A program made the translations under genes and the position numbers. Positions 1-37,345 of a stretch of 37,345 bases of DNA are shown piece by piece. Each line of letters starts with the position of its first letter. The stretch's first letter is position 1. The stretch covers positions 1 to 37,345 of IMG/VR virus record IMGVR_UViG_3300025701_000598; one strand, written 5' to 3'. The DNA comes from a virus. The notes beneath the pieces are model-generated. The model saw nothing but the letters and a program-made list of their open reading frames with translations. It did not search any database and had not been told where the DNA came from.

Positions 1-615
1 GGCTTGATTTACGTTACCAGCATTTGCACCGATTGCTATAGCACTTTGACCTTGATTATTATACCCTGCCAATGGGCCAATTGCTATTGCATCTTGGGCT
101 TGTGTTATTTCAGCAGCCTGTAGGCCTATTGCTATTGCACGAAGTCCTTGAGTTGTCATACCTGCTTGAGTACCAATTGCTACAGCAACGGCACCTTGTG
201 TAGTTTCACCTGCCTTTTCACCAATTGCTATTGATTGTGCGCCTTGAGTTGCTGACCCTGCAAGATATCCAACTGCTACTGCGCTTGCGCCTTGGACTTG
301 AACACCGGCACTTCTACCAACTGCTACTGCGTTAGCGCCTTGAGTAGTTTGACCTGCAAGATTACCAACTGCTACTGAGTATTCGCCTTGTGTTGCTGAC
401 CCTGCACTATCACCAACTGCTACTGCTTTTGTACTTTGATTTGTAAGACCCGCTGATGTACCAATTGCTACTGCAAATCCATTTTGTGCAGTTAGACCTG
501 CACTATGGCCAATTGCTATTGCCAGTTGGCCTTGAGTAGTTTTACCTGCGTCTTTACCAATTGCTATAGCAGAGGTACTTTGTTCAATCGCGGCTGCGTC
601 TTTACCAATTGCTAT
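1..615 (-). repeat. 48-bp in-frame repeat block 2 (YadA-like), at least 13 units
   Basis: Thirteen consecutive 16-residue units starting IAIGKDAA and ending at the window edge (last unit cut). At DNA level each unit carries a recurrent accaattgctattgc-like core every 48 bases. Units are related but not identical; positions 5-6 and 14-15 of the unit vary most. Confidence 0.85.
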
Positions 616-1494
616 AGCGTCTATACCTTGTCCTCCGAGGAAAAACATATCGTTCGTAGGTGTTTGACTTGCATCTGAACTTAGTGTAAGTGTTGTGCCG
701 CTATCTACAGAAACAACAGTTTGTGTTGTAAATCCAGTGCCACGAACTCGGAACCCTGGATATATTCCTGTTGTATCATTTACAACAAGTGCTGCGCCGC
801 CAGTTCCGCCACTTACATAACTAGAAACAATAAGGCCACCCGTTGCTGCGCCATAGCCAACTGCAACAGCGCCATCTTCTTGCCCGTGTGTGCCTGCGGC
901 TGCACCAACTGCAACAGTGTCATTGCCTTGATATTCTGCACCCGCACCTGCACCAATTGCTGTTGCGCCGCTGCCTTGCTCATTTCCACCTGCACTATAA
1001 CCAACTCCTACTGATTGCATTCCTTGGTAGATACTTCCTGCGCCATAGCCAACTGCTACAGTAAAGACAGCCTGTCCTGTTTCACCTGCATTTGTACCAA
1101 TTGCTACTGCGAGGTTTGCTTGATTAGTTTTACCTGCATCTCTACCAAGTGCTATACTTGTCGCACTTGTTCTTAAACTTACTGCATCTACACTTGCTGT
1201 ATCTACTGGTCCAACAATCTTATTGCTAACTCCATCTACTAGTAATGTACTATCATCACCAAACACACTACCTGTAAGATCACCGTCTAGCGAAACAGCT
1301 GGAGCAATAGTAACACTATTGCCGCCAGTTATGGATATAGTATTTCCATCTATCGAAAGTGTTTGTGCGTCTGTGTTTAAATCTCTTGCGTATACTTCGT
1401 CAAAGTTATCATTAACTTTATCAAACGCAGAACGAATACTTTCACCGTCTCCGGTTAATTCGCCTGTTCCTAAATTTATCGTTTGCTTTGCCAT
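1..1494 (-). CDS. Tail-fibre-like protein with YadA-type head repeats (partial)
   Basis: The frame is open from ATG at 1494 to the window edge (498 codons, no stop), so the C-terminus is missing. Residues 1-36 carry an N-terminal module (GDGESIRSAFDKVNDNF) shared with the proteins starting at 31940 and 21205; it is probably the virion attachment end. Residues about 75-95 contain a DLTGSVFGDDSTLLVDG segment also seen in the 24047 protein. From about residue 113 there are about 20 copies of a 16-residue repeat of form (V/I)A(V/I)GxxAGxxxQGxxA, interrupted by a roughly 75-residue insert. Such repeats build the left-handed parallel beta-roll of YadA-type trimeric adhesin heads. A trimeric receptor-binding fibre is inferred. 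It starts 12 bases after the stop of the preceding gene and may be read with it. Confidence 0.85.
   Translation of the reverse strand, partial: MAKQTINLGTGELTGDGESIRSAFDKVNDNFDEVYARDLNTDAQTLSIDGNTISITGGNSVTIAPAVSLDGDLTGSVFGDDSTLLVDGVSNKIVGPVDTASVDAVSLRTSATSIALGRDAGKTNQANLAVAIGTNAGETGQAVFTVAVGYGAGSIYQGMQSVGVGYSAGGNEQGSGATAIGAGAGAEYQGNDTVAVGAAAGTHGQEDGAVAVGYGAATGGLIVSSYVSGGTGGAALVVNDTTGIYPGFRVRGTGFTTQTVVSVDSGTTLTLSSDASQTPTNDMFFLGGQGIDAIAIGKDAAAIEQSTSAIAIGKDAGKTTQGQLAIAIGHSAGLTAQNGFAVAIGTSAGLTNQSTKAVAVGDSAGSATQGEYSVAVGNLAGQTTQGANAVAVGRSAGVQVQGASAVAVGYLAGSATQGAQSIAIGEKAGETTQGAVAVAIGTQAGMTTQGLRAIAIGLQAAEITQAQDAIAIGPLAGYNNQGQSAIAIGANAGNVNQA
841..1155 (-). repeat. 48-bp in-frame repeat block 1 (YadA-like), about 7 units
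   Basis: Six full units and a seventh broken one, starting IALGRDAG. The block is separated from block 2 by an insert of about 75 residues encoded by 616-840 that lacks the repeat and looks like a small beta domain (GFRVRGTGFTTQTVVSV). Confidence 0.8.
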
Positions 1495-1505
1495 CTATTA
1501 CGCCC

Positions 1506-1907
1506 TTAATGATTTAATCTTATGCTGTTAACTGTGCCGCCAGTCCAATTACTAACGTATGTTCTTACCCAAACATAGTTTCCAGTAAAATTATAGTTTT
1601 TAGTATTAGTAGTAGCACTAGTATATTCTACAGAAGTAATGCTTTGAGTTGCAACTAAACCAGTAGTGTCAACACTTTGTTTACCGGAGTCTAAAACTAA
1701 AGTAAACCAGTCAGCTTCTACTGGGTTAGTTGCAAGTGTTCCTTGCATAGCTACTTTCCCAATAAACCCTGCTAGGTCTACTTGTACTGTATGAAGGCCG
1801 TCACTACGTCCGTAGTAGCCGTCTCCTTTGAATTTATCACCTGTGACAGTCTCAGTAGTACCGCCTCCTGGGTGTGTATTTGCTGATAAGATGGTTTTAC
1901 TGTTCAT
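1506..1907 (-). CDS. Small virion-appendage-like protein, function unknown
   Basis: 133 residues, rich in Gly, Thr and Val with alternating hydrophobic positions, suggesting an all-beta fold. Features are GDGYYGRSDGLHTVQVDLAG near residue 28 and a C-terminal NYVWVRTYVSNWTGG segment. It has no signal peptide or membrane segment. It lies between the ClpA operon and the YadA-like fibre gene, so a small adhesin or fibre-associated role is plausible but not shown. There is no Shine-Dalgarno. A late promoter box ends five bases before the ATG, predicting a leaderless mRNA, and the ATG sits in the arm of an inverted repeat (1899-1942). Confidence 0.75.
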   Translation of the reverse strand: MNSKTILSANTHPGGGTTETVTGDKFKGDGYYGRSDGLHTVQVDLAGFIGKVAMQGTLATNPVEADWFTLVLDSGKQSVDTTGLVATQSITSVEYTSATTNTKNYNFTGNYVWVRTYVSNWTGGTVNSIRLNH

Positions 1908-1942
1908 ACAACTATTTATCTATCTTCCTATTGTATAACAGT
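1899..1942 (-). promoter_or_regulatory. Start-codon hairpin with late promoter box in its loop
   Basis: On the minus strand ACTGTTATACAA (1942-1931) can pair with TTGTATGAACAGT (1911-1899), giving 12 bp with one bulged base, the G of the start codon at 1905. The 19-base loop (1912-1930) holds GATAAATAG, the late promoter box at 1912-1920, which also overlaps the upstream stop codon (1912-1914). With late start-site spacing as in T4, transcription would begin at about 1907, the A of the ATG, so the late RNA lacks the upstream arm while read-through RNA forms the stem. Confidence 0.7.
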
Positions 1943-2583
1943 TTATCAATTCTTTGCACCCTACCAATAAATAAATTTAATAATTGCAATACCTTATTAT
2001 CACGAACGTAGAAATAGAATCCTTTAGTATAACCTTTGCGTTCAATAGTTTCTAAACATAGTTCGCCAGCTTTAGCTTTTCCATTATTATTTCTAATCCA
2101 GTTAGCTAATGCAGGATCAACTCCGTTGTTCAACGTAATTTTATATTCATATTCCGGAGGCGTTTTGACTAAGATGACATTTTTTTCTAAAAGATTAATG
2201 TTTGAAATAGGTTCCCAAAGCTCAACTGTTGACTTAATTGTGTTACTTAGCATTTCTAACCAAGCATAGTTATGAGAATATATTTGCATTTTTGGATTTT
2301 GTATGCGTATTTTAAAGTCTTGCTGTTTGTAAAACTGTATATAAAGTTTTTTTGCTTCGACAAATGTTGCTAATTCAATACAGGTTTCTTTAAGATACGA
2401 AACTCTAACTAGTGGCTGGCCTTTCTCATGCATTTGTTGTAAAATATCTAATTCTATTTTTGCGTTTGATAAATTTTTATCTCTAAATATATGGGAAAGA
2501 CCATTTACTATAACTAGTTTATACGGGTATTCGTCATAGAATAACTTAGTAGTTTCACGTTTCTTTGACGACAGCATTAACAT
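1912..2583 (-). CDS. Unknown protein at the end of the DnaJ-Def-ClpA operon
   Basis: 223 residues, not recognised. It is a soluble mixed alpha/beta protein with many aromatic and basic residues, a KLFYDEYPYKLVIVNGLSHIF segment near residue 13, and no signal peptide or membrane span. The start overlaps the last 29 bases of clpA, with AAGG just upstream of two close ATGs (2583 and 2577), so it is probably translated with ClpA. A substrate adaptor or partner for ClpA would fit the position, but nothing in the sequence shows it. Confidence 0.75.
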   Translation of the reverse strand: MLMLSSKKRETTKLFYDEYPYKLVIVNGLSHIFRDKNLSNAKIELDILQQMHEKGQPLVRVSYLKETCIELATFVEAKKLYIQFYKQQDFKIRIQNPKMQIYSHNYAWLEMLSNTIKSTVELWEPISNINLLEKNVILVKTPPEYEYKITLNNGVDPALANWIRNNNGKAKAGELCLETIERKGYTKGFYFYVRDNKVLQLLNLFIGRVQRIDKLLYNRKIDK

Positions 2584-4801
2584 TTACCTTAAGTGCAATA
2601 GTATTATCGTCATTCATATCAATTGTTAAAATACCACCATTTTTAAGTTTTCCAAACAACAACTCTCTAGCTAGGGGCATTTTAATTTCTCTGTCAATAA
2701 CACGTTGGAGAGGCCTTGCTCCCATTTTAGGATCAAATCCTTTATCAACTAAGTAGTCAAGAGTTTCGTCAGTAATAGAAATTTTAACATTCTTGTCTTT
2801 AACTTGATCTTTAAGTTCAACTAAGAATTTGCCAACAATTTTAAGCATAACAGGCTTGCCAAGTTTTGCAAATGTAACTACTCCGTCGAGTCGGTTACGG
2901 AATTCAGGACTAAAAAATTTCTTAAGAGCTTTATCTTCGTACGCATTATCTTGAGATTCTCCACCAAATCCGATTGTATTCTTTTCAGAGTCTGCTGCTC
3001 CTAAGTTAGTTGTAAGAATTAGCACACAATTACGTGCATCTGCTTCTTTACCATTAGATCCTGTAATCTTACCATTGTCCATAATTTGTAGTAAGATTTG
3101 ACTTACATCTGGGTGTGCCTTTTCAATTTCGTCAAGTAGAAGCACACAGTTTGGCGATTCTTGTAACTTAACAATTAACTGTCCTGCACTATCTTCGTGA
3201 CCTACATAACCTGGAGGGCTACCAATTAGCTTACTTACACTGTGTTTTTCTTGATATTCGCTCATATCAAACCGCACCAACTTAACACCTAAATTAGTTG
3301 CAAGTGCTTTGGCAGTTTCAGTTTTACCAGTACCAGTTGGTCCCATAAACACAAAGCTACCAATAGGCTTATCTGCTGCCTTAAGACCTGCCTGTGCTAC
3401 AAGTATTTTATCAACAACGCTTTCAACTGCTTTATCTTGACCGTAAACTTGCTTTTTAATATTGTGTTCAAGATTAGCAAGATTTTCAGTTTCTTTTTCG
3501 CTTACTTGTTCTTCTGGTAAGTTAACTGCTTTAGCAAGTTCAAATTGAATTTCTGCTGCATCAACAATTTTATCACCGATAACTTCTTTTAGATTAAACC
3601 GTGAACACGCCTGATCAATTAAGTCAATTGCTTTATCGGGTAGTTTTTTATCTGATTGATATTTTACTGAAAGTTTAATAGCTTCATCAATTGCTGATTC
3701 AGTAATTGTAGTTTTATGATAATCTTCGTAATATTTTTTAAGACCTAATAAAATATCTTTAGTTACAGATGTACTAGGTTCGTCAACGGTCACACGCTGG
3801 AACCGACGCATCAATGCACGATCCTTTTCAAAGTACTTGCGATACTCTTCCCACGTAGTTGATGCAACAACTTTAATGTTACCTTTGCTTAGTGCTGGCT
3901 TGAGCATATTAGCAAGATCGTTTGCACTATTTCCACCACCTGCGCCTGCGCCACTAATCATGTGTGCTTCGTCAATAAACATAATAGTTTTGCCTTTTTT
4001 CTTTAAGGCAGATAATACAAGTTTAAACCGCTCTTCAAAGTCTCCACGATACTTACTACCAGCAAGCATACTACCAATATCTAAGTTATAAACATTATAT
4101 TCTTTTAAGAACTCAGGCACTGTGCCTTGTTCGATATTAAATGCCAGGCCTTCTGCAATTGCAGTTTTACCAACACCTGGATCGCCTACAAGTAATACGT
4201 TGTTTTTGTTGCGACGACCAAGTGCGAGCGCAATTGAATCTAATTCTTCAGCTCTGCCAATAACAGGATCAATAGTTTTCTTTTTAACTTCGTCATTAAG
4301 ATTAGAAGTAAATGCACGTAGTGCTTTTGCTGCCGCGCCACTCATTTCCTCATCTTCAGTTTCGTGATCAATTTCACTACTTAAATAATTTGCAAACTTA
4401 TCTTTTTCAATGCCTGCTTGATCGCAATAGTATGCTGCGTGAGATTTTTTCTCACTAATAATACTAAGCATTACATCACTTAGCTCAATATGACTGCGAC
4501 CATTAAATAATGTCTGTGTAAATGCTCGATTTAAACAACGTTCGACAGTTTGTGTTTTCTTTGGCTTATGTTTACTTGTTTCAATTTTAATATCTTCGCA
4601 GCTATTTTTTAGATAGTGCTCAAGGTTAGATTTTAAATAATCTGTATCTGCTCCAAATCCTTTAACTAGATTATAAAAATTATCACTACACAGCATTGCA
4701 AACAATAAATGCTCTAGCGTGACATATTCATGCTGTAATTTTTGTGCATCCCTTACAGCTTTGTCAAAGACTAGTTGTAAATCTTTACTCGGTTCAACCA
4801 T
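2555..4801 (-). CDS. clpA: ClpA-type AAA+ unfoldase
   Basis: 748 residues, near the length of bacterial ClpA. Domains in order are a Clp N-terminal repeat domain (about 1-145), AAA module 1 with Walker A GDPGVGKT (206-213) and FIDEAH (275-280), and AAA module 2 with GPTGTGKT (487-494) and LLLDEIEKAHPD (554-565). There is no ClpB-type middle coiled coil. A TIGFGG loop at 609-614 sits where ClpA and ClpX carry the IGL/IGF tripeptide that docks on ClpP, so it probably unfolds proteins for the host ClpP peptidase. No clpP or clpS is in the window. The start overlaps the def stop by 8 bases, with AAAGGA 8 bases upstream. Confidence 0.93.
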   Translation of the reverse strand: MVEPSKDLQLVFDKAVRDAQKLQHEYVTLEHLLFAMLCSDNFYNLVKGFGADTDYLKSNLEHYLKNSCEDIKIETSKHKPKKTQTVERCLNRAFTQTLFNGRSHIELSDVMLSIISEKKSHAAYYCDQAGIEKDKFANYLSSEIDHETEDEEMSGAAAKALRAFTSNLNDEVKKKTIDPVIGRAEELDSIALALGRRNKNNVLLVGDPGVGKTAIAEGLAFNIEQGTVPEFLKEYNVYNLDIGSMLAGSKYRGDFEERFKLVLSALKKKGKTIMFIDEAHMISGAGAGGGNSANDLANMLKPALSKGNIKVVASTTWEEYRKYFEKDRALMRRFQRVTVDEPSTSVTKDILLGLKKYYEDYHKTTITESAIDEAIKLSVKYQSDKKLPDKAIDLIDQACSRFNLKEVIGDKIVDAAEIQFELAKAVNLPEEQVSEKETENLANLEHNIKKQVYGQDKAVESVVDKILVAQAGLKAADKPIGSFVFMGPTGTGKTETAKALATNLGVKLVRFDMSEYQEKHSVSKLIGSPPGYVGHEDSAGQLIVKLQESPNCVLLLDEIEKAHPDVSQILLQIMDNGKITGSNGKEADARNCVLILTTNLGAADSEKNTIGFGGESQDNAYEDKALKKFFSPEFRNRLDGVVTFAKLGKPVMLKIVGKFLVELKDQVKDKNVKISITDETLDYLVDKGFDPKMGARPLQRVIDREIKMPLARELLFGKLKNGGILTIDMNDDNTIALKVNVNAVVKET

Positions 4802-5303
4802 TTGTGTATTCCTTTATTAACTTCTTTTGTTTTTTCTTTGCCATTGACAATTTTAATTTACTAACTCTTTCGGTAAATTCAATTCCTTGAAGATGATCAT
4901 ATTCATGTAAGAAGCATCTAGCATCTATTCCACTTAACTCTAGTATACACTCTTTGTTCTCAATGTCAAGAAATTTTACAACTATTTTATTAGGTCGTTT
5001 GATTGGTAATATCAATCCTATATGACTTAAACACCCTTCCTTACTTAAATTGCTATCATCGCTTACTTCAAGAATAACAGGATTAATGACAGCAAACGGC
5101 TTAGTTACTTCTGCATGTTGTGTAGGACGCATTACAAAAATTTCTGCATCTATACCTACTTGATTAGCTGCAAGCCCAATGCCATTCTTTGCCATCATTA
5201 CTTGACACATCTCTCCCGACACTTGTTTAGCATCCATTGAATTAAAATCAAATGGTTTTACAACTTTATTTAAAAATTCATTAGGTGAGCTTATCAATTT
5301 CAT
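4794..5303 (-). CDS. def: Peptide deformylase
   Basis: 169 residues. It removes the formyl group from the N-terminal methionine of new proteins. All three family motifs are visible: GIGLAANQVG (about 41-50), EGCLS (about 92-96, metal-binding Cys) and HEYDHLQG (about 133-140, the HExxH metal site), so it should be active. The C-terminus ends in a Lys-rich helix. It overlaps the end of dnaJ by 23 bases and the start of clpA by 8, so the three are one translational unit. Deformylases are common in marine T4-like phages. Confidence 0.95.
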   Translation of the reverse strand: MKLISSPNEFLNKVVKPFDFNSMDAKQVSGEMCQVMMAKNGIGLAANQVGIDAEIFVMRPTQHAEVTKPFAVINPVILEVSDDSNLSKEGCLSHIGLILPIKRPNKIVVKFLDIENKECILELSGIDARCFLHEYDHLQGIEFTERVSKLKLSMAKKKQKKLIKEYTNG

Positions 5304-6099
5304 CTTTTATAACCTTTATTTTTTCTAATATTTCTTCGTTTTGTATATTCGGTACTACTGCTTCAACTTTAATATGTGCATTACCTGCCCGTCTTGTATT
5401 TACATTAGGAATACCTTGCCCTGTTATACTAAACACAGTACCTGACTTTGATCCTTTTGGCACGGTTAGACTAAAATTCTTTCCTGTTGGTGTTAACACC
5501 TTAATTGAAGTACCTAATATTAAATCAAATACTGACACATTATGTTTGGTAATAATATTATCATTTTCTCTAGTCCATTTTGGATGAGAACTAACTCGAA
5601 TATTAAGAATTAAATTTCCTCTTGGTACCTGCGGAAAACTATTATCTCCGAGTCCTCCAAATCGAACATTATCACCATTTTTAATCCCAGGTGGCACTGT
5701 TGCATCTAATGTTTCTATCTCTCCACTTGGTAATCTATATTGTATATTAATAGCTTTCCCTGTAAATAATTCTTCAAATGTTATCCTACAATCTATATTA
5801 ACATCTCTATTACGCGGTTGTCTATTAGTTTGTTGATGAAAATTAAATTGACCAAATATATCTTCAAACGGGTGCCTCTGTTGTCTATGTTGTTGATTAT
5901 ATTGTGGCTGAGGATTGTCGTATTGTTGCCTAGAACTAGGATTTTTTAGTATACTATACGCTTCATTAATTTGTTTAAACTTTGTATCATCACCGCCTGT
6001 ACGGTCAGGATGATTTGCCATCGCAAGTTTACGATATGCGTGTTTAATATCTTGAGAAGAAGCGTTTCTAGGAATGCCTAGAATAGAATAATAGTCCAT
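5281..6099 (-). CDS. DnaJ/CbpA-type J-domain co-chaperone
   Basis: 272 residues. The J domain (about 1-65) has the HPD motif at 30-32 that stimulates DnaK ATPase, followed by a Gln/Asn/His-rich linker (about 66-98) and the two-part DnaJ C-terminal substrate-binding domain (about 99-255). There is no Cys-rich zinc finger, so it is CbpA-like rather than a full DnaJ. It presumably recruits host DnaK to phage or host substrates. It is first in an operon with def and clpA. There is no Shine-Dalgarno. TAAATA ends five bases before the ATG, and the start lies inside a 14-bp perfect stem, so early translation from read-through RNA should be blocked. Confidence 0.92.
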   Translation of the reverse strand: MDYYSILGIPRNASSQDIKHAYRKLAMANHPDRTGGDDTKFKQINEAYSILKNPSSRQQYDNPQPQYNQQHRQQRHPFEDIFGQFNFHQQTNRQPRNRDVNIDCRITFEELFTGKAINIQYRLPSGEIETLDATVPPGIKNGDNVRFGGLGDNSFPQVPRGNLILNIRVSSHPKWTRENDNIITKHNVSVFDLILGTSIKVLTPTGKNFSLTVPKGSKSGTVFSITGQGIPNVNTRRAGNAHIKVEAVVPNIQNEEILEKIKVIKDEIDKLT

Positions 6100-6126
6100 G
6101 CAAGTATTTACCGCATGGACTATTAT
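6088..6126 (-). promoter_or_regulatory. 14-bp start-codon hairpin enclosing a late promoter (dnaJ)
   Basis: Minus-strand order is arm ATAATAGTCCATGC (6126-6113), loop GGTAAATACTT (6112-6102), arm GCATGGACTATTAT (6101-6088). The arms are perfectly complementary over 14 bp, and the second arm holds the dnaJ ATG and codons 2-4. The loop holds the late box GTAAATAC (6104-6111). Transcription starting about six bases after TAAATA would begin at the ATG itself and lose the first arm. Confidence 0.8.
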
Positions 6127-6142
6127 GTTTTAGTAGTAGTGA

Positions 6143-6577
6143 TTATTTCTTTTTACTATATGCCTGTGCGCCAAAGAACGCAGCAACGATACCAGCAACA
6201 GCAACAAAGTATGTTGGTGCCATTGATCCTAGTGTCTTTGTTGCTTCACCTAATCCTAGTAGCGATGTAACAACTACAGCAAACGGATATAGTAGTAAAC
6301 CAAATAGTGCAAACCATGTCATACTTCTTTGTGCATCACGCATTGCATCTTGATCTTCTAAAGATTTGCGTCTAAACTCAAGTTCCATTTGTTTTTCTTC
6401 AGAATCGACGTGCCCATCACCGTTTATATCTGCAGGATGATATCCTGTATTTTGTGCCGCAGGTGCAGGTGCCGCTGCTACTACTGGTGTACTTACAGGT
6501 GCCGGAGCTGATGTTTCAATTACTGGAGCTTCCGCCGGTCCTGCACTCTTTAATTCAGTTGGCTTTTTTCTTGGCAT
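6143..6577 (-). CDS. Membrane protein with an EF-hand loop, possible holin
   Basis: 144 residues. An Ala/Pro-rich N-terminal half (about 10-45) is followed by a canonical 12-residue EF-hand calcium loop DINGDGHVDSEE (50-61), a charged helix (about 62-84), and two hydrophobic segments (about 87-108 and 119-138) ending in a Lys cluster. Position after the endolysin and spanin genes and the two-span topology make a holin or holin regulator plausible; no family identity is claimed. The start overlaps the preceding membrane-protein gene by 23 bases, with GAGGG upstream of the ATG. Confidence 0.8.
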   Translation of the reverse strand: MPRKKPTELKSAGPAEAPVIETSAPAPVSTPVVAAAPAPAAQNTGYHPADINGDGHVDSEEKQMELEFRRKSLEDQDAMRDAQRSMTWFALFGLLLYPFAVVVTSLLGLGEATKTLGSMAPTYFVAVAGIVAAFFGAQAYSKKK

Positions 6578-6857
6578 TTTTATTTCCCTCTAGTTTTGCA
6601 AGACGAGATTCTAACTCATCTATCTTTTTAGTTACATGTGGGTATTTTTTACGCCAAGCGTCTGTTGGCTGCTCGAACCATGTCAATCCCCATCTTACAA
6701 CTAAGAAGTCTAAGAATTGATCTAGTTTAGCATAGCACCAAAGCCCTGCTCTTGTATCTTTAAAATAAGCTAGAAATGCAGCGCCAGCTAGTGCGCCAAG
6801 TATACTTGTGTATATCCACAAAGTATCGCCCGTTAGTCGTTCAATTAAATCCCACAT
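6555..6857 (-). CDS. Small membrane protein in the lysis cassette
   Basis: 100 residues with one hydrophobic segment (about 14-32), an amphipathic middle rich in Trp, and a Lys-rich coiled-coil-like tail (about 75-100). It is the other holin candidate in the cassette, though the single clear span is only suggestive. GAGGG lies 5 bases before the ATG. The ATG is in the downstream arm of a 10-bp hairpin (6853-6882) and a late box lies at 6882-6889. It overlaps the EF-hand gene downstream. Confidence 0.78.
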   Translation of the reverse strand: MWDLIERLTGDTLWIYTSILGALAGAAFLAYFKDTRAGLWCYAKLDQFLDFLVVRWGLTWFEQPTDAWRKKYPHVTKKIDELESRLAKLEGNKNAKKKAN

Positions 6858-6882
6858 AGTAACCCTCTTCTTTTACTATGTG
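6853..6882 (-). promoter_or_regulatory. 10-bp hairpin over start codon and ribosome site
   Basis: CACATAGTAA (6882-6873) pairs with TTACTATGTG (6862-6853), which contains the ATG (6857-6855). The Shine-Dalgarno GAGGG is in the 10-base loop. A late start at about 6877 would leave only half of the upstream arm in the RNA, weakening the stem. Confidence 0.6.
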
Positions 6883-6889
6883 TATTTAT
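6882..6889 (-). promoter_or_regulatory. Late promoter box (ATAAATAC) before 6857 gene
   Basis: ATAAATAC overlaps the stop codon of the o-spanin gene (6889-6891) and matches the T4-type late consensus TATAAATA in seven of eight positions. Confidence 0.65.
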
Positions 6890-7260
6890 TAATCTAGTGG
6901 AGGGGTTTCTGGTTTGACAGCTTCTTCGTAGTAAACAATAATTTGTTTTTGCTGTTCAATAAACCGTTTTAGTTCTGCAAAGTTTAAACTAAGGTTTTCG
7001 TAGTCTTTAACTGATATAGCAATGTATGCAAGTTCGCCGTTCTTTGCTGTAAACTTTTCAACAAACTCGTCATAGTTTTCTGCTGTAACAACATAAATCT
7101 TTACGTCATTGATTTGCGCACCCTTAGGGCGAGCTACAATCGGTACAGTTGTTTTTACAGTATTAGTTACTGTTACTATCTGTGGTTCCTGCCTCAGGCT
7201 GCTGCACCCCATTAGGGTCAGTAATGCCGCGGAGATCATTCCATAAGCTATCAGTCGCAT
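6889..7260 (-). CDS. o-spanin (Rz1-like outer-membrane lipoprotein)
   Basis: 123 residues from ATG at 7260, chosen because AGGA lies six bases upstream; an in-frame TTG at 7278 is less likely. The signal peptide ends in a lipobox, LTLMGC, at about residues 14-19, so the mature protein would be a lipoprotein anchored by Cys19. The periplasmic part is predicted alpha/beta with a Pro-rich end. It begins inside the i-spanin gene in another reading frame (98-base overlap), the classic Rz/Rz1 nested arrangement. Together they would fuse inner and outer membranes at lysis, which also points to a Gram-negative host. Confidence 0.85.
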   Translation of the reverse strand: MRLIAYGMISAALLTLMGCSSLRQEPQIVTVTNTVKTTVPIVARPKGAQINDVKIYVVTAENYDEFVEKFTAKNGELAYIAISVKDYENLSLNFAELKRFIEQQKQIIVYYEEAVKPETPPLD

Positions 7261-7585
7261 TTTGCATCCTATTTTCAATCAACCCTGGCTTCTTTTGTGC
7301 TAAGGCTGTTAAGTTGTGTTTTTGCAGAGTAGCACGAAGTTGATCTCCGTAGCTCTCTGCCTTTTGTAGTTCTTGTTGTAGTTGAACATTTAGTTCGGCG
7401 TTACGTGCTGCATCTCTGCGCATAGTCGAAATAGACTCTTCACTTATAGCTACTGCTGTTTCTAACTTTGCATTATTTGCATTTAAGATTGCAATTCGTT
7501 CTTGTGTATCATTATAATACCAATAAAAAACGCCACACAGGACTAACATCATCGCTGCTGAAACAAATGCTAGTTTTAATCCCAT
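7163..7585 (-). CDS. i-spanin (Rz-like inner-membrane protein)
   Basis: 140 residues from ATG at 7585, chosen because GGAG lies six bases upstream; an in-frame TTG at 7597 is also possible. One N-terminal membrane segment (about 3-23) is followed by a long periplasmic coiled coil rich in Glu, Ala, Gln and Leu (about 28-95) and a polar tail. Topology, size, position directly after the endolysin and the nested lipoprotein gene all fit an i-spanin. Confidence 0.85.
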   Translation of the reverse strand: MGLKLAFVSAAMMLVLCGVFYWYYNDTQERIAILNANNAKLETAVAISEESISTMRRDAARNAELNVQLQQELQKAESYGDQLRATLQKHNLTALAQKKPGLIENRMQNATDSLWNDLRGITDPNGVQQPEAGTTDSNSN

Positions 7586-7586
7586 G

Positions 7587-8435
7587 TTATTCTCCAAACA
7601 TTAGTGCAAGACTTTTTGGACCCATAATACCATCTGGTGTTAGATCGTTTTCTTCTTGCCATGCCTTAATATGTGCTTCAGTTCCTTTACCAAATACTCC
7701 ATCAGCGCCAATTTCTAATTCTTCTTGTACTGCTTTAACAGTCGGTCCTCTTGAACCTACACGAATAGTTTCATATACTATCTTGCCAGGCTCCCAATGT
7801 CCGCCCATTACTTCCATTGCATGTTCGTAATGTTTCTTTCGATCTTCTAATCCAATGTATCCACCGTTAATACGCTTTGTAGCACCTTTAACATCTCGTG
7901 CATCGCAATACTTGTTTAAGTTGTTTGTATCCCAGAACCAACATGCTGAGTCTAGTGCGCCTTTTTTAGTGCGTACATAGTCTACTGCTTCTTCTGGGGA
8001 CATTTCCATTTCTTTTGCGAATTCTGTATAATTGTATCTGCCTGTAAGTTGTAGAATGCCACCGCCCCTGAATCTCCAACCATCTCCGGAATCGGTATCG
8101 CCATTGTCCATTCTGCTTGCGTAAATAACGTTCGCAATTTTACGAGGTTGTCTATGATATTCTTGCGCATCTCTACCTGCTCTCTTAAAATATTTGCCAA
8201 ACAAGGCATCAAGTGCTTTTGCACTGTAGTTTAGATTTTCTGATAGTACTTTAAAGTTGTTTGATTCATGACCACACTGTGCAATAAACATTGCAACACG
8301 TTCTGGGGTATTCATTTCCCATAGTGGAAGTATTTCACACATTGCATCGTACCAGTCTTCTGCTTCTTCGTTTCCTCGAAGCATTTCAATTACCATTTCT
8401 TCGGTAAAGTCGAATTCAAAATCTTCTGCTGACAT
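7587..8435 (-). CDS. Endolysin: GH19 chitinase-like domain plus peptidoglycan-binding domain
   Basis: 282 residues. The catalytic domain (about 20-215) has the GH19 signature AQCGHES with probable acid Glu57, then ENLNYSA with Glu66, and FRGGGILQLTGRYNY near residue 122. Residues about 222-282 form a PG_binding_1-type domain (VGSRGPTVKAVQEEL ... DGVFGKGT ... PDGIMGPKS). There is no signal peptide, so release would need a holin. In phages, GH19 enzymes cut peptidoglycan glycan strands. AAAGGA precedes the ATG, and the spanin pair follows directly. Confidence 0.93.
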   Translation of the reverse strand: MSAEDFEFDFTEEMVIEMLRGNEEAEDWYDAMCEILPLWEMNTPERVAMFIAQCGHESNNFKVLSENLNYSAKALDALFGKYFKRAGRDAQEYHRQPRKIANVIYASRMDNGDTDSGDGWRFRGGGILQLTGRYNYTEFAKEMEMSPEEAVDYVRTKKGALDSACWFWDTNNLNKYCDARDVKGATKRINGGYIGLEDRKKHYEHAMEVMGGHWEPGKIVYETIRVGSRGPTVKAVQEELEIGADGVFGKGTEAHIKAWQEENDLTPDGIMGPKSLALMFGE

Positions 8436-8445
8436 TTTCTATCCT

Positions 8446-9168
8446 TTATAATATGATTCGTTTTAGTACTAAAGTGGTCTCTTCATTTTCAAATACAAGT
8501 TTATCTCCGTATTTGCATATATTGTAATCTCCAATATACTTAGTAAGAAAGAGTATTTCTGGATAAGAATTTAATATATCCATTGACTCGGTAATATTTT
8601 TAATAGTTTTAGCAGTTTTGCCAAAATCTATAAATTCAAATACTAATTTGTCAGCATAAGCTTTCTTAATAGTTAGAATGTTATCTTCCATAACAATTTC
8701 TTCTACATAACTATTACTAAAAAAGTTTTTATAGTTATTAAGATTACTTTCTGATACTGTAATTCCATAATTGTCAGGATCTAACGGCACTTCTTGATCT
8801 AAGTTTTCTATCGTAACTTTGTAACTTCTAAATCCTTTATAGTAACGAAATTTAAATTCTTTAATTTCGGATAATTTTTTAACACCATCGACAATTTCTA
8901 TAATATCTTCATTTGATAATTTATTTCTTTCAAGTTCGACAAATACTCGATAATTTCCGTCACTTTGTTCGCCTGCCGTTGCATCTGCATCGAGAATAAA
9001 GCTGTAGCCACCTTCTAAAAATCTTACTAAATCATCAGCCGGCTCCTTACTTTTAACAGTAAAGCTAAGTGTAATAATATTTTTGTCTTCGCCCATCTTA
9101 GATGCATATGTATCTATTTCAAATATATGATAAACTAAATCTTTTAAATCGCCTTGTTTAAGTCCCAT
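8446..9168 (-). CDS. Conserved-type phage protein, function unknown
   Basis: 240 residues, soluble, rich in Lys, Asp, Glu, Ile and Val, with no membrane segment. Segments such as GDLKDLVYHIFEIDTYASKM near the start and GEQSDGNYRVFVELERN near residue 88 suggest a mixed alpha/beta fold. From memory the type recurs in marine T4-like phages without an assigned role. It overlaps the upstream gene at TAATG (9168) and is followed within 11 bases by the endolysin, so it is co-transcribed with the lysis genes. A virion role is possible but unproven. Confidence 0.75.
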   Translation of the reverse strand: MGLKQGDLKDLVYHIFEIDTYASKMGEDKNIITLSFTVKSKEPADDLVRFLEGGYSFILDADATAGEQSDGNYRVFVELERNKLSNEDIIEIVDGVKKLSEIKEFKFRYYKGFRSYKVTIENLDQEVPLDPDNYGITVSESNLNNYKNFFSNSYVEEIVMEDNILTIKKAYADKLVFEFIDFGKTAKTIKNITESMDILNSYPEILFLTKYIGDYNICKYGDKLVFENEETTLVLKRIIL

Positions 9169-9674
9169 TATACAACTACCCCTGCTGGATCAGCCATTGC
9201 TGTTTGATCAGCTGCTTGTGGTGTCTCTTGCGCAGTAATGTTATCTAATTCTTCTACTTTATTATACCCGCCATATATATCAGCAATTAATTTCTTAGGC
9301 ATTTGAATTTTAACTATCCATACTGGATTTCGATCAAGTTTTCCTTTTTTAGACCCAGGTCGAATATCATCTGGTTTACGAATTTTACGTGGTGTAATTA
9401 CATAGTCTTTTCCCATAAACACTTTACAGTCGTAATCTAACAAACGCTTTCCACCCATTGGATCTGGCATCTTATTGCGATCCCACATAAAACTACATGT
9501 AACCCAGTGCCGATCAATAATTGGCCCTTCAGCTAACTCTCCATCTTGCCAATTAGCATAGACGTAGATGTCCAATTCGTCTAAGACTCTTTCAAAGTCT
9601 TTTAGTACTTGAAAAGAAGTATTACTGTCGTAAATGCCTTCAATGTTTTTTACAATGTCATAGATATCTTGCAT
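9168..9674 (-). CDS. Conserved-type phage protein, function unknown
   Basis: 168 residues. The N-terminal 40 residues look helical, followed by a beta-rich centre (WVTCSFMWDRNKMPDPMGG, about 57-75), a basic patch (ITPRKIRKPDDIRPGSKKGK, about 93-112) and an acidic, Ala-rich tail. No catalytic motif is recognised. It is first in the transcript leading to the lysis cassette, behind a late box at 9701-9709, with AGGAT five bases before the ATG. Late expression suggests a virion or assembly role; this is inference. Confidence 0.75.
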   Translation of the reverse strand: MQDIYDIVKNIEGIYDSNTSFQVLKDFERVLDELDIYVYANWQDGELAEGPIIDRHWVTCSFMWDRNKMPDPMGGKRLLDYDCKVFMGKDYVITPRKIRKPDDIRPGSKKGKLDRNPVWIVKIQMPKKLIADIYGGYNKVEELDNITAQETPQAADQTAMADPAGVVV

Positions 9675-9700
9675 GGGTTATCCTAAGTTTCTTTACATAC

Positions 9701-9709
9701 TTATTTATC
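9701..9709 (-). promoter_or_regulatory. Late promoter box (GATAAATAA) before 9674 gene
   Basis: GATAAATAA lies about 27 bases before the ATG with the Shine-Dalgarno between. It probably drives 9674 down through the lysis genes. Confidence 0.6.
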
Positions 9710-9753
9710 GCAATTTATGAGTTAACAACTATTTTTATTCACCTTCTTCGATG

Positions 9754-9762
9754 CTAAATATC
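9754..9762 (+). promoter_or_regulatory. Possible late promoter box for phoH
   Basis: CTAAATATC on the plus strand matches the TAAATA core used by the minus-strand late genes. Start would be near 9766, giving a leader of about 67 bases that contains the 9775-9797 hairpin. No sigma70 pair of comparable quality was seen for phoH. Confidence 0.4.
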
Positions 9763-9774
9763 TTTGTAGGGAAG

Positions 9775-9797
9775 ATATTTTCCGTACCGGAAAATAT
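9775..9797 (+). promoter_or_regulatory. 10-bp perfect inverted repeat in the phoH leader
   Basis: ATATTTTCCG, three-base spacer TAC, then CGGAAAATAT. It lies in the divergent gap between the 9674 gene and phoH, 22 bases upstream of the phoH Shine-Dalgarno. It could be an operator or an RNA hairpin in the leader. There is no U-run after it, so a terminator is unlikely. Confidence 0.55.
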
Positions 9798-9832
9798 GTC
9801 CTTGCATTATATCCCACCAAGGAGGACACTTA

Positions 9833-10561
9833 ATGGGTGCTAAAAGAAAAGCTGCTGAAAAGCGCAATTCAAAACGAGGCTACGATAACGTAGTTAATAT
9901 TAAACCATTCCAAAAGCCTAATAAACAGGTTAACATACTTCCAAGAAATAGAAATCAAGAGTCATACGTAATATCGTTGCTAGATGAAACTAAAAACATT
10001 GTTTTTGGTATCGGACCAGCAGGTACAGGTAAAACTCTGTTGGCTGTACAGGTTGCTGTTAAATTGTTTAAAGAAGGTGCTGTTGACAAGATTATTGTTA
10101 CACGCCCGGCTGTTTCAGTAGATGAAGATCTAGGATTTTTACCAGGTACGCTAGAAGAAAAGATGGCGCCATGGACGAGACCTATATTTGATGTGTTAAA
10201 AGAATATTTTAATGCTGCTGAGATCACTGGTATGATTGCAGAAGGTATTATTGAAATTTCACCATTAGCATATATGCGTGGTAGAACATTCAAGCGTTCG
10301 TTTATATTAGCAGACGAAATGCAAAACGCGACACAAAATCAAATGAAAATGTTGCTCACCAGACTAGGTGAAGAATCAATGATGGCTGTAACAGGCGATC
10401 TTAATCAGGCTGATAGACTAAAAGATAACGGTCTTATTGATTTTACTAATAGACTAGAAACAAGTAATCAATCCTGTTTGGACATAGTCCACTTTGAACA
10501 AGGTGATATTGAAAGGCATGCTGCCGTTAAAGCAGTACTACAAGTTTATGGAGACGAATAA
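9833..10561 (+). CDS. phoH: PhoH-like P-loop ATPase
   Basis: 242 residues. Walker A is GPAGTGKT (61-68), and a Walker B-type FILADEMQNA segment lies near residue 158, followed by the MAVTGDLNQAD motif typical of PhoH and RNA helicase-like relatives. A Lys/Arg-rich N-terminus could bind nucleic acid. PhoH is frequent in marine phages; its role is unsettled, with links to phosphate stress and RNA metabolism. It is one of only two plus-strand genes here and converges on the 10582 gene. An excellent AAGGAGG lies 8 bases before the ATG. Confidence 0.93.
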   Translation: MGAKRKAAEKRNSKRGYDNVVNIKPFQKPNKQVNILPRNRNQESYVISLLDETKNIVFGIGPAGTGKTLLAVQVAVKLFKEGAVDKIIVTRPAVSVDEDLGFLPGTLEEKMAPWTRPIFDVLKEYFNAAEITGMIAEGIIEISPLAYMRGRTFKRSFILADEMQNATQNQMKMLLTRLGEESMMAVTGDLNQADRLKDNGLIDFTNRLETSNQSCLDIVHFEQGDIERHAAVKAVLQVYGDE

Positions 10562-10581
10562 CTAGAGATTAGAACGGGGGC

Positions 10582-10824
10582 TTAGTGTCTCTGTTCGCTC
10601 TTTAGTAACAATAAGAGATATTCATTCTTTGTGTAGATTAAAGGCCAACTAAATCCTTTGATAGGCGGCCGTCCAGTATCATCATATAATATATACACAA
10701 TATGATAAGTTGTCAACCATATATGTTTTTTATTAAAGCTACTACGAGTAGGCCACCAAGCAAATCGTTGTTCGTGGCGTTCTTGATCTGGCAACTTGTT
10801 ACCGTAGTAACCGTGTCCCATCAT
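10582..10824 (-). CDS. Small unknown protein downstream of thyA
   Basis: 80 residues, rich in Tyr, Trp and His, and basic. It contains HIWLTTYHIVYILYDD near residue 33, which is too interrupted to be a confident membrane segment. It is not recognised. The start overlaps the thyA stop by four bases (ATGA), which supports it as the last gene of the early operon. It converges with phoH with a 20-base gap. Confidence 0.65.
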   Translation of the reverse strand: MMGHGYYGNKLPDQERHEQRFAWWPTRSSFNKKHIWLTTYHIVYILYDDTGRPPIKGFSWPLIYTKNEYLLLLLKSEQRH

Positions 10825-11678
10825 ACTGCCATTGGTGCAGTAATGCTTGGCATAGGATCATATCCTACAAGTCTGTAGTCACTAGTCTTAGTAGCTAATA
10901 ATTCTTCTAGTGTGTTAAACTCGGGCATTTCTAATATAGGCCCATTCATAGGTGTGCGTTCTAGTTGCTCTTTAACTTGATTCATATGATTAGAGTAGAT
11001 ATGACAGTCGCCTCCTGTCCATATAAATTCACCTACTCCTAAGTTACAAATTTGTGCTAGCATCCGTGTAAGCAAACTGTAGCTTGCAATATTAAACGGC
11101 ACACCTAAGAACATATCTGCACTACGTTGGTATAACTGACAACTTAGTTTACCATTTATAACTCTAAATTGACTCATAGTATGACACGGCGGTAGTGCCA
11201 TGTCCGGAACTTCAGCAACATTCCACGCACTTAATATAATACGTCTGCTGTCTGGATCATTTTTAAGCTGATCAATAATAGTTTCAATCTGATCAAATCC
11301 GCTCCAACTACGCCACTGCGATCCGTATACTGGTCCTAAGAATTTATGCTCGTCATCATTTCGATAACCTAATGCTACTCCTTGTGCATCAGCATTAGCA
11401 GTCCAAATAGTATTCTTGTCTGTAAGTTCACTACGATCTTTTTCAAATAATATTTCAGCAAGCCTGCGCTCGTCTGTGCTACCTTCTAAGAACCACAGTA
11501 GTTCGCTTACAACGCTCTTCCAGGCAAGTCGCTTAGTTGTTACTGCTGGAAAGTTGCTATATGTTAAAGGAAAACGTATTTGGTGTCCAAACACTGTACG
11601 AGTACCAACACCTGTTCGATCACTCACATCCTCGCCATAGTCTAAAATATATTGTAATGCGTTTAAATATTGCTTCAT
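10821..11678 (-). CDS. thyA: Thymidylate synthase (ThyA type)
   Basis: 285 residues. It makes dTMP from dUMP using methylene-tetrahydrofolate. It has the catalytic Cys165 in LPPCHTMSQF, the DRTGVGT phosphate-binding loop near residue 20, RSADMFLGVPFNIASY (about 185-200) and the C-terminal PMAV end needed for closure. Length and motifs fit an active enzyme. AGAGGA precedes the ATG, and the start overlaps the DHFR stop. Directly after DHFR it forms the usual T4-like dTMP cycle, since ThyA oxidises the folate that DHFR regenerates. Confidence 0.97.
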   Translation of the reverse strand: MKQYLNALQYILDYGEDVSDRTGVGTRTVFGHQIRFPLTYSNFPAVTTKRLAWKSVVSELLWFLEGSTDERRLAEILFEKDRSELTDKNTIWTANADAQGVALGYRNDDEHKFLGPVYGSQWRSWSGFDQIETIIDQLKNDPDSRRIILSAWNVAEVPDMALPPCHTMSQFRVINGKLSCQLYQRSADMFLGVPFNIASYSLLTRMLAQICNLGVGEFIWTGGDCHIYSNHMNQVKEQLERTPMNGPILEMPEFNTLEELLATKTSDYRLVGYDPMPSITAPMAV

Positions 11679-12172
11679 TTAGTTCCTCTTTTAGTCCAAA
11701 TTTCAAAAGTAACTTCTTCGTTTGTATCATCGATATAAGTGCGTTCAAATAAACTTTCAATCTTCTTTAATGGTAAAAATGTATCACAAGCATATGCACC
11801 AGGAATACGACTTAGGTAAAACTCGTCAATAACACCCAGTGTTTGTTCTATAATGTTAGGACCACCAATAACCCAAGTAATAATACCTTCATTAATATAT
11901 TCTAGATGTTTTAATTCGTTATTCAAATCACCTGTAATATATACATCTGCACCTGGATAGTCGTCCTTGCGTGTAGTTACTAATACATTAGTACGCTTGG
12001 GCAACGGACGCGGCATATGCGGATCATCCCAAGTAGTAGATCCCATTACAACAATATGTCCTGCTGTATTACTTTTAAACCATTTAAGGTCTGTTGGATT
12101 ATTAGGCCAAGGTAGTGTACCCTTTTTACTTACGCCGCCGTAATCGTCACATGCTAATATTGCTTTAATCAT
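11675..12172 (-). CDS. folA: Dihydrofolate reductase
   Basis: 165 residues, the usual size. Near the N-terminus are GVSKKGTLPWPN (about 14-25) and DLKWFKSNTAGHIVVMGSTTW (about 28-48), the folate and NADPH sites, and ITWVIGGPNIIEQ near residue 101 is the conserved GG motif region. It regenerates tetrahydrofolate for ThyA. The start overlaps the ferredoxin stop at TAATG, and the end overlaps the thyA start. Confidence 0.96.
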   Translation of the reverse strand: MIKAILACDDYGGVSKKGTLPWPNNPTDLKWFKSNTAGHIVVMGSTTWDDPHMPRPLPKRTNVLVTTRKDDYPGADVYITGDLNNELKHLEYINEGIITWVIGGPNIIEQTLGVIDEFYLSRIPGAYACDTFLPLKKIESLFERTYIDDTNEEVTFEIWTKRGTK

Positions 12173-12528
12173 TAGTCGCCCTTTCCTGGTGCTGGATCAA
12201 AGTATTGTTCAAACTTATTTAGAACTCCATTCCATTCTTCGTGATCTGCAGGAACATCATCAGGGCGAAATTGCGTAATTACAGGCCATATTAAACTATA
12301 TTCTCTATTAATTTCTTCCCATCGAATTGCTTCTACTGGATCGGTAAATGCGTTGTCTGGAACAATTGCATCTACTGGGCACTCTGGCTCACATACTCCG
12401 CAATCAATACATTCATCAGGATTAATAACCAACATATTTTCACCTTCGTAGAAACAGTCCACAGGGCACACTTCTACACAGGACATATGCTTACATTTTA
12501 CACAATTGTCTACTACTAAGTAAGTCAT
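12172..12528 (-). CDS. fdxA: FdxA-type 7Fe/8Fe ferredoxin
   Basis: 118 residues. Cluster cysteines are C9, C12, C17, C21 and C25 ([17 protein letters not shown]), then C40, C43, C46 and C50 ([12 protein letters not shown]). This is the pattern of bacterial FdxA ferredoxins with one [3Fe-4S] and one [4Fe-4S] cluster. The [19 protein letters not shown] block and a C-terminal extension are close to alphaproteobacterial FdxA. It is a soluble electron carrier with unknown partner. It lies between the clamp loader and DHFR; the ATG directly follows the gp44 stop and the end overlaps DHFR. Host origin by transfer is likely. Confidence 0.94.
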
Positions 12529-13443
12529 TTAAATTCTCGCAAGTCTAATTAATGTTGCTGCTAAGTTAATTTCTGGATCAGCAACCAACGCATGATCTAC
12601 CAGCCCTTGTTTAATAGTTAGAACTGCTGTATCTTGTTGGTCTTCACTTCCGAATAATTCAATGTTGTCGTACAGCCAACGATAGATCTCTTCCATTTCT
12701 TCAGGACGAACTGCGCCGCATAGCAATTTACGTGCATCGTTAATTTTACCAGCCTTAAACAATTCAACCATATCAAGTTTCCAGTCAGTAGTTCCTGAAT
12801 CACCTTCATTAGGACGAAGTAAACTCCCTTCTTGCACATTCATTTGACACATATTAATACATTTACGCAAATCTGGGTATGTAGCTTTTACATAAGTATC
12901 TAAGATATCTAGGTCCGGAGTTATACCTTCTGTAATAAGAATAGTTGCAACTCGCGCTGTAAACTCTGTTTGGTCAACTTTAGCAATATGAAATCCTTGA
13001 CAACGACTGTGAATAGCAGGAATAATTCTGTTTTCATAATTGCATGTCATAACAAATCGTGCAGTTGTGTGATACTCTTCCATCACTCCGCGGAGTGCTG
13101 CCTGTGCGTTAGGCGACAAATAATCAGCTTCGTCAAGTAGTACAACCTTAAAGTCGCCAAACGGAATCATTTGTACAAAATTAACAATTTTATTACGAAC
13201 GTCTTCTACACTATTTGTACGCGATGCGTTAATTTCTAAAATATCTAACGGATTAAGATCAAGTTCGTTAAACAACAATTTAGCAAGTGTTGTCTTGCCT
13301 ATACCAGCAGCACCACTAAACAATAGATGCGGAATGCTTTTGTCTGCAATCCAAGTCTTTACTTGTTTACGTTGTGCCTCGTCACGAAATACATAGCCGT
13401 CGACTGTCTTAGGACGATACTTCTCAACCCATAATTCTTTCAT
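12529..13443 (-). CDS. 44: Sliding-clamp loader large subunit (T4 gp44-like)
   Basis: 304 residues (T4 gp44 is about 320). It begins ELWVEKYRPKTVDGYV, the RFC-box start. Walker A is GAAGIGKT (44-51) and Walker B is VVLLDEAD (100-107); the HSRCQGF sensor region lies near 147-153. This AAA+ ATPase, with gp62, loads the gp45 clamp on DNA; gp62 and gp45 are not in the window. The start overlaps the aldolase stop at ATGA. Confidence 0.95.
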   Translation of the reverse strand: MKELWVEKYRPKTVDGYVFRDEAQRKQVKTWIADKSIPHLLFSGAAGIGKTTLAKLLFNELDLNPLDILEINASRTNSVEDVRNKIVNFVQMIPFGDFKVVLLDEADYLSPNAQAALRGVMEEYHTTARFVMTCNYENRIIPAIHSRCQGFHIAKVDQTEFTARVATILITEGITPDLDILDTYVKATYPDLRKCINMCQMNVQEGSLLRPNEGDSGTTDWKLDMVELFKAGKINDARKLLCGAVRPEEMEEIYRWLYDNIELFGSEDQQDTAVLTIKQGLVDHALVADPEINLAATLIRLARI

Positions 13444-14267
13444 TCACTTGCCTTTGTTATTTGTTTAATGTTATTGCTTATTGTAGCATTAAACTCTGCG
13501 TCTGTCAAGTCATACTGTAAATCTTGTGATAATGCTCTTGAGAAACTAGCACTTACATTTTCGTTAAGTCCAAGTCTATTACACGCTTCGTTTGTGCTGT
13601 ATCCGCCACTTAGGAAGACAACCTTTTCTACATTAGGTTTGACTGTTAAGTTGTGATACAAGTTAGGTGTTTCAGGTGGTGTTAGTTTGAGAATAACAGG
13701 AAAGTCTTTCCCTTGCAGATAAACTTCTAATAGTGCGTATAGCTGTAGTTCAATCAATTCTTTATCTGGATGATCGATAGGTACTTCAGGTTCAATGATT
13801 GGGACAAGTCCGTACTCACTAATAGTTTGTGCAATTGTAAACTGTTGTTTAAGAACTGCATCTACCATGTCTACACTTTTAACAATACTACGCATCTTTG
13901 TACCGTAAATTTTAGGACCAATACTTGCACCATTTTCATCGGCAGATGTAGCAAACTCTAGCATTTGTTTGACAGGAAACTGTTTAAGCATACCGTTTTC
14001 TTCACAGCCACTATCAATCTTTAGAAATGTGTCAATGCCCATTTTATCCAAGATGTTAACCATACCGCGTTCAACTGTATCTTTGTAGAGGATTGCAGCC
14101 CAAATGTTTTTATCGTTGAAGTCGGGTGAGTTTACCATTCGCATACGCATTGCGTGTACTTTGTCCATCTTGTCGTCTTCTGTGTACGCTTGTCCGTAGC
14201 GTTCTAATACGCCTCCGGTTGAACCGCCACTGTGATCCATTGCTGCAATAAATCTATGATCACTCAT
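13440..14267 (-). CDS. fda: Class I fructose-bisphosphate aldolase
   Basis: 275 residues from ATG at 14267, chosen because AGGAGA lies five bases upstream; an in-frame extension to 14318 runs inside the HAD gene. It matches short bacterial class I aldolases (staphylococcal type, about 296 residues): FIAAMDHSGGST near the start, KIDSG (83-87), IYGTKMRS (120-127), VPIIEPEV (155-162), ILKLT with probable Schiff-base Lys194, VVFLSGGYS (216-224) and ASFSRAL (240-246). It interconverts fructose-1,6-bisphosphate with two triose phosphates. All key residues appear intact. It lies inside a nucleotide and replication operon, overlapping HAD and gp44, so it is expressed early. Confidence 0.94.
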   Translation of the reverse strand: MSDHRFIAAMDHSGGSTGGVLERYGQAYTEDDKMDKVHAMRMRMVNSPDFNDKNIWAAILYKDTVERGMVNILDKMGIDTFLKIDSGCEENGMLKQFPVKQMLEFATSADENGASIGPKIYGTKMRSIVKSVDMVDAVLKQQFTIAQTISEYGLVPIIEPEVPIDHPDKELIELQLYALLEVYLQGKDFPVILKLTPPETPNLYHNLTVKPNVEKVVFLSGGYSTNEACNRLGLNENVSASFSRALSQDLQYDLTDAEFNATISNNIKQITKASE

Positions 14268-14598
14268 ATGTCTCTCCTGTTCTACGGAAGAAGTTTTCAC
14301 TCCAAAACGCTTTGTCATCGATCCAAATATCGTAGTTTTCTTTTTCGCCTACACTTAGTTCGTGATGCTTTGCGCCCCAGTTTATTAATTGATCTTTAGT
14401 TAAATCATAATAATCAATTTTGCTTACACAACCTCGTGCTGTCATATATTTAATCGTATGTCCTGCATCATACAATGCATTTACTTTTGCAATGCGCTCA
14501 GGCATCGGAATATGATTAGCGTAGTCTTTCTTGCCACCACTGTCAGGAATGATTACTTCCTTGCAGATAGTGCCATCAATGTCAATTACGTATTTCAT
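14260..14598 (-). CDS. Small HAD-superfamily phosphatase
   Basis: 112 residues. HAD motif I is DIDGT with Asp6 and Asp8, motif II is MTARG with Thr53, and motif IV is WIDDKA with Asp94 and Asp95; a clear motif III Lys is uncertain. There is no cap domain. This size resembles polynucleotide- or sugar-phosphate phosphatases of phages; the substrate cannot be told. The start overlaps the exonuclease stop by ATGA and the end overlaps the aldolase start, so it is co-translated in the early operon. Confidence 0.85.
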   Translation of the reverse strand: MKYVIDIDGTICKEVIIPDSGGKKDYANHIPMPERIAKVNALYDAGHTIKYMTARGCVSKIDYYDLTKDQLINWGAKHHELSVGEKENYDIWIDDKAFWSENFFRRTGETYE

Positions 14599-15131
14599 CT
14601 TTGTATTCCTAATTCTTTGTAAGCAATTTGAATTGCTTTTGATTGATAGTATGCATCTGCTAATGCGTTGTGCAAGTTAGTTTGCATTGTTTTGCGTGGA
14701 TCCTGCTGACAACAGCCAAATAGTGTTCTAGAATCCCGTATAATCCAAAAGTTCCACGGAATCGGCTTTCCGCTGCGGCGGAACATGTCTTCCATTATGG
14801 TATAGTCAAAACCGTAACCTTGCCCCCATAATGTATCAACACCAACTACCCATTTACTAATTTGACGTAGAGCTTCTTCTACGCTAACAGCACCAGTTTG
14901 GTCAAAGGCTTCTTCCATAATTGTAGGATCTTGTGTAGCCCACCATGCAATAGTGTCATCACTTGCTGTTCGCCCTAGGACATCTTGTTCATCAATATTG
15001 ATTTTAAGATACAGTTCTGAATGAGGTTCACTTGCATCGAGTGGATTAAATTTAACTGCGCCTAATGATAGTACAGTTGCAGTCGGACTAGTATCAATAG
15101 TCTCTAGATCGATTGTGCCGTGTGTTGCCAA
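14595..15131 (-). CDS. DnaQ-like (DEDDh) 3'-5' exonuclease
   Basis: 178 residues. The catalytic set is visible: Asp8 and Glu10 in TIDLET, Asp109 in GYGFDYT, His154 and Asp159 in HNALADA. The family covers RNase T, DnaQ and T4 DexA; the T4 equivalent may be dexA, but length and identity were not compared. The start codon is TTG at 15131, supported by AAGGAG seven bases upstream and absence of a better ATG. It is the first gene of the early operon behind the sigma70 promoter at 15158-15186. Confidence 0.88.
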   Translation of the reverse strand: MATHGTIDLETIDTSPTATVLSLGAVKFNPLDASEPHSELYLKINIDEQDVLGRTASDDTIAWWATQDPTIMEEAFDQTGAVSVEEALRQISKWVVGVDTLWGQGYGFDYTIMEDMFRRSGKPIPWNFWIIRDSRTLFGCCQQDPRKTMQTNLHNALADAYYQSKAIQIAYKELGIQR

Positions 15132-15157
15132 AAGAAAACTCCTTAATTATTATATAC

Positions 15158-15186
15158 ATTATAGCATATACTAACTAAGGAGTCAA
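15158..15186 (-). promoter_or_regulatory. Strong sigma70 (early) promoter for the 15131-10582 operon
   Basis: TTGACT (15186-15181), 17-base spacer, TATAAT (15163-15158) on the minus strand. Start would be near 15151, giving a leader of about 20 bases with AAGGAG before the TTG start. It lies in the only non-coding gap upstream of eight overlapping genes. Confidence 0.85.
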
Positions 15187-15199
15187 GTAGTTTTTTAAA

Positions 15200-15556
15200 T
15201 TATTTTATAAACTGTGCTAGTGCAGGAGCCTGCCAGCCTTCTGGTTTAAGTACCTTACCATCTTCACGTTTGCGTACTTTGCCTGTATTTGGATCAATCT
15301 TTGCAAAGTTTGTGTCCATTACTTCTTTCCAGGCTGCTTCACCGTCCCAGCCTGCTGCACGGATAGCACCAATTGTAACAACTAGGATATCTACAAGTGC
15401 ATCTAACTGTTCTACTTGATCGCCTGCAATAATAGCGTCTTTTAGTTCGCCTGTTTCTTCTGTGATTAGATCAAGATACATAACATAGTTGTCAATGCTA
15501 GGAGTTTGATCACATGCTTCTTGAAAGTTGTTTACGTCCTTAAATGGATTAGTCAA
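15200..15556 (-). CDS. mazG: MazG-like nucleotide pyrophosphohydrolase
   Basis: 118 residues. Metal-binding motif: EETGELKDA (33-41) followed by EQLDALVDILV (49-59), the EExxE...ExxD pattern of all-alpha NTP pyrophosphatases. MazG enzymes hydrolyse (d)NTPs or alarmones; in marine phages the true substrate is debated. The start codon is probably TTG at 15556 with AGAGG five to six bases upstream. The gene precedes the strong promoter of the next operon and is the end of the transcript from 16285 or above. Confidence 0.88.
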   Translation of the reverse strand: MTNPFKDVNNFQEACDQTPSIDNYVMYLDLITEETGELKDAIIAGDQVEQLDALVDILVVTIGAIRAAGWDGEAAWKEVMDTNFAKIDPNTGKVRKREDGKVLKPEGWQAPALAQFIK

Positions 15557-15566
15557 TTTTTGCCTC

Positions 15567-15977
15567 TTAATAATTAGGATTTACAAATGCACTTGGGTCT
15601 ACGGTAGCATGTTCACCGTCGGTGTATTCAGCACCGATATAAATATCGTTTGGTTTTTCTTTTGCGTAACCTAATACACTTTCTGATTCTACCATACGAA
15701 TTACTTTTTTACCGTCAGGAGTTCCTACATCAAAACTACGAGTCCAGCGACCGTGCTCAACAAGAATCCAGTCTCCAACCTCATATACATCAGTGTTTCG
15801 AGGTCCCTTGCTATAAACTTTAGCCCAACGAGGATAGATACCTCGTGTTGTACCGTCGTCATCCTTAATAATAAGACCGCTTGCAGTCTTTTGTTCACCA
15901 AAATACATGTCTGTTACAAGCACACGGTTGCCTACTGCTACTGGTGTACCCTTAATTTTAGATATTTGAATTGCCAT
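15567..15977 (-). CDS. GroES/gp31-like co-chaperonin
   Basis: 136 residues, longer than host GroES (about 97) and near T4 gp31 (111). The Cpn10 pattern is present: VAVGNRVLVTDMYFGEQKTA (about 13-32) as first strand plus mobile-loop region, SGLIIKDDDG (33-42), then WAKVYSKGP and VGDWILVEHGRWTRSF. It probably caps the host GroEL to fold phage proteins, as gp31 does for the T4 capsid protein. The mobile-loop hydrophobic tripeptide is not obvious. Its start overlaps the previous stop at TAATG. Confidence 0.78.
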   Translation of the reverse strand: MAIQISKIKGTPVAVGNRVLVTDMYFGEQKTASGLIIKDDDGTTRGIYPRWAKVYSKGPRNTDVYEVGDWILVEHGRWTRSFDVGTPDGKKVIRMVESESVLGYAKEKPNDIYIGAEYTDGEHATVDPSAFVNPNY

Positions 15978-16285
15978 TACTTTCCCTTTGGTACAAAGTT
16001 GCCGTCATCATCTTCTTCCCACTCCGCTGCTTCTACTGCGGTAGGTTGATTTTTTGCTACAGGTTGTTCTTCTCTTACTCCCGGATTAGATTGGTAATAA
16101 TCTTTAAGCAATTCTTCTTTTTTGCGGATAATTTTTCCACCTTCACCGAGTTGATCACCTCGTGCATTTACTCGTGCATTGCCTACTGCTGGAGTTAGTT
16201 CGTTTCGTTGACGAAGTAGATCCATGTCAACAATCTTTCCGTTAGCACTTCTATGGACTTTACGTCCTGGTTGTTTCATAGCCAT
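15977..16285 (-). CDS. Small hydrophilic protein, function unknown
   Basis: 102 residues, very polar, with an N-terminal basic stretch (MKQPGRKVHRSANGK) and an acidic C-terminal patch (EAAEWEEDDDG). It is probably largely disordered. AAAGGAG lies before the ATG, and the end overlaps the co-chaperonin start, so the two are co-translated. No family was recognised; from memory similar short proteins occur beside the co-chaperonin in marine T4-like phages. Confidence 0.7.
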   Translation of the reverse strand: MAMKQPGRKVHRSANGKIVDMDLLRQRNELTPAVGNARVNARGDQLGEGGKIIRKKEELLKDYYQSNPGVREEQPVAKNQPTAVEAAEWEEDDDGNFVPKGK

Positions 16286-16312
16286 TATTAATCTCCTTTA
16301 TTATATTAGTAC

Positions 16313-16843
16313 TTATCTCAGGAACTCGGTCCAGTCTAGGTCATACTGGATTGAATCTATTCTGTGTACACCTATTAAGTATAGCACATAACTTGCTACA
16401 CTACTACCTCTACCTACACCCCATACAATGTTATTTTCACGCATAAAGTCTACAAGATAGATCATGTAGCGTAACAAGTCTTCCATGTCACGCTCCTCAA
16501 ATGCGTCTAGTTCTTCCCATATACGATGTTGTGTGTGTTGCGGACAAGGTGTTTCTGCTTTGTTCATTACATAATCGTAAACATTTAATTTTTTATATTC
16601 TTCAGGCATAAACCATTCACTTTGACAAACACCGTCAAAGGTCTTTTGGTCTACATCTAGTGGAATATATTGTTTAAGTTCAGGAAGATATTGTTCACGC
16701 ATTGCTTCATTAAACTTGTCTATATCATCTGAAGGATCGCATAGTACAACGTGACACTTGTCGACGTGACCACTGTAGATCATATCAACTAGGTCTTTGT
16801 TTGTAAATTGCGGGATACCAAGTTCGTCTGTTTTTATAAGCAT
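16313..16843 (-). CDS. Orphan DNA polymerase III alpha (DnaE)-like fragment
   Basis: 176 residues. The C-terminal 60 residues match the DnaE palm region: YLVDFMRENNIVWGVGRGSS (about 129-148; DnaE has GPGRGS), then LYLIGVHRIDSIQYDLDWTEFLR, equivalent to LGITDIDPLKYNLLFERFL. The protein ends exactly there, before the catalytic aspartates of the DnaE PDIDIDF motif, and the N-terminal PHP nuclease domain is absent. It therefore cannot polymerise alone. The upstream part holds DnaE-like elements (NEAMREQYLPEL; FMPEEYKKL). It may be a decoy or accessory protein, or a degraded capture that remains open. No Shine-Dalgarno; the start region carries a hairpin and promoter signals. Confidence 0.75.
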   Translation of the reverse strand: MLIKTDELGIPQFTNKDLVDMIYSGHVDKCHVVLCDPSDDIDKFNEAMREQYLPELKQYIPLDVDQKTFDGVCQSEWFMPEEYKKLNVYDYVMNKAETPCPQHTQHRIWEELDAFEERDMEDLLRYMIYLVDFMRENNIVWGVGRGSSVASYVLYLIGVHRIDSIQYDLDWTEFLR

Positions 16844-16847
16844 GTAT

Positions 16848-16878
16848 ACAGTTTAACTTATATTTATTAAACTGTCAA
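16848..16878 (-). promoter_or_regulatory. Hairpin with overlapping late box and sigma70-like promoter
   Basis: ACAGTTTAA (16875-16867) and TTAAACTGT (16856-16848) form a 9-bp perfect inverted repeat whose 10-base loop holds most of the late box AATAAATAT (TAAATA at 16861-16866). A sigma70-like pair also fits: TTGACA (16878-16873), 17 bases, TAAACT (16855-16850). The late reading gives a leader of about 12 bases; the sigma70 reading starts at about the ATG (16843). Only one may be used. Confidence 0.55.
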
Positions 16879-17089
16879 GTCCTTTTTCGCCATTTTGTTC
16901 TTGCTGTTTTTGATATTGTTTTGCCCGTCTTGAGCTATTTTCTTGTTGATACATGTCTAATATTGCAGCAATTTGTTCTTGTACTTGAGGATTATGTGTC
17001 ATGAAGTATTTACGCTGAAGCTCAATAGATTTATTTTCTACTTCAGCGTCACTTAGCTTTGCAAAACTGTCAACTAATGGATTAAACAT
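16853..17089 (-). CDS. Small helical protein, function unknown
   Basis: 78 residues, predicted almost entirely helical and rich in Gln, Glu and Lys (MYQQENSSRRAKQYQKQQEQN). It has no motif or membrane segment. ATG overlaps the upstream stop at TAATG (17089), and there is no clear Shine-Dalgarno, so translation is probably coupled to the fibre-like gene before it. From memory this short type recurs in marine T4-like phages near tail genes. Confidence 0.7.
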   Translation of the reverse strand: MFNPLVDSFAKLSDAEVENKSIELQRKYFMTHNPQVQEQIAAILDMYQQENSSRRAKQYQKQQEQNGEKGLDSLINIS

Positions 17090-17646
17090 TAATCAAACGT
17101 TCCGTAATCGTGTACAAATACTGTAACTCCGCCGTTAATAGTCCAAAAATCAATGATAGTTGGATTAGAAGTAGACGATACAGCAGTTGTTCCGCCAAAG
17201 CTACCTGATCCTTTAAATGTGCCACCGCCCTGACTTGCCCATGTAATAGTTCTTGCACTACCGTCACCTGTAATTTGTAAACGCAATCTTCCCATCACAC
17301 CACTAGCAGGCCAATCAGCAAGAGTTAACGTAACATTGTTACCTGCTTCTACTGTTTGATAATGTCCAGATGCCCAACTAACATTTTGGCTTGAAACAAC
17401 ATTACCTAAGGAATAAACTGTTTCGGTGTTCTTTTTAAGTTCGGCTTCACTAAGTACACTACCATTAAAGTCGTTATCTGCATTTAACTTTGCTGTATTA
17501 CTTTGCAGGCTTGTAATTTCACTTTTTGCTTGATCTAATGCAACTTTAGTTACATTAAAATTTGTACGAAATCCTTGACTATCATTATCTTGCCCTGCTA
17601 TTGGGAAAGCTGCATCAAATCCTGTTGTACTAATTAAACTTGCCAT
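17089..17646 (-). CDS. Small tail-fibre-like structural protein
   Basis: 185 residues. The N-terminus FPIAGQDNDSQGFRTNF (about 14-30) plus a helical segment with Leu/Ile heptads (to about 55) is a variant of the attachment module in the larger fibre genes. The rest is beta-rich, Gly/Thr/Ser-dominated, with WASGHYQTVEAGNNVTLTLADW (about 91-112) and a Gly-rich run (GGGTFKGSGSFGG). It is likely a short fibre or fibre accessory. A late box lies upstream and AGGAGA about 9 bases before the ATG. Confidence 0.75.
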   Translation of the reverse strand: MASLISTTGFDAAFPIAGQDNDSQGFRTNFNVTKVALDQAKSEITSLQSNTAKLNADNDFNGSVLSEAELKKNTETVYSLGNVVSSQNVSWASGHYQTVEAGNNVTLTLADWPASGVMGRLRLQITGDGSARTITWASQGGGTFKGSGSFGGTTAVSSTSNPTIIDFWTINGGVTVFVHDYGTFD

Positions 17647-17665
17647 ATTTTATATCTCCTGTATC

Positions 17666-17673
17666 GTATTTAT
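17666..17673 (-). promoter_or_regulatory. Late promoter box (ATAAATAC) before 17646 gene
   Basis: GATAAATACG in the 32-base gap after the 927-residue gene, about 20 bases before the ATG, with AGGAGA between. Confidence 0.65.
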
Positions 17674-17678
17674 CTTTG

Positions 17679-20462
17679 TTAAGTGTTGAATCTATAATTT
17701 GCGAATAGTACGTATTGTTCTTGTGAAGTGCCTTGTGAATTATCTATAACGTATCTATCAATATCTAATTCATATTGTTTAAAATTAATATTATAAAAAT
17801 TAATAGTATTTGCAATTATTTTTGATGTGCCAGGTTTACAATAACACAACGGAATAGCATTAACAAATCCTAACTCAGTAATTGAATCTTCTTGTGAAGA
17901 CCTCATCCATAACGGTAGGAAATTCTTTTCAGTTTCGCCAATGCCTTTAATAGCATCTCGCATATGTGTCATATTAGAGATATAGCGAGTAGTATCATTG
18001 CTATCACTAACAAGTATTGCATCACTGTCTGTTGTTATTACATTAGTAGGGTGCGGTCTATATTTATTACTTTCAATTACTCCACCTGTATAAGGTATTG
18101 TTAACGGCAATCCGTCTCTATTCAAAACTTCTAATGTATTTGTTATTGTTATGTTATATGTTTGAGTCCGACCGACAATACTTAATTTATCATCAACTAA
18201 CTTTAAAAATAAGTCACCGTTTTGTCGACTACTTATTACTAGTTGAGAAAAATCACTTGCATATGTATCATTAATATCATGGTATTTTGCACTATTTATT
18301 AAAATCTTTTTATTATTTTTAATCTTAATTTGACTAACAGTTTTTTGATTTTTCTTATTAGATTGTTGCGGATCAATTACTTCTAAATACACAATTTCGT
18401 ATAACACATTTTGGGTGCCAGGTGCCTTAGCTACTGCAGTTTTTACATTACCTATTTTAAGATTTCGTCTTTTATGGTTTTTTGCAGCAGCCGCAACAAA
18501 TCGATCTATAGTTTTTGCTTCTATACCTGCATATGCAAGTATTTTAATTTTAGTTTGAATGCCAAAATTTGCATCGCTTGGTCTATAAAGATATTCAGGT
18601 AGAAAAATTTCTGCATTGTTTACAAAATTAAGGAACTCTGATCTCTGTAATGTTGGTAATAACGGCTGTAAGAAAACATTACTGTATTGTTTATTATCTG
18701 GATCGGTGAGTTTAATACTAAACTCTCGTTCAATTTCACTAAATTTAAATTGATCTTGTGCATTAATTATAAATTTAAAATTCCGATCAAAAGTAGTAGT
18801 ATTTCCATCTATTTGAACTTGTTGACTATCAAACACTGTTAAGCCAAGTTGATCTTCTGTGCCAAAACTATTTACTTTGCCGATCAATTCACCGTCTAAT
18901 GATAATGTTATCCCTGGAGGCAATGTGCCAGATTTTACTGTATAAAGTAAATTAGCATTAGGTACAGTTGTAGTTGCCTTAACATTAAGTGTACTAATAT
19001 AGTTAGCACTAAATGATCCAAGATCACTAGGAGTAATCCATTTTATAGTTGATTCAACTTCACCTAATAATTTTACTACAAAAGTTTTTACACTAACAGC
19101 ATCTTCAGTATCAGTAAGTTTGATAGTCCCAAAATTAATACTCACACCTTTAGCAAATGATGTAGCTGTAGCTCTGTTTAATGTTAACGTATCAAAATTA
19201 GTATTACTTGTATCAATGTTAGTAACAATGTATGTATGTCCTGTAACTGTAAATTCTTTATTAATTACATTAAGTGCGTAGTTATCAAATTTACTAGTTT
19301 TAATTTGTGCTGCTCCAATGTCGGCACCTTCATACATATATTCAATAAGTTGTATACTATCAACATCAAAGCCAATACGCTGGGCAGCAATAGTAAATTT
19401 ATATTCTTTTGTAACAGCTGGTTGATAAGGTATTTTTCCAGCAATCTCACCAGTAATAGCATCTAATGTTAACCCTGGAGGAAGTATACTAAGAGTGTTA
19501 TCGTCATTAAGTGATTTTTGATAATAACTAACTTGACCTGCAAGAGTGTTAGCATCAATAATATCTAGTAGTAATGTAACATAGTTATTAGCTCTTCTAT
19601 AACCAAAGTCCCTTGGTGTTAACCAAATAGGCACACGTATATGTGTATTGTCTGCACTAAAGACTCCAGTACCAATTTTCATAACAGTGGTGTCTGATCT
19701 AAAAAAGTCATCTCCTACAACATATAATTTAAAAGTACGGCTTGAAATGGTGTCTCCGTCACTTACACTAACTATAAATTCGTAGAATCGGTTAAGTTTT
19801 TTAGGTGACTGTGTTGGTGTGCTTGTATCAAAAATAGTTGTATCATAATAAAAACTATCAAACCCGTTTGCACTTGGAACACTCCAATCGTATGCACTAG
19901 TAGATCCAGTATCATATCCTGCATCGTCATAGAATCCTCTTCCTGTTGATTTTTCAATTGCAAGTATAGGATCAACAACTCCGACTAATCTACCATCTTG
20001 AGTTAGTTGTATTCCAGGAGGCAGTGTTCCTCCTTTTGCTGGAATAAAATATTCAAGTTTTTGTCCAGCAGCCGTATCAGTGTCTATTACTTCTAGTTGA
20101 AAATCAACTGGCGCACTGTCTAATATATAATAAGTTCCGTTGTTACCAGCTGCTAATAAATCTGCAGGTGTTTGCCATTGCGGTGCATCTGCGCCCTGGA
20201 TTGTTATTTTAACAGTATTATCACTTATTTGAGAATTATAAGTTGCCCTAAGTACAAATGTACTAACAGTTTCTCTTGCTACCTCTAACGGAGTACCTAC
20301 AATTGTATTATTAGTTAACCGTAAGCCTGCAGGCAAACTCCCACTTATTAATGTAACAGTTGCATTTACTTCTGAAAGTGGTAATTGTATCGGTGCAATT
20401 GTTACTTGCTCTTGCAGAGTAGTAAGATTATCACCGTTATTACTTGTCCAAAAATTTGCCAT
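17679..20462 (-). CDS. Large virion appendage protein with putative Ig-like (He_PIG) repeats
   Basis: 927 residues. Four copies of the He_PIG-type pattern LPxG(L/I)xL...G.(L/I).G are seen at about 40-60 (SGSLPAGLRLTNNTIVGTP), 143-163 (GGTLPPGIQLTQDGRLVGVV), 327-347 and 509-530. Each belongs to a cadherin/Ig-like beta domain of about 90-180 residues. The C-terminal third (from about 590) differs: mixed alpha/beta with FVAAAAKNHKRRN and a Lys-rich stretch. Such repeats are common in marine phage tail or baseplate proteins and may bind cell-surface glycans or act as spacers. A late box and GGGAATAG precede the ATG. Confidence 0.8.
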   Translation of the reverse strand: MANFWTSNNGDNLTTLQEQVTIAPIQLPLSEVNATVTLISGSLPAGLRLTNNTIVGTPLEVARETVSTFVLRATYNSQISDNTVKITIQGADAPQWQTPADLLAAGNNGTYYILDSAPVDFQLEVIDTDTAAGQKLEYFIPAKGGTLPPGIQLTQDGRLVGVVDPILAIEKSTGRGFYDDAGYDTGSTSAYDWSVPSANGFDSFYYDTTIFDTSTPTQSPKKLNRFYEFIVSVSDGDTISSRTFKLYVVGDDFFRSDTTVMKIGTGVFSADNTHIRVPIWLTPRDFGYRRANNYVTLLLDIIDANTLAGQVSYYQKSLNDDNTLSILPPGLTLDAITGEIAGKIPYQPAVTKEYKFTIAAQRIGFDVDSIQLIEYMYEGADIGAAQIKTSKFDNYALNVINKEFTVTGHTYIVTNIDTSNTNFDTLTLNRATATSFAKGVSINFGTIKLTDTEDAVSVKTFVVKLLGEVESTIKWITPSDLGSFSANYISTLNVKATTTVPNANLLYTVKSGTLPPGITLSLDGELIGKVNSFGTEDQLGLTVFDSQQVQIDGNTTTFDRNFKFIINAQDQFKFSEIEREFSIKLTDPDNKQYSNVFLQPLLPTLQRSEFLNFVNNAEIFLPEYLYRPSDANFGIQTKIKILAYAGIEAKTIDRFVAAAAKNHKRRNLKIGNVKTAVAKAPGTQNVLYEIVYLEVIDPQQSNKKNQKTVSQIKIKNNKKILINSAKYHDINDTYASDFSQLVISSRQNGDLFLKLVDDKLSIVGRTQTYNITITNTLEVLNRDGLPLTIPYTGGVIESNKYRPHPTNVITTDSDAILVSDSNDTTRYISNMTHMRDAIKGIGETEKNFLPLWMRSSQEDSITELGFVNAIPLCYCKPGTSKIIANTINFYNINFKQYELDIDRYVIDNSQGTSQEQYVLFANYRFNT

Positions 20463-20482
20463 ATATCTATTCCCTATATAGC

Positions 20483-20491
20483 ATATTTATC
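20483..20491 (-). promoter_or_regulatory. Late promoter box (GATAAATAT) before 20462 gene
   Basis: CGATAAATATG about 22 bases before the ATG. Confidence 0.6.
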
Positions 20492-20497
20492 GAAAAA

Positions 20498-21205
20498 TTA
20501 AATACTACCGTAATCTGATTTTAATGAAGCTGGGGCTATTGCTGATCCGTAATCAATAACGACTGCGTTGAATAACAATTGTAGACTTGATGTTAAATTA
20601 TTAGAGTCTGCCACTCTTCCGTAATCTGTCCCAGTAGTGATATCATTTAACTCTTCTACATTAATGCCATTAACAGTGCCGTTTAACGGACCATTTATTG
20701 CAACAGCATCTAGTGTCTGTGTACTTATTGTAGCAACATTATTAATATTAAATGAATTAGCATTTAGTGAAGCACTTAGCCACGGAGATGTATCTTGTGA
20801 TACTAGATTAACTGGATCGATTGCAACACTAATATTACTTCCTGTTGTTGAAGTAGTAATATTTTGGCCGCCTCTAATACCAAACTGTCTATTTGCTCCT
20901 GTAAGATTTAGTGTATCGCCGTCAGTACTAATATTAATAGCACCAGGACTAGAAACTGTAATACTTGTGCCGTCTGAAGTAAGTGCTATATTATCACCTG
21001 CAACTAAACTTCGAAAATTTAATGTGCTGCCTTCTTTAGTATAAAAAATACCTGTGCCGCCACCTAAGTTTATTGCATCATTTTGCGGAACAACTCGAGC
21101 TTCAAGGTCATCAAAATTATTATTAACCTTTACAAATGCTTGACGAAGATCATCACCTGACCCATCATTTGCTATGTTCCCTACATTTATTCTAGTTATT
21201 GCCAT
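20498..21205 (-). CDS. Tail-fibre-like protein with shared N-terminal module
   Basis: 235 residues. Residues 1-36 carry the module INVGNIANDGSGDDLRQAF / VKVNNNFDDLEA, shared with the 31940 and 1494 proteins. The remainder is beta-rich with short repeats ending in Asn, Gly and Thr (LNLTGANRQFGIRGGQNI; ITVSSPGAINISTDGD), typical of trimeric fibre shafts. The C-terminus ends DYGSI, and nearby DYG and DYGS motifs recur. AGGAG lies 9 bases before the ATG, and a late box lies at 21234-21241. It follows the protease gene by three bases. Confidence 0.78.
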   Translation of the reverse strand: MAITRINVGNIANDGSGDDLRQAFVKVNNNFDDLEARVVPQNDAINLGGGTGIFYTKEGSTLNFRSLVAGDNIALTSDGTSITVSSPGAINISTDGDTLNLTGANRQFGIRGGQNITTSTTGSNISVAIDPVNLVSQDTSPWLSASLNANSFNINNVATISTQTLDAVAINGPLNGTVNGINVEELNDITTGTDYGRVADSNNLTSSLQLLFNAVVIDYGSAIAPASLKSDYGSI

Positions 21206-21208
21206 TTC

Positions 21209-22777
21209 TTAACTCCTAATACTATATTTACCTGATAATCTAATTGAAAAAGGTATGTTTTTTGTATATCTTGATACCATTACTCTCCGTGGTCCGCCCA
21301 TGGCATCATTTGTATCGCCGTACCCTGTAAGCGATCCTGCTTCTAGTGTTTCGCTCGAATCTTTATGTATCATATCTTGTAACTGTGATTGTGTAAGCAT
21401 TGGGTTTGCTTGTAAATATAATGCGCCTAATCCACATACTTGCGGACTAGCCATACTAGTGCCACTAATATTGCATTGCCTAAAACTACCAGAACCATAG
21501 TATGCAGCATCACTAAATTTATTTGTATTACTTGTACAGCTAACAATATTATTGCCTGCTGCGTAAATATCTACTCCCGGCCCTGTTGTGCTAAATCCTA
21601 CTTTATTATCTGCAACACTAGATTGAGCTAGTAAACTACCGACCATAAATGCATTTACACTATAAGGCGAACTACCTCGGTGATAAAATACATCCCCGCC
21701 TCTAGTAAATTTATTATTATAATCATCCCCGCCACTAACATCTACTTTAAAACTATTATTACCTGCGGCAATACAAACACATACACCTTCGTCTATTAAT
21801 TCTTCCACGTCTGTATCCACTGACGCTATTCTTACAGGCGCTCTTAATCCTGATACAGTATTATATGGATAAATTCCATATGTATCACGCATATGAGTAT
21901 TAGGGGAAGAACTAAAACTAGCATCGTTGCCACTAGTATAAGAAACACCTCTATACTCTACAGCAGTTATTGAAGTTGCTGATGTTGAATAGCCCCAACT
22001 CATATTTACAATAGTTGGTCGCTTTTGTCCTGTTACAGGATCAATTGGCTTATTTCTATGCCATAATTTAATAACATCAAAACAATTACTAATACTAATA
22101 CCTGTTCCGCTATCGCCTGCACCTTCAAGACCGTTAACTTTTACGCTATATACTCTTGCGTTCTTTGCCCATCCAAACGATTTACCTGCTGCTGTTCCTG
22201 CACAATGAGTACCATGTCCATCTAAATCTCTGTAATGGTTAGCATTTTGTGTTCCGCTTATTCCACTAGCAGCGTACCAATCAATTTGCTGTACTCGACT
22301 TACGCCGTTGGCATCTATAAACTCTGGGTGGTCTACTTGTAATCCACTATCTTGTATTACAACATCTACTCCACTGCCATCTAGATTAAAATCATAGGAT
22401 CCTGCCAACGATGTTGTCCAAGATGTATCTTCAGTAGTTACACTATGACGTCTTTTGCCCCAGTCTATATATTCACCACTTTCAGAAGATCCTTTATAGA
22501 AAGTTCCGCTAAAGGTTGTGTTAAGGCCAATTTCTAAGTTATCATCTTGATCTGGCGGAATTGCAACATCTAATACTCTACTGTCGTTTTTTAAATCACT
22601 TGCTTCGGCGTCTGTAAGGGAGTAATGTGTATTACGTTGTGACCCTAGTCTTGCGTCTGCTATATCTACACTTCGACTAGGAATATCACCCGAGCCGGTG
22701 TTTGCTATCATCTCTTGATTAAATGCATCGTAGTCGACACCTTTGTTAAGGGTAACGATATACTCTCTTTCACTCAT
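21209..22777 (-). CDS. Subtilisin-family (S8) serine protease
   Basis: 522 residues. The catalytic triad is intact: Asp143 in VVIQDSGLQVDH, His188 in DGHGTHCAGT, Ser441 in ISGTSMASPQ, plus oxyanion Asn340 in IAAGNNS. Residues 1-80 resemble an inhibitor-I9-like propeptide region (REYIVTLNKG ... DAEASDLKNDSRVLDVAIPPD). There is no signal peptide or membrane span. It is embedded between tail-fibre genes and downstream of a late-promoted fibre gene, with AAGGAA before the ATG, so it is probably made late. It may be virion-associated and act on cell-surface proteins, or process fibres. Confidence 0.93.
   Translation of the reverse strand: MSEREYIVTLNKGVDYDAFNQEMIANTGSGDIPSRSVDIADARLGSQRNTHYSLTDAEASDLKNDSRVLDVAIPPDQDDNLEIGLNTTFSGTFYKGSSESGEYIDWGKRRHSVTTEDTSWTTSLAGSYDFNLDGSGVDVVIQDSGLQVDHPEFIDANGVSRVQQIDWYAASGISGTQNANHYRDLDGHGTHCAGTAAGKSFGWAKNARVYSVKVNGLEGAGDSGTGISISNCFDVIKLWHRNKPIDPVTGQKRPTIVNMSWGYSTSATSITAVEYRGVSYTSGNDASFSSSPNTHMRDTYGIYPYNTVSGLRAPVRIASVDTDVEELIDEGVCVCIAAGNNSFKVDVSGGDDYNNKFTRGGDVFYHRGSSPYSVNAFMVGSLLAQSSVADNKVGFSTTGPGVDIYAAGNNIVSCTSNTNKFSDAAYYGSGSFRQCNISGTSMASPQVCGLGALYLQANPMLTQSQLQDMIHKDSSETLEAGSLTGYGDTNDAMGGPRRVMVSRYTKNIPFSIRLSGKYSIRS
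21234..21241 (-). promoter_or_regulatory. Late promoter box (GTAAATAT) before 21205 gene
   Basis: GGTAAATATAG, about 29 bases before the ATG, inside the 3' end of the protease gene. Confidence 0.5.
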
Positions 22778-22787
22778 AAGTGTTCCT

Positions 22788-24047
22788 TTATGCTATAATT
22801 GAGCCTTGGTTTGCGGTATTAACCCAACCATTGGCACCATATAGTAATGTTATATTATCGTTTACATCAGCCATTGTGATTGTTGTTCCAGTAGCAAATG
22901 TAGTTGGAGTAATTGTTGCATCACCGCCATCCACTATCATAATAATTATTTTAGTTTGACCTATAACACCATCAGCTAGTGTATATGAATCTGCGCCTGT
23001 TGTTGTAATTTCAGTTATAGGTGTAGCTAAACTAATTGCTCCTGGTCCACTAATTTGTTGTACACTGTTTACAGAACCGTGTAAGTCTTCCCAAGCACTA
23101 GTAGCATAACCTTGAAATTTGTTATCTGTTGTGTTGTATATAATATCGCCGTTTACTGCTGTAAGTGCATCTCTTTCAGTATCAGTAAATGATGCAAAAT
23201 TTAAAGGACTTCTGTTTATTGTAACTCTATCTGTTGCACTTAGATTAATTACAGACTCGCTAGTTAATGTTGGCGCACCTGTAGCTGTAGATTCAAAAGT
23301 CTCTGCATAAACTATATTAGTCACACGCAAATCGTTTTCAACATTTAAATCACTACTAATAGTAACTGCCGGAGTAATAGTAATTCCACTTGAATCATCT
23401 GTGTCAATTACACTAGATGCAAGTGTAAAGTTACCTACACTGCCGCCTCCACTTATTCCAGTAAGGCCACTTCCGTCTCCAACAAATGCTGTTGCATCAA
23501 CAGTACCTTGAAAGTATGCATTTTTAAATCTTATTGCGTTAAAGCCTATGTCCCAAAGATTGTGTTGATTAGCATTGGGAGTAACATGACCTCTAATTGT
23601 TCCGTCTAAATTTACTGCTGCTAATATACTGTCAATCATCACTGTTGAGTCGTCTGCAAATACACTACCAATTAAATCACCAGTATTATTAACATCAATT
23701 GTCATGTTAGTTAAATCAGACGCTGTTATATATCCAACATTATTAACTAATTGCCCAACGTTACTTCCAATTGCAATTAAGTTTAAATCATTAGTAAAAT
23801 CACTTAGTTGTGTAGGTCGATTTGCTAAATCAGTATAGCTACCTGATACAGCAACAGATGCAATTTCAGTACCGCCCTTCTTAATACTTGCAGCACTTAA
23901 TATACTTGCTGCAATAGTGCCGCTGGCTGTAACATCAGTTACTCCAATGATACTATTACCTGTAAGTTGCAGATTATCTCCGCTCGGAATTTCTTTTAGT
24001 TTGTTTCCATCAGTGCTATCAACTATTAGCGGATATCTATTTGCCAT
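22788..24047 (-). CDS. Tail-fibre-like structural protein
   Basis: 419 residues. The N-terminus differs from the shared module (ANRYPLIVDSTDGNKLKEIP). The middle has GDLIGSVFADDSTVMIDSI (about 124-142), homologous to the GDLTGSVFGDDSTLLVDG segment in the 1494 protein, then NLWDIGFNAIRFKNAYFQG and VGDGSGLTGISGG, motifs common in fibre shafts. The C-terminal 100 residues form a separate beta domain (ATGTTITMADVNDNITLLYG). A late box and AAGGAAA precede the ATG. It lies just upstream of the protease gene. Confidence 0.8.
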   Translation of the reverse strand: MANRYPLIVDSTDGNKLKEIPSGDNLQLTGNSIIGVTDVTASGTIAASILSAASIKKGGTEIASVAVSGSYTDLANRPTQLSDFTNDLNLIAIGSNVGQLVNNVGYITASDLTNMTIDVNNTGDLIGSVFADDSTVMIDSILAAVNLDGTIRGHVTPNANQHNLWDIGFNAIRFKNAYFQGTVDATAFVGDGSGLTGISGGGSVGNFTLASSVIDTDDSSGITITPAVTISSDLNVENDLRVTNIVYAETFESTATGAPTLTSESVINLSATDRVTINRSPLNFASFTDTERDALTAVNGDIIYNTTDNKFQGYATSAWEDLHGSVNSVQQISGPGAISLATPITEITTTGADSYTLADGVIGQTKIIIMIVDGGDATITPTTFATGTTITMADVNDNITLLYGANGWVNTANQGSIIA

Positions 24048-24067
24048 GTGTATTTTCCTTGCTTAAT

Positions 24068-24075
24068 GTATTTAT
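24068..24075 (-). promoter_or_regulatory. Late promoter box (ATAAATAC) before 24047 gene
   Basis: AATAAATACATT about 21 bases before the ATG, in the 39-base gap after the giant gene. Confidence 0.65.
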
Positions 24076-24086
24076 TTGCGTTATCA

Positions 24087-27000
24087 TTATACTCTGCCCA
24101 CAACTGCTTCAACTATTCCACGTTCAGTATCAGTTTTACTGCCAACAGCTTTGCCAATAACTGATCCAACTTTTGGATTGTTGTCGACAACAGCGTAACC
24201 TGGTATTGAACTTGATATTAACATATCGCCTTTAGCCACAGTGCCGATAACATTTACCGGAACCCGTCCCTGCAATGCCACACAAGTTTTAATACCTGGA
24301 CACCCTGCGTTCATGATATATGCACTTTGATCACTTACTACACCTGCAACTCTTGTAGTTTTATGTTCTGTGCTTTCAGTTACTTCTTTTTCACCACCAA
24401 ATACTAATACAGTGCCTACATCGTATTCGCGATCGCCTTCATAATACTCTGCTAAATCCGCATAAGTTGCTTGCATACGTGAACCAACTGTTAGGCTCCA
24501 ATTACCTGTAATACTACCTGCTGTAGCAGCAGCACCTGTTGTAATTCCTGTTGTAGTTAATCCAGCACTAGATATTTTACCGTTAACACTTCCTCCGGTA
24601 ATAAATGTAATAGTATCAGCACCACCTGCCCCAAATCCAGTTCCGGCTCCAAGCCCAATGCCTGTGCCTGTTGCATCCTTCTCACCTGGTGCTTCTATGA
24701 ATGATGTGTATAACCAACGTGATGCAATTGCACTAGTTTCTTCTGTTGATCCGGCGCCACCTACACTACCAAATGTGCTATTAGAGTGGAAAGTACTTTC
24801 AGTAGGGTCAATTGACATCTCGCCAACTTTAATATTGCCGCCTGTATTTAGTTGTGGCTTACTTGCTCCGCTTGCTGTTAAGATTGTGCCTTGTGCAGGC
24901 GTATTAAATGACAGTGTTCCTGTTGTTTCACTTAATATTTTATACGTGTCTGTACCGCCAATAATTAACGAACTGGCTTGTAAACTACCATCGTTTCTAC
25001 GTTTAGCAATACTATTATTTGTATTATCATATGCAATATCACTAATACCGTAAGTTCCAGCACCTGTTTTAACTAATACTTCTCCTGGATCTCTAACTGT
25101 TACTCCAGCTGAAAAATATGTTAGTTCAGTTGCAAAATCGGTATCTGCTAATCCTCCACCTTCAGAGACTACAGTACTAAATGCAATTGCACTTGGATCT
25201 CCCACACCTACAGCACTTCTTCCAATTACAGAAGCAGATGCAATTTCTGGTAGTTCGGCATACGAAATGCCTTGATCTTTAATACCTACCCATCCACCTG
25301 TAATTTCAAAATTTGCACTATCAAAACTTGCAATACCTTTTACAGAAGACCCAGCGTCGATATTAGCTGTTGCGTCACTAAGTGCTAATTTACTTTGTGC
25401 AATTGCTGCTGCATCATTAACGTCACTGTTAATAATAGCCTGCGCCTCAATTTGTAAATCAATTTCTGTACTCGATTCTAGTCTGTTTACTGTGATATTA
25501 ATATCACTATTTGTAGCTTCATGTGCGTTAGTAAATTCATCTATTGGGTTTTCTAATACTATTGCTGTTGTAGCCCCAGGTGAACCAACAACTCCGTTGT
25601 TAATTGGACTTGCTGTTGTGCTAAATTCCCCTGCTGTTGTTAGTGTGTAAGTAACATACCTTACGTTTTGGTTTAGTACTTTATCAAATCTCGATTCAAG
25701 TGCTACTACTGTACCTTGTGCAGTACCATCAGTAATAGTTCCACCTACAGTAAATAATCCTGGAGTTTCAGGACCAGTTAGTAGTCTGCGCTTGCCTGTC
25801 GGCGTAAGAATTTGTTTATTGGCGTTAGCTGGCAATACTGTATGTATAGTTACGTTTCTTAGATCATCAAGTTCGTCATAGTTACTAACTGCTTGTGCAA
25901 CAAAATCTTTAGTAGTTGCATCATTGTCATCAGTAGGATCAAGTAAGTTTTTAATTTGTTTACTATTAGCATTTAAGTTAGCTTCTAGTGGTGTTGATCC
26001 GTCTAGTGCCAAGAACCCTGGCGCAAATCTACTAGTACCAGTTAATTGAATGGTGCCATTATGCCCTAATCGTCTGTCTATATAATTAGCAACTGCTTTT
26101 TCTGTTGGCACAGCAGTATCTGATACGTCTGAAAATAGTTCATCATTGGAGAATTCGTTAATTGTAACACCTTCTTTGAACCCTAAGTTAGCAGCTCTAG
26201 AAATACCAACATCACCTGCAAATGTAATACTCCCAGTTGACTGATCAACTACAAAATATTTACCAACTCTAAAGAATCCGTCGTTGTCACTACTGATAAA
26301 GAATACTCTACCTTTACGTCTTTCCCATACTTGTGCTTTACTTGCATCGTCGGCGTCTGCATATGCCCCTGCCTTTGCTGCAGGGCCGCCAACAGGCTCA
26401 CCTAATAATACATTTGGATAGTTACTTGTGTTAAATCCACCTGTGCCAATCTCTGTAAAGTCATGTCCTGTTGCACGTAGCAATGATATAGCAACTGTAA
26501 CTTCTCCTGTTGTTCCAGTTGGTAATCCACACTCAATAGTTCTATCTGCTACAGGTACTAATCTAATGCCAGGTGATGCAACCCCATTAATATCTGTGCC
26601 TGTAATAAATGCTGTTTCGATATACCATACTGAATCAGTTGTAAACCAACGTCCGCCACTAGTATATGTCGTGAATGCTGATCCGTCTATTGCAGCCGAC
26701 AACGCTATGTCTGAAAATAACTCAAATGTACTACCAGTTACATTGCCTACATAATAAAGTTTGCCGTTTAATTCTGTAGTTCCACCTACTGATTCAAACT
26801 CAATTCTTGCTCCATTACTTAATCCATGACTTGCACTTGTAACCACAACTGGATTTGTAGTAGTTATACCGTCAACACTATCAGTTGTAATTGGACCATA
26901 ATTAATAATTTGATGCGTTCTACCTGCGTATGAGAAAGTCATACCGCCAACATAACCTGCATCACCAGGATTTAATATTGTCTGATTAGTTAAATCTGTT

Positions 27001-30000
27001 GAATCTTGAACAATTCGTAATCCTTCTTTAGTAGTCAACCTATTAATTGCAAGGAATGTATCTGTTACACTATTACCAAGAGTTCCGGCTGCTCCTCCAG
27101 GAGCAGCTGTTCCAATGTTTATATAATCAATTGTAGGAGTAATATAATCAAAGTCAGTATCAAATGTAACCTTAATTTCTGAACTTACTAAAGTTTGGTT
27201 TTGATCATCTTTTTGTGTAAATGCTGTACTTCTATATGTAGTTGTATCACTTTCATCAAAGTTAACAGCAGTACTTGGGCGTTCAGTAATGTTTTGAGTA
27301 TCAATGTTTCCTAGAATAAAATTCTCACCATGTCTGTACTCAAATACATCGTTATGACTTAAAGGCGCTTGTAAGCCCGGATAAAAGTCTGTGTTTGATC
27401 CTGCTTCTTGAATGCTAAGTCTATATACTCTATTACTAAATGTTCCTGCAGTAGTAGTGTAAACAGCATTTACTGCAATAGTCAAATCATTAGTTATATC
27501 TACCCCACCTATGTCGGCTCCGGATATTGTTATTGTATCAGCAACAGTATAACCTACTCCTACATTAGATACAGCAAATGTAGGAACGCCTGCGTTAACT
27601 GTAATTGAAAATACAGCACCTGTTCCTGTTCCTGTTGTTGACTTTTGAGCAACATTTGTATATATACCAGTTGCTCCTGCAGTTCCAGTTACGCTAGCAT
27701 TATCAACAGTCTCAATCCCTGTAGATACAACTGCTCCTGCATCACCGTCGATGCCATCTGCATCCGGATCCGACATATTTTGTATTTGTGTAACTTTATA
27801 GTTTAGGCCGCCGATTGCGCCACCATGATCAATATATACAAATGCATTTCGCATAGGTTCTTCTTTAAAGTCATACACATAAATTGATGTATCGTCTGTA
27901 GTATTAGTAAATGCTCCGTTTGTAAATGCCTTAATAGGCTGGACCATACTTCTTGCAACTGTAACTTGATCTGGAATCTCGTTTGGATTAGCACCTTCAG
28001 CAACTAAGCCAAAGTTACCATAACCGTTAGAACCGTTAAGCGATCTAATTTCTGAACCGTTACTTGCATAGTACGCTGCATGACAGTAATATGTAAACAT
28101 ACTAACCATCTCTGAGAACGCACCGTTGTTAGTTACAAGGCCGTATGCTAAGTCGTTAATTTGTGTAAAGTCGTTGCCTAGTATACTTCTGTTACCAGCA
28201 CTTTGTAAGAAGATGTCTTGATTGTAATCATCTTGATCATGCCCGGCTGCACCTATTAAATCCGTACCTGCAAAATTCCACCCGTTGCTATTGTTAGAAC
28301 CTGGATCAAGATATATAATAGCTCTTCCTAATCCGCTGTCATAGTTTGATATAGCGTTAACTTGGTAACGCTGTCCTTTGTAATAGAAAGGTGCTGGTAG
28401 TTCAGGCAATCTTAATTTTAGTCCTTGACCCTGCCCGCCAACGTCTTGTGATTCTACATAAAGTGTAAATGCATTTAGAGCAACACTTCCGTTAGCATCA
28501 GTATAGTTACCACTGTTGCCTTGTACTCGCATTGGAATGTTCCCTGCAAACGCATCAACATACATCCCACCACGAAATACTTTTTTGTTTTCACTTCTTG
28601 AAAAACTAGACGCTGTTTGGATATAAGGAGACTTAGTTAATACTTGGCCTTCTGGATCAAGCACACACATAAATCCGCCGTGCCCTTGTACTGTTATGTT
28701 ACGAATAATAGTAGCATCATCCATTAAGAACACATCCATGCCGGCAGCGTCATTAGCTTTAGGAGGATTATAATTTACGTTAAACGCAAACACTACAACA
28801 TCTACAAGTTCGCCAGTTATACCTCCACTGTTATTAACTTGCAACCATAGTGAAGTATTTGTAAGTTGCTGGTAAGTAGCAGATAAAGGATTTGTATCTT
28901 CGTCTGACGCTACTGAGACATGTGTACGTAATGCCCTGTAGTATAGCACTCCTTTTTTAACAAAGTCGCCTTGTTTGTATGTTACGCCTGATGCCCAGTC
29001 TGGTTCTGCATTGCCTAAACTAATATTAGGAGTATAATTGGTACCTACGTTCTTTGTTGGAGCGACACCTGTTAGAAGTTGTGCAGCTAGGGTTGAAATA
29101 TGACTAATAGCTGCAGCTGTTTCTGTCTCTTGACCAGCTACTGACCCTGAATAATATGCGCCTTGATTTTCTAAAGCAAATTCTTTTCCGCCATTTATTA
29201 AGTCCTTCACAATACCGTCTATAATCAATCCAGTATCTCTTCGGCATTTAGTTTCGTTGTAAACCAGTGACGGGTATGTTGTATTAATAAAATAAATTAC
29301 TTCGTCTTGTATAAATTCTTTATTAGATTTTACAATACTACTAGCTTTAATATATTTTCCTAAATTAACAAACGTAGCACCGACATTAACTGGCTTAGTG
29401 TTATCTTTAAGATAATGTCTACCAAAAAACCCTTGAGTTTCTCCAACTTGGTTAGTAAATGGAGTTCCGGTTGTTTCTAAAGTTAATCCATCAAATTCAG
29501 CATCTCTGTAGAAATAAGTATTAGCATATACACTTTGTGATTGTCTGCGTTTAGGTCGAACAATTACTCGTCTAAATTCATCACCTTTTAGCGATACGTT
29601 TTTAGCAAGTTTGATAGGATAATCTTCTTCATATAACCCAGTCTCGACCCTAATAAGAACTTGTTTTGCTTTAACAAAATTTCCTAATTCGATTTCTTCG
29701 CCCACATCAAACTGCACTGGATTAAGAGGTTGCATAAAAAATGTAGTCGAATTAGTATCTTGTGAAAATATAATTATTCGACCCAATGCACCACTACGTT
29801 TACCTCTAAGAACTTTTCCCGGAATAGCATCAGTGTTATCTGGATCTGTTTGATCCAACTGTCCTGCTGTACTATTTGTAAGTTCTAAAGTGTACCTATT
29901 ACCAAATGCAATATCTGCTGCAGTTTCAGAGTCAATACCATTAGTGATAATATCTCTAATTAAGCCTACATTTGTATTAATTGAGCTTGCACCAGTTGGT

Positions 30001-31940
30001 TCAGCACCGCCTGAAGCGCCATCCCAGACTGTTGCTTGCGATATATCTTGTTGGAATTTAGTCTGGTATCTTAAACCAATGTTGCCACTTACAAATGGAG
30101 TATATGCACTATTATCAAATGGTATTTTTAAATCAGCATCTGTAAATAATTCAAAACTACTAACATCAACAATCTTCACGTAAGCAAATTGACCTTCTAT
30201 TTCAGTCATACCTGTAATAGTATCAAATTCTACAATATTTGCATTCTTTAATCCGTGTGCGGTAGTAGTTGTAACTAATGATGGAACATCACCGACTTTT
30301 CTAACTATACTTTGTACAGCTTTTTCATTATATATCTTATTTTGCAAAACAGCACTAGTAATTAACGTGCCTAAAAACGCAAAACTATCACTAGTTTGTT
30401 CTAATTGAGTAGAAACAGCAATTCTACCACTTACACTTGAATAGTAACGCTCTGCTGCTGTACGAGAAAGATAATTAGCATTGTTACCACGTTCGGCATC
30501 GATTCTAAGACTATCAATAATTAAACCTAAATCTCTTTCGCATGTAGCAACTGTGTAACTAAAATTTGGATAAGTGAATGCAATGTATCCAGATACTTCT
30601 GAAATTAAATATTGTTTGTTTAATCTTAATGTTGCACTTGTAATTACATTTACACCGTTTTCAACCCCTTGACTAATTGTAGTTGCCGGAGTAACAAAAT
30701 TTGAATGTGTAAGAGTTTGAAAATACGGTCCTGGCTCTTCTGGAGCAGTTTTAATTAATTCTGCTGCTCTACGTGCCGCAGCATTAATAGTACGGAACGC
30801 ATATGTATTAGACGTTCCTTCTTTGCCGTTTGGCACACCTTGCATTGTGTCGTCACCAATTGTACTTACATTTAATACTTCTGGGCTTGAATATGCTGTA
30901 TTATCTACATAATATTTTGTTGCTGCTTGTAAGTCATCATCGCCATTAGGTATACCATCACCAGCTAAGTCACCTGGATGATCGCTTAAGAAAAGGTTGC
31001 CTGTCATTACATCGCCTTGGCGTCTTACAACACTCTCTCTAGGTACAGCAACATCCTTTAAGAAATTGCCCAATAGTGTAGAATTATATCCAGCATCTAC
31101 TATTGTATGCACATCACCTGATGCAATTACACCTGAGATGCTAATTTTATTATTAGCAGCTTCTAATGCATTTTCAGTTTGTGCTTGAGATATTGTAGCG
31201 TAAAGTGCAATTTGATCAGTATTTACAAAGCGTATATAATACGTTGTTCCACTTGTTGCTCCTGTTGGGTCAGTATTTTCAGCGTTAAATACAAATGCAG
31301 TTCCGTTTGCTCCACTCTCGTATCCATGTCCAGAAATAAACAAGTTGCCGTCGATGTAATTTGTTATGTTTAATGTGTACTGTGTGTTTGTAGCTGGCTC
31401 AGCAGCAACTCGTACTGGAAGTCCGCTAGTAATATAACGTCTATCAGCATAGCCTTTAGTAATAACTAAATCGTCAATAGTGTAATTAGTAGTTCTGCCT
31501 AGCTGTGAATTAATATCTGTTGCTGCACTGTCACTAATTGCAACGCCGGCAATACCAAAGTTAGCAGCTGATAAGTGTGCGCCAAGTGTTGGATTAACAT
31601 TATCGTCAACAAGAGCACTAAATGATGTTGTTAGTATAATTTTTCCTGGCACACTAATTACATCAACATTAATGCTATCTGTATTATTTGCATCAAGATC
31701 ACTATCACTACCAATTGTGCTATAATTTATTGCTGTCCCTGCACTATTTGTTGTAATAATTTTGCCCGCTTCGATAGTATCCGGAGTATCGCCTAGCGTA
31801 GTAAATCCTATTTGGCCACCTTGTCCAAATACTGCATATAGCTCTTGGAAGTTTTCATTTACTTTGCGAAACGATTCTCTAATACTATCGCCAGTGCCGT
31901 CGTTGCCTTCTACACCAATGTTTACATCTTGCTTTGCCAT
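24087..31940 (-). CDS. Giant (2617-residue) tail-fibre/adhesin protein
   Basis: Residues 1-38 carry the shared module VNIGVEGNDGTGDSIRESF / RKVNENFQELYA. Internal pieces recur: a helical CERDLGLIIDSLRIDAERGN module (about 466) reappears as CRRDTGLIIDGIVKDLINGG (about 893), and a HGLxxGxxxxFxxxxGxTE(I/L)xG module (about 560) reappears near 1697. KNVSLKGDEFRRVIVRPKRR (about 777) and IIRNITVQGHGGFMCVLDP (about 1070) look like pectin-lyase-type beta-helix turns. The C-terminus has YADLAEYYEGD (about 2495) and a compact domain of about 120 residues seen at the ends of other fibres. It is probably the main long fibre or adhesin. GGAG precedes the ATG, 15 bases after the Fe-S carrier stop. Confidence 0.85.
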   Translation of the reverse strand: MAKQDVNIGVEGNDGTGDSIRESFRKVNENFQELYAVFGQGGQIGFTTLGDTPDTIEAGKIITTNSAGTAINYSTIGSDSDLDANNTDSINVDVISVPGKIILTTSFSALVDDNVNPTLGAHLSAANFGIAGVAISDSAATDINSQLGRTTNYTIDDLVITKGYADRRYITSGLPVRVAAEPATNTQYTLNITNYIDGNLFISGHGYESGANGTAFVFNAENTDPTGATSGTTYYIRFVNTDQIALYATISQAQTENALEAANNKISISGVIASGDVHTIVDAGYNSTLLGNFLKDVAVPRESVVRRQGDVMTGNLFLSDHPGDLAGDGIPNGDDDLQAATKYYVDNTAYSSPEVLNVSTIGDDTMQGVPNGKEGTSNTYAFRTINAAARRAAELIKTAPEEPGPYFQTLTHSNFVTPATTISQGVENGVNVITSATLRLNKQYLISEVSGYIAFTYPNFSYTVATCERDLGLIIDSLRIDAERGNNANYLSRTAAERYYSSVSGRIAVSTQLEQTSDSFAFLGTLITSAVLQNKIYNEKAVQSIVRKVGDVPSLVTTTTAHGLKNANIVEFDTITGMTEIEGQFAYVKIVDVSSFELFTDADLKIPFDNSAYTPFVSGNIGLRYQTKFQQDISQATVWDGASGGAEPTGASSINTNVGLIRDIITNGIDSETAADIAFGNRYTLELTNSTAGQLDQTDPDNTDAIPGKVLRGKRSGALGRIIIFSQDTNSTTFFMQPLNPVQFDVGEEIELGNFVKAKQVLIRVETGLYEEDYPIKLAKNVSLKGDEFRRVIVRPKRRQSQSVYANTYFYRDAEFDGLTLETTGTPFTNQVGETQGFFGRHYLKDNTKPVNVGATFVNLGKYIKASSIVKSNKEFIQDEVIYFINTTYPSLVYNETKCRRDTGLIIDGIVKDLINGGKEFALENQGAYYSGSVAGQETETAAAISHISTLAAQLLTGVAPTKNVGTNYTPNISLGNAEPDWASGVTYKQGDFVKKGVLYYRALRTHVSVASDEDTNPLSATYQQLTNTSLWLQVNNSGGITGELVDVVVFAFNVNYNPPKANDAAGMDVFLMDDATIIRNITVQGHGGFMCVLDPEGQVLTKSPYIQTASSFSRSENKKVFRGGMYVDAFAGNIPMRVQGNSGNYTDANGSVALNAFTLYVESQDVGGQGQGLKLRLPELPAPFYYKGQRYQVNAISNYDSGLGRAIIYLDPGSNNSNGWNFAGTDLIGAAGHDQDDYNQDIFLQSAGNRSILGNDFTQINDLAYGLVTNNGAFSEMVSMFTYYCHAAYYASNGSEIRSLNGSNGYGNFGLVAEGANPNEIPDQVTVARSMVQPIKAFTNGAFTNTTDDTSIYVYDFKEEPMRNAFVYIDHGGAIGGLNYKVTQIQNMSDPDADGIDGDAGAVVSTGIETVDNASVTGTAGATGIYTNVAQKSTTGTGTGAVFSITVNAGVPTFAVSNVGVGYTVADTITISGADIGGVDITNDLTIAVNAVYTTTAGTFSNRVYRLSIQEAGSNTDFYPGLQAPLSHNDVFEYRHGENFILGNIDTQNITERPSTAVNFDESDTTTYRSTAFTQKDDQNQTLVSSEIKVTFDTDFDYITPTIDYINIGTAAPGGAAGTLGNSVTDTFLAINRLTTKEGLRIVQDSTDLTNQTILNPGDAGYVGGMTFSYAGRTHQIINYGPITTDSVDGITTTNPVVVTSASHGLSNGARIEFESVGGTTELNGKLYYVGNVTGSTFELFSDIALSAAIDGSAFTTYTSGGRWFTTDSVWYIETAFITGTDINGVASPGIRLVPVADRTIECGLPTGTTGEVTVAISLLRATGHDFTEIGTGGFNTSNYPNVLLGEPVGGPAAKAGAYADADDASKAQVWERRKGRVFFISSDNDGFFRVGKYFVVDQSTGSITFAGDVGISRAANLGFKEGVTINEFSNDELFSDVSDTAVPTEKAVANYIDRRLGHNGTIQLTGTSRFAPGFLALDGSTPLEANLNANSKQIKNLLDPTDDNDATTKDFVAQAVSNYDELDDLRNVTIHTVLPANANKQILTPTGKRRLLTGPETPGLFTVGGTITDGTAQGTVVALESRFDKVLNQNVRYVTYTLTTAGEFSTTASPINNGVVGSPGATTAIVLENPIDEFTNAHEATNSDINITVNRLESSTEIDLQIEAQAIINSDVNDAAAIAQSKLALSDATANIDAGSSVKGIASFDSANFEITGGWVGIKDQGISYAELPEIASASVIGRSAVGVGDPSAIAFSTVVSEGGGLADTDFATELTYFSAGVTVRDPGEVLVKTGAGTYGISDIAYDNTNNSIAKRRNDGSLQASSLIIGGTDTYKILSETTGTLSFNTPAQGTILTASGASKPQLNTGGNIKVGEMSIDPTESTFHSNSTFGSVGGAGSTEETSAIASRWLYTSFIEAPGEKDATGTGIGLGAGTGFGAGGADTITFITGGSVNGKISSAGLTTTGITTGAAATAGSITGNWSLTVGSRMQATYADLAEYYEGDREYDVGTVLVFGGEKEVTESTEHKTTRVAGVVSDQSAYIMNAGCPGIKTCVALQGRVPVNVIGTVAKGDMLISSSIPGYAVVDNNPKVGSVIGKAVGSKTDTERGIVEAVVGRV

Positions 31941-31954
31941 CTATCTTGCTCCGT

Positions 31955-32317
31955 TTATATTGCTGGGATTGCTAATTTGTCTACGTCAAAGTTTACACTT
32001 ATGCCGCAACCACACGCTGATTGTGCGTTAGGGTTGTTAACTTCAAAAGTTGCACCCATTATATCTTTTTTGTAATTTATCTCTGTACCTATCATGAACA
32101 TCACCGCTGTTGCTCCAACTACAAACTTACCTGTATCTGAATCAATAACTACATCGTTTGCTTCTAGATCTGCTTCTGTTGCTATAGTAGCCCAATCGTA
32201 TTCAAATCCTGCACAGCCACCGCCTTTTAAGTTAAGACTGACTGCATAACTGTCAGTTTCTTGACATATATTATCAATTTGTGCTTTTGCTGTGTCGGTT
32301 AGTGTAACTATATTCAT
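31955..32317 (-). CDS. A-type Fe-S cluster carrier (IscA/ErpA/HesB family)
   Basis: 120 residues. The three cluster cysteines are present with the family spacing: Cys35 in KGGGCAGFEYDW, and Cys102 and Cys104 in SACGCGISVNF. It carries or delivers Fe-S clusters to apoproteins; a possible client is the phage ferredoxin. The C-terminal tail (FDVDKLAIPAI) is longer than in typical IscA. It sits directly upstream of the giant fibre gene behind a late box, with AAGGA about 8 bases before the ATG, so it should be a late product. HesB-like genes are known in marine T4-like phages. Confidence 0.92.
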   Translation of the reverse strand: MNIVTLTDTAKAQIDNICQETDSYAVSLNLKGGGCAGFEYDWATIATEADLEANDVVIDSDTGKFVVGATAVMFMIGTEINYKKDIMGATFEVNNPNAQSACGCGISVNFDVDKLAIPAI

Positions 32318-32331
32318 GAATAATCCTTCTT

Positions 32332-32348
32332 ACGATAGTATTTATCGT
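32332..32348 (-). promoter_or_regulatory. Late promoter box inside a 6-bp inverted repeat
   Basis: ACGATA, AATAC, TATCGT on the minus strand; the box ATAAATAC is 32338-32345. Start would be near 32333, giving a leader of about 16 bases with AAGGA. It drives the Fe-S carrier and probably the giant fibre. Confidence 0.6.
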
Positions 32349-32380
32349 TGCGTTTTATAATCTTAATGTTAAATATACTT

Positions 32381-32668
32381 ATGTTTATAAGAGAATTTAA
32401 AAAGCAGACCCGGCATGTGCGTACTAGCAAAACAGGCAAAGAACATGCTTATAAGCGTGAACAGACACATTGTGTATTTAGGTGTGATAACTGTGATACA
32501 GAGTTTGAACGTGCTAGGGGTAGTATGGATCCAAAGCGTCTAAGTAATTCCTACTTTCACGTATGTAGGAACTGTGATAGTAAGATTTTTGCTCAAAAGA
32601 AAGGCGTAGAACAGAAGCAAAAATGGAATATGACTGCTAGTAGTTCTACGCCTATTGGTAAGTTATAG
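32381..32668 (+). CDS. Small zinc-ribbon-like protein
   Basis: 95 residues from ATG at 32381; upstream in-frame TTG (32348) and ATG (32366) are alternatives. Two CxxC pairs, CDNC and CRNC, about 28 residues apart suggest a zinc ribbon; flanks are basic (FKKQTRHVRTSKTGKEHAYK), so nucleic-acid binding is plausible. It is the only plus-strand gene besides phoH. It stops one base before the stop of the convergent 32669 gene. TATAAT (32356-32361) is a possible -10, without a good -35 and with no clear Shine-Dalgarno. Confidence 0.75.
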   Translation: MFIREFKKQTRHVRTSKTGKEHAYKREQTHCVFRCDNCDTEFERARGSMDPKRLSNSYFHVCRNCDSKIFAQKKGVEQKQKWNMTASSSTPIGKL

Positions 32669-32833
32669 TTATTCTGATTTCCAAATTGTCCAGGCGCCGT
32701 ATGCAATAGCTGCGTATGCTGCCAGTTTAGCGAATGGGCCTGCTATTAGTATTACTAATCCTACGCCAACAAGTACTGCACCGTCCCAACTTGTACGTTC
32801 TTCAATTCTACTATTAATCCATTTTCTAATCAT
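32669..32833 (-). CDS. 54-residue membrane protein
   Basis: The ORF starts at ATG 32833 (overlapping the previous stop as ATGA) and stops at 32669-32671. It has an N-terminal amphipathic segment (IRKWINSRIEERTSWDG), a hydrophobic span (about 19-47, AVLVGVGLVILIAGPF then AAYAAIAYGAW) and a short charged tail. It could be a small holin-like or inner-membrane protein; it is far from the lysis cassette. Size, overlap and composition support a real gene. Confidence 0.7.
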   Translation of the reverse strand: MIRKWINSRIEERTSWDGAVLVGVGLVILIAGPFAKLAAYAAIAYGAWTIWKSE

Positions 32834-33024
32834 GATCTTTTCATCCCATCTGATGTTATATTAGCAACATTCTTCATTGCTCTTTTTGGAACTGGCAATG
32901 TTGTATCTGGTTTTACTAAAGACTGGATAGGAGTTGCAAATTGACCTTTATCGTGTCTAATACCTACTATTTTATCAAGTACTAATTTTCCTGAATATCC
33001 TGATCTATTTTTATCTCTTGCCAT
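32830..33024 (-). CDS. Small basic protein, function unknown
   Basis: 64 residues, strongly basic (Lys, Arg about 20 percent by eye), with no hydrophobic span. It overlaps the membrane-protein gene by ATGA. It has an excellent AGGAGA upstream and a late box about 25 bases before the ATG, so it is a late product. Not recognised. Confidence 0.68.
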   Translation of the reverse strand: MARDKNRSGYSGKLVLDKIVGIRHDKGQFATPIQSLVKPDTTLPVPKRAMKNVANITSDGMKRS

Positions 33025-33044
33025 TTTTATTTCTCCTGTACAAT

Positions 33045-33052
33045 GTATTTAT
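33045..33052 (-). promoter_or_regulatory. Late promoter box (ATAAATAC) before 33024 gene
   Basis: TAATAAATACATT, in the 27-base gap between two small genes and touching the upstream stop codon. Confidence 0.65.
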
Positions 33053-33339
33053 TAGATATTATGTATAGCACCCTTTAATTGTTCAAGAGAAGCTTCAACA
33101 CGAGTTAGTTTACGTTCTAGGACGGTTATAGCTGCTCGCTGTTTTCTTGACTGCTCTTCCAAACTTTGCACATAACGCTGTGTAGGAATCTGCTGCTCTA
33201 AGCCGTTCTCAGCAATCATAGTAAAGTGATCGCTGCCTTGTGCTTTTAATCCGCCACTAACACGATTTGGATTCTTATCCGAACTCGAGCTCTCTGCTGT
33301 TGGCTTCTTTCGCCCGTACATTTTCGCTAGGTAATTCAT
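33052..33339 (-). CDS. Small coiled-coil protein, function unknown
   Basis: 95 residues: a basic, Ser-rich N-terminal third (YGRKKPTAESSSSDKNPN), then a predicted long helix with heptads from about 55 to the end (SLEEQSRKQRAAITVLERKL). AAGGAGA lies 6 bases before the ATG. It starts inside the 3' end of the UV endonuclease gene (65-base overlap) with its own consensus late box there, so it is separately expressed late. Confidence 0.72.
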   Translation of the reverse strand: MNYLAKMYGRKKPTAESSSSDKNPNRVSGGLKAQGSDHFTMIAENGLEQQIPTQRYVQSLEEQSRKQRAAITVLERKLTRVEASLEQLKGAIHNI

Positions 33340-34372
33340 ATCCGTCTCCTTTGTAATATTTATACAGTTCTATGCTTGCTAAGTTCTTGCATTTGCTTTC
33401 GCACATGATATCTGTGTAAGGTAAAAAGCTAAGTGCCCAGTCATTTACAAGCTGATTAGGATAGTAGTCACTGTGCGCTCGTAGTTTGCCTTTCTTGTGT
33501 CCTGCTTCTAGCAAGTCTGGAAAGTGTAGCATACTGTCGTGTGCAAAGCCTTCTGGCAATGCTGTGTCTCTGCTGTAGCTGTAATGCATTGCAGGACGCA
33601 CACCACGCCAACTATCAACTATGCGCTTAAATCTATCATCAGTAGGTTCTATGTATTCACCTTCACGACACCAGTGGTGATGTACATCTAGCACCAAAGC
33701 GAGATCGTCTGCAAGTTCAAGGCTGTCTGCGATTCCCCACTTGTTTTCGTCGTTTTCGATTGTAATAGTGTTTCTTGCCTCCGGTGAGAGACGTTTAAGC
33801 GCGGCTTTGATACCGGCTGGACCGTTTCTGCCTGAGATATGAACGTTGCACTTAAAGTCTTGGAAGGATTTCCCGTAACCCATATAGCGGATGACATCGG
33901 TGTGATATTCAAATTCTTCTATGCTCCTATCTACAATTTCCGGATTATCACTGGCCAACACAGTGAATTGCCCCGGGTGCATGGATAACCTAACATCAAG
34001 TAATCTTGCTGTGTCTCCAACTTTGGCAAACTCTCGTTCGCAGTAGTCGACCACATCCGGTTGCTGCCAATAATAAGCCCAATCACGCTGAGTATAAACA
34101 GGTAATACATCGCTACCCAATCGTACCATTCTAAGTTGTGGAGGAAGGCTTCCAACATATTCAATCAACCTCTGGTATGCAGCAATGTTATGGACCATAA
34201 TGTCCCACAAGCGTTGCTCGGCTACATCAACAGTTTGCCTGTTAAGCCACTGTACTGTTGTGCTACGAGTATTTAGCGGTCGTTGAATTTCTTCTAGTAC
34301 TTTTTTCTTCTGTGTTTGATCTAGATGCATGTATTTGCATGCAAAGCCTATGCGCTCTATTGGTTGATTCAT
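33275..34372 (-). CDS. uvdE: UV-damage endonuclease (UvdE/UvsE type)
   Basis: 365 residues from ATG at 34372, chosen because GGAGA lies six bases upstream and the protein then begins IERIGFACKYMHLD as in the family; the longer start at 34405 would fall at or before the predicted transcription start. It is a TIM-barrel nuclease that nicks 5' to UV photoproducts. Family segments are LRMVRLGSDVLPVYTQ, RLSMHPGQFTVLASDN, TIENDENKWG, LVLDVHHHWC and MHYSYSRD, with several metal-binding His, Glu and Asp residues. It has a strong sigma70 promoter, so it is early. Its 3' end overlaps 33339. Confidence 0.93.
   Translation of the reverse strand: MNQPIERIGFACKYMHLDQTQKKKVLEEIQRPLNTRSTTVQWLNRQTVDVAEQRLWDIMVHNIAAYQRLIEYVGSLPPQLRMVRLGSDVLPVYTQRDWAYYWQQPDVVDYCEREFAKVGDTARLLDVRLSMHPGQFTVLASDNPEIVDRSIEEFEYHTDVIRYMGYGKSFQDFKCNVHISGRNGPAGIKAALKRLSPEARNTITIENDENKWGIADSLELADDLALVLDVHHHWCREGEYIEPTDDRFKRIVDSWRGVRPAMHYSYSRDTALPEGFAHDSMLHFPDLLEAGHKKGKLRAHSDYYPNQLVNDWALSFLPYTDIMCESKCKNLASIELYKYYKGDGYELPSENVRAKEANSRELEFG
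33357..33364 (-). promoter_or_regulatory. Consensus late promoter TATAAATA inside the UV endonuclease gene
   Basis: Exact T4 consensus TATAAATA on the minus strand, about 18 bases before the 33339 ATG with AAGGAGA between. It lies within coding sequence, allowing late expression of 33339 apart from the early gene it overlaps. Confidence 0.7.
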
Positions 34373-34410
34373 ATAATCTCCGCATGTTGTAAATTTCAAG
34401 TCCATATCTT

Positions 34411-34439
34411 ATTATAGTACCTTTTTTGGTTGTTGTCAA
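34411..34439 (-). promoter_or_regulatory. Consensus sigma70 promoter for uvdE
   Basis: TTGACA (34439-34434), 17 bases, TATAAT (34416-34411), a perfect hexamer pair. The -35 overlaps the stop codon of the upstream oxygenase gene (34436-34438). Start is near 34404, so translation must begin at 34372, not 34405. Confidence 0.88.
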
Positions 34440-35017
34440 CGATAATTAAGCGCAATACTTATTCTTCCTTGTTTGTTTCTTCCTGCTTTTACCATGTGTT
34501 CTAAATATGATCTAAATATAATTAAACTGTTCTCAGTTGGTGGATAGCTAGTTACTCCAAATGTTAAATCAGTTTGTTGTGTTACATCTTTTAAAGGATA
34601 CATGTCAGGTGCTTTAGGATCTCTAAAAACAATATCTCCTGATCCTTTCGGTGCTTGTAAATAATACACTGCACTTACAATACTATTAGCATGAGTATGA
34701 AATTCTTGAAACTGATGTTCGACACTTTCGTTAAACCAAGACTCGGCACATGTATAGGTTGCATTACTGTTATGTTGTTTTGTATATTCATGAACATGAA
34801 AATTTATTTTATCGATTAACGTACTAAATTTTGGATCGTCTACTATATCGTACGTTCCGAAAGATGTATATATACTACCAAACCATTCAGTTCCTCCCGA
34901 AGGTATTGTTTCTTTAATATTTTCTACATGCTCCGATAGTTCTTTATGTTCTTCTGTAGTTAGAATATTTCCTTCAGTATATATAGTTGTAGGAAACCAT
35001 AAATTAATTTCTGCCAT
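34436..35017 (-). CDS. 2OG-Fe(II) oxygenase-like protein (TIGR02466-type)
   Basis: 193 residues. It starts LWFPTTIY, the family start. The Fe site would be His107 and His109 (EFHTHANS) with His174 (YLEHMV) and Arg185 (RISIALNY) for 2-oxoglutarate. The first pair is HxH where classic members have HxD, so activity should be tested. Core segment SAVYYLQAPKGSGDIVFRDP (115-134) supports the double-stranded beta-helix fold. Cyanophages carry many such genes; substrates are unknown. The ATG directly follows the stop of the small ORF at 35018. Confidence 0.85.
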   Translation of the reverse strand: MAEINLWFPTTIYTEGNILTTEEHKELSEHVENIKETIPSGGTEWFGSIYTSFGTYDIVDDPKFSTLIDKINFHVHEYTKQHNSNATYTCAESWFNESVEHQFQEFHTHANSIVSAVYYLQAPKGSGDIVFRDPKAPDMYPLKDVTQQTDLTFGVTSYPPTENSLIIFRSYLEHMVKAGRNKQGRISIALNYR

Positions 35018-35164
35018 TTAAAACTTCCTATAACTCCCGTCGAGTTCGTGTGTGCCTGAATTATATATTGCCCACTCAACGCAGTTATGCCACATGTAGC
35101 CTTCTGCTCTAAGCTTCTTATACCATTGTTTAAATATTATAACACGTTTGCATATTTTTGTCAA
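35018..35164 (-). CDS. Possible small gene (48 residues, TTG start)
   Basis: Frame open from TTG 35164 to TAA 35018-35020, touching the oxygenase ATG (35017). The peptide looks real: KQWYKKLRAEGYMWHNCVEW then AIYNSGTHELDGSYRKF, basic and aromatic. The TTG coincides with the -35 of a promoter and overlaps the stop of the 35256 ORF (TTGA), so it could be coupled to that ORF; from the promoter itself only the internal ATG at 35095, preceded by AGAAGG, could be used (25 residues). It could instead be a remnant of a longer gene. Confidence 0.4.
   Translation of the reverse strand: MTKICKRVIIFKQWYKKLRAEGYMWHNCVEWAIYNSGTHELDGSYRKF
35136..35164 (-). promoter_or_regulatory. Consensus sigma70 promoter upstream of the oxygenase gene
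   Basis: TTGACA (35164-35159), 17 bases, TATAAT (35141-35136), perfect hexamers. Start near 35129. It drives the short 35095 ORF and the oxygenase. Confidence 0.87.
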
Positions 35165-35256
35165 CATTTAATACTGTATACACCGTGAAAACGATTCCCA
35201 ACAGATTGCAGTTTATTAAAGGTATGCACTATATATATGTTAGTAGTTGTATTCAT
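35161..35256 (-). CDS. Possible 31-residue peptide
   Basis: ATG at 35256 overlaps the glycosyltransferase stop (ATGA); TGA at 35161-35163. The peptide MNTTTNIYIVHTFNKLQSVG continues with NRFHGVYSIKC. The overlap resembles those of real neighbours, but there is no other support. Confidence 0.35.
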   Translation of the reverse strand: MNTTTNIYIVHTFNKLQSVGNRFHGVYSIKC

Positions 35257-36074
35257 TTCCAATTCTCCTTAACCCAAGGATCTTCACAGTTATGCGGTTG
35301 TGGATCTCCATGAAATACTGTAATGCAACATTCTATTCTCGGAGTAACATCTTCAATCTGCTTTAGTATGCGGTTGCCCTTTGTTCCGCCAGGCTTAAAT
35401 TCTTTTGTTTCACGCACTTCCCATTTCCAACTTAAAATCCAACTGTCAGGATAAAGCATTGCTTGCTGTTTCCTAGTTGCTTCAAATAACCAATCTTGGT
35501 CTCCAAATAGTCGCCGTTGAATTGCAACTTTATTTTTATCAAATTCTTCCCAGACATGTGCCAATTGTCCGGTTTTAAATCTTACTACACTGCTGTTATA
35601 CTTGTGCCAATTTTTTCGCATTGCCCTAGTAAAGTCGCGTATTGTACACCAATGGTTTGGTTGGTATGTAAACAGTTTATCTATATTACGTGCAATTACA
35701 ACATCTAAATCAATATAAAGTATTATACCTTTTATTGGAAGATCGTTACTGAACATATAAGGTTTACACCACCAACCCGATAATCCTCTTGGTATAGAAA
35801 GTATTTTTATATCTTTGTTAATACCTTCCGGGTCATCAGTTAAACAAACAAATTCAAAATCTAATGAACAGTTTCGTTTAACCATGTTATACAACCGATT
35901 AACATAATCACTAGAATATTTTGTACCGTGCTTTAAGCATAGCACATAGTTTTTATTTCCTACACTTTCTTGAGGTACATTTTGAATAACTTCAACACTT
36001 TTCTGCGCTTTTTCTAGAGATTTGCGAATTTTGCGTTGTTCTTTTGATTCACCTTCAATATGCTTTTTAACCAT
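35253..36074 (-). CDS. Glycosyltransferase-like protein (GT-A fold)
   Basis: 273 residues. After a basic N-terminal helix (1-35) comes a GT-A-type core: YVLCLKHGTKYSSDYVNRLY (43-62), FEFVCLTDDPEG (73-84), then ILYIDLDVVI with the metal-binding DxD at 122-124 and WWCKPYMF (101-108). FGDQDWLFE and CITVFHGDPQPHN late in the protein match conserved sites of the nucleotide-diphospho-sugar family. It transfers a sugar to an unknown acceptor: phage DNA, virion or host surface. It overlaps queD at TAATG and belongs to the early transcript from 36580. Confidence 0.82.
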   Translation of the reverse strand: MVKKHIEGESKEQRKIRKSLEKAQKSVEVIQNVPQESVGNKNYVLCLKHGTKYSSDYVNRLYNMVKRNCSLDFEFVCLTDDPEGINKDIKILSIPRGLSGWWCKPYMFSNDLPIKGIILYIDLDVVIARNIDKLFTYQPNHWCTIRDFTRAMRKNWHKYNSSVVRFKTGQLAHVWEEFDKNKVAIQRRLFGDQDWLFEATRKQQAMLYPDSWILSWKWEVRETKEFKPGGTKGNRILKQIEDVTPRIECCITVFHGDPQPHNCEDPWVKENWK

Positions 36075-36520
36075 TATGCTTCGTAGATTGCCGAGTTAGA
36101 CCCATGTTCTGCACATTCTGCACTAACACACCAGCAACGATTATCTGTTGCTTCACGTACTAGTTTGTCTGCAAAGCGCCAAGCATGTTCTGCAAACTTC
36201 TCTGCGCCTACACCATCCATTACTACAACTTCGCACAATCCCATGTTTTCAAGTTCTGCAAATTTATACAAGAATGGATCATCTCTGTCAATTGCTGTCT
36301 TGTGATCAAAGTTGTCTTCAAGCCATTTCTTTAGTGGCTTTAACCCACCAAAGTCTACCGCCCAGTTTTTGTTATCTAACTCGTTGCATCCAAACTTAAA
36401 CGTAAATGCTAGACTGTATCCATGTAATAGATGACAGTGTGAATGATCTGCGTTAGGCTGTCTAAATACCGCTGATAGTCCAATGTTGTGTCCGTAATGT
36501 TTAGTTGAATAATATGCCAT
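36074..36520 (-). CDS. queD: QueD-like 6-carboxytetrahydropterin synthase
   Basis: 148 residues. Family pieces: HNIGLSAVFRQPNADHSHCH with Cys29, LLHGYS with His33, WAVDFGGLKPLKKWLEDNFDH (about 53-73), and a C-terminal SAECAEH. Zn ligands would be the His of the first block plus His33 and the next position, but the usual HGH reads HGY here (Tyr35), so one ligand is altered and activity is uncertain. QueD feeds queuosine and 7-deazaguanine synthesis; other genes of that path are not in the window. AGGAGA precedes the ATG. Confidence 0.85.
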   Translation of the reverse strand: MAYYSTKHYGHNIGLSAVFRQPNADHSHCHLLHGYSLAFTFKFGCNELDNKNWAVDFGGLKPLKKWLEDNFDHKTAIDRDDPFLYKFAELENMGLCEVVVMDGVGAEKFAEHAWRFADKLVREATDNRCWCVSAECAEHGSNSAIYEA

Positions 36521-36586
36521 TATAATCTCCTGTAGTTAACATATGAGCGGCAGAGTTAGAAGGGTTGACGCTAAGTCCTTACGTAT

Positions 36587-36615
36587 AGTATACTATAAAC
36601 TACTTATCGTGTCAA
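36587..36615 (-). promoter_or_regulatory. Sigma70 promoter for queD and glycosyltransferase
   Basis: TTGACA (36615-36610), 17 bases, TATACT (36592-36587). Start near 36580, leader about 60 bases. The -35 lies in the 3' end of the upstream gene. A plus-strand TTGACG/TATACT pair overlaps it but leads to no gene. Confidence 0.82.
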
Positions 36616-37171
36616 GCGAAACATTAGGATGTTTCCAGGATTTAGGTAATTCAAAATCATCGTTGTATATAATAAAGCGAGTGTTAGGAAAACTTTCAAA
36701 CACTTTGCCTATTTGATGTATCCAATATCTAGGATCTACCGCTCGTTTGTCAGCACTATTATAATTACTAGATCCCTTGTAAATGTTATTAACTGTTTGT
36801 GTATTACTATATAAATCAAAACCTATTAGTCGTACTACGGTGCCTTTACATAGCTTTGCAGCTAGTAACGCTGCATATGGGCCGCTCCCCCATTGAAATG
36901 ATTCATCCCATCTTTCAGCCCCGACATAAGGCAACTCCGGCACTGTACGCACTCGTGTAGCATTGAACTGAGATATCCAATCGTGTCTTGTATAAATGTA
37001 ACTGTGTTGATTGGTATTATTACTTAATGCCTCTTGTACCATTCTGCGGTCTACGCATACTAAATGATCCATACTGTAATCTCGGTAGATAGCATTGCAT
37101 CCAATTTTAATGCCACTTAGATTATCAATGTTTACGGAGGTGCGACTTTCACCGTTACCAAATACATACAT
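36593..37171 (-). CDS. Rossmann-like protein, possibly glycan-related
   Basis: 192 residues. Start YVFGNGESR (2-10), and later WGSGPYAALLAAKL (94-107) followed by VVRLIGFDLYS (112-122). Together these resemble sialyltransferase-like or DUF115-like Rossmann proteins of phages, which act on sugar nucleotides; the identification is tentative. The C-terminal part DKRAVDPRYWIHQIGKVFE is conserved-looking. There is no Shine-Dalgarno; a late box ends five bases before the ATG, predicting a leaderless late transcript. A second ATG at 37167 is out of frame. Confidence 0.7.
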   Translation of the reverse strand: MYVFGNGESRTSVNIDNLSGIKIGCNAIYRDYSMDHLVCVDRRMVQEALSNNTNQHSYIYTRHDWISQFNATRVRTVPELPYVGAERWDESFQWGSGPYAALLAAKLCKGTVVRLIGFDLYSNTQTVNNIYKGSSNYNSADKRAVDPRYWIHQIGKVFESFPNTRFIIYNDDFELPKSWKHPNVSLDTISSL

Positions 37172-37175
37172 ACAA

Positions 37176-37183
37176 GTATTTAC
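37176..37183 (-). promoter_or_regulatory. Late promoter box (GTAAATAC) giving a leaderless start at 37171
   Basis: AAGTAAATACTTGTATG: the box overlaps the stop codon of the upstream gene (37180-37182) and TAAATA is five bases from the ATG, the same spacing as at 1907 and 6099. No start-codon hairpin was found here. Confidence 0.6.
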
Positions 37184-37345
37184 TTTATAATGAGTGAGAT
37201 GTTATCAAACATCTGGATTTTGCGTTTTTTGAAAAGTAAGTACACACAATCAAACTCGCTGTATAGAGTAACTCTATACACGCCTGGTCCCATACCATCT
37301 GGTACAGGCATTGCCCATTGATGATCAACTATGCCTGTGTCTGAA
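37180..37345 (-). CDS. C-terminal part of an unknown gene (partial)
   Basis: Open frame entering from the right edge, stop TAA at 37180-37182. The last 54 residues include VPDGMGPGVYRVTLYSEFD and end KKRKIQMFDNISLIIK. Composition suggests a real beta-rich C-terminus. Not recognised. The frame is open across all of the visible part. Confidence 0.6.
   Translation of the reverse strand, partial: SDTGIVDHQWAMPVPDGMGPGVYRVTLYSEFDCVYLLFKKRKIQMFDNISLIIK

Follow-up and report, generated by a model that had tools for sequence, protein, structure and literature searches.

A small holin-like gene of a virus carries an RNA hairpin over its start codon, and the 5' arm of this hairpin is split by the predicted start site of the gene's own late promoter. 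The hairpin is likely to be a translational shield that is removed by this promoter. Its recurrence in many related phages, with matched changes of both arms, makes a genuine on/off switch of the T4 lysozyme kind probable.

The gene lies on the minus strand of IMG/VR record IMGVR_UViG_3300025701_000598, positions 1–37,345; this whole stretch of 37,345 nucleotides is called the window here. The virus is taken to be a marine phage, and its T4-like character is indicated by genes of the window for a clamp loader, a baseplate wedge, PhoH, thymidylate synthase, and a DNA polymerase-like protein.

The lysis cassette and its holin-like gene

The order of genes on the minus strand is endolysin, inner-membrane spanin, lipoprotein spanin, the 100-aa membrane protein in question, an EF-hand-like membrane protein, and a dnaJ-like gene (6099–5281). 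The dnaJ-like gene is followed by a peptide deformylase gene and then by a gene for a ClpA-like ATPase. The endolysin (7587–8435) is GH19-like with a peptidoglycan-binding domain (phrog_181, 9e-72). The inner-membrane spanin (7163–7585) is Rz-like (phrog_739, 4e-11). The outer-membrane lipoprotein spanin, or o-spanin (6889–7260), is Rz1-like with the lipobox LMGC (phrog_812, 3e-13), and the start of its gene overlaps the end of the inner-membrane spanin gene. Downstream of the holin-like gene, and overlapping its end, is the gene for the protein with an EF-hand-like motif and hydrophobic stretches (6143–6577).

The holin-like gene itself (6555–6857) encodes a protein of 100 aa with one N-terminal membrane-helix-like stretch (approximately residues 14–32) and a charged helical C-terminus. 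Its family shares conserved G, W, Y, K, and P residues and a charged, coiled-coil-like end. The single hydrophobic helix and the adjacent endolysin and spanins are features of a holin. Among related leaders preceded by a promoter box (defined below), 65 of 72 have lysis genes in the sampled locus, some of these loci having been fetched through the spanin. No match to the window protein is seen in PHROG, and no holin match above the cut-off in PHROG or Pfam. The Pfam family XhlA, which we take to be a phage lysis-associated family, matches 13 of 44 family members, all below the cut-off (best 5.7e-5). The AlphaFold model from 44 sequences has a pLDDT of 57 and is therefore not usable. The first-pass annotation had placed the gene in a lysis cassette and had called its product a possible holin. 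The cassette is borne out by the endolysin and both spanins adjacent upstream. The holin assignment draws on its membrane helix and its setting, and lacks a family match above the cut-off and a confident model. A lysis role may be proposed for the protein, and holin function is a fair guess.

The surroundings of the gene vary among relatives. In L027, a lipase-like gene (6273–7031; GHSLG motif, recognized by eye) lies directly 3' of the holin-like gene. In L004, L005, and L009, the lipoprotein spanin and the holin-like gene are separated by iscU/iscA-like iron-sulphur scaffold genes, named by eye.

The start-codon hairpin and its predicted truncation

Four elements follow one another on the minus strand at the start of the holin-like gene. 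The first is the late-promoter-type box AATAAATA (6890–6883), which is overlapped by the TAA stop codon of the o-spanin gene (6891–6889). The 5' arm of the hairpin, CACATAGTAA (6882–6873), comes directly after it. Next is the loop AAGAAGAGGG (6872–6863), containing the Shine-Dalgarno sequence GAGGG (6867–6863) 5 nt before the ATG. The 3' arm, TTACTATGTG (6862–6853), holds the ATG (6857–6855) and the beginning of codon 2 (Trp). All 10 pairs of the stem are Watson-Crick pairs, and dinucleotide shuffling of the leader matches its score once in 5000 trials. A terminator is an unlikely reading of the hairpin: it is not followed by a T-run and is absent from the terminator scan.

The T4 late promoter is an 8-bp TATA box at positions -13 to -6, about one helical turn before the start, and nine T4 late promoters have A at -13, a tolerated variant (PMC2988020). 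Therefore, AATAAATA can be considered as an accepted variant with the transcription start (+1) predicted at 6877, based on the T4 spacing. As in a T4-type late promoter, a TATAAATA-like box is located about 6 nt before the predicted +1. Boxes of this type are concentrated before genes. Among 18 minus-strand boxes matching NHTAAATA in the window, nine sit 22–40 nt before a gene start, and 0.35 are expected with random starts. Counts of WATAAATA in large contigs show no clear excess over the reversed pattern, and the box is thus informative only through its position before genes. Promoter activity of the box and its start site at 6877 are thus predictions.

A gp55-type late sigma factor was searched for with phrog_234, phrog_12791, the gp55-like protein of a relative, and Sigma70_r2, and was not found in the hairpin-bearing contigs; these are fragments of 26–105 kb, so that non-detection is not evidence of absence. 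It is present only in three relatives without the hairpin.

The RNA started at 6877 is predicted to lack nucleotides 6882–6878, or five of the ten bases of the 5' arm. The first-pass annotation had described just such a design, with a 10-bp stem, the ATG in the arm, the Shine-Dalgarno sequence in the loop, and a late start near 6877 that removes half of the upstream arm. The stem and its parts hold in the present analysis, and the late start holds as a prediction.

RNA folding distinguishes the two transcripts. The long RNA with its 52-nt leader folds with -11.7 kcal/mol (z -4.76), and none of 200 shuffles is equally stable. In the 38-nt RNA beginning at 6877, only AGUAA/UUACU is left of the stem, and the RNA has no stable structure (MFE -0.5 kcal/mol). 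When more flank is added to give 80 nt, this hairpin is still the fold of minimum energy; the z of the whole 80 nt is only -0.8, which indicates that the hairpin signal is local. The energy required to open the ribosome site, computed for -13 to +5, is modelled as 14.0 kcal/mol for the long RNA and 2.45 kcal/mol for the short RNA. An identical calculation for the leader of T4 gene e gives 17.1 kcal/mol for the long RNA, and 4.75 or 2.26 kcal/mol for the RNAs from its two boxes. By computation, the stem sequesters the start codon on the long RNA, as in regulation of the T4 e or I-TevI type.

Based on these features, the following mechanism is proposed. Read-through from the upstream genes would generate a long RNA whose AUG is held in the 10-bp stem and whose Shine-Dalgarno sequence lies in the loop. 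Ribosomes would be unable to start on the holin-like gene of this locked RNA. Transcription from the AATAAATA box would instead produce an RNA that begins within the 5' arm, with half of the arm missing, and that would be open to translation. The output of this probable lysis protein would thus depend on whether its own late promoter fires, and not on the transcription of its neighbours. Repression on the long RNA is predicted here from the modelled energies. For T4 gene e, synthesis from the structured RNA is reported to be 100-fold lower (PMC3014915).

The nearest upstream box (9709–9702) precedes virion-protein genes, and none was found just before the endolysin or the spanins. The long RNA may therefore originate at 9709–9702, and the RNA silenced by the hairpin may itself be a late polycistron. 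If it is, the switch would separate the holin-like protein from the endolysin/spanin polycistron, besides blocking early expression. As the upstream genes look late, early/late timing is not the sole possible purpose of the hairpin; the mechanism would be unchanged.

Leaders of related genes

IMG/VR was scanned with the window protein, two homologues, the spanin, and a DNA pattern, and more than 400 loci were obtained. The comparison set consists of 160 distinct leaders of the holin-like gene from uncultured phages. The DNA pattern selects the box and the 5' arm and therefore favours hairpin-bearing leaders somewhat; the protein scans carry no such bias. Leaders with the box 24–40 nt before the ATG are called boxed (72 leaders), and the remaining 88 are called unboxed. 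A hairpin is counted when the start-codon stem score is at least 14, a cut-off set after inspecting the ranked list.

The hairpin is seen in 48 of the 72 boxed leaders, where shuffles predict 5.4 (maximum 11 in 100 sets), versus 2 of the 88 unboxed leaders, where 2.7 are expected from shuffles. The contrast is kept at a cut-off of 18 (37 boxed versus 1 unboxed). Among genes beginning with ATGTGG, 42 of 56 boxed leaders have the hairpin and none of 31 unboxed leaders does; all genes in that comparison share the coding portion of the 3' arm. About one third of the boxed leaders are without a strong hairpin. The association is also specific to the gene: in the sampled loci, among genes with both a box and a Shine-Dalgarno sequence, the hairpin is found in 44 of 71 holin-like leaders versus 13 of 205 other genes.

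In 41 of the 48 leaders, the 5' arm follows the box without a gap, and the predicted start thus cuts away about 5 nt of the arm. The loop varies from 7 to 17 nt. The fixed distance between box and arm, together with the variable loop, fits the need of a truncation mechanism. The mean drop of the opening energy upon truncation is 6.0 kcal/mol in boxed relatives versus 1.35 kcal/mol in unboxed relatives, for which a dummy start was used (p 9e-17, ignoring relatedness). In L188, the gene of an 82-aa protein (13512–13794), 35% identical to the holin-like protein, likewise has a late box, followed by a start-codon hairpin of 11 bp with another sequence. For neither L188 nor the holin-like protein is a homologue seen in the searched collection of deposited phage genomes. 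In L046, L049, and L052, the stem AGTTGTA/TGCAACT extends into codons 2–3 and is likewise split by the predicted start.

The positions of upstream stop codons raise another explanation, in which the hairpin is a translational coupler. A ribosome ending at the stop codon 6891–6889 would cover part of the 5' arm and open the hairpin, and the holin-like gene would be expressed along with the upstream gene rather than silenced. The stop codon does overlap the box in the window, and at boxed loci the upstream co-directional stop is usually 20–50 nt before the start, within reach of a terminating ribosome. However, coupling leaves unexplained both the near-restriction of the hairpin to boxed leaders and the split of the 5' arm by the promoter start. 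In unboxed relatives, the nearby stop is mostly less than 20 nt from the start or overlaps it, without a hairpin, which is the usual form of coupling. Plain coupling and the box with the hairpin thus appear as alternatives within the family. The upstream neighbour can also differ: L005 and L009 keep the box and the hairpin, although about 1–1.5 kb with iscU/iscA-like genes separates the spanin. L004 has a similar insert and keeps the box, and its stem has a mismatch. Coupling as the explanation is considered unlikely, although it can be partly true together with the shield.

The two arms change together. By eye, matched pairs are AGT/ACT in the window, AGTT/AACT in L093 and L010, AAT/ATT in L251 and L353, ATATA/TATAT in L350, ATCGA/TCGAT in L347, and AGTTGTA/TGCAACT in L046. 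When 3' arms were swapped among boxed relatives, the mean stem score fell in 1000 of 1000 swaps (z 6.7). The same test gives z 5.0 for genes with ATGTGG and z 3.6 for the 19 most diverse leaders, where 1 of 2000 swaps did equally well. Conservation of the arms, which the first-pass annotation had named as a check on the hairpin, is thus seen in both the number of boxed leaders with a stem and the swap test. The leaders are related, so none of these counts represents independent events. The protein tree is poorly resolved, and a test of independent pairs gave two supported pairs, too weak for counting independent gains.

It could be speculated that the hairpin has no function, and that the 5' arm is conserved merely as a promoter or initially transcribed sequence which matches the gene start by chance. 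The sequence CACATAGT indeed comes after the box in many relatives. Nevertheless, the rarity of the hairpin at other late-boxed genes, the change of the 5' arm along with the 3' arm, and the low number of hairpins in shuffled leaders make this very improbable.

A MAFFT alignment of 29 leaders sharing a single register shows 91.7% of pair cells paired, versus 56% or less when the arms are slid by 1–3 columns. G-U pairs occur at three positions, and one position switches between A-U and U-A in seven sequences. The covariation score in the single register is reached by 11 of 500 shuffles, and RNAalifold predicts seven pairs with little covariation from this alignment. Because codon 2 is fixed, there is little variation across relatives in the outer half of the stem. 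From these comparisons, the support appears strong for the pairing as a whole and modest for the conserved register alone.

The same alignment bears on the idea that the repeat is a DNA palindrome, not an RNA structure, and serves as a repressor operator at the promoter. The repeat overlaps the promoter, and I-TevI is known to repress its own late promoter (PMC2988022). However, G-U pairs are common (in 8 of 29 leaders at one position of the stem and in 4 of 29 at a second); they break the symmetry of DNA and keep the pairing of RNA, which disfavours an operator. The variable loop length and the drift of the arm sequence among relatives also argue against it. An operator is thus a highly improbable explanation, and the promoter-removed shield is the preferred one.

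The dnaJ-like gene and other boxed genes

The most surprising by-product of the analysis is the leader of the dnaJ-like gene. It has a start-codon hairpin of its own (6124–6090, minus strand), with 12-bp arms AATAGTCCATGC (6124–6113) and GCATGGACTATT (6101–6090), the latter including the ATG (6099–6097). Here, the promoter-like box GGTAAATA (6112–6105) is located in the loop, and no Shine-Dalgarno sequence is present. The relatives of this gene have a conserved hairpin of 10–16 bp over the ATG, with the box GATAAGTA or AATAAGTA in the loop. In 55 of 84 distinct leaders, the box is exactly 5 nt before the ATG, and the box-type leaders are without a Shine-Dalgarno sequence. The arms co-vary (0 of 1000 swaps equally good). 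With +1 at box end +6, a box 5 nt before the ATG would yield a leaderless RNA; this distance supports, independently and indirectly, the spacing used for the start at 6877. These facts suggest that the gene's own transcript would be leaderless and its read-through transcript locked. It is possible, and put forward only tentatively, that start-codon hairpins cut by promoters are an operon-wide design: the arm would be split at the holin-like gene, and the leaderless RNA of the dnaJ-like gene would be wholly without the 5' arm.

Other leaders of dnaJ-like genes are built differently. Some relatives have TTGACA...TATAAT-like sequences just before the ATG instead. Those of L211, L245, L275, L307, and L313 have an AAAGGAT...ATCCTTT-like inverted repeat with GGAGG between the arms. 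Elsewhere in the window, at a 927-aa gene starting at 20462 on the minus strand, a late box is accompanied by a start-codon stem that scores 18.5 (20457–20491). Its homologue in L155, 52% identical, has a differently built ACATAGT/ACTATG stem behind a box; the observation also covers L190.

Comparison with known translational hairpins

In T4 gene e, the start of translation is masked by a stem when the RNA is long, and late RNAs lack the 5' arm (PMC3014915). The first-pass annotation had likened the present hairpin to that of gene e, and the comparison is justified by the lysis-related gene, the promoter-linked start hairpin, and the similar modelled opening energies. The arrangement is different. 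In gene e, it is the Shine-Dalgarno sequence that forms part of an arm, and the second late box is placed between the two arms. In the phage here, the ATG belongs to an arm, the loop contains the Shine-Dalgarno sequence, and the box sits outside the stem, directly next to the 5' arm. The protein here is an unannotated membrane protein known from sequence alone, and not an endolysin as in gene e.

I-TevI, I-TevII, I-TevIII, segB, and Aeh1 mobE similarly have a late or middle promoter just upstream, and their own transcripts are too short to form the inhibitory structure (PMC2988022). Unlike the gene here, they encode homing endonucleases, and some of them also carry a transcriptional operator (PMC2988022). 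In T4 soc and gene 49, a helix at the start region lowers ribosome binding (PMC3014915). They are likened here by description and are different from the holin-like gene.

Late translation hairpins of the T4 type have been described in a few genes of T4 and related phages. The comparative evidence from many genomes extends the same logic to a lysis-cassette gene of marine phages. Such a switch would mark the gene as costly if made at the wrong time, as expected of a holin. The collected leaders are also a ready comparative set for the joint evolution of promoter position and RNA structure. By analogy, the best reading is that the known mechanism of T4 gene e and I-TevI would act here on a new, unannotated holin-like gene in a new phage group.
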